From Dongia mobilis (GTDB taxonomy: Bacteria > Pseudomonadota > Alphaproteobacteria > Dongiales > Dongiaceae), in assembly GCF_004363235.1 (NCBI RefSeq), contig NZ_SNYW01000012.1, forward strand, positions 131,501 through 195,500: DNA of 64,000 bases. The letters run 5' to 3'. Shown here piece after piece: positions 1 to 64,000 of the stretch. Within the stretch, counting starts at the first letter, position 1. Each line of letters begins with the position of its first letter. A model generated the notes under the pieces. The model was not told where the DNA came from. It worked only from the letters and a program-made list of their open reading frames with translations, and did not search any database. The position numbers and the translations under genes were made by a program.

Positions 1-57
1 GCGCGATGCAGAAACCGTCGCGGCCGCGCCGCCGGAAGCGCGAGTTCGAGGGCAAAC

Positions 58-990
58 TCAGTCACCGAGCATCGCCTGCAATTCGATCCATTCGCGCTTG
101 CCGAGGCCGCTCGATTCCTGGGTCACCTTTTCGCCGGCAAGGCGTCGCTTGACGACCGCAAGTGCGTTCTTGGACAGCGTCGCCGCGCCCAGGCGGTGCT
201 GCACGAAGGCCTCGTAGCACATCGGCACCCAGCGCTTCAGCACGTCCAGCATCGCCTCGGCATAGACGCGGATCTCGTACTGCGCATGCGCATCGGCACG
301 GAGCGAGAGGAAATGCATGAAATTGTGGAGGTCGATCTTCCAGTACCATTGGGTATAGAAGTTGAGACTCAAATTCATGCGGGCCAGTTCGCGAGCGAGG
401 CCGGGGCGAGTGGGGTCGACGGGCTCGCCGCTCTCGGTCTCGTTCAGCATGTCGACATAGTGGTCGTAGACCTGGGTCGAATCCGCTTTCAGCAGGTCGA
501 GCACGCGCTTGGCCTCGGCCCCCTCCAGCACGTCGCCGCGTCCTTGGCGATTGACAGCGGACTGGGCCGCCAAGTGCTCCGGCGCCGGAATGTAGAACTC
601 CCGGTCGAGGATCGAGTAGCGGGCCGAATATTCATTCACATTGGCGGTGCGGTGGCGGATCCATTGCCGCGCCACGAAGATCGGCATCTTGACGTGGAAC
701 TTGATCTCGCACATCTCGAACGGGGTCGAGTGACGATGGCGCATGAGATAGTGGATGAGGCCCTGGTCTTCGGTCACCTTCTTGGTGCCGCGGCCATACG
801 AGACGCGCGCCGCCTGCACGACCGCATTGTCATCGCCCATGTAGTCGATGACTCGGATGAGGCCGTGATCCAGCACTTCGATCGGCTGGTAGAGGATATC
901 CTCCAGGGCCGGGGCGACGGAGCGCCGGGTCGGGCGCTGCTCCGCGCGCTGTTCCTCGATCTGGGCCAATTGCTCGCGGGAAAGAGCCAT
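58..990 (-). CDS. thyX: FAD-dependent thymidylate synthase ThyX
   Basis: Makes dTMP from dUMP with methylene-tetrahydrofolate, NADPH and FAD, replacing ThyA. The ThyX signature [14 protein letters not shown] is intact at about residues 112-125, followed by the usual helical C-terminal half. The frame is open further upstream, but I chose the ATG at 990 (MALSREQ) because AGGA lies about 8 nt before it and the extra 40 residues look like non-coding translation. 310 aa is in the normal range for the proteobacterial family, which often carries a short N-terminal extension. It is transcribed away from the tmRNA gene. No other thymidylate gene is in view, so it may be the only dTMP source, but that cannot be judged from one window. 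Confidence 0.96.
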
Positions 991-1124
991 GCCGGGTCCT
1001 GCCTGTGTTCGGGAATACATGCCGCCAGCCGACTCGGGCAAGCGGGCCATGCCCGGTCGGGTGGCGGTTTTACCGGGAACCGGGGGACGCAACAAGATCG
1101 AAGCACCCATGCGGCGGCAGGCCT

Positions 1125-1152
1125 TTCACATCCTGCCCGGGGGGCCTATATT
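1125..1152 (+). promoter_or_regulatory. Probable sigma70 promoter of the tmRNA gene
   Basis: TTCACA (1125-1130), a 16-nt spacer and TATATT (1147-1152) lie just before the first tmRNA-like bases. Transcription would start near 1159. The call rests on hexamer similarity and position only. Confidence 0.55.
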
Positions 1153-1158
1153 AAGCGT

Positions 1159-1486
1159 GTCGGGCAACCGACTATGGCGATAAACGCCGTGTGGAATAAG
1201 CGTTACGGACCCGGGGGCGGTACCCGGCGCCTCCACCATAAACCCTTTTGGTACAGTCGCTTACGGGCGCCTGTGCGGGGCTTCATGGGGGCGAAACAGG
1301 ATCGACGTGCGCGGTAAAGACGCGGTTTTTGCTCGGTATGGTACCCGCCGTTATCGGGCCAAACCTAGAGATGCCAACGACAACGTTGCATCCGATCTCC
1401 GTATGGCTGCCTAACATCCCTAACGGGCTGTAAGTAGCTGACGAGAACGCGGTACCGGGGGGCGCCGGGCAACAGAAAGCCCCCCA
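1159..1486 (+). ncRNA. ssrA: Circularly permuted two-piece tmRNA
   Basis: Rescues stalled ribosomes by trans-translation. The gene is permuted: the acceptor piece comes first, with a T-arm (CCGGG/CCCGG) and CGCCTCC-ACCA ending at 1238. A 48-nt intervening segment (1239-1286) follows, and the coding piece starts at 1287 with GGGGGCG. GGGGGCG (1287-1293) pairs over 7 bp, including one G-U, with CGCCTCC (1228-1234), rebuilding the alanine-type acceptor stem. The coding piece carries the GGATCGACG D-loop-like segment and the tag frame at 1373-1414. A G6C/GC6 stem (1457-1463 with 1479-1485) marks the likely 3' end. The outer ends are approximate. Permuted tmRNA is known in alphaproteobacteria, so this also places the host. 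The next gene is the tag-binding adaptor sspB. Confidence 0.93.
1373..1414 (+). other. tmRNA proteolysis-tag reading frame
   Basis: Starting at the resume codon GCC, the frame reads ANDNVASDLRMAA followed by TAA. With the alanine delivered by the charged tmRNA, the tag is A-ANDNVASDLRMAA. The AANDN start is the usual SspB-contact region in alphaproteobacteria. The end is MAA rather than LAA or VAA. Confidence 0.92.
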
Positions 1487-1570
1487 CCCGTTTCCGGTGC
1501 CGGCGAAAGACCCGGCGGAGCCAAGAATAATCGGAATCGGGCCGGACCAGGCGGGAAACGGGGCGTTACG

Positions 1571-2116
1571 ATGGCGAAGGATTGGTTGCGCTATGACCAG
1601 ATGGTCGAGGATGCGTTGCGCGGGGTTGTACGGCGCGCGCTGACGGAGGCGGCCATGAGCGGGCTGCCGGGCGACCATCACTTCTACATTACCTTCCGCA
1701 CCGACAATCCGACCGTACGCATTCCGGGTCACCTGAAAGCACAATACCCACGCGAAATGACCATCGTCCTGCAGCACCAGTTCTGGGATCTGCATGTGGC
1801 CGACGAAAGCTTCGGCGTGACGCTGAGCTTCGGCGGCAAGCACGAGCCGCTGCATATTCCCTTTGCCGCTGTCGTCAGTTTCGCCGACCCATCGGTCAAA
1901 TTCGCCCTGCAGTTTGATGCCGGCGAAGCGGAGAATGACGACGAGATCCTGGATGGGGATGACGGAGAACCGGCGGAGCCGTCGCTTGCGCTGGAAAAAC
2001 CAGCCGAGAAGCCGGCCCTCGCCGACCAGCGCGGTGACGCTGACAAAGGTGAGGCAGTCGCATCCGGCGGCGCTACCGTCGTCGCCCTCGACGCCTTCCG
2101 CAAGAAGCAGCCCTAG
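1571..2116 (+). CDS. sspB: SspB-family ClpXP adaptor
   Basis: Binds the N-terminal part of ssrA tags and hands substrates to ClpXP. The 181-aa protein has the SspB fold region at about residues 5-120 (MVEDALRGVVRRAL, HFYITFRTD, then PREMTIVLQHQFWDL and the FGVTLSFGG strand). An acidic, low-complexity linker follows, and the tail VVALDAFRKKQP matches the ClpX-binding tail at the end of SspB proteins. The ATG at 1571 follows a purine-rich GGAAACGGGG stretch. It lies directly downstream of the tmRNA on the same strand, so the tag and its reader are encoded side by side. Confidence 0.93.
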   Translation: MAKDWLRYDQMVEDALRGVVRRALTEAAMSGLPGDHHFYITFRTDNPTVRIPGHLKAQYPREMTIVLQHQFWDLHVADESFGVTLSFGGKHEPLHIPFAAVVSFADPSVKFALQFDAGEAENDDEILDGDDGEPAEPSLALEKPAEKPALADQRGDADKGEAVASGGATVVALDAFRKKQP

Positions 2117-2637
2117 GCACAGCCGCAATCACAGCCGCAATGCGGGGCGGCGTTGCGGCAATCGTGAAATTGTCGCGATACGTTTCTGCACTTGACGCGA
2201 TCAAATGTCGCACTTATTTTGCGCCCACCTCTCGAACGAGGAGGAGGACCGTCGAATGACCCAACGCTACCGAAAGAGCTGCAACGCAGCCTGAGATTCG
2301 ACTTCGGCCGACGCGCCGTTGTCGCGTCGCTGATCCCCTGGTCTTCCGGACTCACCTCAACTCCAACCGCGTAACGCTGGCTGTTTCCTGCAGCAGATTG
2401 CTGTCTCGTTGCTGAGGCACAATTTCGCCGCCTCGCCGCCGGCCATATCCGGAACCCGCTAGGCTTCACGCCACGCGCCATCGGCAACCCCTTCGCGGGG
2501 AGCGTCGTGCAAAGTCGCGCCTCATCACCACCAACCCCGACCTGGCCGCCGGCCGTTCGCCCGCTATCGGTGCGTTCGACGGATCGGATGAGCTTTGCCG
2601 CGCGCCAGGCAAATCGACGACAAGAAGGAAATCCGAC
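2117..2637 (+). other. 520-nt intergenic region with a possible promoter and a 12-codon ORF
   Basis: No conventional gene is convincing here. TTGACG (2192-2197) and TTATTT (2214-2219), 16 nt apart, could form a promoter for the DUF1127-like gene. A strong Shine-Dalgarno-like GAGGAGGA lies at about 2239-2247 and precedes ATG at 2256. That ATG opens only 12 codons (MTQRYRKSCNAA, stop at 2292-2294). The segment 2295-2637 shows nothing further apart from the ribosome site before 2638. It could be a long leader. Confidence 0.35.
2118..2141. repeat. Two tandem copies of a 12-nt unit
   Basis: CACAGCCGCAAT occurs twice back to back (2118-2129, 2130-2141), immediately after the sspB stop codon. CCGCAA in the second copy can pair with TTGCGG near 2153-2158, so it may form part of a weak 3' hairpin for sspB. 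Confidence 0.7.
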
Positions 2638-2853
2638 ATGCCGATCAATCTCAACCTCTGGAGCCTGATGCTGGGTCGCTGGCTGGACCCATCCGGCGCG
2701 GCGGCGCGTACCGCCAGCCCGGTGGAGGGCCGCGCCGGAACCGGCGAACTGCCGGGCGCCGACAAATGGCGCAACCGGCCGCCGCCATACAATCTCGCCC
2801 GGCTGTCGTCGCATCTCAGACGCGACATCGGCCTCGACTGGGACCGCATCTAG
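2638..2853 (+). CDS. DUF1127-like small protein
   Basis: 71-aa protein of unknown role. Its C-terminal end, LARLSSHLRRDIGLDWDRI, fits the DUF1127 pattern (a helix ending in L-R-D-I-G-L, a few residues, then I). The N-terminal half is not recognisable. The ATG at 2638 has AAGGAA about 7 nt upstream. DUF1127 proteins are small arginine-rich proteins common in alphaproteobacteria, and some bind RNA and affect phosphate or carbon metabolism. I infer nothing specific here. It runs convergently to mmcB, with only 10 nt between the two stop codons. Confidence 0.7.
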   Translation: MPINLNLWSLMLGRWLDPSGAAARTASPVEGRAGTGELPGADKWRNRPPPYNLARLSSHLRRDIGLDWDRI

Positions 2854-2863
2854 ACCACGTCTG

Positions 2864-3328
2864 TCAGATGGCTGGCGCGCCAAGGCGTGCCAGTCGCTGA
2901 CTGGCGCAAAGGGCAATCTGCAGAATCTGCGCGCGCCGACGGTTGCCATTAAGGGGCACCATCGGTGCCTCACGCAGGATGGCGCCGCCATGGCGGTCGG
3001 CGACGATGAGGCCGCAGGTTTCAGGCAGGATCTCGCGTGGAAAATCAGCCGCCACGGCAAAGAAAAACCGGTCGCAGAAACTCCGATATTCCGGCCATTT
3101 CTGGTCGGCTCGGAAATCGGCGCGCGAGGATTTCACCTCGACGATGACGATCTCGCCGGCATCGTTGAAGGCGACGAGATCCGCCCGACGCTTTGCCCGC
3201 AACGGGAATTCCGCCAGGCTGGCAAATCCGAGATCGGCAAAGAGCCGCGCGACGCCGCGCGCGATTTCCCCGGCCTTGTCCGGCTCGCGCGCCGCCACGT
3301 GCTCCGCAAAAACGGGTCCTGTTGCCAT
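2864..3328 (-). CDS. mmcB: MmcB-family DNA repair protein
   Basis: Putative PD-(D/E)XK nuclease-fold protein linked to mitomycin C resistance in Caulobacter. The 154-aa sequence shows the expected core: RADLVAF (D50), then IVIVEVKSS (E64, K66), followed by the WPEYRSFCDRFFFAV helix and strand typical of the family. The ATG at 3328 is preceded by AGGAGG at good spacing, so the longer open frame upstream is not used. A near-consensus LexA site lies 36 nt upstream, which agrees with the known SOS control of mmcB. Confidence 0.9.
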   Translation of the reverse strand: MATGPVFAEHVAAREPDKAGEIARGVARLFADLGFASLAEFPLRAKRRADLVAFNDAGEIVIVEVKSSRADFRADQKWPEYRSFCDRFFFAVAADFPREILPETCGLIVADRHGGAILREAPMVPLNGNRRRAQILQIALCASQRLARLGAPAI

Positions 3329-3363
3329 CCCCACCTCCTGCACCACCGACAGATTGCCGTGAT

Positions 3364-3378
3364 GTTCACTGTTTGTCC
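3364..3378 (-). promoter_or_regulatory. Probable LexA (SOS) box of mmcB
   Basis: GTTC-N7-GTCC on the plus strand, one base off the alphaproteobacterial LexA consensus GTTC-N7-GTTC, centred about 43 nt upstream of the mmcB start codon. The family is a known SOS gene, which raises the weight of the match. Confidence 0.65.
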
Positions 3379-3472
3379 ATGGCATGCCAATCCCGGTGCC
3401 GCGTGCTCGGCTTGCGGCAGCCGTTCCGGATCAGTATCCAGAACGGGCAGCGCAGGCAGGAAAGGCTGTTGG

Positions 3473-4192
3473 ATGAGCGGCGACAACATCGGGCGGCGAC
3501 CAGGATTGTTCCGTCGCCTGTGGCGCGCCCTGCTCCAACTCGCGGCACTTTTTTTCCTGATCTCCGTCGTGCTGACCGCCGTCTACGCCTGGCTGCCGCC
3601 GCCGGCGACCCCCCTGATGGTGCTGCGCCTCTTCGACGGCAACTGGATCCACAAGGATTGGGAAGCCTACGAGAACATCTCGCCGCATCTCGCCCGCGCC
3701 ATCATCGCCGCCGAGGATGCGAAATTCTGTTCGCATCGCGGCTTCGACTGGCAGGCGATCGAGCAGGCCTGGGAACGCAACCGTCAGGGCAAGCGCATGC
3801 GCGGCGGCTCCACCATCACCAACCAGACCGCGAAGAACGTCTTTCTCTGGCCCGACCGGACCTATGTCCGCAAGGCGGTGGAGTTCTATTTCAGCGGCCT
3901 CATCGAGCTTGTCTGGAGCAAGAAGCGGATCCTCGAGGTCTATATGAACGTGGTCGAGTTCGGCCCCGGAATCTACGGTGCCGAGGCCGCGGCGCAGGCG
4001 CATTTCGGCAAACCGGCGAGCGAGCTGACGCGACGCGAGGCGGCATTGCTCGCCGCCGTGCTGCCCAACCCGATCCGCTGGTCGGCGTCGAATCCGACGA
4101 ATTATATCCGCAACCGGGCCGGGACCATCCAGGCCCGCATGAACGACGTGCCGGACCCCACCGGCGATCCCTGCCCGCGGCCGACAAGGTAA
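3473..4192 (+). CDS. mtgA: Monofunctional peptidoglycan glycosyltransferase
   Basis: Polymerises lipid II into glycan strands at the inner membrane. The 239-aa protein has one N-terminal membrane segment (about residues 18-41) and a GT51 domain. Visible motifs are EDAKFCSHRGFDW (E81 is the catalytic glutamate), GGSTITNQTAKN (111-122) and KKRILEVYMNVVEFGPGIYG (150-169). The ATG at 3473 (MSGDN) was chosen because the family normally begins just before the membrane anchor; the open frame upstream runs antisense through mmcB. AGGAAAGG lies about 8 nt before the start. It diverges from mmcB. Confidence 0.95.
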   Translation: MSGDNIGRRPGLFRRLWRALLQLAALFFLISVVLTAVYAWLPPPATPLMVLRLFDGNWIHKDWEAYENISPHLARAIIAAEDAKFCSHRGFDWQAIEQAWERNRQGKRMRGGSTITNQTAKNVFLWPDRTYVRKAVEFYFSGLIELVWSKKRILEVYMNVVEFGPGIYGAEAAAQAHFGKPASELTRREAALLAAVLPNPIRWSASNPTNYIRNRAGTIQARMNDVPDPTGDPCPRPTR

Positions 4193-4242
4193 ACGCCAAT
4201 TAACCAAGACAGGCGTCTGTCGCCGCGCGAGAATGCCGCGTC

Positions 4243-4884
4243 ATGCCCATGATCGGCAGCATCATCGATGGCGGCCAGGGTCAGGTCATCGCCCGCGTGC
4301 CGGGCGGTGCGCCGGGGACCGAGAGCTATCTGGTCCGCCGCCGCAGCGGCGATGCCGGCAGCGCGCCTGCCGATGCCGCCGCGCGCCCGGGCGGAACGCC
4401 GGCCCCCGAGACGACCGGCCAGCTGAGCCCCGAGGAAAAGCGCATCATTGCCGAATTGCAGGCGCGCGACCGCGCCGTCCGCAACGAGGAGGAGCGCCAC
4501 GCCAACACGGCCGGCCAGTATGCTGGCGAGCCGCAATACACCTTTCGCCGCGGACCCGACGGCAAGCTCTATGCGGTCGAGGGAAGGGTACCAATCCGCC
4601 TCGGCAACGCCGGCGGCTCGCCGGAAGAGCAGGAGAAGGCGCTCCGCCGCGTCCAGGCTGCGGCGGTCTCGGTGCAATCGCCCTCATCGGGGGATTTCAG
4701 GGCCCTCGCCGGTGCCGCCGCCAGTCTTGTCGCCCAGGAAAGTGGCGAAACGACCACTCCGGCTGAACGCCGGCAGGAGGCCGAACGCGCCTATCGCGAT
4801 GCCCAAAGGAATGCTGCGGCCGCCGAAGATGCCGCAAACCTTGCCCGTGAGCTTTTCGGCGCCATTGCCGACCAGCGGATCTAG
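4243..4884 (+). CDS. SprA-related protein with altered metalloprotease motif
   Basis: 213 aa. Residues 61-120 match the SprA-related putative metalloprotease family: LSPEEKRIIAELQARD, then a VR-x-HExxH region, GQYAG, and GPDGKLYAVEG. Where family members carry HExxH (as in R-A-H-E-Q-A-H) this protein reads N-E-E-E-R-H (81-86). The first zinc-ligand histidine is therefore Glu82, while the central Glu and the last His remain. Flanks are Pro/Ala/Gly-rich and low complexity. The ATG at 4243 lacks a clear Shine-Dalgarno, and a second ATG two codons on is an alternative. It ends 1 nt before the stop codon of the opposing HMA gene. I read it as a probable pseudo-enzyme, which is inference. Confidence 0.75.
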   Translation: MPMIGSIIDGGQGQVIARVPGGAPGTESYLVRRRSGDAGSAPADAAARPGGTPAPETTGQLSPEEKRIIAELQARDRAVRNEEERHANTAGQYAGEPQYTFRRGPDGKLYAVEGRVPIRLGNAGGSPEEQEKALRRVQAAAVSVQSPSSGDFRALAGAAASLVAQESGETTTPAERRQEAERAYRDAQRNAAAAEDAANLARELFGAIADQRI

Positions 4885-4885
4885 C

Positions 4886-5089
4886 TCAGGCGGCGTCGCC
4901 CACCACGTCGAAGCCGGCGCCCTCGATGGCCGCAACCACCTTGGCGCGATCGGCCTGGCCTTCGACCTTCACTTCGCCGCCTTCGATATCGACCGCGACA
5001 TTGCTGCCGGATGCGACCGCGGCCAGCGCCTTCTTGATCGAACTGGCGCAGCCGCCACAAGTGATGCCTTCGACCTTCAAATGCAACAT
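4886..5089 (-). CDS. Heavy-metal-associated (HMA) domain protein, CopZ-like
   Basis: 67-aa free-standing HMA domain: GITCGGCASSIKKAL with the CxxC metal site (C11, C14), then the usual beta-alpha-beta pattern ending KVVAAIEGAGFDVV. Such proteins bind Cu(I) or similar ions and pass them to P-type ATPases. No ATPase or CueR-type regulator lies beside it, so the metal is unproven. It converges on the SprA-like gene. Confidence 0.88.
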   Translation of the reverse strand: MLHLKVEGITCGGCASSIKKALAAVASGSNVAVDIEGGEVKVEGQADRAKVVAAIEGAGFDVVGDAA

Positions 5090-5203
5090 GGTCCGGAACT
5101 CCGTTTTCGTGACGGTCGAAATATGGGGCTTCCCACCGTGGCAAGGTCAAGCCGCGACTCTGAGCCGGAGGATTTTCTCGCCGAGTACCCTTGAAATCGA
5201 ACA

Positions 5204-5221
5204 TATTTAGATATATCTAAA
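5204..5221. promoter_or_regulatory. Perfect 18-bp palindrome, probable PadR operator
   Basis: ATTTAGATATATCTAAAT is its own reverse complement. It lies 34 nt before the padR start codon and overlaps a possible -10 (TATCTA, 5213-5218, 17 nt after TTGAAA at 5190-5195). A partial copy, TATCTAA, follows at 5224-5230. Position and symmetry suggest autorepression. Confidence 0.7.
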
Positions 5222-5254
5222 TTCTATCTAATAACAACAAAGCAAGAGGTTTTC

Positions 5255-5845
5255 ATGTTTTTCAAGCAGTTACACAAACGCTGCGAGGAGCGACATGCCC
5301 GAGGTGACTGGGGCATGGGCGGCCGCTGGAACCGGGAGCACGGTTTTGGCAAAGGATTTGGGGGGCGCCATCGCCATCATGGCGGGGGCCGCGTCTTCGA
5401 CCATGGCGATCTGCGCCTGGTGATCCTCCACCTGATCTCCGAGAAGCCACGCTATGGCTATGAAGTGATCAAGGCGATCGAGGAAAAGGTGGCGGGCGCC
5501 TATACCCCAAGTCCCGGGGTCGTCTACCCGACGCTGACCCTGCTGGAAGAGACGGGCCTCGCCACGGTGAGCGAGGTCGAAGGCAACAAGAAGCTCTATG
5601 CCGTCACCGAATCCGGCAAGTCGCATCTGGCCGAGAACCGGGTCACGGTAGAAGGCATCCTGCGCCGGATCGAGGAAACCCATGCCGCCCATGGCGGCGG
5701 GCCGTCTCCGCAGATCATCCGCGCCATGGAGAATTTCAAGATGGCCCTGCGCCTGCGCCTGTCCCAGGGGAAGTTGAGCGAGGAACAGAACCGCAGCATC
5801 ACCGCGGCCCTCGACGAAGCCGCACGCAAGATCGAACAGGCATGA
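5255..5845 (+). CDS. PadR-family regulator, YqjI-like
   Basis: 196-aa winged-helix repressor. Residues about 50-130 (HGDLRLVILHLISEKPRYGY, YTPSPGVVYPTLTLLEE) closely follow E. coli YqjI, a nickel- and iron-responsive PadR protein. Like YqjI it has an N-terminal tail before the DNA-binding domain rich in His and Gly (GRHRHHGGGR at about 37-46), here shorter and without the cysteines. The C-terminal helix RAMENFKMALRLRL also matches. I infer metal-responsive repression of its own operon through the palindrome at 5204-5221. The start follows an AGAGG site. DUF2218 is encoded 10 nt downstream. Confidence 0.9.
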   Translation: MFFKQLHKRCEERHARGDWGMGGRWNREHGFGKGFGGRHRHHGGGRVFDHGDLRLVILHLISEKPRYGYEVIKAIEEKVAGAYTPSPGVVYPTLTLLEETGLATVSEVEGNKKLYAVTESGKSHLAENRVTVEGILRRIEETHAAHGGGPSPQIIRAMENFKMALRLRLSQGKLSEEQNRSITAALDEAARKIEQA

Positions 5846-5855
5846 GGTCTCTGAC

Positions 5856-6152
5856 ATGACCCCGAGGACATCCCTCGCCCGCGTCGCGACCGCCTCGCCG
5901 GCGCGCTATCTGGGCCAGTTGTGCAAACATTTCGCCCACAGGATCCCGGCTGCCCACGATGCCGAAAGCGGCTGGATCGAGTTTCCCTTCGGACGCTGCG
6001 ACCTCGCTGCTGATGGCGAGGTTCTGGCAATGAGCGTTGCTGCCGCGAACGACGAAGATCTGGCCAGGATGGAAGATGTCATTGCGCGGCACCTTGTTCG
6101 TTTCGCCTTTCGCGAACCGCCCGAGATTGTCTGGCAACGCGGCGAGGGGTGA
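5856..6152 (+). CDS. DUF2218-domain protein
   Basis: 98 aa. The pattern ARYLGQLCKHFAHRIPA, then WIEFPFGRCDLAADGEVL, then MEDVIARHLVRFAFREPPEI-W covers the whole DUF2218 domain. Function is unknown. In other bacteria the domain is found beside or fused to siderophore-interacting ferric reductases. Here it is the second gene of the PadR operon, which supports a role in iron or nickel homeostasis (inference). It converges on prfC with a 19-nt gap. Confidence 0.85.
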   Translation: MTPRTSLARVATASPARYLGQLCKHFAHRIPAAHDAESGWIEFPFGRCDLAADGEVLAMSVAAANDEDLARMEDVIARHLVRFAFREPPEIVWQRGEG

Positions 6153-6171
6153 TGCATCGCCGCAACCGCTC

Positions 6172-7758
6172 TCAGTGCGGCTGTTCCTTGACCTTCAGGA
6201 ACTTCACCTTGGGGTGATCGGCTTGCGCCCGGTCGAGATGCCAGGCATTGCGGGCAAGGAAGACGGGATCGCCGTTATGGTCCTTCGCCATGCTGGCCCG
6301 GGTCTCGTCCAGGAACGACTTGAGAGCCGCGGCATCGTCGCTCTCCACCCAGCGCGCGGTATGGAGGCTGGTCGGCTCGAAGCGCACCGGCAGGCCGTAT
6401 TCCGTGCGGATGCGGTCGGCCAGCACTTCGAACTGCAGCGCGCCGACCACGCCGACGATATAGTCCGTGCCGATCTCCGGGCGGAAGACGCGCGCCGCCC
6501 CCTCCTCCGCCAACTGCTCCAGCGCCTTGCCGAGATGCTTGGCACGCAGCGGATCATCGGCGCGAACGGATTGCAGGTATTCCGGCGCGAAACTGGGAAT
6601 GCCGGTGAATTGCAGCGCCTCACCCTCGGTCAGCGTATCGCCGATCCGGAGATTGCCGTGATTGGGTATGCCGAGGATATCGCCGGCAAACGCCTCTTCC
6701 GCGATCTCGCGATCCTGCGCCAGGAAGACCACCGGATTGTGCAGGTTGATCTGCTTGCCGGATCGGACATGCAGCATCTTCATGCCGCGCTGGAACTGGC
6801 CGGAGCACAGGCGGAAGAAGGCGATGCGGTCGCGATGCTTGGGATCCATGTTGGCCTGGATCTTGAAGACGAAACCGGTTGCCTTCTCCTCGGTCGGCGC
6901 CACGTCGCGTGTCGTCGTGTGCTGCACGCGGGGCGGCGGCGCCATTTCGGCAAGACCCGCCAGCAGTTCGCCAACGCCGAAATTGTTGACCGCCGAACCG
7001 AAATAGACCGGCGAGAGGTGGCCTTCACGATAGGCCTGAAGGTCGAACGACTTCATCAGGCCGCGCGCCATCTCGACATCCTCGCGCAGGCGCGCAACCT
7101 CGTCGGGTTTCAGATGTGAGTCCAGCGCCGGATCGTTGATGCCCTTGATCTCGATCTCGGCCTCGTCCTGCTTGCCGCCGCGCTCGAACAGGAACAGCCG
7201 GTCGCGCAGCAGGTCGAAACAGCCCTTGAAAGTCTTGCCCATGCCGATCGGCCAGGAGGCCGGCGTCACGTCGAGGGCCAATTGCTGCTCGATCTCGGAA
7301 AGTAGATCGATCGGCTCGCGCCCTTCGCGGTCCATCTTGTTGATGAAGGTGACGATCGGCACGTCGCGCAGGCGGCAGGCCTCGAACAGCTTGAGGGTCT
7401 GGGATTCGATGCCCTTGGCCGCATCGATCACCATCACGGCGCTGTCGACAGCGGTGAGGGTTCGGTAGGTATCCTCCGAGAAATCCTCGTGGCCCGGCGT
7501 GTCGAGCAGGTTGAAGGCGCAGCCCCGATACTCGAAGCTCATCACCGAGGCGGTCACCGAGATGCCGCGCTCGCGCTCGACCTTCATCCAGTCGGAACGT
7601 GCGCGCCGCTGTTCGCCGCGCGCCTTGACGGCGCCGGCCAGCTGGATGGCGCCGCCGAACAGCAGCAGCTTTTCGGTCAGCGTGGTCTTGCCGGCGTCCG
7701 GGTGGGCGATGATCGCGAAGGTGCGGCGCCGCGATACTTCGTTGGGCAGGTTGGCCAT
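6172..7758 (-). CDS. prfC: Peptide chain release factor 3
   Basis: Translational GTPase that recycles RF1/RF2 from the ribosome. 528 aa, the normal RF3 length. G1 AHPDAGKTTLTEKLL, G3 LLDTPGHEDFSEDTYRTL, G4 FINKMDREGR and the RF3-specific C-terminal part (VGALQFEVLADRIRTEYGLP, RWVESDD) are all visible. A TTG six codons upstream is in frame, but the ATG at 7758 (MANLPNEVSRRRTFAIIAHP) matches family starts. It is the first of a long run of minus-strand genes, with an 86-nt gap to the EamA stop codon. Confidence 0.97.
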   Translation of the reverse strand: MANLPNEVSRRRTFAIIAHPDAGKTTLTEKLLLFGGAIQLAGAVKARGEQRRARSDWMKVERERGISVTASVMSFEYRGCAFNLLDTPGHEDFSEDTYRTLTAVDSAVMVIDAAKGIESQTLKLFEACRLRDVPIVTFINKMDREGREPIDLLSEIEQQLALDVTPASWPIGMGKTFKGCFDLLRDRLFLFERGGKQDEAEIEIKGINDPALDSHLKPDEVARLREDVEMARGLMKSFDLQAYREGHLSPVYFGSAVNNFGVGELLAGLAEMAPPPRVQHTTTRDVAPTEEKATGFVFKIQANMDPKHRDRIAFFRLCSGQFQRGMKMLHVRSGKQINLHNPVVFLAQDREIAEEAFAGDILGIPNHGNLRIGDTLTEGEALQFTGIPSFAPEYLQSVRADDPLRAKHLGKALEQLAEEGAARVFRPEIGTDYIVGVVGALQFEVLADRIRTEYGLPVRFEPTSLHTARWVESDDAAALKSFLDETRASMAKDHNGDPVFLARNAWHLDRAQADHPKVKFLKVKEQPH

Positions 7759-7844
7759 GGATATCCCAAGCTTCAATTTTGCCGCAATCTACGCATTCCG
7801 GCGGGAATTTCCACCCCTATGATCGCGGCGACCCGTATGATTCT

Positions 7845-8735
7845 TCAGGCTTTTTTCGAACTTACCAGCATCACGCCGCCAAGCACGAAGGCGCCGCCCA
7901 GAATCTGCTCGAGGGAAACACTTTCCCCCAGCAGCGCCCAGGCGAAGAAGATGGTGGCGACCGGACCGATCGAGCCGATGATCGAGACCTTGGCGGCCCC
8001 GATGAGCTGGATCGCCCTCGCCGTCAGGAAGATCGGCAACAGGGTCGAGACGACCGCCATGGCCAGCGCATAGGCATAGACCTGCCATGGCTGGCCGAAC
8101 GCCGTGGCCAGCGGGCTCTGGATTGCGAAATGGCCGATGCAGGCGATGGCTGCCACCGTGGTGGCTAGGGCCGCGAAACGCGTGGAGCCGATCCGGGTCA
8201 TCATCTGTCCCGACCCCACCAGATAGATCGCATAGGTGATCATGCACAGAAAGACGAGACCGCCGCCGATCAACGTCGCCGCCTGATCGCCGGTCACCCG
8301 CACGTCATGCACGAAGGCGATGGCGATGCCGAGATAGGAGAGTGCCATGGCGGCAATGGCGCGACCAGTGATCGGCTTCTTGAGGACATAGACCGAGATC
8401 AGCACCACGACGGTCGGGTAGAGGAACAGAATCAGGCGCTCGAGACCGGCCGAAATATACTGCAGCCCCAGGAAGTCGAGCAGGCTGGACAGGTAATAGC
8501 CGAAAAACCCCAGGAAGAGGATCGCCCGCCAATCGCGCGGGCTGAGTGCCGTCGTCGATCCGCGTCCCGACCACCAGGCTGCCGCCAGCAGCACCGGAAG
8601 CGAGAACGTCATGCGCAGCGCGAGCAGCAGCACGGCATCAACCCCGTACTGATAGGCAAGCTTAACAAAGATCGCCTTCATCGAGAAGGCGGCGGAGGCA
8701 ATGAAGGCGAGCCAGACGCCGCGGTGGATTGTCAT
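7845..8735 (-). CDS. EamA/DMT-superfamily transporter
   Basis: Inner-membrane protein of 296 aa with about ten hydrophobic segments in two EamA repeats (ends SIIGSIGPVATIFFAWALLG and ILGGAFVLGGVMLVSSKK). The substrate cannot be read from the sequence. Members export amino acids, nucleotides or other metabolites. The start at ATG 8735 (MTIHRGVWLAF) puts the first membrane helix right after the initiator; an in-frame TTG 18 codons upstream is less likely. It does not obviously belong with prfC or rsfS functionally. Confidence 0.87.
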   Translation of the reverse strand: MTIHRGVWLAFIASAAFSMKAIFVKLAYQYGVDAVLLLALRMTFSLPVLLAAAWWSGRGSTTALSPRDWRAILFLGFFGYYLSSLLDFLGLQYISAGLERLILFLYPTVVVLISVYVLKKPITGRAIAAMALSYLGIAIAFVHDVRVTGDQAATLIGGGLVFLCMITYAIYLVGSGQMMTRIGSTRFAALATTVAAIACIGHFAIQSPLATAFGQPWQVYAYALAMAVVSTLLPIFLTARAIQLIGAAKVSIIGSIGPVATIFFAWALLGESVSLEQILGGAFVLGGVMLVSSKKA

Positions 8736-8879
8736 GAGGGTAGTTCCGACCACGGACGCGGGTTGGGCAGATGGCGTCCTGCCCGCCAAGCTATGGCGGC
8801 ATCATGCCGGCGACCAGCCGCATTTTCGGCATCGGCCGCTTTCGTTTCTGCATGGCCGGCAAAACGCCGGCCGGCTGGT

Positions 8880-9488
8880 CTAGCCGACCGCCTGCAGCGC
8901 TTCCGGCTCCGGCAGGTTCACGCCCCACATCTTCTCGAGACCATAGAGCGTCCGGATTTCCGGCCGGAACAGGTGAACGATGATATCGCCACCGTCGACC
9001 AGCACCCAGTCACCCTGGCTCAAGCCCTCGATACTGATCGACTTGACGCCGGCCTTCGAGAGTTTTTCAGCCACGTGCTGCGCCATCGCCGCCAATTGCC
9101 GCGTGTTGCGCCCGGTTGCGATCACCATGAAATCGGCAATGGCGGATTTCTCGGCAAGGTCGACATGGACGATATTCTCGGCCTTGTCCGCATCCAGCGA
9201 CTTCTCGACCAATTGCAGCAGGTCATGCCGGCGCGCATCGTTTGCGGCCGGGACAGTCTGCTTGGGCTTCCTCGCCTTGCCGGCGGATTTGGGAGCAGCC
9301 TTAGGCTGCACGGCCGATTTCGGCAGGGGCTTCTTGACCGGGGTCTTTTTCGCGACCGACTTCTTGGCGGCTGAATTCTTGACGGCTGTCGCCTTCTTCG
9401 ACGCAGATTTGGCACCAGTCTTGGCCGCGGCCTTGCCGGCCGCTTTGACCTTTGTGCCCGTGGCTGGCTTCTTGCCGGTCGATTTCAC
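8880..9488 (-). CDS. rsfS: Ribosomal silencing factor RsfS with a long Lys/Ala-rich N-terminal extension
   Basis: RsfS binds uL14 and blocks subunit joining in poor conditions. The conserved domain fills residues about 86-200 (LLQLVEKSLDADKAENIVHV, FMVIATGRNTRQLAAMAQHV, EGLSQGDWVLVDGGDIIVHL). Before it are about 85 residues of Lys, Ala and Pro, with some 23 lysines, resembling histone-H1-like tails; most RsfS proteins lack this. The first conventional start is GTG 9488, with no strong Shine-Dalgarno. A good GGAGGA (9536-9541) precedes an in-frame ATT at 9525-9527, so a rare ATT start is possible. It lies downstream of nadD, the usual order. Confidence 0.92.
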   Translation of the reverse strand: MKSTGKKPATGTKVKAAGKAAAKTGAKSASKKATAVKNSAAKKSVAKKTPVKKPLPKSAVQPKAAPKSAGKARKPKQTVPAANDARRHDLLQLVEKSLDADKAENIVHVDLAEKSAIADFMVIATGRNTRQLAAMAQHVAEKLSKAGVKSISIEGLSQGDWVLVDGGDIIVHLFRPEIRTLYGLEKMWGVNLPEPEALQAVG

Positions 9489-9551
9489 TGCGGATGTCCG
9501 ACGCCCCGCGCTGTTCTTTTCAGGAATGGCTGCGATCCTCCATCCGGCGCT

Positions 9552-10187
9552 TCATTTGGTGCTCATCAGGGCGTCGCCGGCTGTGCCGCCCGTTGTTCCG
9601 GTTCCGCCCCAATTCCGCTTGCGGCGGATCTCGGTCGCAGAAATCGGATTCAATCGATGATGCACGAAGGTCCATGCCGGCGGTGACGACATAACCAGTG
9701 TCCGGGCAGCTTGCTCCCGCGCCCGAAAACAGGCGAATCGCCGTGCCGCCAACGCGGCCAATGCTTGATAAGTATAAGTCGGGCGGTCAAAAACCGCAAT
9801 TGGCACGAGATGAAAGATCTGTTGCCAATCTTTCCAGGCCGCCATGCTGGCCAGATTGTCGGCCCCCATCAGCCAGACGAAGCGATAGGCACGGTACTGG
9901 TGCATGAGGCGCTTCAGCGTATCGGCAGTGTAGCGCGTCCCCGCCTTCATTTCGAAATCGGTCACCCGGATGCGCGGATGGGCGGCCACGCGCTCGGCTT
10001 CCTTCATGCGGACGGCAAAGGGGGCCATGCCGGCAGCGCTTTTAAGCGGGTTCTGCGGCGCCACCAGCCACCAGACCTCGTCGAGCCCGAGATAGGCCAG
10101 GGCCGCCAGGCTGATATCGCGATGCCCTTCATGGGCGGGATTGAAGGAACCGCCCAGCAGGCCGATCTTGCGCGCGACGACCGACAC
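9552..10187 (-). CDS. nadD: Nicotinate-nucleotide adenylyltransferase
   Basis: Adenylates NaMN (and NMN) to the dinucleotide in NAD synthesis. 211 aa with the nucleotidyltransferase motif GLLGGSFNPAHEGHRDISL at the start, FVWLMGADNLASMAAWKDW in the middle and the ISATEIRRKRN (ISSTxxR-type) motif near the end. Start is GTG 10187, 3 nt after the proA stop codon, so translation is probably coupled. The tail after ISATEIR is Gly/Thr-rich and short. Confidence 0.95.
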   Translation of the reverse strand: MSVVARKIGLLGGSFNPAHEGHRDISLAALAYLGLDEVWWLVAPQNPLKSAAGMAPFAVRMKEAERVAAHPRIRVTDFEMKAGTRYTADTLKRLMHQYRAYRFVWLMGADNLASMAAWKDWQQIFHLVPIAVFDRPTYTYQALAALAARRFACFRAREQAARTLVMSSPPAWTFVHHRLNPISATEIRRKRNWGGTGTTGGTAGDALMSTK

Positions 10188-10190
10188 GGG

Positions 10191-11471
10191 TTACGGCCGC
10201 ACCTGGCCGTTGCCGCGCACGATATACTTGTAAGAGGTGAGCTGCTCGGCGCCGACCGGGCCGCGCGCGTGCAGCTTGCCGGTTGAGATGCCGATCTCGG
10301 CTCCCATGCCGAACTCGCCGCCATCGGCAAACTGGGTCGAGGCGTTCCACAGCAATATGCCGGAATCGATTTCGCTGAGGAACCGCCGTGCCGCCGTCTC
10401 ATCGGCCGTGATGATGGCTTCGGTGTGGTGCGAGGAATGGCGCGCGATATGCTCGATCGCCTCGCCCACGCCATCGACCACCTTCACGGAGAGGATGGCA
10501 TCGAGATACTCGGTATCCCAATCCTCGGGGCTTGCGGCGCTCACCCGCTTGTCGAGGGCCTGGATCTCGGCATCGCCGCGGATCTCGCATCCCGCCTTGA
10601 TGAGGTCGTCAAGGATCGGCTTGGTGAAGGCGAGTGCCGGGCGATCGATCAGCAGGGTCTCGGTCGCCCCACAGATGCCGGTGCGGCGCATCTTGGCGTT
10701 GAGCACGACCTTCCGTGCCATCTCCGGGTCGGCTGCGCGGTCGACATAGGTATGGCAGATGCCGTCCAGATGCTTCAGGACCGGAATGCGGCTCTCGCTG
10801 GCAACGCGCTCTATCAGGCCCTTGCCGCCGCGCGGAATGATGAGGTCGATATATTCGACAAGCCCCAGCATGATGCCGACTGCAGCCCGGTCGGTGGTAG
10901 GGAGGCGCTGGACCGCGGCCTTGGGCAGACCGGCGGCGCAGAGCCCCTCCTGCAGGCAGTCGAGAATGGCAGCGGCGGAATGGGCGCTCTCCGAACCGCC
11001 GCGCAGGATCGCGGCATTGCCGGATTTCAGGCAGAGGCCGGCGGCATCCGCCGTCACATTGGGGCGGCTTTCGTAGATGATGCCGATGACACCCAACGGC
11101 ACCGCCACGCGCTCGATCCTGAGGCCGTTGGGTCGCTCCCAGGCACCGAGACTGCGGCCGACGGGATCGGGCAACTGCGCGACTTCCTCGAGGCCCTGAG
11201 CCATGCCGTCGACGCGCTTTTCATCGAGCAGCAGGCGATCAAGCAAGGCGGCGCCGAGGCCGCGCGCCCGCGCCGCCGCCATGTCCCTTTCATTAGCGGC
11301 AAGAATCTTCGGCGCCTGCGCGCGGATTTCGGCGGCCATGGCCTTCAGTGCCAGATCCTTCTTCTCGCGCGGCGCCTGGGCAAGCTTCAACGAGGCTGCC
11401 TTGGCTGCCCGGCCGAGCGCCAGCATCTCGTCCATGAGTGCGTCGCCAGTATCCTTCTTCAGCGCGGTCAT
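10191..11471 (-). CDS. proA: Gamma-glutamyl phosphate reductase
   Basis: Second step of proline synthesis: reduces gamma-glutamyl phosphate to glutamate semialdehyde with NADPH. 426 aa, the usual size, with the aldehyde-dehydrogenase-like fold. Visible are [34 protein letters not shown], and the catalytic cysteine region [15 protein letters not shown]. It lies 15 nt downstream of proB and 3 nt upstream of nadD in the same minus-strand operon. Confidence 0.97.
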
Positions 11472-11486
11472 TGCGTCTCCATGCCC

Positions 11487-12629
11487 TCAGTTGACCACCA
11501 GATCGTCCCGGTGGATCATCTCATCACGGCCGCGATAGCCGAGCAAGGCCGTGATCTCCTTGGATTTGTGGCCCATGATCCGCTTGGCATCCGCGGCATC
11601 ATAGGCGGCGAGACCACGCGCCACCTCGTTGCCCTCCCGGTCGACCACCAGTACGGCATCGCCGCGCTCGAAACGGCCCTCGACGCCGACAATACCGGCA
11701 GGCAACAACGAGCGCCCGCCCTTCAGGGCATTCAAGGCGCCGTCATCCACGATGAGCCTGCCCTTGGCCTTGAGCGACCCGCCGATCCATCTCTTGCGCG
11801 CGGTCTTTGGGCCGCTGGCAGGCAGGAACCACGAGCAGGTGCCGCCATCAAGCACGGCCTGGAGCGGGTTCATCTTCTTGCCGCTGGCAATCACCATGCG
11901 GCAGCCGGCTGCCATGGCAATGCGCGCCGCCGCGATCTTGGTGACCATGCCGCCGGAGGAATAGCCGGCCGGCGCCGCCCCCGCCATACCCTCGATTTCG
12001 GCGGTGATCTCCGTCACCTCGCCAATGAAGGCGGCGTGCCTGTCCTTGCGCGGGTCCGCGCTGTAAAGCCCGTCGATATCGGAGAGCAGGACCAGCGTGT
12101 CGGCGCTGATCATCGCCGCGACACGCGCGGCAAGACGATCATTGTCGCCAAAGCGGATCTCGGAGGTCGCCACCGTGTCGTTCTCGTTGATCACTGGCAC
12201 GGCGCCGAACTGCAGCAGCGTATTCAGGGTCGAACGGGCATTCAGATGTCGGCGCCGTTCCTCGGTATCGTCGAGGGTGAGCAGTACCTGCGCCACCGTG
12301 ATGCCATGACGCGCCAGCGTCTCCTGATAGGCATGCGCCAGGCGGATCTGCCCGGTCGCCGCCGCGGCCTGTTTCTCCTCGAGCCTCAGCACACCGTCGA
12401 GGAGACCCAGATGCCGGCGCCCGACGGCAATGGCACCGGAGGAAACCAGCACCACTTCCTGCCCGGCCGCACGCAACGTGGCGACATCGTCAGCCAGTGC
12501 GTCCAGCCATTTCCGCCGGATGCCGCCGGTCTCGTCATCGACCAGCAGGGCCGAGCCGATCTTCACCACCACGCGCTTCGCGGCAGCCAGCGAGCGTTCC
12601 TTCGGCGGTGCTTTCTTCTTGTCACTCAT
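11487..12629 (-). CDS. proB: Glutamate 5-kinase with PUA domain
   Basis: First step of proline synthesis, phosphorylating the gamma-carboxyl of glutamate. 380 aa: an amino-acid-kinase domain (RVVVKIGSALLVDDETGG, VLVSSGAIAVGRRHLGL, VINENDTVATSEIRFGDNDR, SSGGMVTKIAAARIAMAAGC) followed by a C-terminal PUA domain (about residues 285-375) as in the long ProB form. The ATG at 12629 has GGGGGAAAG upstream; the longer open frame runs into obgE and is not used. In E. coli this enzyme is inhibited by proline. Operon: obgE-proB-proA-nadD-rsfS. Confidence 0.97.
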   Translation of the reverse strand: MSDKKKAPPKERSLAAAKRVVVKIGSALLVDDETGGIRRKWLDALADDVATLRAAGQEVVLVSSGAIAVGRRHLGLLDGVLRLEEKQAAAATGQIRLAHAYQETLARHGITVAQVLLTLDDTEERRRHLNARSTLNTLLQFGAVPVINENDTVATSEIRFGDNDRLAARVAAMISADTLVLLSDIDGLYSADPRKDRHAAFIGEVTEITAEIEGMAGAAPAGYSSGGMVTKIAAARIAMAAGCRMVIASGKKMNPLQAVLDGGTCSWFLPASGPKTARKRWIGGSLKAKGRLIVDDGALNALKGGRSLLPAGIVGVEGRFERGDAVLVVDREGNEVARGLAAYDAADAKRIMGHKSKEITALLGYRGRDEMIHRDDLVVN

Positions 12630-12657
12630 CGAGCGCTTTCCCCCTCGCCCCAAACCC

Positions 12658-14144
<1,487 letters not shown>

Positions 14145-14166
14145 GTTGCTGGCTTCAGGACAAAGA

Positions 14167-14200
14167 AAAAGGGGAACGGCGTTTCCGCCATTCCCCTTTT
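14167..14200 (-). terminator. Rho-independent terminator after rpmA
   Basis: GGGGAA-C-GGCG, loop TTTC, CGCC-A-TTCCCC (14171-14196), with A-rich and T-rich flanks on the two sides. Read on the minus strand it ends in TTTTTCTTTG, so it should end the rplU-rpmA transcript just before the VOC-obgE genes. The plus-strand T run is shorter. Confidence 0.85.
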
Positions 14201-14245
14201 CGAACACTTCAGCGAATGGCCGCGCCCGTTACCGGGCGCCGATGC

Positions 14246-14518
14246 TCATTCGGCCGCCGGTCGTGCCGCGGGCAGGACCGAGACGGTGGTGCGACCACCG
14301 GCACCGGTCTTGAAGGTCACCTTGCCTTCCGCCTTGGCGAACAGGGTGTGATCCTTGCCGATGCCGACATTCTGGCCGGGGTGGAACTTGGTGCCGCGCT
14401 GCCGGACGATGATGTTGCCGGCGATCACGCTCTCGCTGCCGGCCTTCTTCACGCCCAGGCGACGGCCAGCGCTATCGCGGCCGTTACGCGAGCTACCACC
14501 GGCTTTCTTATGTGCCAT
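14246..14518 (-). CDS. rpmA: 50S ribosomal protein bL27
   Basis: 90-aa large-subunit protein whose N-terminus reaches the peptidyl-transferase centre. [20 protein letters not shown] is the standard beginning without the Firmicutes-type cleaved leader. [20 protein letters not shown] and [18 protein letters not shown] follow. A short Ala/Pro/Glu tail ends it. It is 36 nt downstream of rplU. Confidence 0.98.
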
Positions 14519-14554
14519 CTGGGTCTCTCCCTAATTCCTGACCAAGCCGGCCCT

Positions 14555-14869
14555 TCAGGCCGCCTTGATACCTTCGATCTTCAGCACCGTCACGAACTGG
14601 CGGTGGCCGCGCTTGCGGCGATAATTGTGGCGACGGTTCTTCTTGAAGATGATGACCTTGTCGCCCTTGCGCTGCTCGAGCACCTTGGCGGTGACCGAGG
14701 CGCCCTTCACCACGGGGGCACCCACGGTGATGTTGCCGCCTTCGCCCACCATCAGCACTTCGTCGAGCGAAACGCTGGCGCCTTCCTCGGCCTCCAGCTT
14801 CTCGACCAGGATGATGTCGTTGGTGGCGACCTTGTACTGCTTGCCGCCGGTCTTGATCACTGCGAACAT
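14555..14869 (-). CDS. rplU: 50S ribosomal protein bL21
   Basis: 104 aa, standard size. [20 protein letters not shown] begins the protein, and [20 protein letters not shown] is the L21 signature for 23S rRNA binding. The start at ATG 14869 has AGGAC about 9 nt upstream; the 21 codons further upstream are leader, not protein. It is the first gene of the rplU-rpmA unit. The leader carries a promoter and a hairpin with a T-tract (separate entries). Confidence 0.98.
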
Positions 14870-14937
14870 GATTGCCGTCCTATGAGCGCTCGGCACGAAA
14901 GCCGCGTTCCGCCGCCCAAATTTGAATTCCACACGTC

Positions 14938-14968
14938 AAAAAACGTCGGGCCGCCGAAGGGCGACCCG
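14938..14968 (-). terminator. Hairpin plus T-tract upstream of rplU: attenuator or terminator
   Basis: On the minus strand, CGGGTCGCC, loop CTTC, GGCGGCCCG (one mismatch) is followed after three bases by TTTTTT. It may end transcripts of the Ntn-hydrolase gene upstream, or attenuate rplU, since a good promoter lies just before it. Confidence 0.6.
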
Positions 14969-14980
14969 TTCGGCGTGGGA

Positions 14981-15008
14981 AATAGACGTTATCGCCCCTG
15001 CCTGTCAA
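14981..15008 (-). promoter_or_regulatory. Probable rplU promoter
   Basis: Read on the minus strand: TTGACA (15008-15003), 16-nt spacer, TCTATT (14986-14981). The perfect -35 and its place about 110 nt before rplU support it. Transcripts would run straight into the hairpin at 14968-14948. Confidence 0.6.
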
Positions 15009-15047
15009 CCTGAATCGGCCGGGCGCGCCTCGGCGCCTACGGCGTCC

Positions 15048-16076
15048 TTAAGTGCCTGCTTTCAAGCCATTTAACCGCAAGGTTCGGGTGGCCGGCAAGG
15101 CACTTTCCCCCGCCTGCTCCAGCCCCAGCACGGCGAGGCTGCCGGCGACACAATCTGCCATCACCGCCAACCTGCTGTATTTGTTGAGAATCGGGTATCG
15201 GAGCCAGGCAAAGTCGCCGGGCAGACCGTCAAGCTCGGCCGCCAGCGCGCAGGCGTCGCGGAAGCGCCCCGGGCTGTCGACGCCCCGGGGATATCCTCTC
15301 GGCCAATCCCCGGCTTGGCCCGGTTCCGGCCAGTGGTTCGAAATCGCGACTGGGCCGGGCCGCAGCCGCACCCGCTCCTCCAACCGCTCGACCACCATGC
15401 TGCGGCCGTCCACGCCGGTGAGGCTGAAAAGGGCCGGGATCGACAGGGGCGTGCCCGCCAGCAATGCCAGCGCCTCGTCAAAATCCGCAGCTTTTTCAAA
15501 TACCTGACGCAGAAGATGGGTCGGCGGAATGGCACGGCGGCGGTGGACCCGAATCCGCTCGAGGACCCAATCGACCGGCTTTACCCCACTGGTCCGGCGG
15601 ATCGGCGGCTGGTTATAGGCTGCGGCGAAGCGCCCAGGGGCAAGGCCGGTCAGCACGCCGACAAAGCCGGGCCAGGTAGCCTGCCACCAGGCGCCATGCG
15701 GCGATTGATGGCGCGTCACGGTAAGCTCATCGCCCAGACCGTTGAGCGGCCAGTCCAGCACCCGCATCAGCCGACCGCCATTGACCATGCTGGAGCAGGC
15801 CCATTCGGTGCTGAGATTGAGTGCATAGACCCCTGAAATGCCTGGCATCCCGGCGATCGCGGCAATTTCCACGGCATAGGGCGTCACGTTCCGTGCAAGC
15901 CAGCCGCGCGAACGCCAATCCATGGCGGCCTGGACCGGGCCGGTCACCAGTGCCCGGCCGGCGGCGGCAAGCCGCGCCACCTTTTCCGGCGCCATCAGCG
16001 CCAGGCGGTCGAAACCGGCCGCGCCCAGATCAATGACGGCGATTTCCGGCAATCCGCGGCTCTCCGGCACGAGCAT
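15048..16076 (-). CDS. Ntn-hydrolase superfamily amidase (acid-ceramidase/NAAA-like)
   Basis: 342 aa. The segment EWACSSMVNGGRLMRVLDWP (about residues 91-110) looks like the autoprocessing site of linear-amide C-N hydrolases, with Cys94 as candidate N-terminal nucleophile and an R-x-L-D-W element like the R-N-L-D-F of N-acylethanolamine amidases. Downstream, WQATWPGFVGVLTGLAPGRF and AAYNQPP fit the family sandwich. Substrates in the family are N-acyl amides, ceramides, penicillins or bile salts; the actual one is unknown. The ATG at 16076 follows TGGAGGG. No signal peptide is obvious. It is a distant analogue of the C45-type gene at 21772 but not a close paralogue. Confidence 0.72.
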   Translation of the reverse strand: MLVPESRGLPEIAVIDLGAAGFDRLALMAPEKVARLAAAGRALVTGPVQAAMDWRSRGWLARNVTPYAVEIAAIAGMPGISGVYALNLSTEWACSSMVNGGRLMRVLDWPLNGLGDELTVTRHQSPHGAWWQATWPGFVGVLTGLAPGRFAAAYNQPPIRRTSGVKPVDWVLERIRVHRRRAIPPTHLLRQVFEKAADFDEALALLAGTPLSIPALFSLTGVDGRSMVVERLEERVRLRPGPVAISNHWPEPGQAGDWPRGYPRGVDSPGRFRDACALAAELDGLPGDFAWLRYPILNKYSRLAVMADCVAGSLAVLGLEQAGESALPATRTLRLNGLKAGT

Positions 16077-16212
16077 CCCTCCACAGCACGGCTTTCGGAC
16101 AGGATCGGGGCGGTAACGGCCGGGGGTCAAGCCGCACTTGCGAAGAGCGATTCACTTCGTTAGGTTCCGCGCCGTTCGACCGGCCCGGATCCTCCTGCGC
16201 GAGGACCCCTGC

Positions 16213-16302
16213 GGAGGGGTGCCAGAGTGGCCGATTGGGGCAGTCTCGAAAACTGTTGTACGTGCAAGCGTACCGTGGGTTCGAATCCCACCCCCTCCGC
16301 CA
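16213..16302 (+). tRNA. tRNA-Ser(CGA)
   Basis: 90-nt type II tRNA. The acceptor stem GGAGGGG pairs with CCCCTCC; anticodon stem GCAGT/ACTGT; loop CTCGAAA with anticodon CGA (codon UCG); a long variable arm (TACGTGCAAGCGTA); T-arm GTGGG-TTCGAAT-CCCAC; discriminator G and encoded CCA. Confidence 0.96.
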
Positions 16303-16329
16303 TTTTCCCGACGCGCCCTGCAGTTGGAA

Positions 16330-16348
16330 AATTCGATGGCATCGAATT
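16330..16348 (-). terminator. AT-rich inverted repeat after the BKACE gene, weak terminator
   Basis: AATTCGATG-G-CATCGAATT. On the minus strand it lies about 21 nt after the BKACE stop codon and is followed by TTCC. The T-tract is short, so termination is uncertain. Confidence 0.4.
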
Positions 16349-16368
16349 CGAACCGGGCTCCGGCAAAA

Positions 16369-17211
16369 CTAAGCCAAATCGGACGCAAGCAGCGCACGCA
16401 GCGCGGCGGCATCGATGGGCTGCATGCCAAGCTGTCCCATCGTTTCCGCAACCGAGTGGACGAGATCCGCGTTTGACGTGGCCGTGCTGCCATCGGGCCG
16501 CAGCAGATTGTTCTCGAAGCCGACCCGAACATGGCCGCCCATCAGGGCCGCCGCCGTGACGCAGGCCGCCTCCCTTCTGCCAAAGGCACAGACACTCCAA
16601 TGGGCAAAGCGCGGCATGTCCGGGGCGATGAAAGGCAGCAGGTCGCCGGGCTGTGACAATTGCCCCTTGCTGTAGCGGCCCAGCACGAAGAGGACCGGAA
16701 TATCCGCCCAGGGAACAGCGCCGCTTTCCACCAGCTCGGCCAGCCGCCGCGCCTCGGTTGGGTCATAGAGAATGATTTGTGGCATCACATGTTCCTGCTT
16801 CATCCAGGCGAGAAGCTCGATGAAACGCGGCTCGGCGGCCGCGTCGGGAACGAACTCCCGCAGCGCCAGCGAGGCCGATTCCGGCCGCACGGCCTTCAGC
16901 ACCGCGATCTGTTCTGCCGGCCGATAGATACCGAATGATTCGGTGGTGATCTGGATGACCAACCGGTCGCCGGTCGCGCGGCGGATGGCGGCGATGGCCT
17001 CGCGATAGGCATCCGCATCCAGCAAATGGGAGCCATCGGCCTTGCGTACATGCACATGGATCATGGCGGCGCCGGCCGCCACGCATTCGGCCGCATCGCG
17101 CGCCAGTTCGGCAGCATTCAGCGGGATGGCCGGATGATCGGCTTTCGTGCGCCGGCCGCCATTCGGCGCCACCGCGATCGCCACGCGGGTAGGAAGGAAA
17201 CCGTCCGTCAT
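16369..17211 (-). CDS. BKACE-family beta-keto acid cleavage enzyme (DUF849)
   Basis: Zn-dependent enzyme that condenses a beta-keto acid with acetyl-CoA to give acetoacetate plus a new CoA ester; the founder acts on 3-keto-5-aminohexanoate in lysine fermentation. 280 aa, usual length. Visible are VAPNGGRRTKADHPAIPLNA, the metal-binding MIHVHVR (H52, H54), QITTESFGIY, and VRVGFENNLLRPDG near the end. The ATG at 17211 (MTDGFLPTR) has GGGGG upstream; ATG 17238 is an alternative. It diverges from the RpiR operon with a 94-nt shared promoter region, which suggests it is part of that pathway. Confidence 0.93.
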   Translation of the reverse strand: MTDGFLPTRVAIAVAPNGGRRTKADHPAIPLNAAELARDAAECVAAGAAMIHVHVRKADGSHLLDADAYREAIAAIRRATGDRLVIQITTESFGIYRPAEQIAVLKAVRPESASLALREFVPDAAAEPRFIELLAWMKQEHVMPQIILYDPTEARRLAELVESGAVPWADIPVLFVLGRYSKGQLSQPGDLLPFIAPDMPRFAHWSVCAFGRREAACVTAAALMGGHVRVGFENNLLRPDGSTATSNADLVHSVAETMGQLGMQPIDAAALRALLASDLA

Positions 17212-17305
17212 GATACACGCCCCCGTTTTATGAAGCATTTAGATCATAACTATCATTATTGAAACAAGTGTTGCAGTTCGGCGACAAGGGGTGTAGAGGA
17301 GGGAC

Positions 17306-18187
17306 ATGCAGACCGCCCCCCTCTCCGACAAGATCGTCCACGCTTTTGACGGCATGTCCCGGCAGTTGCAGGTCGCCGCGCGCTATCTCCTTGAGCATCC
17401 GCGCGAGGTCGCCCTTCTGTCGATGCGCGAACAGGCGCGCCAGGCCGACATCCAGCCCGCCACCATGACGCGACTGGCAAAACATCTGGGCTTCGAGGGG
17501 TATGACGATATCCGCCAGCTTTATGCCGATGCCATGCGACAGGACGGCCTCGGCTTTGCCGGACGCGTTGGACAGCAGGCCAAGAGCCAGAAGCTGAAGG
17601 GCGACCAGGTTCTCGCCGCCGACATGCTTCGTGCTGTCGGCACCCATATCGCCGCACTGGCGCAGCCGGCGATGCTGGGCGATCTCGCCGAAGCAGCCCG
17701 CTATCTCGAACGCGCGCGGCGCATCCACTGCCTCGGCCTGCGCTCAAGCCATTCCGCGGCGTGGCATCTGCATTACATCCTCTCTATTACGGGCAAGCAC
17801 TCCATCATGCTCGACGCCATGGGCGGGATCGGCGCCGATGCGCTGGGCAGTGCCAGCCGCGATGACGTGCTGGTCGCCGTCAGCGTGATGCCCTATACGC
17901 GCCAGACCGTCGACATTACCGAATACGCCCGCGCCTGCGGCGTCCCGGTCATCGCCATCACCGACAGCCCGGTGGCGCCGCTGGCCCAGAGCGCCGCCGT
18001 GGCGCTGATCGTTCCGACCGACAGCCCCTCCTTCCTCCACACCATGTCGCCGGCCTTCGTGGTGGCGGAGATCCTGGGCGCACTCGTGGCCGGGCGGAAC
18101 GGCAAGGCGGCCGGCGAGGCGCTGGCCCGGGTGGACCGGCAATCGGCCGCGCTCAATACCCATCTCAAGAGCCGCGGCAGGCGCTGA
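17306..18187 (+). CDS. MurR/RpiR-family transcriptional regulator
   Basis: 293 aa. The N-terminal RpiR helix-turn-helix (about 1-80) has the typical SDKIVHAFDGMSRQLQVAAR, then MREQARQADIQPATMTRLAKHLGF. The SIS sugar-isomerase domain (about 125-265) shows AARYLERARRIHCLGLRSSH, DVLVAVSVMPYTRQTV and VPVIAITDSPVAPLA. RpiR proteins usually sense a sugar phosphate, but many sit in amino-acid clusters. The start has GGAGGG about 6 nt upstream. Its stop overlaps the start of the aminotransferase gene (TGATG). It probably controls both this operon and the divergent BKACE gene. Confidence 0.93.
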   Translation: MQTAPLSDKIVHAFDGMSRQLQVAARYLLEHPREVALLSMREQARQADIQPATMTRLAKHLGFEGYDDIRQLYADAMRQDGLGFAGRVGQQAKSQKLKGDQVLAADMLRAVGTHIAALAQPAMLGDLAEAARYLERARRIHCLGLRSSHSAAWHLHYILSITGKHSIMLDAMGGIGADALGSASRDDVLVAVSVMPYTRQTVDITEYARACGVPVIAITDSPVAPLAQSAAVALIVPTDSPSFLHTMSPAFVVAEILGALVAGRNGKAAGEALARVDRQSAALNTHLKSRGRR

Positions 18188-19539
18188 TGACCCGGCTGCT
18201 ACACCGCGCCATTCGCGGAACCATGCCCGTCGCTATCGGTGGCGCGGGGATAACCCTCAACGATGCCGACGGCAAATCCTATATCGACGCCTCCGGCGGG
18301 GCTGCCGTCTCCTGCCTCGGCCACGGCCATCCGGACGTGATTGCCGCGCTGCATCGCCAGGCCGACAGGCTGGCCTATGCCCATACCGGATTCTTCACCA
18401 GCGAACCGGCCGAGGCGTTGGCCGAGCGGCTGATCGAGGATGCGCCCCCAGGGATCAGCCATGTCTATCTGGTTTCCGGCGGCTCGGAAGCGGTCGAGGC
18501 GGCGCTCAAGATGGCGCGGCAATATTTCGTCGAAAAGGGCGAGCCGCAGCGGCGCCACATCATCGCCCGCCGGCAGAGTTACCACGGCAACACCCTGGGG
18601 GCGCTGGCGGCGGGCGGCAACGAACTGCGCCGCGCCCAGTTCAAGCCGCTGCTGATCGAAACCCATCACATCGATCCCTGCTACGCCTATCGCCTGCAGA
18701 AACCCGGCGAGAGCGACCAAGCCTATGCCGCGCGCGCAGCACAGCAGCTTGAAGACAAGATCATCGAGTTGGGGCCGGACCAGGTCATCGCCTTCGTCGC
18801 CGAGACCGTGGTGGGCGCGACGGCGGGCGCCGTGCCGCCGGTCGCCGATTATCTGGCGCGGATCCGCAGCATCTGCGACCGCTACGGCATCCTGCTGATC
18901 CTCGACGAGGTGATGTGCGGCATGGGCCGCACCGGCACGCTCCACGCCTGCACGCAGGATGGCGTCGCCCCGGACCTCATGACCCTCGCCAAGGGTCTCG
19001 GTGCGGGCTATCAGCCGATCGGCGCCGTTCTTCTGTCGCAGCACATCTTCGACGCCTTTGCCGGCGGATCCGGCTTCTTCCAGCACGGTCACACCTATAT
19101 GGGCCATCCGATGGCCGCCGCCGCTGCCCTGGCGGTACAGGACGTCATCCGCCGCGATAACCTGCTCGCCAATGTCGCTGCCATAGGCGCGGAACTCGAC
19201 CGCCGCCTGCAGGAGCGCTTCGCCGATCATCGGCATGTCGGCGACATCCGCGGCCGCGGCCTTTTTCGCGGTCTCGAACTGGTCGCCGACCGGGCGACGA
19301 AACAGACCTTCAACCCGGCGCTGAAACTCCATGCCCGCGTCAAGCAGGCAGCCATGGCGCATGGTCTGATGGTCTATGCGATGGGCGGCACGATCGACGG
19401 CCGCCATGGCGACCATGTCCTGCTCGCGCCGCCCTTCATCGTCACCCGTGCCGATATCGAGGTCATCGTCGAACGGCTCGGCGCCGCCATCGATGACGCC
19501 ATCGCCAGCATCCCTGCCCCGGCCGGGGTGCACGGATAG
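18187..19539 (+). CDS. Class III PLP-dependent aminotransferase
   Basis: 450 aa, fold type I, omega-amino-acid/beta-alanine:pyruvate type. Visible are [67 protein letters not shown] (the Asp that holds PLP nitrogen) and [20 protein letters not shown] with the Schiff-base lysine. The preferred amino donor cannot be read off. Position between RpiR and GlnHPQ and opposite BKACE suggests it deaminates a compound whose keto form is then cleaved (inference). Translation is coupled to the regulator gene. Confidence 0.92.
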
Positions 19540-19583
19540 AAGGACTTTCACAACGACCGCCACACCAGGACAGGGAGAGAATC

Positions 19584-20324
19584 ATGAAACGCACCAGCCT
19601 TCTCGTCGCCGCCTTCGCCGCCGCCATCGCCATCGCCCAGCCATCCCAGGCCGAAGACCTCATCGTCGCCACCGACACCGCTTTCGTGCCGTTCGAGTTC
19701 AAGGAGGGTGACAAATACGTCGGCTTTGACATCGATATGTGGGACGCCATCGCCCAGGAGATCGGCGTGACCTACACGCTGCAGCCGATGGATTTCAACG
19801 GCATCATTCCGGCCCTGCAGACCAAGCAGGTCGATGTTGCGCTGGCCGGCATTACCATCAAGGAAGAGCGCCAGAAGGTGATCGACTTTTCCGACGGCTA
19901 TTATGACAGCGGCTTCCTGCTGATGGTCCCGGCCGACAGTTCGATCAAGGGCGCCGAGGATCTGAAGGGCAAGATCCTGGCGGTCAAGACCGGCACCTCG
20001 GCGACCGATTACGCCAAGGAGCACTTCACCGAAACCGAGTTGCGGCAGTTCCCCAATATCGACAACGCCTATCTCGAGCTGCAGACCGGGCGCGTCGACG
20101 CGGCGATGCACGACACACCCAACGTGCTCTATTACATCGCCACCGCCGGCGGCGGAAAGGTCAAGGCGGTGGGCGAGCAGATGATGGCGCACCAATACGG
20201 CATCGGCTTCCCGAAGGGCAGCGAGTTGGTTGCCAAGGTCAATGCCGCCCTCGCCAACATGAAGAAGGACGGCCGCTACAACGAGATCTACAAGAAGTGG
20301 TTCGGCGCCGAACCGCAGAGCTGA
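19584..20324 (+). CDS. glnH: GlnH-like amino-acid ABC transporter substrate-binding protein
   Basis: Periplasmic binding protein, 246 aa, with a signal peptide (about residues 1-23, ending SQA). The mature part follows E. coli GlnH closely: [97 protein letters not shown]. Glutamine is therefore the first guess, though the catabolic neighbours leave room for a related ligand. It is followed by a 12-bp hairpin and then the permease gene. Confidence 0.9.
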
Positions 20325-20335
20325 TCACCCGCGTC

Positions 20336-20362
20336 AGGCGCGCCGGCATCGCCGGCGCGCCT
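20336..20362 (+). repeat. Perfect 12-bp hairpin between glnH and glnP
   Basis: AGGCGCGCCGGC, loop ATC, GCCGGCGCGCCT, with no T-tract. A stable stem directly after a binding-protein gene usually protects the upstream mRNA from 3' decay and so raises binding protein over membrane subunits. Confidence 0.75.
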
Positions 20363-20385
20363 CACACCTCACCAGGATGGTCGCC

Positions 20386-21042
20386 ATGGAATTCGACTGG
20401 TCCGTTATCGTCGATGCCACCCCCGCATTGCTCGGCGGCGCTCGCCTCACGGTTCTGATCACGCTGGTCGGCCTCGCCGGCGGCCTTGCGGTCGGCTTCG
20501 TCGCCGGCCTGATGCGGGCCTATGGCGGTCGCTTCCTGAGCGCCCTCGCCTTTACCTATATCGAGCTCATCCGCGGCACGCCGATCGTCGTCCAGGTGAT
20601 GTTCATCTACTTCGCCCTGCCGGTGCTGGCCGATATCCGCGTCAATCCGATGACCGCCGCCATGACGGCCATCATCGTCAATGCCGGCGCCTATATCGCC
20701 GAAATCGTGCGCGGCTCGTTCCTCTCGGTCCACAAGGGCCTGAAGGAGGCCGGGCTGGCAATGGGCCTGCCGATGTGGAAGGTGCTGCTCTATATCATCG
20801 GCCCGGTGGCGTTCCGGCGCATGATTCCGCCGCTCGGCAACCAGTTCATCGTCAGTCTGAAGGACACCTCGCTGTTCATCGTCATCGGCGTCGGCGAATT
20901 GACGCGCCAGGGCCAGGAGATCATGGCGGCGAATTTCCGAGCGGTCGAGATCTGGACGGCGGTTGCCATTCTCTATCTGCTGATGACCGGCACCCTGACC
21001 CTGATCCTGCGGATCACCGAGAAGAGGATGCGGATGCTATGA
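20386..21042 (+). CDS. glnP: Glutamine-type ABC transporter permease
   Basis: 218 aa from ATG 20386, which has AGGA at good spacing; ATG 20377 would add three codons. Five or so membrane helices are present, with the HisMQ-type N-terminal block ([40 protein letters not shown]) and the EAA loop [20 protein letters not shown] that contacts the ATPase. It overlaps glnQ by 4 nt (ATGA). Confidence 0.93.
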
Positions 21043-21767
21043 GCCTCGTCAAACTCTCGAAAGTGACCAAGACCTTCGGCACCGTCGTCGTGCTGCAGGA
21101 AGTCGATCTCAGCATCGAGGCCGGCGAGGTGGTGGTGCTGGTCGGCCCGTCGGGGTCGGGGAAGTCGACCCTGCTGCGCTGCATCAACGCGCTGGAGCCG
21201 ATCAATGGTGGGGACCTCATCGTCGACAATATCAGCGTCCGTGCCGGCCGCTCGCAGATACGCGCCATCCGCCAGGAAGCCGGCATGGTCTTCCAGCAGT
21301 TCAACCTGTTTCCCCAGATGACCGCGTTGCAGAACGTCGCTTTCGGACCACGGCATGTCCGGGGTGCTGGCAAGGCCGAGGCGCTTGCCCAGGCCCAGGC
21401 CCTGCTGGCCAAGGTCGGCCTGGCCGAGCGCGGGCATCACTATCCCAGCGAACTCTCGGGCGGCCAGCAGCAGCGCGTCGCCATTGCCCGGGCGCTCGCG
21501 GTCAAGCCCAAGCTGATGCTGTTCGACGAGCCGACCTCGGCGCTGGATCCCGAACTGCGGCACGAGGTGCTGCAGGTCATGAAATCGCTGGCCGAGGAGG
21601 GGATGACCATGATCGTGGTCACCCATGAAATGGCGTTTGCCCGTGAAGTCGGCACGCGGCTGATTTTCATGGAGGACGGCAAGATCTCCGTCGATGGCGA
21701 TCCGGCCAGCCTGCTCAGCAATCCCGACAACCAGCGGCTGCGCGAGTTCCTGCAACATGTCCACTAG
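21039..21767 (+). CDS. glnQ: Glutamine-type ABC transporter ATPase
   Basis: 242 aa. Walker [17 protein letters not shown]-loop [17 protein letters not shown], signature [16 protein letters not shown], Walker [15 protein letters not shown] and the switch histidine VVTHEMAFA are all intact. It is a polar amino-acid type ATPase without a C-terminal regulatory domain. Start overlaps the permease stop. The next gene begins 4 nt after its stop or, if ATG 21757 is used, overlaps it. Confidence 0.95.
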
Positions 21768-21771
21768 GGTC

Positions 21772-22821
21772 ATGCCGGACCTTGCGGCGCTCGACATCTC
21801 GGGCTCGCCCTATGAGGTCGGCCTGCAGCTTGGCCGCTTCGGCGCGCGGATCACCCACGACTATCTCCGCCATTCCCCGGCATGGCTCGGTGTCATGGCA
21901 CACCGTGCCGACCCGAAGCTCGAAGAGATGCGGAGGTTGACCCAAACCCGTTACGCGGCCTATTGGCAGGAACTCCAGGGACTGGCGGACGGCCTCGATC
22001 TTCCCTTTGACGACGTCTTTCTCTGGAACTGTCGCGGCGACATCTGGGCGCTGGCGCCGGACGGGTGCACGACCGTGCAGATTCCGGGCGACATTCCCGG
22101 CGCAGCGCACCTGATCGCGCATAACGAGGACGGCGATCCAGGTCTGCGGAGCCATTGCGCGATAGCACGGATCGCGCCCGGCGGCGGGGCTGGCTTCCGC
22201 AGCTTCATCTATCCCGCCTCGCTACCCGGGCATACCTTTGCTGTGACCGATCGGGGATTGGTCCAGACCGTCAACAATATCCGCGCCGGCGCCGGCGCTG
22301 CCGGTCTGCCGCGCATGGTGCTGGGGCGCGCCGTGCTCGATTGCCAGGATATCGATGACGCCATCGCGCTACTGAAGGCTGCACCGCGCGCGGGGGCCTT
22401 TCATTTCACGCTCGCGCAAGCGGGCGATCCGCGGATCTTGAGCATCGAGTTCACCCACAATCAATGCTCGGTCGCGGGTGTGACGGGCGCTGATTGCCAC
22501 GCCAACCACCTGGTGCATCCGCGGATGACCGGCGAAGCCCAGACGATCACCGCTTCTTCCCAAGCTCGTCAGCGGCGCGCGCGCGAGATGATTGCCAAAG
22601 CCAGCACCGGCCGGGAGGTTGACGCCCTCGCCATCCTTTGGGATCAGGCGAACTCCACCCTGCCGATCTATCGCGCACAGCCCGACGATCCGGATCAAGA
22701 AAATACGCTGGCGACGGCAGAGTTCGTGGTAGCCGAAGACGCCGTCGACTGCCGGATCCACGAACGCGACGGAAGCGCGCCCGTGATGACCTTCCGCGTA
22801 CCGGCCGCGGCGGCGGCCTAG
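21772..22821 (+). CDS. C45-type acyltransferase/amidase (isopenicillin-N-acyltransferase-like)
   Basis: 349 aa from ATG 21772; ATG 21757 is an alternative start. The family pattern is clear: ISGSPYEVGLQLGRF at the start, LPFDDVFLWNCRGD, APDGCTTV with Gly98-Cys99 as the likely self-cleavage site and nucleophile (Gly102-Cys103 in the Penicillium enzyme), LIAHNEDGD, and TDRGLVQTVNNI. Members hydrolyse or transfer acyl groups on amides such as penicillins or N-acyl dopamine and beta-alanine. As the last gene of the glnHPQ operon it may remove an acyl group from the imported compound (inference). Its stop codon overlaps that of the opposing SLC13 gene in the bases CTAG. Confidence 0.87.
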   Translation: MPDLAALDISGSPYEVGLQLGRFGARITHDYLRHSPAWLGVMAHRADPKLEEMRRLTQTRYAAYWQELQGLADGLDLPFDDVFLWNCRGDIWALAPDGCTTVQIPGDIPGAAHLIAHNEDGDPGLRSHCAIARIAPGGGAGFRSFIYPASLPGHTFAVTDRGLVQTVNNIRAGAGAAGLPRMVLGRAVLDCQDIDDAIALLKAAPRAGAFHFTLAQAGDPRILSIEFTHNQCSVAGVTGADCHANHLVHPRMTGEAQTITASSQARQRRAREMIAKASTGREVDALAILWDQANSTLPIYRAQPDDPDQENTLATAEFVVAEDAVDCRIHERDGSAPVMTFRVPAAAAA

Positions 22822-24623
22822 AGCGGCCAGACCAGCAGCAGCATCGGCAGGGCTACCGCCACCACGATCACCTCCAGCGGCAGGCCGAGTTTCCAGTAGT
22901 CGCCGAAGCGAAAACCGCCGGGGCCAAGGATGAGTGTGTTGTTCTGGTGGCCGATTGGTGTCAGGAACGCGCAGGAGGCACCCACCGCAACCGCCATCAG
23001 GAAGGGGTCCGCGCTGGCGCCCATCGAGTTTGCCGTCCCGATCGCGATCGGGCACATCACCGCCGCCGTCGCCGCATTGTTCATGAAATCGGACAGCGTC
23101 ATGGTGACGACCAGGATGAGGCCGAGCGCGACAATGGCATGCCCCCGTGCCACGCCGTCCAGCAGCAGGCGCGCGATAAGGTCGGCCGTCCCGGTGGTCG
23201 CCATTGCCTCGGCCACGGGGATGAGGGCGCCGAGCAGCACGATCACGGGCCAATCGACGGCGTCATAGACGCGGCGCGGCGATACGGTCCGGAAAGCCAT
23301 GCTGGCGAGCACGCCGCCGGCAAACGAGATTGCCGCCGGCAATAAGCCGACGGCCGCGCTGCCGACCGAGGCCAGCATGATCGCAGCCGCGATGAAGGCC
23401 TGGCGGCTGTCGGGTAGTCGCAGCGATCGTTCGGCCAGGGGAACGCCGCCGCATTGCGCGGCAAAATCGGCAATCGCGTCCGGCGTTCCCTGCATCAGCA
23501 GCACGTCGCCGGGCTGGATCGGCATTGTCCGCAAGCGCGCAATCGAGCGCTGGCCCTGGCGCGAGATAGCAAGAAGGTTGATGCCATAGGTCGAACGCAA
23601 CCGGATGTCGCTGGCGGAACGGCCGGCCAGAACCGAATTCGGCAGCACAGCAATTTCCCGCAGCAGAATGTCCTCGGGCAGTGCCGCGGCTTCTGCTGCC
23701 CCTTCGGCCTTCTCCGTCTCGCCCTTCTGGTCGGTGACGGCCTCTTCCAGGGTGAGGTTGAGTGTGGACAGGACCGCTGCCAGCGCCTTGGGTTCGGCCT
23801 CGATGATGAGAATGTCCCCGGCCTGCACCTTGCGCGCCGGGTTGGGGGCTGTCACGCGAAACTCCCGCCGCACCAGGCCGACGATCTGGGCGTCGGCTTC
23901 GTCGAGCACCCGCTCGATTTCGCGCAGGGTCATGCCGACGGCCTTTGCCTTGTCGGAGACCCGCGCCTCGGTGAGGTAGGCGCCGGTGTCAAATTCCTCC
24001 GCGCCGGCACCCTTGCGTGCCGGCACCAGTCGCCAGCCGACCAGCGCCACGAAGCCGAGGCCGGCCGCCGCCACGGCCAGGCCGACCGGGGTGAAATCGA
24101 ACATCGAGAAAGACGCATTGCCGAGGCCGCTGCGGAAGCTGGACACGATGAGGTTTGGCGGGGTTCCGATCAGTGTCGTCATGCCGCCGAGGATGGAGCC
24201 GAAGGCCAGCGGCATCAGCACCTTGCCGGGCGGCAGGTTCTGGCGTGCCGCCATCTGCAACGCCACAGGCATCAGCAGGGCTAGCGCCCCGACATTGTTC
24301 ATGAAGGCGGAAAGAATGGCGGCGAGGCCGGTCACTGCGGCAATGGCCAGGGTCGGTCCGGCCGCTTCCGGCAGGACCCGCTCGGTCAGTATGTCGATGA
24401 CGCCGGATGCCTGCAGGCCGTGACTGAGCACCAGGACACAAGCCACCGTGATGACCGCGGGATGCGCGAAACCGGCAAATGCATCCGCGGCCGGCACAAC
24501 GCCGGCGACGACGCCGGCGAGCAACGCGGCAAGCGCCACCATGTCATGCCGCCAGCGACCCCACAGGAACATGGCGGCAGCGGCGGCCAGGATGGCAAGG
24601 ATGAAAACCTGATCTTCCGTCAT
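22818..24623 (-). CDS. SLC13-family permease with two RCK-C (TrkA-C) domains
   Basis: 601 aa. N-terminal membrane half with FMNNVGALALLMPVALQMA and FGSILGGMTTLIGTPPNLIV (family helix-turn signature), two cytosolic TrkA-C domains (about residues 190-400: EIERVLDEADAQIVGLVRRE, ILLREIAVLPNSVLAGRSAS), and a second membrane half ending FMNNAATAAVMCPIAIGTAN and LTPIGHQNNTLILGPGGF. Relatives take up sulfate or dicarboxylates; the ligand is unknown. Start ATG 24623 (MTEDQVFIL) precedes the first helix. It is convergent with the C45 gene and divergent from DUF1330. Confidence 0.92.
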   Translation of the reverse strand: MTEDQVFILAILAAAAAMFLWGRWRHDMVALAALLAGVVAGVVPAADAFAGFAHPAVITVACVLVLSHGLQASGVIDILTERVLPEAAGPTLAIAAVTGLAAILSAFMNNVGALALLMPVALQMAARQNLPPGKVLMPLAFGSILGGMTTLIGTPPNLIVSSFRSGLGNASFSMFDFTPVGLAVAAAGLGFVALVGWRLVPARKGAGAEEFDTGAYLTEARVSDKAKAVGMTLREIERVLDEADAQIVGLVRREFRVTAPNPARKVQAGDILIIEAEPKALAAVLSTLNLTLEEAVTDQKGETEKAEGAAEAAALPEDILLREIAVLPNSVLAGRSASDIRLRSTYGINLLAISRQGQRSIARLRTMPIQPGDVLLMQGTPDAIADFAAQCGGVPLAERSLRLPDSRQAFIAAAIMLASVGSAAVGLLPAAISFAGGVLASMAFRTVSPRRVYDAVDWPVIVLLGALIPVAEAMATTGTADLIARLLLDGVARGHAIVALGLILVVTMTLSDFMNNAATAAVMCPIAIGTANSMGASADPFLMAVAVGASCAFLTPIGHQNNTLILGPGGFRFGDYWKLGLPLEVIVVAVALPMLLLVWPL

Positions 24624-24742
24624 GATTCCGCAGTTTCTGAAGTCGAAAAAGATTGCCGCGCCGGCCTGCGGCCGTTCCACGGCCGGGTCATCTTCGTGCT
24701 AGGGTCGCTTGTTGCCGCGATATCAGCATGGGAGCCGGAAGG

Positions 24743-25033
24743 ATGAAAGCCTATTGCATCGTCTATGAAAACATTGACGACCCGGAGATGTTCCAAACCT
24801 ATCGCGCACAGGTGATGCCGACGATCGAGGCCCATGGCGGCCGGTTTCTGGTTCGGGGCGGGGCCTTCACGGTACTGGAGGGCGAAATGCCGTACTCGCG
24901 CATCGCCGTGCTGGAGTTTCCGTCGCGCCAGGCAGCTGAAGATTGGTACCATTCGCCGGATTACCAGCGCATCCTGCCCTATCGCCTCAAGGCCGCCCGC
25001 TGCCAGTTCGTGGTGGCGGACGGGATCGGCTGA
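24743..25033 (+). CDS. DUF1330-family protein
   Basis: 96 aa, dimeric alpha-beta-barrel-like fold: MKAYCIVYENIDDPEMFQTY, GGRFLVRGG, RIAVLEFPSRQAAEDWYHSP and YRLKAARCQFVVADG. Function unknown for the family. The ATG at 24743 follows GGAG by 8 nt. It stands alone, divergent from the SLC13 gene and convergent with the phosphorylase gene. Confidence 0.88.
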   Translation: MKAYCIVYENIDDPEMFQTYRAQVMPTIEAHGGRFLVRGGAFTVLEGEMPYSRIAVLEFPSRQAAEDWYHSPDYQRILPYRLKAARCQFVVADGIG

Positions 25034-25075
25034 GGCAAGGCATCGATCCACCCACCGGATAGCAGCAGCAATCCC

Positions 25076-26569
25076 CTAGCGCGCCGGATTGAGTTGATAG
25101 CCGGAGCCGGCTGCCACCATACTGGTAGCGAAGCGGAAATCGGTCGGGTGCGCCGCATGGATGCGGTAGAGAGGTTCGCCCTTCTGCACCGGGTCGCCAA
25201 CCTTCCTGAAGAGGTCGATGCCGGCGCCCTTGTCGGTGGGCGCCCCGGCAATGCGGGCAAGCCGCGCCAAGCGATAGCAATCGATCGACGCCACGATGCC
25301 GTCGGCCTCGGCAGGGACGTCATGACGCAGGGGGCCCAGATCGGGTCTTGCCGGCGGCGATCCCTGGGCGGTCATGATCAACTCCATCTGGCGAGCCGCA
25401 GCGCCGCTCTCGAGCAGTTCGAGCGCACGCGCATGCCCCTTGCCGCCACGCAGCCCGGGATCGAAGTCGAGAATATGTCCGGCCAGCAGCAGGGCCCGGG
25501 CGCGCAGGTCCCGTGGCGCCAGCGGATCGTTTTCCAGCACCCGCATCACATCGCGCGCCTCCAGCATCGGGCCGATGCCATTGCCGACCGGCTGCGAGCC
25601 GTCGGTGATCTCGACCCGCACAACGAGGCCCAGCTGGTCGCCGACGAATTCGAACAGCTTGCGCAAGCGGATGGCGTCGGCATGGGTTCGCACCTTGGCC
25701 GTGGGTCCGGCGGGAATGTCGATCACCAGATGGCTCGACCCGGCGGAGAGCTTCTTCGACAGAATGGATGCCACCAATTGTTCGCGCGTATCGATGCCGA
25801 GCGGTCGTTCGACCGAGATCAGGATATCGTCGGCCGGTGCAAGATTCACATGGCCGCCCCACACGATGCAGCCATGGGTGGCGCGTACGATGTCGCGCAT
25901 CTCGTCGATGTCGATTTCGACCCTGGCCAGCACCTCCATCGTGTCGGCGGTGCCGGCCGGCGAGGTGATCGAGCGCGACGAGGTCTTCGGGATGGTGAGG
26001 CCGTGCGCCGCCACGATCGGCACCACGATCATCGAGGTGCGGTTGCCGGGAATGCCGCCGATGCAATGCTTGTCGACCACCAATTGATCCGGCCAGGTGA
26101 GCCGGCTGCCAACGGCGGCCATGGCCCGGGTCAGGCCCAGCACCTCGTCGGTGGTGAGGAAACTCGCCGAGGCGATGAGAAAGGCCGCGATTTCCATCTT
26201 GGAATAGCGGTTGGCGGCGATGTCGCGGATGATCGCCTCGAAATCCGCCGGCGACAATGTTTCGCCCAGGACCTTCGCGCGCACCGCCTCGCGGCTGGCC
26301 GGCGGCAACGCCTGTGCCACCTGTACGATCTCGCCTGCCGGCAGGCCGAGCTGGCGGAACCCGGATTCAGAGAGGCCCAGTTCGTCGGCGCCGAGCAGGC
26401 CGGCATCGTCGATGATGTTGAGCACGGCGAGGATGGAGCGGCCGTTCCTGGAGACCTCGATCTTGGCGAGGCCCTGGAACTTCTCCGCCCGATAGAGCGG
26501 GCAGTCGCGCGAGAGATAGGCGACGTTCTCGCGATAGGTATCGATCGCCATGGGTTTCAGTTTGAGCAC
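25076..26569 (-). CDS. Thymidine-phosphorylase-superfamily enzyme of the AMP phosphorylase type
   Basis: 497 aa, matching archaeal AMP phosphorylases in length (about 500) rather than bacterial DeoA/Pdp (about 440). It has the extra N-terminal domain (about 1-85), [20 protein letters not shown] (167-186) and the signature [18 protein letters not shown] (195-212). Archaeal enzymes release the base from NMPs by phosphorolysis to give ribose-1,5-bisphosphate. Bacterial members are usually just called thymidine phosphorylase, so NMP specificity here is inference. Start is GTG 26569 with GGAG upstream; ATG 26551 is possible. It diverges from phnN across an FNR-type box. Confidence 0.9.
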
Positions 26570-26629
26570 GCGCGCAAGTCTCCATCGCCGCTGACGGAAA
26601 TCATTTGCCAGACCTGCCCCTGATCATAC

Positions 26630-26643
26630 TTGATTCAAATCAA
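26630..26643. promoter_or_regulatory. FNR/FixK-type box between the phosphorylase and phnN genes
   Basis: TTGAT-TCAA-ATCAA, a perfect match to TTGAT-N4-ATCAA, with the symmetry extending one base each side (C and G). It lies in the 127-nt divergent intergenic region, centred 67.5 nt from the phosphorylase start and 60.5 nt from phnN. A TTATTC at 26665-26670 would put it near -41.5 for phnN. Confidence 0.8.
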
Positions 26644-26696
26644 GCAGGGACAGGGCGATCCCGGTTATTCGTTATATGCGGCGAGGACACGGGACC

Positions 26697-27263
26697 ATGC
26701 AGCAACCATCGGCGGCCGGCCGGTTCATTTATGTGATGGGCGCCTCGGGCGCCGGCAAGGACAGCGTCATGTCGCTGGCCCGGCAGCAGCTCGGCCCTGC
26801 CGACGCGGTTGTTTTCAGCCATCGCTATGTCACGCGCCCGGCCGAACTCGGCCACGAGAACTACGTCGCCCTGACACCGGCGGAATTTACCCTGCGCCGC
26901 GACAGGGGGCTCTTCCTGTTCGACTGGCGGGCCCATGACCTCGCCTACGGTATCGGCATCGAGGCCGATCTGTGGCGCCGGGCCGGGCTCGACGTCGTCA
27001 TCAGCGGTTCCCGCGCCCATTTTGCAACCCTGCCTGCGCTGCCGCACCTCCTCCCCGTGCTGATCGATGCACCGCCGGACGTGCTGCGGCAGCGTCTGCT
27101 GGCGCGCGGCCGCGAGGGAACGGCGGCGATCGAGGCGCGACTTGCCCGCGGCCAGTCGCTCAGGCCGGCGCATCCAAAGCTGGTGACCGTCGAGAATGCG
27201 GGCCTGCTCGCCGCGGCGGCCGGGCGCTTCCTCGCCTTGCTGCGCGGCGCGGCGATCAGGTAG
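26697..27263 (+). CDS. phnN: Ribose 1,5-bisphosphate phosphokinase
   Basis: Phosphorylates ribose-1,5-bisphosphate to PRPP. 188 aa with a guanylate-kinase-like fold: Walker A VMGASGAGKDSVM (about 13-25), SHRYVTRPAELGHENYVALT, the lid-region LFLFDWRAHDLAYGIG and VVISGSRAHFATLP. PhnN is best known from C-P lyase operons, but no phn genes are present here; its partner appears to be the divergent NMP phosphorylase, which would make its substrate. Start ATG 26697 follows GAGGA. It converges on the phosphoribosyltransferase gene with an 8-nt overlap. Confidence 0.93.
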   Translation: MQQPSAAGRFIYVMGASGAGKDSVMSLARQQLGPADAVVFSHRYVTRPAELGHENYVALTPAEFTLRRDRGLFLFDWRAHDLAYGIGIEADLWRRAGLDVVISGSRAHFATLPALPHLLPVLIDAPPDVLRQRLLARGREGTAAIEARLARGQSLRPAHPKLVTVENAGLLAAAAGRFLALLRGAAIR

Positions 27264-27918
27264 CTGGCGGACGGCCGAGCATCTCGCGGCAGGTTCCCAG
27301 CAGGGCAACCACCTCGGCATCGGCGACCTGCGGGAAATGCCGGTAATAGGCACCAACGGCACCAAATCCTTCGGGGATCGACAGACAGACGAGGTCGTCG
27401 ACTTCCCTGCGCAGCATTTCGACCGTGTCGCTGGGCCCCACGGGCACGGCCAGCACGACGCGCTTCGGCCCCTGACGGCGCAGGGCACGCAGGGCAGCGC
27501 GCGCCGTCGCCCCGGTCGCCAGGCCGTCATCGACCACGATGGCGACCTTGCCGGCCGCGGAAAGCGGTGCATGGCCACAAAGGTAGACCTGCCGCCGCCG
27601 GTGGATCTCCTTCAACTCGCGTTCGCTCGCTTGCCGCAGGAACTCGGGCGTGGGCTGGAGTAGCCGCACGATGTCTTCGTTCAGAACGATCTCGGGCTCG
27701 GCCCCGTCCACCACGGCGCCAAGTGCCAGTTCCGGCTGGAATGGCGCCGAGATTTTCCGGACCATGATGAGATCGAGCGGGGCCGACAGAGCCCTAGCCA
27801 CTTCGAAGGCAACCGGCACGCCGCCCCGCGGCAGGGCGAAGACGATGCAATCCTGGCCGCGATAGGCGTCGAGTGCGGCAGCAAGCTGTCGACCGGCCTC
27901 ATTGCGACCCTGGAACAT
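27256..27918 (-). CDS. Phosphoribosyltransferase-domain protein (COG1926 type)
   Basis: 220 aa. The PRPP-binding loop VVDDGLATGAT is at 128-138, preceded by CIVFALPRGGVPVAFEVARA and MVRKISAPFQPELALGAVVD. The base substrate is unknown; the COG1926 group is not a standard purine or pyrimidine salvage enzyme. ATG 27918 with GGGGAGG upstream is the start. Together with the NMP phosphorylase and PhnN it would close a loop from NMP through ribose-1,5-bisphosphate and PRPP (inference). An FNR-type box lies 61 nt before its start. Confidence 0.9.
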   Translation of the reverse strand: MFQGRNEAGRQLAAALDAYRGQDCIVFALPRGGVPVAFEVARALSAPLDLIMVRKISAPFQPELALGAVVDGAEPEIVLNEDIVRLLQPTPEFLRQASERELKEIHRRRQVYLCGHAPLSAAGKVAIVVDDGLATGATARAALRALRRQGPKRVVLAVPVGPSDTVEMLRREVDDLVCLSIPEGFGAVGAYYRHFPQVADAEVVALLGTCREMLGRPPAT

Positions 27919-27978
27919 GCTCAGCCTCCCCATGCCTTGGGATGGCTGGAAACCTAGGGCCTCCGGCCGGACGATATC

Positions 27979-27992
27979 TTGACCTGAATCAA
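27979..27992 (-). promoter_or_regulatory. FNR/FixK-type box upstream of the phosphoribosyltransferase gene
   Basis: Read on the minus strand, TTGAT-TCAG-GTCAA, one base off TTGAT-N4-ATCAA. Its centre is 67.5 nt from the start codon, the same spacing as the box before the phosphorylase gene. TAGGTT (27956-27951) is a possible -10 for activation at -41.5. Confidence 0.75.
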
Positions 27993-28011
27993 GTCGGGGC
28001 GGCGGCCGCCC

Positions 28012-28782
28012 TCAATCCGCGCCCTTCATCTCCTGAAGGATATTGCCGCCATCGACCACCAGCATCTGACCGGTGATATAGGAGGCTTCGCTGCTGGCGA
28101 GAAAAACGGCCGCGGCCGCCACTTCCGCCGGCCGCCCCGGGCGACCCAATGGCGTATGCCGGCCGGCCTCGATCTCCCTGGCCGATGACGACGCAGTTTC
28201 GATCCAACCCGGGCCGATGGCATTGACCGTGACGCCCTTGCTGCCGACCTCGACCGCCAGCGCCCGGGTCATCCCCATCATTGCGGCCTTGGCGGTCGAA
28301 TAGCCGGCACTGCCCGGATTAGTGACCAGCGGACCGGTCACCGAGGAGATGTTGACGATGCGGCCATATTGCCGGCGCAGCATCTGCGGCAGCACGGCGC
28401 GCGTCACCAGGAAACAGGTATCGAGGTTGATCTCCATCGTGCGGCGCCAATCCGCCGTCGCGATCCTGTGGAATAGGGCGGTCTTCTCGCGCCTGCCGGT
28501 CTGGATCATGCCGGCGTTGTTGACCAGGATGTCGATCCTGCCCACCGATTTGTTGACGGCAGCGACGAGGGCGTCGACCTCGGCCTCGACAGTGAGATCG
28601 GCGATGAATGAGGCATGGCCGTCGCCAGCCAGTTCGCGCCGGCGGTCATGGATACGACGGGTGGTCGAGGTGATGGCGACGCGCGCACCCGCCGCCGCCA
28701 GCGCCTTCGCGGTTGCAAAACCGATCCCATCCGAACTGCCGGCACCCGTTACCAGCGCGATCCGGCCTTCCAAGCTCAACAT
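28012..28782 (-). CDS. SDR-family oxidoreductase
   Basis: 256-aa classical short-chain dehydrogenase/reductase. The cofactor loop GAGSSDGIGFA is a TGxxxGxG variant with an inserted residue pair, NNAG is present, and the catalytic set is N-x-S (ISSVTG), Y-S-T-A-K (YSTAKAAMM). The end ITGQMLVVDGGN is typical of FabG-like members. An Arg pair (TTRRIH) after the second strand suggests NADPH. Substrate unknown. GGGGAG precedes ATG 28782. It is divergent from the aminotransferase gene at 28883. Confidence 0.93.
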   Translation of the reverse strand: MLSLEGRIALVTGAGSSDGIGFATAKALAAAGARVAITSTTRRIHDRRRELAGDGHASFIADLTVEAEVDALVAAVNKSVGRIDILVNNAGMIQTGRREKTALFHRIATADWRRTMEINLDTCFLVTRAVLPQMLRRQYGRIVNISSVTGPLVTNPGSAGYSTAKAAMMGMTRALAVEVGSKGVTVNAIGPGWIETASSSAREIEAGRHTPLGRPGRPAEVAAAAVFLASSEASYITGQMLVVDGGNILQEMKGAD

Positions 28783-28882
28783 GGCAGTGCTCCCCGCTCT
28801 TCATATTCCTCAAGACCTTACCCCTGTTCGGCAGGGATTTTCGGCTCTCCCCCTTGCTTAACCGGGGGCGCGGTCGCTATCA

Positions 28883-30289
28883 ATGGCGCCCTCGACAACA
28901 GCGAAAGGGGCACGTGCGCGCATCATGGCATCACTGGAAGCCGGCCTGCCGATCAAGCAGGTCGACGCGATGATCAAGCGAGAGAGAGACCGTTACATCC
29001 AATCCAATCCCGTTTCCCGGAAGCTCGGCGAAGACGCCCGCAAGAACTGGGTCAAGGGCGTTCCCCATCACTGGATGCTGGACTGGTCGACCCCCTTCCC
29101 GCTCTTCGTCGCCGATGCCAAGGGTACGACCCTCACCGATGCCGACGGCCACACTTACGACGATTTCTGCCTGGGCGATACCGGCTCGATGTTCGGCCAT
29201 TCGCCGGAACCAGTGGCCAGAGCCATCGCCGCGCAGGCGTCCCACGGCCTTACCTACATGCTGCCGACCGAGGACATCATCGCGGTGGGTGCGGCACTCG
29301 AGAGGATGTTCGGCCTGCCCTTCTGGCAGGTGGCGACGACGGCAACGGATGCCAACCGCTTCGTGCTGCGCTGGTGCCGCGCCATCACGAAACGACAGAA
29401 GATCCTGGTCTTCCACGGCTGCTATCACGGTGCCGTCGACGACACCTTCGTGCGATTGAAGGACGGCCGGGCGATCCACCGCCCCGGCCTCATCGGCCAG
29501 GTCTACGACCTCACCGCCAACACCAAGGTGGTCGAGTTCAACGACGTGCCGGCACTGCAAGCAGCCCTCAAGGATCGCGACGTCGCCTGCGTCATCACCG
29601 AACCGGCGCTGACCAATATCGGCATGGTGTTGCCGCAAGCCGGCTTCCTCAAGGCGCTGCAGCAGGCCTGCCGTGATACCGGCACGCTGCTGGTGATCGA
29701 CGAGACGCATACCATCTCGACCGGCTATGGCGGCTATACCCGCACGCACGGACTGAAGCCGGACTTCCTGACCCTTGGAAAACCGGTGGCGGGCGGCCTG
29801 CCCTGTTCGGTCTTCGGTTGCACCGCTGAGATCGCCGAGCGGATGCGCGCGGCGGAACAGGAAGCGGGGCCCGGCTACAGCGGCATGGGCACTACCTTGT
29901 CCGCCAATGTGCTGCAGTTCAAGGCGATGCGCGCCAACCTCGAGGAAGTGATGACGCCGGCGGCTTATGCGCACATGCTGCCCCTGTCGGAAAAGCTGGC
30001 CCGCGGCATCGAGGCGGAGATCACGCAACGCGGCCTGCCCTGGCATGTCTCGAATGTCGGTGCGCGGGCCGAATTCGTCTGCGCGCCGGAACGGCCGAGG
30101 AACGGCAGCGAGGCGCAGGACGCCATGCATGGCCCGGTCGAGCTGGCGGTCCATCTCTATCTCTTGAATCGCGGCTTGCTGATCGCGCCCTTCCACAACA
30201 TGACCCTGGTCAGCCCGGCGACGACGCCGGCCCAGGTGGACCGCCTGGTGGCGACGATCGGCAACTGTCTCGACGAACTGGCTGCCTGA
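28883..30289 (+). CDS. Class III aminotransferase, glutamate-1-semialdehyde-aminomutase type
   Basis: 468 aa from ATG 28883; ATG 28925 (MASLEAGLPIKQ) is a fair alternative. The PLP lysine is in FLTLGKPVAGGLPCSVFG, the PLP-nitrogen Asp in LLVIDETHTIS, and YHG of FHGCYHGAVDDTF is conserved. The usual S-G-[ST]-E-A loop reads TTATDANRFVLRW. It is unlikely to be HemL because an ALA synthase is present at 54515. It lies 28 nt upstream of a PuuA-like gene, which points to catabolism of an amine or amino acid (inference). Confidence 0.9.
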   Translation: MAPSTTAKGARARIMASLEAGLPIKQVDAMIKRERDRYIQSNPVSRKLGEDARKNWVKGVPHHWMLDWSTPFPLFVADAKGTTLTDADGHTYDDFCLGDTGSMFGHSPEPVARAIAAQASHGLTYMLPTEDIIAVGAALERMFGLPFWQVATTATDANRFVLRWCRAITKRQKILVFHGCYHGAVDDTFVRLKDGRAIHRPGLIGQVYDLTANTKVVEFNDVPALQAALKDRDVACVITEPALTNIGMVLPQAGFLKALQQACRDTGTLLVIDETHTISTGYGGYTRTHGLKPDFLTLGKPVAGGLPCSVFGCTAEIAERMRAAEQEAGPGYSGMGTTLSANVLQFKAMRANLEEVMTPAAYAHMLPLSEKLARGIEAEITQRGLPWHVSNVGARAEFVCAPERPRNGSEAQDAMHGPVELAVHLYLLNRGLLIAPFHNMTLVSPATTPAQVDRLVATIGNCLDELAA

Positions 30290-30317
30290 CCGGCGCCGCA
30301 ACTTCTTCCTGGAGAAC

Positions 30318-31703
30318 ATGATGAGCAATTACGTGGCCGATATCGGCACCTGCGACGCGTTCCTGGCGGCGCATCCCGAAGTCAGGTTCGTGCAGATCTA
30401 TTTCACCAACCAGTCGGGCGTGCCGCGCGGCAAGAACCTGCTGCGCCATGACATCCGGCCGATCTACGAATACGCCCGCTTCCTGCCGGGTACCATGCTG
30501 GCGCTCGACATCACCGGCATGGATGTCGAGGAATCGGGCCTGGTCTGGACCGATGGCGACGCCGATCGCCTCGGCAAGCCGACGCCCCAGGGCCTCACCC
30601 TCGCGCCATGGCTGGGGCCGGATTTCGCCCAGCTGATGCTGAGCGTCTATGAACTCGACGGCAGCCCCTGCGATGTCGACCCGCGCCACGTCCTGCAGGG
30701 CGTCATCGACCGATTCAAGGAATTCAACCTGACCCCGGTCATCGCCTGCGAGATGGAATTCTACCTGATCGACCGCGAGAACCGCGCCGATGGCGGGAAA
30801 CAGCCGCCGGCCTCGCCCGTCACCGGCAACCGGCCCTGGGACATCCAAGTCTATGGCCTGCGCGAACTCGACGATTTCGAGCCCTTCTTCCGCGACGTCT
30901 ATGCCATGGGCGAGCAGGTCGGCCTGCCGCTGGAATCGGCGATCTCGGAATATGCGCCGGGGCAGCTGGAACTCGGCCTTCAGCACCGGGCTGACGCCTT
31001 GCGCGCCTGCGACGAGGCCATCATGTACAAGCGCCTGGTGAAGGGCGCCGCCGTGCGCCACGGCTTCGAGGCCAGCTTCATGGCAAAACCGCACAGCGAC
31101 ATCGCCGGTTCCGGCATGCATCTTCATGTCAGTCTCGGCAATCCGGATGGCAGCAACGCCTTTGCCAGCGACGACCCGGCCGGCAGCCCGCTGCTGAGGC
31201 AGGCGATTGGCGGCATGCAAGCCCTGCTGGATGAATCCATGGCCGTTTTCGCGCCAAACGCGAATTCCTATCGCCGCTTCAGATCAAATTCCTATGCACC
31301 GGTGGCGCCGACCTGGGGCATCAACAACCGCACGGTCAGTTTCCGCGTGCCGGCCGGTCCGCCCAAGTCGCGCCATATCGAGCACCGCATCTGTGGCGCC
31401 GATGCCAATCCATATCTCGCCGTGGCCGCGCTGCTGGCGGCGATCCACTGGGGACTGAAGCAGAAGCTCGACCCCGGTGCGCCCGTCGAAGGCAACGGCT
31501 ATGAAGTGGCCCGGGAAATGGGCCTGACCCTGCCGACCAACTGGCAGGCTGCCATCGACATGTTCCGCAAGTCTGCGCGGATGAGGGAGTATCTCGGCAC
31601 CCGTTTCCATCATGTTTACAGTTCCGTGAAGCAGGCCGAGCACGACCGCTTCAATGCCCGCGTCACCGAACTCGACTATGCTTGGTATCTGCGCAACGCC
31701 TGA
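30318..31703 (+). CDS. Glutamine synthetase family protein, gamma-glutamylpolyamine-synthetase-like
   Basis: 461 aa with a complete GS catalytic domain: CEMEFYLID (metal-binding glutamates), SEYAPGQLELGL, SFMAKPHSDIAGSGMHLHVS, NSYRRFRSNSYAPVAPTWGI, then VPAGPPKSRHIEHRICGADANPY. The adenylylation-site tyrosine loop of GlnA is absent, and the N-terminal half resembles PuuA and related amine-glutamate ligases. It probably ligates glutamate to an amine with ATP. Which amine is unknown. GGAGAA lies just before the two consecutive ATG codons (30318, 30321). It is co-transcribed with the aminotransferase. Confidence 0.88.
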   Translation: MMSNYVADIGTCDAFLAAHPEVRFVQIYFTNQSGVPRGKNLLRHDIRPIYEYARFLPGTMLALDITGMDVEESGLVWTDGDADRLGKPTPQGLTLAPWLGPDFAQLMLSVYELDGSPCDVDPRHVLQGVIDRFKEFNLTPVIACEMEFYLIDRENRADGGKQPPASPVTGNRPWDIQVYGLRELDDFEPFFRDVYAMGEQVGLPLESAISEYAPGQLELGLQHRADALRACDEAIMYKRLVKGAAVRHGFEASFMAKPHSDIAGSGMHLHVSLGNPDGSNAFASDDPAGSPLLRQAIGGMQALLDESMAVFAPNANSYRRFRSNSYAPVAPTWGINNRTVSFRVPAGPPKSRHIEHRICGADANPYLAVAALLAAIHWGLKQKLDPGAPVEGNGYEVAREMGLTLPTNWQAAIDMFRKSARMREYLGTRFHHVYSSVKQAEHDRFNARVTELDYAWYLRNA

Positions 31704-31873
31704 CGGTCCGCGCCGGAATGCAGGGGCCGGCATTCCCGACGTCGACCGCTTGTGAGAGTCCCGGCCAAGTGTTAACTTCCCGGGCGACTCGAGATGATGG
31801 CATTGGCGCGTCCCATGCGGCGTCTCGAGAAATGTTGCCTGAATCGGCTGTAGGGATCTGACGAGCGCTGCAT

Positions 31874-32104
31874 ATGGGTCTGTTCCGTTCCAAGAAGGAC
31901 AACCGGGTCGTCGTCGGCAACCGGTATCGCTCAGCCGATACCAATCTCATCACATGGGAAGTCGCTTCGGTCTTCAACGGCATCGATGGCACACCCTATG
32001 CGCACATCTTCTGCGTCCAGGACCAGTCGCGCCGCAAGACCGTCGCCCAGAGCTCGCTCGAAGCCAGCAGCCAGTATATCCGCCTGCCCAACAAGCCGGC
32101 CTGA
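31874..32104 (+). CDS. Small hypothetical protein
   Basis: 76 aa (MGLFRSKKDNRVVVGNRYRS at the start). I do not recognise the family. The middle, ITWEVASVFNGIDGTPYAHI, looks like alternating beta-strand sequence, and the ends are basic. There is no membrane segment and no clear Shine-Dalgarno. Coding support comes from the clean open frame and from the O-methyltransferase start 13 nt after its stop codon. Confidence 0.6.
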   Translation: MGLFRSKKDNRVVVGNRYRSADTNLITWEVASVFNGIDGTPYAHIFCVQDQSRRKTVAQSSLEASSQYIRLPNKPA

Positions 32105-32116
32105 GCGCCCGACGGC

Positions 32117-32773
32117 ATGGGCAAGCATCTGCAGCTGACCGACCGGCTCGATCGCTACCTTCTCGACTTCGCCTTTCGCGACGACGATCTGCTGCGCGCC
32201 TTGCGCGACGAGACGGCGATGATGCCGAACGCACAAATGCAGATCGCGCCCGAGCAGGGCCAGTTCATGGCGCTGCTGGCCCGCATCGCCGGCGTCAGGA
32301 AGGCGCTCGAGATCGGCACTTTTACGGGTTATTCCAGCCTCAGCGTGGCACGCGCCCTGCCTGCGGACGGCCGCCTTGTCTGCTGCGACATCAGCAAGGA
32401 ATTCACCGATGTAGCCCGCCGCTATTGGGACAAGGCCGGGGTCACCGCGAAGATCGACCTGAAACTGGGTTCGGCGCGCGAAACCCTGGCTGCCCTCGAG
32501 AAAACCGAGGCCGGCAGTTTCGACATGGCCTTCATCGACGCCGACAAGCTCAATTACCCGCATTATTACGAATCGGCGCTGGCGTTGCTGCGGCCGGGCG
32601 GCGTGCTGCTGATCGACAACGTACTCTGGGGTGGCGATGTCGCCGATCCCGCGGCGACGGATGCCGAGACCGTGACCCTGCGCGAGCTCAACGCCAGGGT
32701 GAAGGCAGATGAACGCGTCGATTTCTGCCTGCTGCCGGTGGCCGACGGCCTCACCCTCATCCGCAAGCGCTGA
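32117..32773 (+). CDS. SAM-dependent O-methyltransferase, CCoAOMT-like
   Basis: 218 aa. The SAM site KALEIGTFTGYSSLSVARAL, then LVCCDISKEF, FDMAFIDADKLNYPHYYE (metal and catalytic Asp region) and GGVLLIDNVLWGGDVAD cover the catechol/caffeoyl-CoA methyltransferase family. Bacterial members methylate phenolic hydroxyls of small molecules; no substrate is implied by the neighbours. Its stop is 3 nt from the stop of the opposing DUF192 gene. Confidence 0.93.
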   Translation: MGKHLQLTDRLDRYLLDFAFRDDDLLRALRDETAMMPNAQMQIAPEQGQFMALLARIAGVRKALEIGTFTGYSSLSVARALPADGRLVCCDISKEFTDVARRYWDKAGVTAKIDLKLGSARETLAALEKTEAGSFDMAFIDADKLNYPHYYESALALLRPGGVLLIDNVLWGGDVADPAATDAETVTLRELNARVKADERVDFCLLPVADGLTLIRKR

Positions 32774-32776
32774 GCC

Positions 32777-33256
32777 TTACGGCTCGGGCGGGGTTTCCCG
32801 CTGCGGCCATGTGATCCGCGCCCCCGGCCCGATGCCGAGCATGGCCGCAAGCCCGCCGCGAATCTCCAGCGCCGCCTGGGCCGGCTCGATGGAAGGAATC
32901 ATGGTTTCGTCGAAGGGCCGCGCATCGGCCGCCACATGCACCACCCTGCCATCGGCGGCGATGAAGATGATGTCGAGTGGAAGCGGCGTGTTCTTCATCC
33001 AGAAGGTCCGCAGCCGCTCGTCGGGATAGAGGAACAGCATGCCCGCATCATCGGCCAGCCGATCGCGGTACATGAGTCCCAGCGATCGCTCGGCGCCGTC
33101 ATCCGCCACTTCGACGGCGAAGTGGTAGGTGTTGGCGCCGGCCTCGACAGTCAGCGGCACGATCTCCGGCGAGGCATCCTGGGCCACGGCTACGGCCGCC
33201 GCCAGCCATTGCCCACAGAGCAGGAGGATTGCAACAACAACGCCGGTTGCCCGCAT
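32777..33256 (-). CDS. DUF192-domain exported protein
   Basis: 159 aa with an N-terminal signal peptide (about 1-26, ending AVAQ). The DUF192 domain shows FAVEVADDGAERSLGLMYRD, AGMLFLYPDERLRTFWMKNT, LPLDIIFIAADGRVVHV and GGLAAMLGIGPGARI. Role unknown; many bacteria have one copy, thought to be periplasmic. The start ATG at 33256 places the hydrophobic stretch at the N-terminus. It is divergent from coxG, with 117 nt between them. Confidence 0.9.
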   Translation of the reverse strand: MRATGVVVAILLLCGQWLAAAVAVAQDASPEIVPLTVEAGANTYHFAVEVADDGAERSLGLMYRDRLADDAGMLFLYPDERLRTFWMKNTPLPLDIIFIAADGRVVHVAADARPFDETMIPSIEPAQAALEIRGGLAAMLGIGPGARITWPQRETPPEP

Positions 33257-33310
33257 CGGTCCGATGACCTCGCCGTTTCGACCGGCCGAACTTGGCCGCC
33301 GCCGATCCGG

Positions 33311-33340
33311 TTGACAAGGCCAAATGTAGGATCCTCTATG
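33311..33340 (+). promoter_or_regulatory. Probable coxG promoter
   Basis: TTGACA (33311-33316), 18-nt spacer, TCTATG (33335-33340), about 33 nt before the coxG start codon. The -35 is perfect and the -10 is poor. Confidence 0.45.
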
Positions 33341-33373
33341 CTTACCCGAGAATAACGCGGAGGATTCGACCCC

Positions 33374-33994
33374 ATGGACATGACCGGCGAATACACGATC
33401 AAGGCGCCGCGCCAGGCGGTCTGGGATGCCCTCAACGACCCCGAGGCGCTGAAGGCCGCCATCGCCGGTTGCGAGGAGCTGGTCCGGGACGGCGATGGCT
33501 TCAAGGCGACCGTGGTGGCCAAGGTCGGGCCGGTGAAAGCCAAGTTCGGCGGCCGCGTCACCCTCTCCGACCTCGATCCGCCCAACGGCTATACTATCTC
33601 TGGCGAGGGCCAGGGCGGCGCCGCCGGCTTTGCCAAGGGCGGCGCGAAGGTTCATCTGCTGGACGATGGTGCCGGAGGTACAATCCTCAAATACGAGGCC
33701 CAGGCGCAGATCGGCGGCAAGCTCGCCCAGATCGGCTCGCGGCTGATCGACGGTGCCGCCAAGAAGATGGCGGACGATTTCTTCAGCGCCTTTGCAGCCG
33801 GCGTCGAAGTCAAGGCCGGCAGCGCCGCAGCTCCGGCCGCAGCCGAACCTGTGGCCGAGCCTGGCACCACCGACGTCGCGGCACCCGGTGCCGCCAGCCC
33901 GGAGGCGCCGGCAACGGGCCTTTCGCCGGTTGTCTGGATCACCGGCCTGGTCGTGGTGGTGGGCGGCATCCTCTATTTCTTCACCCGGAACTGA
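33374..33994 (+). CDS. coxG: CoxG-like SRPBCC protein with C-terminal membrane anchor
   Basis: 206 aa. The CO-dehydrogenase subunit G (CoxG) domain spans about 1-145: GEYTIKAPRQAVWDALNDPE, GPVKAKFGGRVTLSDLDPP, GAGGTILKYEAQAQIGGKLA, and GSRLIDGAAKKMADDFFSAF. An Ala/Pro-rich linker leads to a last membrane helix (PVVWITGLVVVVGGILYFFT). CoxG recruits CO dehydrogenase to the membrane in Oligotropha and possibly delivers quinone. The coxSLM operon lies 0.97 kb downstream, so it likely serves that enzyme (inference). Confidence 0.92.
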   Translation: MDMTGEYTIKAPRQAVWDALNDPEALKAAIAGCEELVRDGDGFKATVVAKVGPVKAKFGGRVTLSDLDPPNGYTISGEGQGGAAGFAKGGAKVHLLDDGAGGTILKYEAQAQIGGKLAQIGSRLIDGAAKKMADDFFSAFAAGVEVKAGSAAAPAAAEPVAEPGTTDVAAPGAASPEAPATGLSPVVWITGLVVVVGGILYFFTRN

Positions 33995-34007
33995 GCCGGA
34001 AGATCCC

Positions 34008-34724
34008 ATGGGCCTACGCATCTCCAGGGAAGCCAATCTGGCGCTCAACTGGATCCTCAACGAACTGGTGCCACCCTTCATCCGCGACCGCCGCTGGTTC
34101 GGCTGGCTGATCACGCGGGCGCTCTACGGCGACAAGGCCCGCCATTTCATGAACTTCCACGCCCGCGTCTACGAGATGAGCGAGGCGGAATATCGCGGCG
34201 TCTATGGCGCCACCCGCGCGGCGGCCATCGAGCGCGACACGGATCTCAACGATGCCTGCCTCAAGCTGATCCTCGAACACGCGGTCGGGCCGAGGGTCCT
34301 TGAGGTCGGATGTGGCGGCGGCTTCCTGTCGAAACGCCTCGCCGAAAGGTTCGAGGTCACGGCGACCGACATCGTCATCGGCGAGCGCACCAGGGCTGAA
34401 AATCCGAAAATCACGTTCCAGGATGCTTCGGCCGAGAGCCTGCCCTACCCGGACCGCAGCTTTGATACCGTCGTCACCACCCATGTGCTGGAGCATGTGC
34501 GCGACATCCGCCGCGCGATCGACGAGCTGCGCCGCGTAACGGCCCGGCGCCTTATCGTGGTGGTGCCGAAGGAGCGGCCGCATTTCTATACGCCGAACCT
34601 GCATCTGCACTTCTTTCCCTACCCATTTTGCTTCTATGCCGTGTTCGGGCATCAGCCTGGTCACATGCTGCAGAATGCCGGTGGCGACTGGTTCTATGTC
34701 GAGGACCGTCCGCCCGCGGCGTGA
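34008..34724 (+). CDS. Class I SAM-dependent methyltransferase
   Basis: 238 aa. The SAM motif PRVLEVGCGGGFLSKRLAER, then VTATDIVIGERTR, ASAESLPYPDRSFDTVVTTH and VLEHVRDIRRAIDELRRV are the Methyltransf_11 pattern. The N-terminal 80 residues (ALNWILNELVPPFIRDRRWF) are a helical region I do not recognise, and the C-terminus is rich in His and Phe (NLHLHFFPYPFCFYAVFGHQ). Substrate unknown. It is 13 nt after coxG, so possibly one transcript. Confidence 0.9.
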   Translation: MGLRISREANLALNWILNELVPPFIRDRRWFGWLITRALYGDKARHFMNFHARVYEMSEAEYRGVYGATRAAAIERDTDLNDACLKLILEHAVGPRVLEVGCGGGFLSKRLAERFEVTATDIVIGERTRAENPKITFQDASAESLPYPDRSFDTVVTTHVLEHVRDIRRAIDELRRVTARRLIVVVPKERPHFYTPNLHLHFFPYPFCFYAVFGHQPGHMLQNAGGDWFYVEDRPPAA

Positions 34725-34824
34725 CGCGCCGCAACATTGATGAATATTTGAGCAGCAGCGCACGCTGTGCATTGCCACAGATCAATCCGACCAAGGTCGT
34801 AACCCCCCGTCATGCATTCAAAAC

Positions 34825-34854
34825 TTGACATTCATTGAGGGGCATCAGCTTAAT
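34825..34854 (+). promoter_or_regulatory. Possible coxSLM promoter
   Basis: TTGACA (34825-34830), 18-nt spacer, CTTAAT (34849-34854), about 105 nt before coxS in a 234-nt gap. The rest of the gap shows nothing I can name. Confidence 0.45.
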
Positions 34855-34958
34855 TCTGCCACGCGATCTCGACCGCTGAAGTTGACGATGCCGGCGGTCA
34901 CGTGAACGCAAAAGGCAGCTAGTGGCACAAAGCCACAGCAACTCATGGGAGGATCGGA

Positions 34959-35429
<471 letters not shown>

Positions 35430-35432
35430 GCC

Positions 35433-37820
35433 ATGGCTGACACTGGAAACCCCACCGGGATCGGCGCCTCCGTCAAGCGCAAGGAGGACTTCCGCTTTCT
35501 GACCGGCCAGGGCACCTATACCGACGACATCAAGCGCCCCGGCCAGGCCTATGCCTATATCCTGCGTTCACCCCACGCCCATGCCGAGATCGTGAAGATC
35601 GACACAGCCAGGGCAAAGGCGATGCCCGGCGTGGTGGCGATCTTCACCGGCGCCGATTACGACAAGGGCGGCGTGCCCTGCGGCTGGCAGATCCACAGCA
35701 AGGATGGCAGCCCGATGGTGGAGCCGCCGCATTTCCCGCTGTGCAAGGACCGCGTGCGCCATGTCGGCGACCAGGTCGCCCTTGTCATCGGTGAATCGCT
35801 CGCCCAGGCCCGCGACGCGGCCGAGGCGATCGCGGTCACTTACAAGGAATTGCCGGCGATCGTCTCGACGGCGGATGCGGACAAGCCGGGTGCAGCCCAG
35901 GTCTGGCCGGATGCCAAGAACAACACCTGTTTCGACTGGCATCTGGGCGACAAGGCGGCGGTCGATGCCGCCTTCGCCAAGGCCCATCACGTCACCAAGA
36001 TCGACATCGTCAACCAGCGTCTGGCACCGAATGCGATGGAGCCCAGGGCCGCGATCGGCGATTACGACCGGGCGACCGGCGAGTACACACTCTACACCAC
36101 CAGCCAGAACCCGCATGTCATCCGCCTGCTGATGGGCGCCTTCGTGCTGCAAATTCCGGAACACAAGCTGCGCGTGGTGGCACCGGATGTGGGCGGCGGC
36201 TTCGGCTCGAAGATCTTCCATTATTCGGAAGAGGCGCTGGTCACCTGGGCCGCGGCCAAGGTGCGCCGTCCGGTCAAATGGACCTCGGATCGGTCCGAGG
36301 CCTTCATCTCCGACGCGCAGGGGCGCGACCATGTCAGCCATGCCGAGCTGGCGCTCGACAAGGACGGCAAGTTCCTGGCCTTGCGCGTCAGCACCAAGGC
36401 CAATATGGGCGCCTATCTGTCGACCTTCGCGCCCTGTGTGCCGACCTATCTGTCGGCGACGCTGCTGGCCGGCGTCTACACGACGCCCGCCATCTATGCC
36501 GAGGTGAAGGCGGTTTTCACCAACACGGTCGCGGTCGATGCCTATCGCGGCGCCGGCCGGCCGGAGACAACCTATCTCCTCGAGCGGCTGGTGGAGAAAG
36601 CGGCGCGCGAGACCGGGATCGACCGGGTCGAACTGCGGCGCAAGAACTTCATTCCCAAGGACGCCTTCCCCTATCAGACGCCGGTCGCCCTGCAATATGA
36701 CAGCGGCGACTATTTCTCGACCCTGGATATCGCCCTGAAGCGAGCGGACTGGGCCGGATTCGAGGCGCGCCGGGCGGAGGCCAAGAAGCGCGGCAAGCTC
36801 CGAGGCATCGGCATCTCGACCTATATCGAGGCCTGCGGCATCGCACCCTCGGCCGTGGTGGGGTCACTGGGCGCCCGCGCCGGGCTTTACGAATGCGGCT
36901 CGATCCGCGTGCATCCGACCGGCTCGGTGACGGTCTTCACCGGCACCCACAGCCACGGCCAGGGCCACGAGACAACTTTTGCGCAGCTGGTTTCCGACAC
37001 ACTCGGCGTGCCGTTCGATAGCGTCGAAGTGAGCCACGGCGACACCAACAAGATCCCCTTCGGCATGGGCACCTATGGCTCGCGTTCGCTGGCGGTGGGC
37101 GGCTCGGCGCTGGTCAAGGCGATGGACAAGATCATCGCCAAGGCCACCCGGATCGCGGCGCATCTGATGGAGGCATCCGCCGCCGATGTCGAGTTCAAGA
37201 ACGGGGAGTTCTCGGTGAAGGGCACCGACAAGAAGGTGCCGTTCGGCCAGGTCGCCTTGACCGCCTATGTGCCGCACAACTATCCCATCACCGAACTGGA
37301 ACCGGGCCTCGAGGAGACGGCGTTCTACGATCCCCTCAACTTCACCTATCCCGGCGGCTGCCACATCTGCGAGGTCGAGATCGACCCCGATACCGGCGTC
37401 ACCCAGGTGGCGAAGTTCACCGCCGTCGACGATATCGGCCGCGTCATCAACCCCATGATCGTCGAGGGCCAGGTGCATGGCGGCGTGGTCCAGGGGATCG
37501 GCCAGGCGCTGCTCGAGAATTGCGCCTATGACAACGAGTCCGGACAGCTGCTGACCGGTTCCTACATGGACTACACCATGCCGCGTGCCGACGACGTGCC
37601 CAGCATCGATGTCGCAACCCACAACACCATGTGCACGCACAATCCGCTGGGCTCCAAGGGGGTCGGCGAAGTGGGCGCCATCGGTTCGCCGCCGGCCGTC
37701 ATCAACGCGGTACTCGACGCCCTGCTGCCGGTCGGCGTCAAGGATATCACCATGCCGGCGACCCCGGTGAAGGTGTGGCAGGCGATCCAGTCGGCCGGCT
37801 CCGCCAAGGCCGCGGAATAA
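35433..37820 (+). CDS. coxL: CoxL-like molybdopterin subunit, form II
   Basis: 795-aa xanthine-dehydrogenase-family catalytic subunit: [20 protein letters not shown] (Moco contact), [17 protein letters not shown], and [20 protein letters not shown] near the end with the catalytic glutamate. The active-site loop reads AYRGAGRPE (about 370-378). Form I CO dehydrogenases have AYxCSFR with the Cu-binding Cys at this place, so this is form II. Form II enzymes oxidise CO slowly or not at all and may act on other substrates; the physiological one is unknown. The start is 3 nt after coxS. Confidence 0.95.
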
Positions 37821-37834
37821 GGGAGGAATGAGCC

Positions 37835-38632
37835 ATGAATAATTTCGGTTATCACCGCCCAGCTTCCGTCGCCGACGCCGTCAAGGCGCTGGGTGGTTCC
37901 GGCGATGCCAGGATCGTCGCCGGCGGGCAGACCCTGCTGCCGACGCTCAGGGCCCGCCTCGCCACGCCGAGCGATCTGGTCGATCTCCGCGCAATCGCGG
38001 AGTTGAAGGGCATCAAGGCGGAAGGTGACGGCATCACCATCGGCGCCATGACGCCGCATGCCGAGGTCGCGGCCTCGGATGTGGTGAAGGGCGCGATCCC
38101 GGCGCTGGCCTATCTCGCCGATCATATCGGCGACCGGCAGGTGCGGACGCTCGGCACGATCGGCGGATCGCTCGCCAACAATGATCCCGCCGCCTGCTAT
38201 CCCTCGGCCGTGCTGGCACTCGGCGCCACGATCCGTACCAGCAAGCGCGAGATCAAGGCGGACGATTTCTTCCAGGGGCTGTTCACCACGGCGCTGGAGG
38301 ATGGCGAGATCATCACGGCCGTGCACTTCCCCAAGCCCGAGAAAGCGGCCTACGAGAAGTTCGTCCAGCCGGCCTCGCGCTTCGCCCTGGTCGGCGTGTT
38401 CGTCGCCAAGGCCAGAGAGGGCGTGCGCGTCGCCGTCACGGGGGCCGGCCAGGAAGGCGTCTTCCGCGCCAGGGAACTGGAACAGGCCCTGTCGGCGAAC
38501 TTCTCTCCCGATGCCGCGAAGGGCGTCAAGGTCGCTGCCGGCAACCTGATCAGCGACCTGCATGGCACGGCGGAATACCGGGCCCATCTGATTCCTGTCC
38601 TGACCGCCAGGGCCGTTGCGGCGGCAAAATAA
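37835..38632 (+). CDS. coxM: CoxM-like FAD subunit
   Basis: 265 aa. FAD motifs VAGGQTLLPTLRARL (about 29-43) and TIGGSLANNDPAA (about 109-121) are present, followed by the CO_deh_flav_C region from about residue 170. It takes electrons from CoxS and passes them to the respiratory chain. GGAGG lies before ATG 37835, 14 nt after the coxL stop. A strong terminator follows. Confidence 0.95.
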   Translation: MNNFGYHRPASVADAVKALGGSGDARIVAGGQTLLPTLRARLATPSDLVDLRAIAELKGIKAEGDGITIGAMTPHAEVAASDVVKGAIPALAYLADHIGDRQVRTLGTIGGSLANNDPAACYPSAVLALGATIRTSKREIKADDFFQGLFTTALEDGEIITAVHFPKPEKAAYEKFVQPASRFALVGVFVAKAREGVRVAVTGAGQEGVFRARELEQALSANFSPDAAKGVKVAAGNLISDLHGTAEYRAHLIPVLTARAVAAAK

Positions 38633-38654
38633 CCCGATCACCGCCGACCTGAAG

Positions 38655-38691
38655 AACGGGCAGCATTCCCATGCTGCCCGTTTTCTATTTT
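38655..38691 (+). terminator. Rho-independent terminator of the cox operon
   Basis: A perfect 12-bp stem, AACGGGCAGCAT, loop TCCC, ATGCTGCCCGTT, followed by TTCTATTTT. It lies 22 nt after the coxM stop codon and insulates the kinase gene downstream. Confidence 0.93.
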
Positions 38692-38711
38692 GGGGCAGGC
38701 CGCATGCTTTT

Positions 38712-38725
38712 TTGACGCGGATCAA
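38712..38725 (+). promoter_or_regulatory. FNR/FixK-type box upstream of the sensor kinase
   Basis: TTGAC-GCGG-ATCAA, one base off TTGAT-N4-ATCAA, between the cox terminator and the kinase gene. A good -10 (TATGAT, 38739-38744) lies 13 nt downstream, so the box overlaps the -35 region; that geometry would fit repression better than activation. Confidence 0.6.
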
Positions 38726-38808
38726 GCGCTGTCGCGCTATGATTTCTCCCGGGCGCAGACAGCCGCCGCAGGTTGCCGGTTGCGGCCGATCTCTTCCGGG
38801 GAGTGGGC

Positions 38809-40566
38809 ATGACCGATCCGCCAGCATGGAGGGAATGGCGCCGACGCCTAGCCGGCAGAGCCGGTGCGACCCTGCGCAACGAGCCGCGGCTCGTGACCGT
38901 GTCGGCCATTCTCGTGATCGCTGCCACCTGGATCTCGATCGGGCTGCATGTCACCGAACAGCGGCGCGACCTCTATCTTGCCGCCGAACGGGAACTGCGC
39001 GGCGGCATCCTTACCCTGAGTTCGCATGCAAGGCGCACCTTCGAGGCGGTGAATACGACCCTGCATGCGGTAGATTCCTGGCTCTATGAAACCTCGCGGA
39101 ACACCCGCTCGGCGCCGATTTCGGAACTGGCGAAAGTGATCGACGACGTGCAGTCGTCGAACGAGGACTATGTCGATATCCGGCCTATCAGCAATGACGG
39201 CTTTCTGTTCCGTTTCGCAGCCGATGACGACTTCCGGGCCTTTGTCGGCGACCGGCCGTATTTTGAGGCTCTCTATCTGGCCGAGCCGGGAACCATCGAA
39301 TACTCGACCCCCGTGGTCAGCCGCGATACTGGCCGCCATGTCCTGCCGATCGCCATGAGGGCGCGACCGAACCGCTACGGGGTGGGCTATCTGGTCGCGG
39401 CGGTTACGGTCGACCAGTTCGATGCCGCCTATCGCGACCTGCTGATCTCGGCGACGGGCCAGATCGGGCTGGTTCGCAGCGACGGCAAGGTGCTGGTGAG
39501 CGTACCCGAGGATGTCATGCGGAACGAGGCGTCGGGGAGCGCCTTTATCGGCGCGATTATGGCCAACAGCCACACCGAACCCGGGATCATCGACGCCGCC
39601 TCGCCCAGCGGCGGCAGTGGCGCCATCGCGGCTACGCTGCGCCTGGCGCGGCATCCGGTCATGGTCTATGCCGCCTTCGAACGGGACGAACTCGACCAAC
39701 GCTGGCAGGCCGAGGCCCTGCCTCACTTCATTGCCGGGGCCATCGCCACACTTTTGACCATTCTCATCGCCGGCTGGCTGCGGCATGTCATCCGCCTCAG
39801 GGAAGGCGCGGCTGCCGCCACTGCCGCGGCCCTTGAGACGGCCAACGCCGCCAATGAAGCGAAACGGCAGTTCCTGGCCAACATGAGTCACGAACTGCGG
39901 ACACCGCTCAACGCGATCCTGGGATTTTCTGAAGTGATCGCGCGGGCGATGTTCGGCCCGCTTGATGCCCATTACCGGACCTATGGCAAGGACATCCACG
40001 ACAGCGGCAAGCACCTTTTGCATCTGGTCGACCAGTTACTCGACATCTCGCGCATCGAGGCCGGGGCGGTCGCCCTGCAGCCGCAACCCTGCAACCTGGG
40101 CGAGATCGTCGACGAGGCAATGCGGATCATCGAGCCGCTGCGCGCGCAGCGGGAACTGTCGCTAACGACCGATCTGTCCGGGGTGAAAGGGCCGGTGCTG
40201 GCCGACCGCGGCGTCCTGCGACAGATCTTCATCAACCTGCTGGGCAATGCGGCCAAGTACAACCGTCAGGGCGGATCGGTTTCCGTCACCGCACGGCGCA
40301 GCGACGGGAACGTCTTCATCGTTGTCGCCGATAGCGGCCAGGGCATTGCCGAGACGGATCTCCGCCACATCTTCGAACCCTTCAGGAAGGGTGACGCCCA
40401 TGTCGCCGAGCCGGCGGAGATGGGTCTCGGTCTTGGCCTGCCGATCGTCAAGGCCCTGCTGGATTTGATGCGCGGTGAGATCAGGATCGAATCCACCGCC
40501 GGCGAGGGTACCCGGGTCCTGCTGCGCCTGCCTGATGACACAGCGGTCAACAGGCAGGCCAGCTAA
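38809..40566 (+). CDS. Membrane-bound sensor histidine kinase
   Basis: 585 aa. Membrane helices at about 29-47 and 306-327 enclose a periplasmic region of about 255 residues with the two-lobed Cache look (VDIRPISNDGFLFRF, FVGDRPYFEALYL, GYLVAAVTVDQFDAAY). HisKA follows with FLANMSHELRTPLNAILGFS (His361), then HATPase_c with the N box INLLGNAAKYN, DSGQGI and GLGLGLPIVKALL. No receiver domain and no adjacent response regulator, so it is an orphan. GGGGAG precedes ATG 38809. The ligand is unknown, probably a small organic acid as for other Cache domains. Confidence 0.93.
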   Translation: MTDPPAWREWRRRLAGRAGATLRNEPRLVTVSAILVIAATWISIGLHVTEQRRDLYLAAERELRGGILTLSSHARRTFEAVNTTLHAVDSWLYETSRNTRSAPISELAKVIDDVQSSNEDYVDIRPISNDGFLFRFAADDDFRAFVGDRPYFEALYLAEPGTIEYSTPVVSRDTGRHVLPIAMRARPNRYGVGYLVAAVTVDQFDAAYRDLLISATGQIGLVRSDGKVLVSVPEDVMRNEASGSAFIGAIMANSHTEPGIIDAASPSGGSGAIAATLRLARHPVMVYAAFERDELDQRWQAEALPHFIAGAIATLLTILIAGWLRHVIRLREGAAAATAAALETANAANEAKRQFLANMSHELRTPLNAILGFSEVIARAMFGPLDAHYRTYGKDIHDSGKHLLHLVDQLLDISRIEAGAVALQPQPCNLGEIVDEAMRIIEPLRAQRELSLTTDLSGVKGPVLADRGVLRQIFINLLGNAAKYNRQGGSVSVTARRSDGNVFIVVADSGQGIAETDLRHIFEPFRKGDAHVAEPAEMGLGLGLPIVKALLDLMRGEIRIESTAGEGTRVLLRLPDDTAVNRQAS

Positions 40567-40615
40567 AATTTGCCAGCTGAAGATGGCGGGCGGAAAACGG
40601 GCCGTCTGGTCCGAA

Positions 40616-42712
40616 TCACCCGGCGCGGATGCGGGCGATGAAGCTGTCGACCTCGCGCCGCAGCGCCTCCGACTGGCGCGACAGTTCCGACGATGCGCCA
40701 AGGACCTGGCCGGCCGCCTGGCCGACCTCGCTCGCCGCCTGGTTGACACCGCCGATATTGCGCGACACCTCGTCGACGCCCTGTGCCGCCTGCTGGGCAT
40801 TGTTCGAGATTTCCTGCGTCGCGGCAGACTGCTCCTCGACCGCCGCGGCGATGCCGGAGGCGATCTCGTTGATGCGCGCGATGGTCGAGCGGATGTGCCC
40901 CATCGCCTCGGCGGCATCCTTGGTGACCTGCTGCATGTTGGAGATCTGGACCGAAATGTCCTCGGTCGCCTTCGCTGTCTGGCTGGCCAGGTTCTTGACC
41001 TCGCTGGCCACAACGGCGAAGCCCTTGCCGGCCTCGCCGGCGCGGGCCGCCTCGATGGTCGCATTCAAGGCCAGCAGATTGGTCTGACTGGCGATGTCAT
41101 TGATAAGCTGCACGATGCCGCCGATCCGGTCGGCCGCCGTGGCGAGGCTTTCCACGGTCTGGCCCGTTTTCTCCGCTTCCTGCACGGCGGTCTGCGCCAC
41201 GGTCGAGCTGTCCGACACCTGCCGGCTGATCTCGGTGATCGAGGAGGAGAGCTCCTCCGCCGCGGCGGCCACCGTCGTCACATTGGCCGAGGCCTGGGTG
41301 GTCGCTGCGGCGACGGCCGTGGATTGCTGCGTCGCCTCCTCCGCCGTACCGGACATGGAACTGGCGCTGGATTGCAGCTCGGTCGCCGCCGACGAGACTC
41401 CTTCGACCACGCCCTTGATCGCCTGTTCGAAAGAATCGGCGAGGCGCAGCATGTCCTGGCGCCGCTGCTCCGCCGCCCGCTGTTCCGCGATCTTCTGTTC
41501 CTCGCGCAGGCGGTCGACCTCGATCAGCTTCTCCTTGAAGAAATCGATCGCCCGCGCCATGACGCCAAGCTCGTCGCGCCGCGCTGTCATCGGCACGTCG
41601 AGCGCCGTGTTGCCGGCGGCGAGACTCTCGACCGCACCGGTCAGCGCCCGCACCGGCGATACCGCGACACGGCGGATGAGCAGGGTGACGACGATGCCGA
41701 GAAGGAAGATGATGACTGCCGCGGCAATCAGCAATCCCTGGGTGAGGGCGACAACCGGCGCCTCGATCTTGTCGAGCGGCAGGTTGACCATCACCGACCA
41801 GGGGGTGGTGGACTTGCCGGCTTGGACCGGCAGGAACAGGCGGTGTACCTCGCCGCCCATCGACTGCGAATTGTCCATGAGATCGGCCGCCTCGCCGGCC
41901 TGGATGGCCGCGCGCACCGCGGCCATCTGCGGCGCGCCTTCCTCGATCGGCTTTGCCAGCAGGTCGACCGTCTCATGCGCCGCCCACAGGCCACCATTGG
42001 ATATGAGCGAAACGGAGCCGGTTTCGAACGGCTTGATCTCTCCCAGCATCGCGTTGAGACCGGAAAGCAGCATGTCGATGCCGGCGACGCCGATGCTCTT
42101 GCCGTCATGGATGATCGGCACGGCGACGCTGGTGATCAGCTGGTTCACACCGTCGATCTCGTACATGTATGGTTCGAGCAGCTGCTCTTCGCCGCTGTTG
42201 CGCGCCAGCAGGTAATAGTCACCGAGACCCGGCGTTTCGTAATCCAGCAGCGGCGTGATGACGATGCCCTGCTCCTTGCTGCGCGCGACATAGGGGATGA
42301 AGCGCCCGGTCGCGTCATGCATGTCGGTTGAGACAAACGCGCCGTCGCGGCCATCGAAAGCATTGGGCTCGAAGGCAATCCACGTGCCGACCAGCGCCGG
42401 ATTGTCGGCCAGCAGCTTCTTCAGCAGTGCCAGCACCGTGTCGCGGTCGGCCTTGCCGGTCTGGATCTGGGCGAGACTGGCGGCGCCGATCGCCCGCGCG
42501 ACCCCGAAGGAATTGGCGAACTCCTTCTCGACCTGCTGCGCGGCTTCACTGGCAACCTGCGCGCCGAGATCGTCGCTGAGTTCGTTGACGGTGTCGCTGC
42601 TCTGTGAAACGCCGAACCAGGTCGAGATGCCGAAACCAAGGACGAGAACCAGCAGGACCGGCAGCACGATCTTGAGCGCCAGCGAGCCGCCAGCCACCTT
42701 TTCACCCGACAT
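40616..42712 (-). CDS. Methyl-accepting chemotaxis protein with dCache sensor
   Basis: 698 aa. First membrane helix at about 12-31, periplasmic double-Cache domain ([54 protein letters not shown]), second helix at about 325-347, HAMP ([19 protein letters not shown]), and the cytoplasmic hairpin with [20 protein letters not shown] then [20 protein letters not shown]. dCache receptors mostly sense amino acids or carboxylates. No CheB/CheR-binding pentapeptide is seen at the C-terminus (FIARIRAG). Its ribosome site is folded into a hairpin (next entry). Confidence 0.96.
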
Positions 42713-42717
42713 GATAC

Positions 42718-42753
42718 TTCACTCCACAGGAAAGATTTCTTTACTGGAGTGAA
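42718..42753 (-). promoter_or_regulatory. Inverted repeat that buries the chemoreceptor Shine-Dalgarno
   Basis: On the minus strand TTCACTCCA (42753-42745) pairs with TGGAGTGAA (42726-42718); the 18-nt interior holds a second stem, AAAG-AAAT-CTTT. The GGAG inside the 3' arm is the likely ribosome site for the ATG at 42712. The fold would block it, as in an RNA thermometer or other translational switch. Confidence 0.6.
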
Positions 42754-42795
42754 ACTATGATGATGCCCGGTTAACAAGTGATGAAATTTTGGGAA

Positions 42796-44472
42796 TTACA
42801 TCCCTTGGCGACAGAGACGACCGGCCGGGGCCAGTGGAACAACCACGCCCGGTTTTGTCAGATGGTCACGCAAGGCATTGAGATCATTGTCTCCCTGGAC
42901 CCGGTTGCGGCCTTCGCGCAGGACGGTGAAACGGTCGCCGCCATCGGCCAGAAAGGAATTGACCACGATTCGATAGGTGTCTGCCGGGTGCAGCAACTGG
43001 CCGTCGAGAGTTATGGTCTCCGCCAGGACCTTGTTGCCATCGGTGCGGCCTGCGTCATAGCAGTAGCTGAAGCCTGCCGAGACCTGCAGCATGCGCGGCC
43101 GGCGGTCTTCGGGCTGATCGATCCATTGCTGCTCCAGCAGGGTCTTGATCTCGGCCCCGGTCAGGTCCATGGCAACCAGATTGTTGCCGAAGGGTTGCAC
43201 GGCGAAAAGATCGCCCAGTGACACATCGGTCTTTGCCGGATCGCTCGGCAGATCCTGGCGGATGCCGCCCGGATTCATGAAGGCGATGCGCGCACCCAGC
43301 AACCGGCCGCTGGCGAGCTGCGCATCGGCGATGAGGTCGCCGAGGGCGGATTCGCCGCTGCCGTCCGGCGACCGCGTCACCTGGCCGGGCAGGCCGGCGA
43401 CGGGCTGGGCCCGAATGGGGGCGGTCGCCGCCTCGGCCTCCGCCACCAGTGCGGCGATGTCCGGGTCCGGCGCCACGTCACGCGTCACCGGCTGGTTTCT
43501 CACGCTGGCGGCCACGACATCGCCCCCTTTCAGGGTGAGATCGATGACGCTCAGCATGCGGCCATAGCTTGCGGTCTGGGTGACCAGCCGCCCGTCGAGG
43601 CGGCAGGCATAGGCCTGGTGCGTGTGACCACTGATGAAAAGGTCGATGGCCGGATCGGCGCCCTGGACGATGTCGACCAGGGCGCCCGACATGCCCTCGC
43701 AGGGCCTGCCATCCTGGGCGATCCCGGCTGGCACCGTAGCGCCCTCGTGCAGGATGGCGACGATGGCGTCGACCCCGTCCGCACGCAGCGTCCGGGCGAC
43801 GCTGTTCAGCGACTCCAGAGGATCCTGGAACGTGAGCCCCTTGATCCCGGAGGCAGCAACGATGCTGGGCGTCTCGGCCGTCACGGCGCCGATGAAGCCG
43901 ACCTTGACGCCGTCAAATCCCCTGACCGACCAGCCGGGAAAGGGTGGCGACAAGGCCGCCGGATTGAGGACATTGGCGGCAAGATAGCCGAAGCGGGCCG
44001 CGCCCATCTTCTGCTTGAGTTCGGCCAGCCCGTAATCGAATTCATGATTGCCGACGGCGTTGAGGTCGAGGCCGATCTCGTTCATCACATCGATTGTCGG
44101 CGCGTCTTTCAGCAAGGCGGAGACCAGGGGGCTGGCGCCGGTGAGGTCGCCGGCGCTCACCAGGATGCTGTTGGCATGGCCCGCCCGCTCCCGCGCCACA
44201 TGGGCGGCGAGATAGGCGGCACCGCCGGTCTCGACCATCTCCTCCTTGCCGTCGATCGTCAGCGTCAGGCGGCCGGGGCTGGGGTCGCTGGCCTGGATGT
44301 TGCCGTGGAAATCGTTGAAGGCGAGGATGCGCAGGCTGACCAACGCCTTGTCCGCATCGACCGCCGCGCCGTCGGGCCCGGCCGGCGCACAGGCCGCCAG
44401 CATCACGGCAAATAGTACCGGCATCCATCGGCCGGTGCGACGGGCACTGTGCGTTGGCGGGCCGGCGTTCAC
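42796..44472 (-). CDS. 5'-nucleotidase/UshA-type metallophosphatase, lipoprotein
   Basis: 558 aa. A lipobox, MLAAC (Cys28), follows a hydrophobic signal, so it is probably a lipoprotein. The metallophosphatase domain has RILAFNDFHGNIQA, LVSAGDLTGASPLVSA, NAVGNHEFDYG and FISGHTHQAYACRL. The C-terminal 5'-nucleotidase domain (about 345-540) shows ALGDLIADAQLASG, AFMNPGGIRQDLP and NSFLADGGDRF. It would release phosphate and nucleosides from periplasmic nucleotides. The GTG start at 44472 overlaps the AsmA-like gene stop (GTGA). Confidence 0.93.
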   Translation of the reverse strand: MNAGPPTHSARRTGRWMPVLFAVMLAACAPAGPDGAAVDADKALVSLRILAFNDFHGNIQASDPSPGRLTLTIDGKEEMVETGGAAYLAAHVARERAGHANSILVSAGDLTGASPLVSALLKDAPTIDVMNEIGLDLNAVGNHEFDYGLAELKQKMGAARFGYLAANVLNPAALSPPFPGWSVRGFDGVKVGFIGAVTAETPSIVAASGIKGLTFQDPLESLNSVARTLRADGVDAIVAILHEGATVPAGIAQDGRPCEGMSGALVDIVQGADPAIDLFISGHTHQAYACRLDGRLVTQTASYGRMLSVIDLTLKGGDVVAASVRNQPVTRDVAPDPDIAALVAEAEAATAPIRAQPVAGLPGQVTRSPDGSGESALGDLIADAQLASGRLLGARIAFMNPGGIRQDLPSDPAKTDVSLGDLFAVQPFGNNLVAMDLTGAEIKTLLEQQWIDQPEDRRPRMLQVSAGFSYCYDAGRTDGNKVLAETITLDGQLLHPADTYRIVVNSFLADGGDRFTVLREGRNRVQGDNDLNALRDHLTKPGVVVPLAPAGRLCRQGM

Positions 44473-47400
44473 TCATCCCTCCTTTTGCCGGTGGGGGTCG
44501 ACTTGCCGGACGGGGTTTGCGGCTGGGTCGCCTGCCCGCCATCGTCGCCGTCGAACTCGTCCGGCAATTCGGTGCCGTCGTCGGTGAACCAGTCGCGGAT
44601 GAAGCCGGGGGCCAGCGCCGACCATTCGTTGACGTTGATCCTGGGTTCGTTGAGGCCACCCTCGATCGAGTAGGTCGCCGCGAACATGCCCTCACCCTCG
44701 CCGCCCTGCAGCAACGGCCCGATCAGGGGAATGTTGCCGAACACGCTGTTGAGGGCATAGGCCGGCACCAGCGTTCCCTTGACATTGACGAGGTTGCGGT
44801 CGAGGTCGATCTTGCCCTGTGCCGTGACGCCGATGGAGGGGCCGGCGCTGCGAAACCGGCGCACATCGATGAGGCCCCTTGTCTTCACGAAGCGGCCGCT
44901 GGCGCCGCCGAATAGGAAGCCCTCGCCGGTCACCGCATCGACCACCCCGGTCAGGGTGGCGACACTGAGGAAGCGGGCGATGAAGGGTGTGTTGACGAGG
45001 CGAAAGGACGACATCTCGATCCGCCCGCGCAATGGCCGCCAGGGCTGGTTGTCCTTCACCTTGCCGGTGATCGACAGGGTCCCCCCCTCGACCGAATCAT
45101 AGAGGCCGAGAGCGCGCAGCGCGCCGCCGCCGTCGCTGGTCGTTATGCTGAGGGCATGCTCGCCAGGATCGCCCGGCCGATAGTCGAAGGTGATTGGCTC
45201 GCCGCTGGGCAGTGTCGCCTGGAAGGCGACCAGATCCCACCATTGCGGTTCCCGTACTGCCTCGATCGTGACACCGGTCAGTTCCTGTCCCTCGCCCAGG
45301 CTGAGCCCGCTCAGCTTGCCGCGCAGCGTGAAGGGCCGCTGTCGCTCCGGTTCGGTCAGCGCCAGTTCCTCGGGCGTCAGTGGATCGTCATCCTCCATCC
45401 AGGGCGAGGCGTCGAGATAGCCGTCGTCCACCGTTGCCAGGGTCCAGCCGTCGCGCAACTCGACGTCAACCCCGGCCAGTTGCGATCCGCCCATCCTGAG
45501 ATCCGGCAGGGTCACGCGCGAGACGTTGCCAGCGGCGTCGAATGTCAGCGCGCCCCTGGCCGCGAGATCGTCTGTCGCCACCTCGAAGCTCGGTATCGCG
45601 ACCGGCCGGTCGCCGGCGATATCCAGCACCAGCTCCGCCCTCGCCGCCGCACCGGGGTCCTTCCACCATTTGGCGGCCGGCAGTTCGAGCCTTGCCTGGG
45701 CTAGGTCAAGCTTGCCTTCCAGCCGCGCCTTGCCATCGGCAAAGGTTGTATAGAGGAAATCGCACATGCACTGGCCGGTGACCCAGGTGCGATAATCGAA
45801 GCCGAGCAGGGCCAGCTGGTCGGCGTCGATCGTCCCTACCGCATGCAGCCTCTCATCGAAGGCGGCGCTGTCGGTGAAGGTCTGTGTCCAGTCCAGCTGC
45901 AACGGCGCCCCGGCAAAGACGATTGGTCCGGTGATGTTCATCCCGCTCTCGTCCAGCGAGATATCGAGCGTGCCGTCGGTGACATCCTGGTCGAAGCGCA
46001 TCTTGCGGATCGCCACCTTCTCCAGCCGGGCGTCGACCTTCAGCTTTACGTCATCGAAAGCGAGGTTCTTTGCAGCCGGAAAGTCGAACAGGATGCTCGC
46101 CTTGGCGTCGCCGGCGGTCGTTTTTGGATCGATGCCGAGTTTCGCCGCATAACCCAGGCGCGGGTGGTCGAGCAGCACCAGCGCGTCCGAAAGCGGCGCT
46201 TCCAGATCGCCGCCGACCTTGATGAACTGGTCCTCGACATCAAGACCGGTTATTTCCAGCGCGCCCTTGGTGACCTTCACATTGCCGACCGCGCCGCCCG
46301 AGATCGTCGCCCGGAAGGTCTTGGCGTCGAACTCGGCCGTTGCCACGCCATTCTCGATGGGGGGCATCGGCCGCAGGTAATGGACGGTCAGGCCGGTGGT
46401 CGACAGGGTGCCGCTGACCGATTGCAGGGCGATCCCGGACCCGCCGATCGGCAGGCGCATCAAGAGGTCTGCGCTCGCCTCCTCGACCATCCCCGCCGGG
46501 ATGTTCGGCACCACCCAGGCGCGCGTGTCGGCGGCGACTTCTTCCGGCCAGAAGGGATCCAGCCGGTCCGCCGGCAGTTTCGTCACCTGCAAGTCGGCGG
46601 CCAGAAGCGGCGCGCCGCCGTCCCAGGCCTGGCCGGTGAAGGCTCCCTGCCATTGCGCGTTTGCCTCGATTCGCGGCCCGCCGAGATCGATGTTGAGCGA
46701 GCTCAGCATGATGTCGCTGCGCCGGTCGAGCCGACCTTCGGCTGCGAGGCTCATGATCGGCAGCGGTTCCTTGAACCAGCGCGGCAGGTCGAGTTCGCCG
46801 GCACCGCCCGACAGGCTGAAATCGATGACGCCGACATCGCCGACATGATCCTCCGAGACCGTGATCGCAGTGGTGACCTTGGCCGAGACCGCGAGGTCAA
46901 CGGTCGACAATTCCGAGAGCGCCGGCTCGATCAGGCCGAGGGCCGACAATTGCAGTGCGCCGACGCTGGATTCCAGGCGCAGCACGCGGGTATCGCGGTT
47001 GTAGGACAGGCTGGCGCTGAGAATCGCCGGATCGCCCAATTGCGGCAGTGCCGCAAACATGTCGCCCACCAGGCCGTCGACGTCGCGCCTGGCCTCGGCA
47101 CCAAAGCCCTCCGCCTGCCAGGTCAGGCCGGTGACGTGGTCGATCATCTGCACCGATCCGTTGAGGATCGCCGCCGAGGTCAGATATCCGGTCGGGCGGT
47201 TGTAATCGGGCGGCCCCAGCATATCGTTGGCGAAGAGGAACAGCGCCTCGAAGCTGCCGTCGCCGCCGGCTGTCACCGCTTCCGGCGCCAGAATACCGCC
47301 CGGGCCGAAGGCGATCGACCCGTCGGCATTGCGTACCAGGGTCAGGCGGGGCCCGATGATCTCGATCTTCGACGGTGCGACCAGGCCCTTCAGCATGGCC

Positions 47401-47711
47401 CGCGCGCTGAAGGTGAATGAAACTTCGGGCAGTGTTGCCAGTTCGCGGCCGTCGCGGTCACGCACCCGCAGATTGATGGCACGCACGTCGAGATTGCGGT
47501 CCCAGCCGGCCCAGGTCAGTACCGTGTCTTCGATCGAGATCAGATAGGGCTGATCGGCACGCGCCAGCGCCTGCTCGACATAGCCTGACAGGAAGCGCAG
47601 GTGGATCGGGCCTTCCTGGGTCAGTCGCCAGGTCAGGAAGGCAAAAAGGATCGCCGCGCCGGCAAGCACCGCGCCCAGCACTTCGAAGGTCAGCCGGACC
47701 GTGCGGCGCAT
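44469..47711 (-). CDS. YhdP/AsmA-family large envelope protein (DUF3971 plus AsmA-like C-terminus)
   Basis: 1080 aa with one N-terminal membrane helix (about 8-28) and a long, repetitive beta-strand body. The C-terminal part, QGKIDLDRNLVNVKGTLVPA, YALNSVFGNIPLIGPLLQGG and EGMFAATYSIEGGLNEPRIN, is the AsmA/TamB-like signature. YhdP-type proteins bridge the periplasm and help move phospholipids to the outer membrane. The ATG at 47711 puts the anchor at the N-terminus. It shares a 148-nt divergent region with glnE and is coupled to the nucleotidase gene. Confidence 0.9.
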   Translation of the reverse strand: MRRTVRLTFEVLGAVLAGAAILFAFLTWRLTQEGPIHLRFLSGYVEQALARADQPYLISIEDTVLTWAGWDRNLDVRAINLRVRDRDGRELATLPEVSFTFSARAMLKGLVAPSKIEIIGPRLTLVRNADGSIAFGPGGILAPEAVTAGGDGSFEALFLFANDMLGPPDYNRPTGYLTSAAILNGSVQMIDHVTGLTWQAEGFGAEARRDVDGLVGDMFAALPQLGDPAILSASLSYNRDTRVLRLESSVGALQLSALGLIEPALSELSTVDLAVSAKVTTAITVSEDHVGDVGVIDFSLSGGAGELDLPRWFKEPLPIMSLAAEGRLDRRSDIMLSSLNIDLGGPRIEANAQWQGAFTGQAWDGGAPLLAADLQVTKLPADRLDPFWPEEVAADTRAWVVPNIPAGMVEEASADLLMRLPIGGSGIALQSVSGTLSTTGLTVHYLRPMPPIENGVATAEFDAKTFRATISGGAVGNVKVTKGALEITGLDVEDQFIKVGGDLEAPLSDALVLLDHPRLGYAAKLGIDPKTTAGDAKASILFDFPAAKNLAFDDVKLKVDARLEKVAIRKMRFDQDVTDGTLDISLDESGMNITGPIVFAGAPLQLDWTQTFTDSAAFDERLHAVGTIDADQLALLGFDYRTWVTGQCMCDFLYTTFADGKARLEGKLDLAQARLELPAAKWWKDPGAAARAELVLDIAGDRPVAIPSFEVATDDLAARGALTFDAAGNVSRVTLPDLRMGGSQLAGVDVELRDGWTLATVDDGYLDASPWMEDDDPLTPEELALTEPERQRPFTLRGKLSGLSLGEGQELTGVTIEAVREPQWWDLVAFQATLPSGEPITFDYRPGDPGEHALSITTSDGGGALRALGLYDSVEGGTLSITGKVKDNQPWRPLRGRIEMSSFRLVNTPFIARFLSVATLTGVVDAVTGEGFLFGGASGRFVKTRGLIDVRRFRSAGPSIGVTAQGKIDLDRNLVNVKGTLVPAYALNSVFGNIPLIGPLLQGGEGEGMFAATYSIEGGLNEPRINVNEWSALAPGFIRDWFTDDGTELPDEFDGDDGGQATQPQTPSGKSTPTGKRRDE

Positions 47712-47859
47712 CAACGCGACACCGCCCCGGCACCTTCTGCCGTGCAACCGGTTGGCCCGGCCTCCCGTTCCGGCCGGCGATTCGCCGTCTCCGGCCGAAG
47801 CGCAGCACCATGCATGTGCTTGACCGGAACGCTCAGCCTCATCACTCTCTCGCCAGTCC

Positions 47860-50800
47860 TTGCCCGTTCCAGAAGCGCCATCCGTGACGATATCGCCGCT
47901 TGCCGCACTTGATCCTTCCAGTCTGCCACGACCCAGCGACCCGCGTCAGGTGGAGTTGCACCGCGACATGCTGCGGCAGAACCTGTCGGCTGAGGACAAC
48001 GCGACGCTGGCCGCTTCGCCGATCGCCGCCTCGCTCCTGGCGGCATTGTGCGGAAATTCGCCCTTCCTCGGCCGATGCCTGCTGGCTGAAACCGGAACCT
48101 TCCTCGAACTTTTAGCCCAGGATCCCGATTCTGTCTTTAACAATGTCGTGACCGCTGTCACACCCAAGTCATTGGAAGGGCTGGCAGAAACGGAACTGAT
48201 GAGTGCCCTGCGTCGCGCCCGGCGGCAGGTGGCGCTGATCGTCGCCACCGGTGATGTGAGCGGCCTCTGGCCGCTCGAGAAGGTGACGGCGGCCCTCACC
48301 AGATTTGCCGAAACCGCCCTCTCGGCGACGCTCTGCCACCTCCTGCGCCAGCTCGCCGCCAGCGGCGAAATCGAACTGCCGCATCCCGACGACCCGGAGC
48401 TGGATTCCGGCTTTATCATCCTCGGCCTCGGCAAGCTGGGGGCCCGGGAACTCAACTATTCTAGCGACATCGACCTTATCCTGTTGTTCGAACGGGAAAA
48501 GGTCCGTTACACCGGGCGCAAGACGGCGCAGGAGTGCTTCGTTCGCCTCGCCCGCAACATGGTCCGCATCCTCCAGGACAGTACCGCCGACGGCTATGTC
48601 TTCCGGATTGATCTCCGCTTGCGGCCAGACCCCGCTTCCACACCTTTGGTGATCTCGACGCTCGCCGCCGAGACCTATTACGAGGGCATGGGGCAGAACT
48701 GGGAGCGTGCCGCTATGATCAAGGCTCGCGTCGTTGCCGGCGACCAGGAGGCGGGCTCGCTCTTTCTCTATCGCTTGCGCCCCTTCATCTGGCGCAAGCA
48801 CCTCGATTTCGCCGCCATCCAGGACATCCACTCGATCAAGCGGCAGATCCACGCGGTCAAGGGTCATCGCCAGGTCGCGGTCGGCGGCCATAACATCAAG
48901 CTGGGGCGCGGCGGCATCCGCGAGATCGAGTTCTTCGCCCAGACGCAGCAGCTGATCTGGGGTCGACGTGCCAAGGAACTGCGCAACCGCACCACCTGCG
49001 GGGCCATCGAGGGCCTGGTCCAGGTCGGCAAGTGCAGCCGCACCGTCGCCGACGAACTTATCCGCGCCTATCGCTATCTGCGCCAGGTCGAGCACCGCCT
49101 GCAGATGATCGACGACCAGCAGACGCAAACTCTGCCGGATTATGGACCGGCTCTCGACCGTGTCGCCATCTTCAACGGTCACAGCGACACGGCCGAGTTC
49201 GAGGCGACCCTGCGCTATCATCTGGGTCGCGTCGAAGATCACTACGCCGAATTGTTCGAGGAAGCGCCGAGCCTCGGGGCTGCCGAAGCCGGCATTGCCG
49301 GCAGCCTGGTTTTCACCGGCACCGAGGACGACCCGGAGACGGTCAACACCCTGCAACGCATGGGCTTCGGCGACGGCAGCGCCATCTCGGCCCAGATCCG
49401 CGCCTGGCATCACGGCCGCTATCGCGCCACCCGAAGCGCCCGGGCGCGCGAATTGCTGACGGAACTGATGCCGCGCCTGCTGGCCGCCCTGGCCAACAGC
49501 GCCGATCCCGACATTGCTTTCCGTCGCTTCGACGATTTCCTGCGCGCCCTGCCGGCCGGGGTGCAGTTCTTCGCCCTGCTTTACTCCAATCCGGCGCTGC
49601 TCGACCTCATCGCCGAGGCCATGGGCATGGCGCCGTTCCTCGCCGAACAATTGGCGCGCCGCCCCGCTCTGCTGGACGGGGTGCTGGCGGCCGGGCTCTA
49701 TGATGTCAGCAGCGACAAGGACGCCCTCGTCGCCGACCTCGATCGGCAGCTCGAACTGGCGGCCGACTTCCAGGACGCGCTTGACGTGCTGCGGCGCTGG
49801 ACCAAGGACCAGCAATTCCAGATCGGCGTCAGGTTGCTGCGCGGCCTGATCGATGGCGATGCCGCAGGCCCGCGACTTTCCGATGTCGCCGATTGTGCCC
49901 TGCAAGCCCTGTTCCCGCGCGTCATGGCTGAATTCCTGCAGCCGCACGGCCGGCTTCCCGGTCGCGGCCTGGCCCTGCTGGCTCTTGGCAAGCTCGGCAG
50001 CCGCGAGATGACCGTGACGTCTGACCTCGACCTTGTCTTTCTCTACGACGTCCCCGGTGACGTCGAGAACTGGGACACCCTGCTGTCGAGCGGCGCCAAG
50101 CCGTTGCCGCCGATCCAGTACTATGCCCGCCTCGCGCAGCGCCTGATCAGTGCGATCACGGCGGCGACCGGCGAGGGACGCCTGTTCGAGGTGGATATGC
50201 GCCTGCGCCCCAGCGGAAATTCCGGGCCGATCGCCAGCGGCCTCGCCTCGTTCGAGAAATACCAGGCCACCGAAGCCTGGACCTGGGAGCACATGGCCCT
50301 GACGCGGGCCCGGGTGATCGCCGGCGATGCCGGTTTTGCGGCCGATGTCCGGGCGGCGCTAGACCGCATCATCTGCCGGGAACGCGACCCGGAGAAACTG
50401 CGCCTCGACATCCTCGACATGCGCCGGCGCATGGCACAGCAGCATCGCACCGACGATGTCTGGGACCTGAAGCATTGCCGCGGCGGCCAGGTCGACATCG
50501 ACTTCATTGCGCAATACCTGATCCTGCGCCATGCCCGGGGCGATGCCGCGATCATCGCCGGAGATCCGGTGGTGGCTCTGACCCGTATCCGCGACCAGGG
50601 TTTGCTGGAGCCCGGCATCGCCAATACGCTGATCGAGACGGCAAGGCTCTGGCATTGCCTGCAGCAGATCATCCGCCTGGTGGTGGAGGGCAGGCTGGTA
50701 GAGGCGAAGTTGTCGGAGCCGACGCGTCGGCAACTCGCACAGAGCGCCAGCGAGCCGGATTTCAATGCCCTGAAGGCCATGGTGATGGACCGGCAGGCAC

Positions 50801-50889
50801 AGGTATTCGCCCTGTTCAACAAGATTTTCGACGTGGATTCCAGCGAGGAGGGAGACAGACAAGATGGCAGCCAGGACCGCGATGCTTGA
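47860..50889 (+). CDS. glnE: Bifunctional glutamine synthetase adenylyltransferase/deadenylase
   Basis: Adds AMP to and removes it from GlnA in response to PII and glutamine. 1009 aa with two nucleotidyltransferase domains: GLGKLGARELNYSSDIDLIL (about 187-206, deadenylase half) and ALGKLGSREMTVTSDLDLVF (about 707-726, adenylylating half). The GlnD-like linker in each half includes EIEFFAQTQQL and CRGGQVDIDFIAQYLILRH. The start is uncertain: TTG 47860 or GTG 47884, neither with a good ribosome site. Its end overlaps bcp by 26 nt. Confidence 0.96.
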   Translation: MPVPEAPSVTISPLAALDPSSLPRPSDPRQVELHRDMLRQNLSAEDNATLAASPIAASLLAALCGNSPFLGRCLLAETGTFLELLAQDPDSVFNNVVTAVTPKSLEGLAETELMSALRRARRQVALIVATGDVSGLWPLEKVTAALTRFAETALSATLCHLLRQLAASGEIELPHPDDPELDSGFIILGLGKLGARELNYSSDIDLILLFEREKVRYTGRKTAQECFVRLARNMVRILQDSTADGYVFRIDLRLRPDPASTPLVISTLAAETYYEGMGQNWERAAMIKARVVAGDQEAGSLFLYRLRPFIWRKHLDFAAIQDIHSIKRQIHAVKGHRQVAVGGHNIKLGRGGIREIEFFAQTQQLIWGRRAKELRNRTTCGAIEGLVQVGKCSRTVADELIRAYRYLRQVEHRLQMIDDQQTQTLPDYGPALDRVAIFNGHSDTAEFEATLRYHLGRVEDHYAELFEEAPSLGAAEAGIAGSLVFTGTEDDPETVNTLQRMGFGDGSAISAQIRAWHHGRYRATRSARARELLTELMPRLLAALANSADPDIAFRRFDDFLRALPAGVQFFALLYSNPALLDLIAEAMGMAPFLAEQLARRPALLDGVLAAGLYDVSSDKDALVADLDRQLELAADFQDALDVLRRWTKDQQFQIGVRLLRGLIDGDAAGPRLSDVADCALQALFPRVMAEFLQPHGRLPGRGLALLALGKLGSREMTVTSDLDLVFLYDVPGDVENWDTLLSSGAKPLPPIQYYARLAQRLISAITAATGEGRLFEVDMRLRPSGNSGPIASGLASFEKYQATEAWTWEHMALTRARVIAGDAGFAADVRAALDRIICRERDPEKLRLDILDMRRRMAQQHRTDDVWDLKHCRGGQVDIDFIAQYLILRHARGDAAIIAGDPVVALTRIRDQGLLEPGIANTLIETARLWHCLQQIIRLVVEGRLVEAKLSEPTRRQLAQSASEPDFNALKAMVMDRQAQVFALFNKIFDVDSSEEGDRQDGSQDRDA

Positions 50890-51346
50890 GATCGGCGACA
50901 AGGCCCCCGCCTTCAACCTGAAGACCGATGGCGGTGGCAAGGTTTCCTTGAGTGGACTCAAGGGCAAGAACGTCGTGCTGTATTTTTATCCCAAGGACGA
51001 TACCAGCGGCTGCACCGCCGAGGCCTGCGGTTTCCGCGACAAGCAACCCGCCTTCAAGAAGCTGGATGCAGTCGTGATCGGCGTTTCGCGGGATTCGGTC
51101 GAGAGCCACGACAAGTTCAAGAAGAAGTACGACCTCAACTTCACGCTGGGGGCCGATGACACCGGCAAGGTGACCGAGGATTACGGCGTCTGGGTGGAAA
51201 AGAGCATGTACGGCAAGAAGTATATGGGCATCGAACGCGCCACCTATCTGATCGACGCCAAGGGCGTCATCCGCGGCATCTGGCGCAAGGTCAAGGTCCC
51301 CGGCCATGTCGAGGAGGTCGCCAAGGCGATCAAGGAACTGGATTGA
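50864..51346 (+). CDS. bcp: Thioredoxin-dependent peroxiredoxin (Bcp/PrxQ)
   Basis: Reduces H2O2 and organic peroxides. 160 aa. The peroxidatic cysteine is in YFYPKDDTSGCTAEACGFRD (Cys50), and the resolving Cys is five residues on (Cys55), the alpha-helical PrxQ type; T-S-G-C replaces the more common T-P-G-C. GGAGGG lies upstream of ATG 50864; ATG 50882 (MLEIGDKAP) would reduce the glnE overlap. It is followed with a 1-nt overlap by the DUF455 gene. Confidence 0.96.
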   Translation: MAARTAMLEIGDKAPAFNLKTDGGGKVSLSGLKGKNVVLYFYPKDDTSGCTAEACGFRDKQPAFKKLDAVVIGVSRDSVESHDKFKKKYDLNFTLGADDTGKVTEDYGVWVEKSMYGKKYMGIERATYLIDAKGVIRGIWRKVKVPGHVEEVAKAIKELD

Positions 51347-52149
51347 TGGACGATCTTGCCGGCGCGGCGATCGCCGTCCTTGCAACGGCGGATGCCGCTG
51401 CAAAGGCCGCGCTGGCACGTCAAGCAGCCGCCGCCTGGCGCGCCGGCGCGCTTGCCATGCCGCTGGCAGTGACGCCGCCGGACCGTCCGGCGCGGCCGGT
51501 TCGGCCGGCCCTCTGCCGGCCGGGCGACATGCCGCGCCGCAAGGGCGGCGGCAATGCGGAAAAGCGCATCGCCCTGCTGCATGCCCTGGCCCATATCGAG
51601 TTGAACGCGATCGATCTTGCCTGGGACATGGTAGCGCGCTTCGGCGCCACGGATATGCCGCGCGCCTTTCTCGACGATTGGGTCCGCGTCGGCGACGAGG
51701 AGGGCCTGCATTTTTCGCTGCTGCAGGCGCGGCTCGGCGATCTTGGCGCCGCCTATGGCGATCTCCCCGCCCATGACGGGTTGTGGCAAGCCGCAACCGA
51801 GACCGCGCATGATCTGCTGGCGCGCCTCGCCATCGTGCCGCTGGTGCTGGAGGCGCGCGGCCTCGACGTGACCCCGGCGACGGTCGCCAGCCTGCGCCGT
51901 GGCGGCGACGACGCCAGTGCCGACATCCTCGGTATCATCTATCGCGACGAGATCGGCCATGTCGCCATCGGCAAGAGATGGTTCGATCACGTGGCGAACG
52001 CGCGCGGCCTGGAGCCGCGTGCTGTCTGGCAGGACCTGGTCCGCACCCATTTCAAGGGCCGCCTGAAGCCGCCCTTCAACACGGAGGCCCGCGACGCCGC
52101 CGGCTTTTCCGCGGCGTTCTACGGACCGCTCGCCGAGATCACCTACTGA
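51346..52149 (+). CDS. DUF455 ferritin-like protein
   Basis: 267 aa. Helical bundle with carboxylate-bridge di-iron motifs: LLHALAHIELNAIDLAWDM (E-x-x-H-like), DEEGLHFSLLQARL, LEARGLDVTPAT and YRDEIGHVAIGKRWF. The family is ferritin-like and related to MiaE tRNA hydroxylases; activity is unproven. It starts inside TGATG at the bcp stop. The last residues overlap the opposing DapB-like gene by 7 nt. The glnE-bcp-DUF455 string seems to be one operon. Confidence 0.9.
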   Translation: MDDLAGAAIAVLATADAAAKAALARQAAAAWRAGALAMPLAVTPPDRPARPVRPALCRPGDMPRRKGGGNAEKRIALLHALAHIELNAIDLAWDMVARFGATDMPRAFLDDWVRVGDEEGLHFSLLQARLGDLGAAYGDLPAHDGLWQAATETAHDLLARLAIVPLVLEARGLDVTPATVASLRRGGDDASADILGIIYRDEIGHVAIGKRWFDHVANARGLEPRAVWQDLVRTHFKGRLKPPFNTEARDAAGFSAAFYGPLAEITY

Positions 52150-52958
52150 GGCAGCGGGCCGAAGAGCAGGTTGTCGAGCCCGCGCACCAGACCCTTCAGC
52201 GCAACGACGCGCCGTGCCGCCAACAGGGTGCCGGCGACATAGGGGCCGGCCGAGGTGCCGGCATCATGGCGGATCGTGAGGCGCTCGCCCTCTTTGCCGA
52301 AGATGGTTTCGACCGCCAGCACATAGCTGGGCAGCCGCACCGCATGGACGCGGCCGCCGCCGACATCGGCGCCGCGTGTTTCCTTCGGTCCGATGATCTC
52401 ATCGATCGGATGGCCCGGCACACTTTTCTGGATGGCGCCCATGCGCTCGGCCAGTTCCCGCGCCGTCCCCGAGGGCACGTCGGGCTTGCTCGCCTTGGCG
52501 TAGTCGATGATCTCGTAATCGGCGACGTGTTGCGCCGCCAGCAGGGAGAAGCGCGTCAGCAGGCTGGCGGTGATCGAGAAATTGCCGCTGGCTACCACAC
52601 CCAGCCCCTGGCGCTCGGCCGCGTTTGCAATCTCGGCATAATCCTCGGCGCCGAGGCCCGATGTGCCGACCACTGCGGGGACACCCAGTGCAAGCGCTGT
52701 CAGCACATTCGCTTTTACCGCCGACGGATGCGTGTAATCGATATAGACGTCGGTGGGCTCGGCCTTCAGCGCCGCCGCCACATCGCCGGCGACGGCCAGA
52801 CCAAGGGGCTCCAGCCCGGCCACTGTTCCGGCATCGGCGCCGGCCGCCTTGCGCGCGACAGCGCCCGCCAGCGCCAGATCCGGCGCTGCCACCACGCCCG
52901 CCACCAGCGCCTTGCCGGTCCAGCCAGTGGCACCCCCGATACAGATTCGCAACGACAT
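52143..52958 (-). CDS. DapB-like dihydrodipicolinate reductase homologue lacking the catalytic His pair
   Basis: 271 aa. A Rossmann start (ICIGGATGWTGKALV), DYTHPSAV, VPAVVGTSGL, SGNFSITASLL and VPSGTAREL give the DapB family. In canonical DapB the loop reads E-x-H-H-x-x-K-x-D-A-P-S-G-T-A; here 149-166 are EIIDYAKASKPDVPSGTA. The catalytic His is Ala154 and its neighbour Lys155, while the substrate-binding Lys158 remains. It may be a DapB that works differently, or a reductase for another substrate; calling it lysine-pathway dapB is unsafe. The cofactor loop G-A-T-G-W-T-G differs from the usual G-R-M-G. Confidence 0.8.
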   Translation of the reverse strand: MSLRICIGGATGWTGKALVAGVVAAPDLALAGAVARKAAGADAGTVAGLEPLGLAVAGDVAAALKAEPTDVYIDYTHPSAVKANVLTALALGVPAVVGTSGLGAEDYAEIANAAERQGLGVVASGNFSITASLLTRFSLLAAQHVADYEIIDYAKASKPDVPSGTARELAERMGAIQKSVPGHPIDEIIGPKETRGADVGGGRVHAVRLPSYVLAVETIFGKEGERLTIRHDAGTSAGPYVAGTLLAARRVVALKGLVRGLDNLLFGPLPQ

Positions 52959-53127
52959 CGCTAACCCTTCCCCAGTCCAAATGAGTTCTGCCCGGGTGCG
53001 ACGGCTTGCCCCATCTGGGGTGCCGACCCGGCTTTGACTTGCATCATCCGACATAGGATATTGCGCCTTGATCCCCAGAGCCAGCCGCCAGGGATGCGCG
53101 GCAGGCATGCCTGACCGGAAAGAAATC

Positions 53128-54513
53128 ATGTCCGCGAGACCGAATTCGCTTGCCGCACGCGACGGCGCCTATCATTTCCACGGCTATACCAACGCCCTCA
53201 AGAACGAGCAGGAAGGCGGCTTCGTCGTCACCCGCGGCGATGGGCCCTTCATCTATACCGAGGAAGGCAAGGAGTATTTCGACGGCCTCTCTGGCCTGTG
53301 GTGCTGCGCCCTCGGCTTCGGGCCGCAGCCGCGCCTGATCGAGGCGGCGAGGCGGCAGATGGAGATCCTGCCCTACTACCACACCTTCACCCAGAAGGTG
53401 GCGACGCCGACGGTGGAACTGGCCGAAAAGCTGGTCGGCCTCGCTCCGGTCCCGATGTCGAAGGCCTATTTCTGCAATTCGGGTTCCGAGGCCAACGATA
53501 CCGCGATCAAGATGGTCTGGTATTTCAACAATGCTCTCGGCCGCCCGCAGAAGAAAAAGATCATCGCCCGCAACAAGGCCTATCACGGCGTCACCATTGC
53601 CTCGGGATCACTCACCGGCCTGCCCGCCGTCCACGCCGATTTCGACTTGCCGGTTCCCGGCATCCTGCGCACCGACTGCCCGCATCATTACCGCTTTGCC
53701 GAGCCGGGCGAGAGCGAGGCGGATTTCGCCACGCGCTGTGCCGAGAACCTGGAGAAGCTGATCCTCGCGGAAGGGCCGGAAACGATCGCGGCCATGTTCG
53801 CGGAACCGGTTCAGGGTGCGGGCGGCGTCATCATCCCGCCCGCGACCTATTGGGCCAAGGTGATGCCCATCCTCAGGAAGTACGAAATTCTGCTGGTCGC
53901 CGACGAGGTCATCTGCGGCTTCGGCCGTACCGGCAATTGGTGGGGCAGCCAGACCTACGGCATGACGCCCGACCTCGTCACCAGCGCCAAGCAATTGTCA
54001 GCCGGCCAGGCGCCGATCGCGGCCATTCTCATCAACCAGCCGGTCTACGAGACCCTGCGCGACCATTCCAATCGCCTTGGCAGCTTCGCCCACGGCCTGA
54101 CCTATTCCGGCCACCCGCTCGCGGCCGCGGTAGCCCTGGAAACGCTCCGCATCTACGAGGATCTCGACATTGTCGCCCGCGTCCGCGCGCTCGCCCCGCA
54201 CTTTGCCCGCGGCATGCAGGCCTTTGCCGGACACCCGCTGGTGGGCGAGGTGCGCCAGATCGGCCTGGTCGGCGCCATCGAACTGGTGCGCGACAAGGCA
54301 AGCCACGCCAGCTTCGATTCCAAGCTCGCCGTTGGGCCGAATCTGGTCCGGATTGCCCACGATCATGGCCTGATCGTTCGGCCGGTGGTGGATTCGATCT
54401 GCTTCTGCCCGCCGCTAGTCTCGACCGAGCAGCAGCTTGACGAAATGTTCGCGCGCTTCGGCAAGGCGCTGGAGGAGACCCACGCCTGGCTCCGGCGCGA
54501 GGGCCAAGTCTGA
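53128..54513 (+). CDS. Class III omega-aminotransferase, SpuC-like
   Basis: 461 aa from ATG 53128 with GGAAAG upstream. Visible are [73 protein letters not shown] and [19 protein letters not shown] with the PLP lysine. This is the putrescine/beta-alanine/GABA:pyruvate aminotransferase group. It is followed after 1 nt by hemA and then by polyamine-type transporter genes, so an amine substrate is likely (inference). Confidence 0.92.
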
Positions 54514-54514
54514 C

Positions 54515-55738
54515 ATGTCGGGCCGTTTCGACAGCCTGTTTGCTGACAGGCTCGGCGCCCTGAAAGACGAAGGGCGCTATCGGGTCTTTGCCGATATCGA
54601 GCGCCTCGCCGGCCGCTTCCCTAAGGCGCTCTACCGCGGCAGCCCGGATGCCGCGCCGGTCGAAGTCACGGTCTGGTGCAGCAACGACTATCTCGGCCAG
54701 GGCCAGCACCCCGCCATCATCGCCGCCATGCAGGCGTCGGCCGGGCGCTGCGGGGCCGGGGCCGGCGGCACCCGCAACATCTCGGGCAACAGCCATGAAC
54801 TGGTCGAGCTTGAGCGCGAACTGGCCGCCTGGCACGGCAAGGAAGCAGCCCTCACCTTCACCTCCGGCTTCGTCGCCAACGAAGCCGCACTCAGCGTCCT
54901 GGCGCGGCAGATTCCGGGCTGCATCGTCTTCTCGGATGCCGATAACCACGCCTCGATGATCGCCGGCATCCGCAACAGCCGCGCCGAGTATCAGATTTTC
55001 CGCCACAATGACGTCGCACATTTGCGATCCCTGCTGGCCGCCGCGCCGGCAGACCGGCCCAAGCTGATCGCCTTCGAGAGCGTCTATTCGATGGATGGCG
55101 ACATCGCCCCCATCGGCGCCATCTGCGATCTTGCCGACGAATTCGGCGCCCTCACCTATCTCGACGAGGTGCATGCGGTCGGATTGTATGGCCCGCAGGG
55201 TGCCGGTGTCGCTGCCCGCGACGGCCAGGCGCATCGCCTCGACATCATCCAGGGAACGCTCGGCAAGGCATTCGGCCTGATCGGCGGCTACATCGCCGGC
55301 TCCGCCCTGCTGGTTGATTTCGTGCGCAGCTTCGCCCCCGGCTTCATCTTCACGACTGCCCTGCCGCCAGTCATTGCGGCCGGCGCCCGCGCCAGCCTGG
55401 CGCTGCTTTCGGCAGCCGACGATCTGCGCACCGCGCATCAGGCCCAAGCGGGCAAGCTCAAGACGATGCTGGCCAAAGCCGGCCTGCCGGTGCTGCCCAG
55501 CGCCAGCCATATCGTGCCGGTCATGGTCGGTGATGCCGATTCCTGCCGCGAGGCTGCCGGATTGCTGTTGCAGCGTCACCGGATTTATGTCCAACCGATC
55601 AACTTTCCGACCGTTCCCCGTGGCACGGAAAGGTTGCGCTTCACGCCGAGCCCCTATCACAATGATAGGTTGCTGTCGGAACTGGTGACGGCTCTTGGCG
55701 CGGTCTGGCGCGAGCTCTATCTCCCCATAGCGGCCTGA
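54515..55738 (+). CDS. hemA: 5-aminolevulinate synthase
   Basis: Condenses glycine with succinyl-CoA to ALA, the C4 entry to haem typical of alphaproteobacteria. 407 aa, alpha-oxoamine synthase fold: [68 protein letters not shown], and the PLP lysine in [38 protein letters not shown] near the end is the ALAS-specific part that separates it from Kbl and BioF. The ATG at 54515 lies 1 nt after the aminotransferase stop, so the pair is translated together. Confidence 0.96.
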
Positions 55739-55765
55739 GCGCAGATCGTCGCGCCGTGACGCGTT

Positions 55766-55787
55766 CTCCGGGCCGCTCGACCCGGAG
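55766..55787 (+). other. Hairpin after hemA without a T-tract
   Basis: CTCCGGG, loop CCGCTCGA, CCCGGAG, 28 nt after the hemA stop codon. It could stabilise the 3' end or help Rho-dependent termination; there is no run of T. Confidence 0.4.
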
Positions 55788-55842
55788 CGATCCCATGGCT
55801 CGCCTCCTGCGCGGCGCTTGGCTGTGCGCCGGGCGTTTTGCG

Positions 55843-55871
55843 TTGACTCGCTCTGCGCTGGTGCATTAAAC
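55843..55871 (+). promoter_or_regulatory. Possible promoter of the polyamine transporter operon
   Basis: TTGACT (55843-55848), a 17-nt spacer and TTAAAC (55866-55871), about 110 nt upstream of the ATPase gene. The -10 is weak. Confidence 0.4.
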
Positions 55872-55979
55872 GCGGATGGTGGCCGTGAAAATGCCACTGG
55901 CGCTGCAGCGCACAAGAAAAAATGTTTCGCATTCACGTGACCTGTCAGGGTTGCTGAGCGGGGGCTGAGTTTGGGAACG

Positions 55980-57074
55980 ATGGGTACGAGCACGGATCCG
56001 TTTGTCGTTTTTTCAGATGTACAAAAGACCTATGACGGCGAGATTCTCGTCGTTAAGAACCTCAATCTGACCATTGAGCGCGGCGAATTCCTGACCCTGC
56101 TGGGGCCGTCAGGCTCCGGCAAGACCACGACCTTGATGATGCTGGCCGGTTTCGAGGTTCCGACCCATGGCCGCATCGAGATCGACAAGGTCGAGGTCAA
56201 CAACGTCGCGCCGCACAAGCGCAATATCGGCATGGTGTTCCAGAACTATGCCCTGTTCCCCCACATGACGGTGGAGGAGAACCTCGCCTTCCCGCTGCAG
56301 GTGCGCAAGGTTCCGAAAAGTGAAATTGCCGCCAAGGTCGAGCGCGCCCTCGACATGGTGCAGATGCCGGCCATGGGCAAGCGGCGACCGGCCCAGCTCT
56401 CGGGCGGACAGCAGCAGCGCGTCGCCTTGGCCCGCGCCCTTGTCTTCGACCCCAAGCTGGTGCTGATGGACGAACCGCTGGGCGCCCTCGACAAGCAGCT
56501 GCGCGAGCACATGCAGATCGAGATCAAGCACATCCACGAGCGGCTCGGCGTCACCATCGTCTACGTGACCCATGACCAGTCGGAAGCGCTGACCATGTCC
56601 GACCGTGTCGCCGTGTTCAATGACGGCATAATCCAGCAGCTGGCGCGGCCGGCCGACCTCTATGAACGGCCGGAAAACTCCTTCGTCGCCCAGTTCATCG
56701 GCGAGAACAACCGCCTCAACGGCAAGGTGACGTCGATCGGCAACGGTGCCTGCACCGTGGCGATCGAAGGTCAGGGCCAGGTCGCGGCGACCCCCATCAG
56801 CGTGCGGGATGCAGGCAGCCCGACGACGCTTTCCCTGCGTCCCGAACGCGTGCGGATCAACCCGGAAGCGGGCCAGTATCCCAACCAGTTCGAGGCCGAG
56901 GTGCAGGAACTGATCTATCTGGGCGACCATACGCGCTGCCGCGTCTCGGTCCTGGGCAATGCCAACTTCATCGTCAAGGTGCCCAATGCCGAGGGCGTTC
57001 CCGCCATGTCGCCGGGCCAGAAGGTCAGGGTGGCGTGGAAGGCCGAGGATTGCCGCGCACTCGACGCGTTCTGA
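55980..57074 (+). CDS. Polyamine-type ABC transporter ATPase (PotA-like)
   Basis: 364 aa. Walker [20 protein letters not shown]-loop [37 protein letters not shown], Walker [13 protein letters not shown], switch [15 protein letters not shown] and a TOBE domain (about 275-360, [10 protein letters not shown]). This is the spermidine/putrescine-iron group of importers. ATG 55980 is preferred over the in-frame TTG 55971; GGGGG at about 55960 is the nearest purine block. It heads an ATPase, binding protein, permease, permease operon. Confidence 0.93.
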
Positions 57075-57254
57075 CGAATTCGTGTGTGGACCGGGCGTGA
57101 CGCCAGTCGTCATGATCGGACTGCACCAGCAATTGGCTACCGGGCCCGGGCTTCACACCGCTCCGGCCGGGACCCCGGGAAGGCGAGCGGTAGAAATCGT
57201 GTTTCCAAACCGAAAATCCGTTTCGGGTGGCACACGCAGGGAAGGTTCAGAGAC

Positions 57255-58304
57255 ATGAAAAAGCAGATGATGATTAAGGGGTCCGTCGCGGCATTGGTCG
57301 CGGCCGGCGTCCTGGCCACGGCGGCCTACGCCTCCGGCAGCCTGACTGTGGTCTCCTGGGGCGGCGCCTATCAGGAAGCGCAGCGCAACACCATCTTCAA
57401 GCCCTATGCCGACAAGACCGGCGCCGCGGTGAAGGAAGAGGAATACACCGGCGAAATCGCCAAGATCCGCGCCATGGTCGAGAGCGGCACGGTCAGCTGG
57501 GACGTGATCAGCGTCGACACCCCGACCGCCCTGCAGGGCTGCGACGAGGGTGTGCTGGAGGAACTCGACTATTCCCGCATCGTCGACAAGTCCAAGATCC
57601 TGCCCGGCGCCGCCCTGGATTGCGCCATCGGTTCGGACGTCTATGCCACCATCTTCGCCTACAACACGACCAAGTTCCAGGAAGGGCCGAAGACGATTGC
57701 CGACTTCTTCGATCTCGAGAAGTTCCCGGGCAAGCGCGGCATGCAGAAGAACCCGATGAACAACCTGGAATGGGCCCTGATCGCCGACGGCGTCGAGAAG
57801 GACAAGGTGTATGAAGTGCTCGGCACGCCGGAGGGCGTCGACCGCGCCTTCGCCAAGCTCGACACCATCAAGAGCCAGGTTGTCTGGTGGGAAGCCGGCG
57901 CCCAGCCGCCGCAATGGCTTGCCGATGGCGAAGTGGTGATGAGCACGGCCTGGAACGGCCGTATCGCCAATGCGATCAAGGAAGGCGCACCGCTCCAGAT
58001 CGTCTGGGACGCCCAGGCGCCCGACCTCGACATGTGGGCCATCGCCAAGGGCACGCCCAACATCGACGCGGCCTATGACTTCATCGCCTTTGCCAGCACG
58101 CCGGAAGTCCAGTCGGCCCTGGCGCCGTCGATCCCCTATGGCCCGACCCATCTCGACGCGGTCGCGCTGGTCGAGCCGGAACTGGCCAAGACCCTGCCGA
58201 CGCATCCGGACAACCTGGCCCTGGCCTATCCGTTCAGCGCCGAGTTCTGGGGCGACAACATGGAAGAACTGCGCGCCCGCCTCAACACCTGGCTGGCCCA
58301 GTAA
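57255..58304 (+). CDS. PotD-like ABC transporter substrate-binding protein
   Basis: 349 aa with a signal peptide (about 1-26, ending AYA). The mature chain starts GSLTVVSWGGAYQEAQRN, then WDVISVDTPTALQGCDEGVL, ATIFAYNTTKFQEGPKTIAD, MQKNPMNNLEWALIADGV and STAWNGRIANAIKEG, the polyamine/opine-type family 1 fold. Ligand unproven; putrescine or spermidine is a guess from the subunits. A 180-nt gap with a short CCGAAA/TTTCGG stem separates it from the ATPase gene, and an intrinsic terminator follows. Confidence 0.92.
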   Translation: MKKQMMIKGSVAALVAAGVLATAAYASGSLTVVSWGGAYQEAQRNTIFKPYADKTGAAVKEEEYTGEIAKIRAMVESGTVSWDVISVDTPTALQGCDEGVLEELDYSRIVDKSKILPGAALDCAIGSDVYATIFAYNTTKFQEGPKTIADFFDLEKFPGKRGMQKNPMNNLEWALIADGVEKDKVYEVLGTPEGVDRAFAKLDTIKSQVVWWEAGAQPPQWLADGEVVMSTAWNGRIANAIKEGAPLQIVWDAQAPDLDMWAIAKGTPNIDAAYDFIAFASTPEVQSALAPSIPYGPTHLDAVALVEPELAKTLPTHPDNLALAYPFSAEFWGDNMEELRARLNTWLAQ

Positions 58305-58319
58305 CGCAGATCGTCACGG

Positions 58320-58357
58320 CCGGCGGGAAGCCAACTTCCCGCCGGTTCCTTTTTTTA
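58320..58357 (+). terminator. Intrinsic terminator inside the transporter operon
   Basis: A perfect 11-bp stem, CCGGCGGGAAG, loop CCAA, CTTCCCGCCGG, followed by TTCCTTTTTTT. It lies between the binding-protein and permease genes, so it should cut permease expression by partial read-through. Confidence 0.92.
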
Positions 58358-58391
58358 GTCCTTGCTTCAATCTCGAGCGTCGGCCCGCAGC

Positions 58392-59630
58392 ATGAGTGTT
58401 ACCACCTTCGATCTAGTGCAATCCTCGCTGAAGGCGAGGCTGCGTCGCGCCGAACGCATGCAGCGCTTGCGCGCCGGTCTGCTGGTCTTGCCGCTCTTCC
58501 TGTTCGTCCTCCTCGTCTTCCTGGTGCCGATCGTCATCCTGATGACGCGCGCCGTGGACAATCCGGAAATCGCCGACAACCTTCCCCGGACCATCGAAGC
58601 TCTCGCTGAGTGGGACGGCACCGATCTTCCCGGCGAGCCCGTCTTCGCCGCCTTTGCCGAGGATCTGCGCGAGACCCAGAAAACCAAGAATACCGGCCTC
58701 GTCGGCAAGCGGCTCAACTACGAAATCTCGGGCGCCCGCAGCAAGTCATTGCAGGCCGGCCGCGCCGCCGAGAAGATGGAAAGCGGCCCCTACAAGGAGG
58801 CCTTCCTCGCCCTCGACCCGCTTTGGGGCAAGACCGAGACCTGGAGCGCCATCAAGCGCGCCGGCAGCCCCACCACCAGCTTCTATCTGCTGAAGGCGGT
58901 CGACCTGCAATGGAGCCCGGCCGGCGAGATCGAGCAGGTGCCGCCCGACCAGCGCCTGTTCGTCGACATCTTCATCCGCACGCTCGGCATCAGCACGCTG
59001 GTAACGCTCGCGACCCTGCTGCTCGGCTTTCCGCTCGCCTATATCCTGGCGACGCTGCCGCCCAGGCACAGCAATATCCTGCTCATCTTCGTGCTGCTGC
59101 CGTTCTGGACCTCGCTGCTGGTCCGCACCACGGCCTGGGTGGTGGTGCTGCAGACGGAAGGCCCGATCAACAACCTGCTGCTCTGGCTGGGGCTGACCGA
59201 CGAGCCCCTGCAGCTGATTTTCAGCCGCTTCGGTACCGTGGTCGCGATGACCCATATCCAGCTGCCCTTTACCCTGCTGCCGATCTACAGCGTCATGAAG
59301 ACGATCTCGCCCAGCTATGTGCGCGCGGCGCGCTCGCTCGGCGCCGGTCCGTTCCGCGCTTTCTGGACAGTCTATTTTCCACAGACCGTCCCCGGCATCG
59401 CCGCGGGCTGCCTGCTCACCTTCATCCTCTGCCTCGGCTATTACATCACGCCGGCCCTGGTTGGCGGCCCGTCCGACCAGATGATCAGCTATTTCGTGGC
59501 CCTCTACACCAACCGCGAACTCAACTGGGGCCAGGCATCGGCCCTGGGTGCCGTGCTGCTCTGCGCCACCCTCATCCTCTATGCCGTCTACAACCGCCTT
59601 GTCGGTATCGACAAGATGAAGCTCGGGTGA
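58392..59630 (+). CDS. PotB-like ABC permease with a large periplasmic insertion
   Basis: 412 aa; typical PotB is about 285. After the first helix (about 28-52) there are about 140 residues of hydrophilic sequence, roughly residues 55-195 (WDGTDLPGEPVFAAFAEDLR, TKNTGLVGKRLNYEISGARS, TTSFYLLKAVDLQWSPAGEI), before the regular permease core (TLGISTLVTLATLLLGFPLA, EAA loop AARSLGAGPFRAFWTVYFPQ). The inserted part probably faces the periplasm and may contact the binding protein. ATG 58392 was chosen over 58362 because the latter lies close behind the terminator T-tract. Confidence 0.9.
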   Translation: MSVTTFDLVQSSLKARLRRAERMQRLRAGLLVLPLFLFVLLVFLVPIVILMTRAVDNPEIADNLPRTIEALAEWDGTDLPGEPVFAAFAEDLRETQKTKNTGLVGKRLNYEISGARSKSLQAGRAAEKMESGPYKEAFLALDPLWGKTETWSAIKRAGSPTTSFYLLKAVDLQWSPAGEIEQVPPDQRLFVDIFIRTLGISTLVTLATLLLGFPLAYILATLPPRHSNILLIFVLLPFWTSLLVRTTAWVVVLQTEGPINNLLLWLGLTDEPLQLIFSRFGTVVAMTHIQLPFTLLPIYSVMKTISPSYVRAARSLGAGPFRAFWTVYFPQTVPGIAAGCLLTFILCLGYYITPALVGGPSDQMISYFVALYTNRELNWGQASALGAVLLCATLILYAVYNRLVGIDKMKLG

Positions 59631-59637
59631 TCGCGCC

Positions 59638-60468
59638 ATGCTGAACCTGCCACCCTACGCCTCGCCCCTGGAGCGCCTCTGGCGCGTGGCGCTCATTCTG
59701 CTTTGCGCGATGGTGCTGCTGTACCTGATCTCGCCGATCATCGCGATCATGCCGCTGAGCTTCAATTCCGAGCCCTATTTCACCTATCCGATGCCGGGCC
59801 TCTCGATGCGCTGGTATGAGGATTTCTTCACCGATCCGCGTTGGCTTGATGCGCTGAAATCCTCGCTCATCATTGCCATTTCGGCGACCGCTCTCTCGAT
59901 GGTGCTGGGGACGCTGGCAGCACTCGGCCTTGCCAAGGCGAATTTTCCCTATCGCGCCTGGGTAATGGCCTTTCTGATCTCGCCGATGATCGTGCCCGTG
60001 GTGATCACCGCGGTCGGCATGTATTTCTTCTTCGCCAATCTCGGCCTCAACAATACCTATTTCGGCATCATCCTGGCGCATACCGCATTGGCGACACCCT
60101 TCGTGGTCATCACCGTGACGGCGACGCTGATCGGTTTCGACCAATCGCTCAACCGCGCCGGGGCCAGCCTTGGCGCACCGCCGCTGACCGTCTTCCGCAA
60201 GATCACCCTGCCGCTGATCCTGCCCGGCATGATCTCCGGCGCCCTCTTTGCCTTTATCACCTCCTTCGACGAGGTGGTGGTGGTGCTGTTCATCGCCAGC
60301 CCCGACCAGCGTACCCTGCCCCGGCAGATGTTCAGCGGCATCCGCGAGCAGATCAGCCCGACCATTACGGCTGCCGCCACCATGCTGGTCCTGACTGCCG
60401 CGGCAATGCTGGTGACGGTCGAATTGTTGCGCCGCCGCTCCGAACGCCTGCGCGGTATCCGCAGCTAG
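59638..60468 (+). CDS. PotC-like ABC permease
   Basis: 276 aa, normal for the family. About six membrane helices, FNSEPYFTYPMPGLSMRWYE before the second helix, and the EAA loop RAGASLGAPPLTVFRKITLP. Starts 7 nt after the first permease gene, so the two form the membrane pore together. The end (RRRSERLRGIRS) is a basic tail. Confidence 0.94.
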   Translation: MLNLPPYASPLERLWRVALILLCAMVLLYLISPIIAIMPLSFNSEPYFTYPMPGLSMRWYEDFFTDPRWLDALKSSLIIAISATALSMVLGTLAALGLAKANFPYRAWVMAFLISPMIVPVVITAVGMYFFFANLGLNNTYFGIILAHTALATPFVVITVTATLIGFDQSLNRAGASLGAPPLTVFRKITLPLILPGMISGALFAFITSFDEVVVVLFIASPDQRTLPRQMFSGIREQISPTITAAATMLVLTAAAMLVTVELLRRRSERLRGIRS

Positions 60469-60542
60469 GAATACCGCCCGCGGTCCGCCCCTCCGGCGGC
60501 CGGGGCTTGCGGAGGCCGGGTTCGGCGGCTAAGACAGCCCCC

Positions 60543-62351
60543 ATGTCCCGATCCTTTCCTCTCGCTTCCCCGCGGGCCCTGCGCGGCACCCTTGCAGCCT
60601 TTGCCGGTCTGGCAGCGGCGGCCCTGGCGGCCTGCCAGAGTCCCGAACCGGTACGCCCAGCGATGCTGGCAGAACTGCCGGCACTGGCGGAGCAGGTCGC
60701 GGCCGGTCGCGTTACCGCCGGGGAAAGGCAGATGGTCGTGGCCGCGCATCCGCTGGCAGCGGCCGCCGGGCGCGACATCCTGCGGCGCGGCGGCAGCGCC
60801 ATCGACGCCGCCATCGCCGTGCAGATGGTGCTTACCCTGGTGGAACCGCAATCCTCCGGCATCGGCGGCGGCGGCTATCTGCTGCATTACGGCATCGAGG
60901 ACGGCCGCATCGACAGCTATGACGGCCGCGAAACGGCGCCCGCCGCCGCGCGGACAGATCGATTCCTGCAGCCGGACGGCCAGCCGATGCCGTTTCGCGA
61001 GGCGATGGCCGGTGGGCGATCTGTCGGCGTGCCGGGCGTGCTGCGCATGCTGGAACTGGCGCACCAGGATCACGGCCGCCTGCCCTGGCGCGACCTGTTC
61101 GCAGCGGCGATCGCCCATGCCGAACAGGGCTTCCCGGTTTCGCCGCGCCTGTCCGGCAGGATCGCCGGGGACGCATTGTTGGCCACACAGCCGACAACGC
61201 GCGGCTATTTCTTCACGCCGGACGGCAAGCCGCTGGCGCCGGGCGCCATGCTGCGCAACCCGGAATTGGCCAGGAGTCTGCGCGAAATCGCTGATGGCGG
61301 TGCCGACGCCTTTTACCGCGGACGCATTGCCCGCGAGATCGTGGACGCCGTCAACGCGGCTGTGCCGCAGCCGGGCGATATCACACTTGCCGACCTCGCC
61401 GGCTATCGCCCGGAACGCCGCGCCGCGCTCTGCCTTGATTACCGGGCGCGCCACGTCTGCAGCATGGGCCCGTCCAGTTCCGGCGGCCTCGCCGTGCTGC
61501 AGATCCTCGGCATCCTGCGCCAGTTCGATCTGGCGCCACTCGACCCTGGCGGAATCGATGCGGCGCATCTCTTTGCCGAGGCAAGCCGCCTCGCTTTTGC
61601 CGATCGCGATCGCTATGTCGCCGACCCCGCCTTTGCCACCATACCGGTGGCGCGCCTGCTCAGCGGCGACTACCTCGCCATGCGCGCCGCCGAGATCGAC
61701 CCGACCGATGCCATGGACGAGGCCGAACCCGGCCAACCTTCGGATTCGGCCCAGATCGGCGCCCTGCCACCCACGCCGCCGCTGCTGCCGGAACTGCCAT
61801 CCACCAGCCATATGTCGATCGTCGACGCGACCGGGAACGCCGTCAGCTTCACCAGTTCGATCGAAGGGCCATTCGGCAGCCATGTCATGGCGGCGGGCTT
61901 CCTGCTCAACAACCAGCTGACCGACTTTGCCTTCCTGCCGGCCAGTCGTGGTCGCGCAACGGCCAATCGGGTAGAGCCGGGCAAGCGGCCGCGCTCCTCG
62001 ATGTCGCCGACGCTGGTGTTCGACCGGGTCGACGGCAATCTCATGGCCGTCGTCGGTTCGCCGGGCGGCGCCAACATCATCGGCTATGTGGCACAAGCCC
62101 TGCAACGCCTCATTGACTGGCATCAGGACCCCTACACCGCGATCGCCGCGGCGCATGTCATCAACCGCAACGGCGCCACCGTCATCGAGGCCAGTCCCGG
62201 CGGCGAGGCGCTGTTCGAGTTGCTGCGGGGGCGCGGCCATCAAGTCCAGACCCAGGCGCTGGAAAGCGGACTCAACGTCATCCTGCTGCAGGACGGTCGC
62301 CTCTACGGCGCCAGCGACCCGCGGCGCGAGGGCGTCGCCCTGGCTGATTGA
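60543..62351 (+). CDS. ggt: Gamma-glutamyltransferase, lipoprotein type
   Basis: 602 aa. A lipobox, LAAC (Cys31), suggests membrane anchoring rather than a free periplasmic enzyme. Large-subunit motifs are DILRRGGSAIDAAIAVQMVL, EPQSSGIGGGGYLLHY and SYDGRETAPAAA (substrate-carboxylate Arg). The autocleavage site and nucleophile are Thr421 in PSTSHMSIVDATGNAVSFTS (E. coli Thr391-Thr-His). Small-subunit features are KRPRSSMSPTLVF and VVGSPGGANIIGY. It cleaves gamma-glutamyl bonds of glutathione or gamma-glutamyl amines. Its place after a polyamine-type transporter, with a PuuA-like ligase elsewhere in the window, makes gamma-glutamyl amines an interesting option. Confidence 0.95.
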   Translation: MSRSFPLASPRALRGTLAAFAGLAAAALAACQSPEPVRPAMLAELPALAEQVAAGRVTAGERQMVVAAHPLAAAAGRDILRRGGSAIDAAIAVQMVLTLVEPQSSGIGGGGYLLHYGIEDGRIDSYDGRETAPAAARTDRFLQPDGQPMPFREAMAGGRSVGVPGVLRMLELAHQDHGRLPWRDLFAAAIAHAEQGFPVSPRLSGRIAGDALLATQPTTRGYFFTPDGKPLAPGAMLRNPELARSLREIADGGADAFYRGRIAREIVDAVNAAVPQPGDITLADLAGYRPERRAALCLDYRARHVCSMGPSSSGGLAVLQILGILRQFDLAPLDPGGIDAAHLFAEASRLAFADRDRYVADPAFATIPVARLLSGDYLAMRAAEIDPTDAMDEAEPGQPSDSAQIGALPPTPPLLPELPSTSHMSIVDATGNAVSFTSSIEGPFGSHVMAAGFLLNNQLTDFAFLPASRGRATANRVEPGKRPRSSMSPTLVFDRVDGNLMAVVGSPGGANIIGYVAQALQRLIDWHQDPYTAIAAAHVINRNGATVIEASPGGEALFELLRGRGHQVQTQALESGLNVILLQDGRLYGASDPRREGVALAD

Positions 62352-62377
62352 CGCCGACGGCCCGCGGGGACAGAACC

Positions 62378-63565
62378 ATGAGCAAGCGACCAACCATCCA
62401 CCTCAAATCCGGCGAGGATCGCCGCATCCTCGGCGGGCATCCCTGGGTCTATTCCAACGAACTCCAGATGACGCCGGAGGCGAAGGCGATACCGGCCGGC
62501 AGCATCGTCACCCTGCGCCATGCCGACGGCAGGCCGCTGGCCCTCGCCTTATTTAATCCTCGATCGCTGATCGCCGGTCGCATCATCACCCGCGATTGCG
62601 GCGCCGTCATCGACAGCACCTTCTGGCAGGCACGGCTGGAGAGGGCGCTGGCCTTGCGCGAGCGGCTGATCGGGGTGCCGCACTACCGTCTGGTTCACGC
62701 CGAGGCCGATGGCTTCCCCGGCTGCGTCATCGACCGCTATGACGACGTCTTCGTGATCGAGGCGTCGAGCGCCGGCATGGACCGGGAGGCGAGCGAGATC
62801 GCCGCCGCCCTAGACGCCCTGTTCCAGCCGCGTGTCATCCTGCTGCGCGGCGATGGCCCGGCACGCGAGCTGGAGGGATTGCCGCCTCGCCAGGAATATC
62901 TGAAGGGGTCGCTTGCCGAGGCGGTCGCCGTAAGCGAGAACGATTGCCGCTTCGTGGCCGACCCGGCTGCCGGGCAGAAGACCGGCTGGTTCTTCGACCA
63001 GCGCGACAACCGGGCGCTGGTGGCGCGCCTCGCCCGTGGCCGCAGCCTGCTCGATGCGTATTGCTATATGGGCGGGTTCGCGGTCACCGCGCTCAAGGGT
63101 GGCGCTGCTTCCGCCCTCGCCCTCGATCGCAGCGCGCCGGCACTCGAACGAGCCGGCGAGGCGGCCCGCCTCAACGGCGTCGCCGCGGCTTTCACGGCAC
63201 GCCAGGGCGAAGCCTTCGACGTGCTGGAGGAACTGGCACGGGCCGGCCGGCGGTTCGACGTCGTGGTCGCCGACCCGCCCGCCTTCGTCAAGTCGCGCAA
63301 GGATTTCCATCAGGGCGCGCGCGCCTATCGCAAGCTGGCGCGCCTCGCCGCCGCCTGCGTGGCGCCCGACGGCATCCTGATGCTGTGCTCCTGCTCGCAC
63401 AACATGCCGGCGGACGAATTGCTGCGCCAGGCCCAGCGCGGCATCCATGAGACCGGCCGCCATGCGCGCCTGCTCTACCAGACCGGTGCGGCGCCGGATC
63501 ATCCGGTCCATCCCGGCCTGCCGGAAAGCGCCTATCTGAAGGCACTCACCTTCGCCATCGAGTGA
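62378..63565 (+). CDS. RlmI-family 23S rRNA (cytosine-C5)-methyltransferase
   Basis: 395 aa. N-terminal PUA domain (about 1-75: GEDRRILGGHPWVYSNELQM, GSIVTLRHADGRPLALALFN), the EEHEH-like middle domain, and a SAM methyltransferase domain with KTGWFFDQRDNRALVARLAR, LLDAYCYMGGFAVTALKGGA, VVADPPAFVKSRKDF and LCSCSHNM (catalytic Cys in the S-C-S-H motif). E. coli RlmI methylates C1962 of 23S rRNA. ATG 62378 starts MSKRPTIHLK after an open stretch. It is convergent with the kinase gene. Confidence 0.94.
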   Translation: MSKRPTIHLKSGEDRRILGGHPWVYSNELQMTPEAKAIPAGSIVTLRHADGRPLALALFNPRSLIAGRIITRDCGAVIDSTFWQARLERALALRERLIGVPHYRLVHAEADGFPGCVIDRYDDVFVIEASSAGMDREASEIAAALDALFQPRVILLRGDGPARELEGLPPRQEYLKGSLAEAVAVSENDCRFVADPAAGQKTGWFFDQRDNRALVARLARGRSLLDAYCYMGGFAVTALKGGAASALALDRSAPALERAGEAARLNGVAAAFTARQGEAFDVLEELARAGRRFDVVVADPPAFVKSRKDFHQGARAYRKLARLAAACVAPDGILMLCSCSHNMPADELLRQAQRGIHETGRHARLLYQTGAAPDHPVHPGLPESAYLKALTFAIE

Positions 63566-63568
63566 CTG

Positions 63569-64000
63569 TCAGGCCGCTGGCAGGTCGAGGGCAAAGACCG
63601 CACCCTCGGCGTCGCTGCGCGAAAGGCGCAGCTCACCGCCCTGGCCGCGGACGAGTTCGCGCGCGATGGCCAGACCAAGCCCCGTCCCGCCGGCCCGCGC
63701 CGAGCCCCTGAAGGGTTCGAACAGGTTCTCGACCGCCTTGGGTGGCAGACCGGGCCCGTCATCGCCGACCTCGACGACCACCCGCCCCTCGTCATGCCGC
63801 GCCGTGACGGTCACCTTGCCGGCACCGGCCAGCAGGGCGTTGTCGCCGAGATTATGGAGCACGCGGAACAGCTGGCCGTGATCGGCCAGCAATCGGCAAT
63901 CCGGCGCCACCTCGTTCCGCCAGACGCCCGCGCGACCGGCGCCGAGGCTTTCGCCGACCTCCTCCACCAGGGCATGCAGGTCGACCGCCTCCAGGTTGGG
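63569..64000 (-). CDS. Sensor histidine kinase, C-terminal part (gene continues past the window)
   Basis: 144 codons are visible and the frame is open to the window edge, so the true start lies outside. The HATPase_c domain has an N box LHNLGDNALLAGAG, G1 VGDDGPGLPP, and G2 GGTGLGLAIARELVRGQGG. The sequence before it (PNLEAVDLHALVEEV) is the usual link after a HisKA helix pair. Sensor and partner are not visible. Stop codon is 3 nt from that of the RlmI-like gene. Confidence 0.92.
   Translation of the reverse strand, partial: PNLEAVDLHALVEEVGESLGAGRAGVWRNEVAPDCRLLADHGQLFRVLHNLGDNALLAGAGKVTVTARHDEGRVVVEVGDDGPGLPPKAVENLFEPFRGSARAGGTGLGLAIARELVRGQGGELRLSRSDAEGAVFALDLPAA

Follow-up and report, generated by a model that had tools for sequence, protein, structure and literature searches.

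Possible recycling of nucleoside monophosphates to PRPP by a type-2 phosphorylase and a second PhnN in Dongia mobilis

Introduction

What supplies a PhnN-family kinase whose gene lies beside that of a phosphorylase? PhnN belongs to the C-P lyase pathway. The question is raised by a 64-kb stretch of DNA (the whole stretch analysed, hereafter the window) that encodes a type-2 phosphorylase (TP2), PhnN and a phosphoribosyltransferase (PRT) side by side. An extract of PMC9700705 describes the archaeal NMP shunt, or pentose bisphosphate pathway, with the NMP phosphorylase of T. kodakarensis, ribose-1,5-bisphosphate (R15P) isomerase and Rubisco, and it reports that E. coli PhnN makes PRPP from R15P.

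We propose, with a probability of about 0.72, that the window's module converts nucleoside monophosphates (NMPs) to PRPP, bypassing ribose 5-phosphate, by the following steps: i) TP2 would phosphorolyse an NMP to its free base and R15P; ii) PhnN, judged by its family, would convert R15P and ATP into PRPP; iii) the adjacent PRT would spend the PRPP on some base, which is the weakest step, the role of PRT in the module being a guess. The proposal rests on family membership, on genes linked repeatedly and independently (in some cases as fusions), on conserved motifs and on a shared box; chemistry, direction and regulation are what we infer from these.

Results

Three genes in divergent and convergent order

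Family profiles and a structure match confirmed that the three neighbouring genes reported by the first-pass annotation are real and rightly placed, except that its end at 27918 is an internal ATG of PRT. The features are as follows.

25076-26569, minus strand: TP2, type-2 phosphorylase with predicted NMP phosphorolysis (497 aa; above the NF003338 and TIGR02645 cut-offs; nearest PDB entry 4ga5)
26570-26675, no strand: divergent intergenic region between TP2 and PhnN (106 bp by gene coordinates)
26630-26643, plus strand: FNR/FixK-type palindrome TTGATTCAAATCAA, an exact TTGATN4ATCAA
26676-27263, plus strand: PhnN, ribose-1,5-bisphosphate kinase family, second copy in the genome (195 aa; TIGR02322 185.4 bits, cut-off 156)
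27256-27933, minus strand: PRT, COG1926-like phosphoribosyltransferase (225 aa; Pribosyltran 57.8/26.3 bits; 1wd5 E 5e-38)

Because the gene order is divergent and then convergent (the ends of PhnN and PRT overlap by 8 nt), the trio is not one operon.

In curated profile searches TP2 scored 677.5 bits against NF003338 (cut-off 434) and 619.6 bits against TIGR02645 (cut-off 434.6), in both cases over its full length (residues 2-493). Its scores were far below the cut-offs of the DeoA/PyNP models (TIGR02643, 144.5 vs 570.7; TIGR02644, 177.4 vs 409.05; NF004490, 191.7 vs 269), which first match at residues 93-102 and hence lack its N-terminal extension. The closest solved structures are 4ga5, 4ga6 and 4ga4, labelled "putative thymidine phosphorylase" in the PDB, which we take to be the AMP/NMP phosphorylase of T. 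kodakarensis. On the other hand, the AMP-phosphorylase equivalog TIGR03327 gave 466.2 bits, below its cut-off of 535.

PRT, whose family name we assume to be COG1926, carries a PRPP-loop-like stretch (VVDDGLATGAT), and its nearest solved structure is 1wd5 (TT1426). The gene is present in 10 of the 17 genomes of the window's order, and it lies beside PhnN or TP2 in only three, the window genome (G000), G006 and G007. The whole trio recurs in these three of the 17, in the same divergent and convergent order, so that wherever a PhnN of the order is linked to TP2, PRT is linked too (3/3). At one further locus (L097) a PRT lies 4.7 kb from TP2, and PhnN is missing. Within the genus (seven genomes), four genomes carry TP2; in G004 PhnN is not linked to it, and in G002, G003 and G005 nothing reached the TP2 cut-off. 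Co-occurrence in relatives, on which the first-pass annotation had staked its reading beforehand, did not refute it: all three genes stand together in three of the four TP2-bearing genomes of the genus.

A putative oxygen-responsive box between TP2 and PhnN

The intergenic palindrome, TTGATN4ATCAA, which we take to be the FNR/FixK consensus, is the sole exact instance in the 64-kb window (0.02 expected). Within 300 nt upstream of TP2, 4 of 59 tabulated loci carry the exact box, where its overall density in these loci predicts ~0.4; a box with at most one mismatch occurs at 9 of the 59 (~2 expected). In the genus, the box upstream of TP2 is exact in G000, G004 and G006 and has one mismatch in G007, whose second TP2 (L083) has no box upstream; in all three trio genomes it lies between TP2 and PhnN (the G007 copy being the mismatched one). 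This putative FNR/FixK box suggests that the TP2-PhnN pair may be switched on at low oxygen. Promoter-like sites numbered 1 vs 0.5 in shuffles and terminator-like sites 2 vs 1.4, and an Rfam scan of 22000-33000 gave no match at the gathering score.

PhnN copies and C-P lyase

The first-pass annotation saw PhnN with no C-P lyase gene in the window; for the genome as a whole such an absence fails: its sole PhnJ match (C1:388342) is accompanied by a PhnN of its own (C1:391380). Near the window PhnN there is no PhnJ match, the window being on contig C7 and the genome's only match on C1. G007 likewise has PhnJ and another PhnN close to it. Both genomes could also form R15P from phosphonates via C-P lyase. 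In G006 no PhnJ match was found and the sole PhnN is the TP2-linked one, in an assembly 98% complete and in 330 contigs, where absence is not proof; its TP2 gene is broken at a contig end, and another TP2 piece lies on a second contig. Across the 17 genomes of the order PhnN occurs at 12 places: 8 within 5 kb of PhnJ, three beside TP2 (G000, G006 and G007) and one in G014, the second PhnN of which has no TP2 or NadC match within its 10.5-kb locus.

At the 27 columns that are invariant among nine C-P-lyase PhnNs, the window PhnN keeps 24, with the P-loop intact, and departs at three (L17F, G88D and N110S). When 49 PhnNs were placed in a tree, the window copy paired with that of G007 (100/99), and the pair fell in a clade of five rows (100/99) whose other members are C-P-lyase PhnNs of the genus; the fused PhnNs described below lie outside it. 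The bootstrap of this tree had not converged, its deeper branching is weakly supported, and no single branch sets off the fused PhnNs.

In profile searches of the class (337 genomes), 61 genomes had PhnN and 63 had PhnJ. Eight genomes have PhnN without a PhnJ match, and PhnN adjoins TP2 in only one of them (G069); therefore orphan PhnNs have other roles too.

TP2 neighbourhoods across the class

TP2 is present in 53 of the 337 class genomes (E <= 1e-80), with PhnN beside it in five (G000, G007, G311, G069 and G334); since a PhnN neighbour is the exception among TP2 loci of the class, the role of TP2 is wider than its pairing with PhnN. We tabulated the neighbours of 59 TP2 loci (58 fetched, including six from four genomes of the order that the class sample does not contain, plus the window; tblastn E <= 1e-6). 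A metallo-hydrolase of beta-CASP look was found at 36, a Prs-like gene at 28, PhnN at 6 (three with PRT, three with NadC) and none of these at 12, where categories overlap, some loci are incomplete, some genomes give two rows, and the labels "Prs-like" and "metallo-hydrolase" were read from the sequences without a family scan. A PRPP-synthase-like neighbour of TP2 points to the same end product, PRPP. In the phylum sample (397 genomes), 19 genomes have both TP2 and PhnN, and in five of the 19 no more than 300 nt separate a PhnN from TP2; by a rough estimate, the chance expectation for the PhnN-TP2 adjacencies is well under 0.1.

PhnN fused to TP2 behind NadC

At three class loci (L098, L099 and L101) a single ORF of ~682 residues encodes PhnN and TP2, each scoring above its own cut-off. 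It follows NadC directly (TIGR00078 319-325, cut-off 198.4), and a TRAP permease is present at L099 and L101. When a one-genome-per-species collection was scanned with these three fusions as queries, it yielded 285 relatives, and we retained the best 80. In this set, biased to fusions by a query that is itself a fusion (and with L124 identical in sequence to L099), PhnN and TP2 are fused at 71 loci and are neighbours 3-11 nt apart at 8, and one locus (L201) has no PhnN match. NadC was matched in 77 of the best 80, directly upstream in 76, and these loci represent at least 27 named genera, with many from Bosea and 34 loci unassigned at genus level. Searches that did not start from a fusion met fusions as well, in three class genomes and in four of the 397 from the phylum (two or more of the latter recur in the best 80), and NadC is present in 7/7. 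Long PhnN frames in G584 and G502 were rejected as further fusions, as each has PhnN at the end of apparent read-through and their loci show no TP2 or NadC match; a TP2 piece in G554 holds an internal TGA, with no PhnN match in its 13-kb locus.

A quick phylogeny of 80 TP2s united the fused sequences (27 rows) in a single clade with SH-aLRT 100; the window TP2 falls outside it and groups with TP2s that neighbour the metallo-hydrolase (99). As the trees place the window PhnN and TP2 apart from the fused ones, the joining of PhnN to TP2 happened on at least two occasions, with PhnNs of different stock. Because of this repeated joining, R15P is the likely product of TP2 and PRPP the likely end product. 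For the view that what TP2 would release is what PhnN would phosphorylate, the repeated joining is the best evidence we have.

Residues separating fused from other TP2s

Comparison of 81 fused-clade TP2s with 43 others (nine rows without a known neighbour excluded; L099 and L124, being identical, counted twice) gave seven positions that split the two (window numbering): 150 M/R, 169 C/S, 178 T/I, 204 P/A, 238 G/N, 243 L/H and 251 I/N. At five of the seven (M150, T178, G238, L243 and I251) the window TP2 shares its letter with 4ga5; at 169 and 204, 4ga5 carries the letter of the fused clade and not that of the window TP2. Position 251 aligns with a DeoA tyrosine, presumably the base contact Tyr168 of E. 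coli, in a loop that also includes 238 and 243. The separating residues would fit different bases for the two TP2 clades.

A possible quinolinate context for the fusions

What surrounds the fusions was compared between the best 80 of the 285 relatives and 55 TP2 loci without a NadC fusion. A gene resembling 6-hydroxynicotinate reductase lies near 16 of the 80. At least one of three genes (the reductase-like one, a Mo-hydroxylase, an FAD monooxygenase) occurs at 29 of the 80, vs 1 of the 55 (Fisher's p 4e-7, a statistic that ignores kinship, with control loci that are shorter, 13.5 vs 16.0 kb median, and from another sample); 51 of the 80 show none of these nicotinate-catabolism-like genes. The lone control match is at L114, a window-type locus, where 144 residues close to a contig end align with 34% identity. 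Solute transport types (TRAP/TAXI, SsuA-like or TctC-like) are found at 56 of the 80 vs 0 of the 55. The gene names are tentative: no Pfam or NCBIfam family matched the reductase-like protein, which bears that name in 4 of the 12 plasmid rows among the matches listed; the Mo-hydroxylase and monooxygenase queries fell below every curated NCBIfam cut-off among the matches listed, and the monooxygenase is presumably what is called "NicC-like".

Twenty-two genomes were chosen from the best 80. A second NadC over the cut-off is present in 7 of them, and a NadA match is absent in 11, where the NadC of the operon is the only one over the cut-off. In these 11 the fusion operon may serve also, or only, for NAD salvage from quinolinate, which weakens the purely catabolic reading. 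The NadC of the fusion operon looks ordinary (one protein checked).

Together, the transporters and nicotinate-catabolism-like neighbours suggest that the fusions may serve a PRPP-regenerating route from quinolinate to nicotinate: i) NadC would load quinolinate onto PRPP with loss of CO2; ii) the TP2 domain, with phosphate, would cleave nicotinate mononucleotide into nicotinate and R15P; iii) the fused PhnN domain would regenerate PRPP. The net reaction would be quinolinate + ATP + Pi to nicotinate + CO2 + ADP + PPi, with PRPP catalytic. Alternatively, TP2 would cleave other NMPs, and the PRPP would be fed to NadC.

Discussion

The notion that TP2 feeds PhnN, already put forward in the first pass, has gained independent support from the fusions and from a separately derived PhnN joined to a different TP2 clade. 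Against its first wording stand the PhnJ of the genome, a gene order that is not one operon, and a TIGR03327 score below the cut-off. The database name suggests something else, that TP2 is a nucleoside (thymidine, uridine or cytidine) phosphorylase and its adjacency to PhnN accidental: NF003338 is named "thymidine phosphorylase" and TP2 resembles DeoA/PyNP structures. We regard this as improbable, given that TP2 is repeatedly fused with PhnN, whose family substrate is a 5-phosphorylated sugar, that the window genome already encodes a separate DeoA-like protein (L020) besides TP2, and that seven TP2-wide residues (P174, K195, T202, S203, W237, R255 and K292) are shared by 4ga5 and differ from four DeoA-like proteins of the order. 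A synthetic direction is about equally doubtful. Phosphorylases are reversible as a matter of general knowledge, and TP2 could then join base and R15P for NMP salvage with PhnN removing the excess; however, a fused kinase would drain the intermediate to PRPP, the opposite pull, and an RNase-like metallo-hydrolase beside TP2 at 36 of the 59 loci fits breakdown.

C-P lyase as the sole reason for the window PhnN is unlikely, in view of the separate PhnN near PhnJ and of G006, where the only PhnN is TP2-linked and PhnJ has no match. If the window PhnN were a spare copy for phosphonate breakdown, its place beside TP2 meaningless, this would agree with its closeness to the C-P-lyase PhnNs of the genus and with PhnJ in G000 and G007. 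This idea is very improbable all the same, for those two genomes each retain their other PhnN near PhnJ, G006 stands against it too, gene order and box are common to three genomes, and PhnN and TP2 were joined in parallel in the fusion clade. More open is whether PRT is an unrelated neighbour and the module consists of TP2 and PhnN only, a real possibility that we hold at somewhat less than even: PRT shares an operon with neither gene and seven further genomes of the order hold it, never beside TP2, but it is linked in all three order cases of a TP2-linked PhnN, and another phosphoribosyltransferase, NadC, adjoins the fusion clade.

The proposed NMP-to-PRPP route resembles the archaeal NMP shunt in having a relative of NMP phosphorylase that would yield R15P, and differs from it in what follows. 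The R15P isomerase profile TIGR00511 has no match in the window genome and none over the cut-off in the 17 order genomes (one below it in G015). This argues against the archaeal Rubisco branch, which we reject for want of such a match; PhnN would route the intermediate to PRPP, not to RuBP. With the C-P lyase PhnNs the window copy shares the kinase family, and those of its genus are its nearest relatives, but it sits at a separate locus and its substrate would come from TP2, not from phosphonate breakdown. As for the 1wd5 (TT1426)/COG1926 phosphoribosyltransferases, which include the closest solved relative of the window PRT, we know of no linkage to TP2 or PhnN.

The fusion loci recall a neighbourhood (nadC-phnN-bug27) noted for Variovorax and Jezberella in an extract of PMC11452294, where phnN next to nadC is tied to PRPP supply for quinolinate phosphoribosyltransferase; "thymidine phosphorylase" does not occur in the main text of that paper, and the extract mentions neither a fused phosphorylase nor a closed cycle. 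In the open-licence PMC literature searched, "PhnN" and "thymidine phosphorylase" occur together in no paper and the PRPP-regenerating quinolinate-to-nicotinate route was not found; an extract of PMC9304392 has nothing on a PhnN-TP2 pathway.

One view covering both clades, to which we give slightly less than an even chance, is that ribose phosphate serves as a reusable handle: NadC, TP2 and PhnN would form a quinolinate cycle, and the window trio would be a second, oxygen-controlled module with another PRT. R15P is a little-studied intermediate. If the proposal is true, a bacterial nucleotide-to-PRPP route would give PhnN a role beyond phosphonates, and a family now called "thymidine phosphorylase" would gain a different activity. 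Moreover, the fusion family would open to testing a pathway by which soil and marine bacteria turn quinolinate into nicotinate.

Neighbours of TP2

Among the fusion-type loci (best 80 of 285 relatives), 71 of which encode PhnN and the type-2 phosphorylase (TP2) in one ORF, 16 (L125, L126, L127 and 13 more) carried a protein matching NF003322, titled 'hypothetical protein', which we take to be UPF0280-like. The same 16 loci carried a gene resembling 6-hydroxynicotinate reductase, whose product matched no Pfam or NCBIfam model. One TP2 of the fusion clade (L201, Comamonadaceae 2FH, 7001-8482) lay close to Mo-hydroxylase-like genes (query below the curated NCBIfam cut-offs), and neither PhnN nor NadC was matched in its locus. 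One fusion locus, L194, was on a contig filed under Flavobacteriaceae, reflecting either transfer or mis-binning.

In the window, the following features were found:

1146-1505, candidate tmRNA gene, tag ANDNVASDLRMAA
19584-31703, around the trio: candidate amino-acid-uptake ABC transporter genes (by appearance); a CitMHS/TrkA_C transporter; DUF1330, SDR and class-III aminotransferase genes; glutamine-synthetase-like gene(s)

By tblastn (E <= 1e-6), TP2 was adjoined in 28 of the 59 class loci by a protein whose sequence reads as PRPP-synthase-like. The usual PRPP loop has the form ...DTxGT. The two loops read, DDIISTARTM (L064) and DDVISSGMTV (L058), depart from this form, suggesting that the PRPP-synthase-like protein adjoining TP2 may act on a different substrate.
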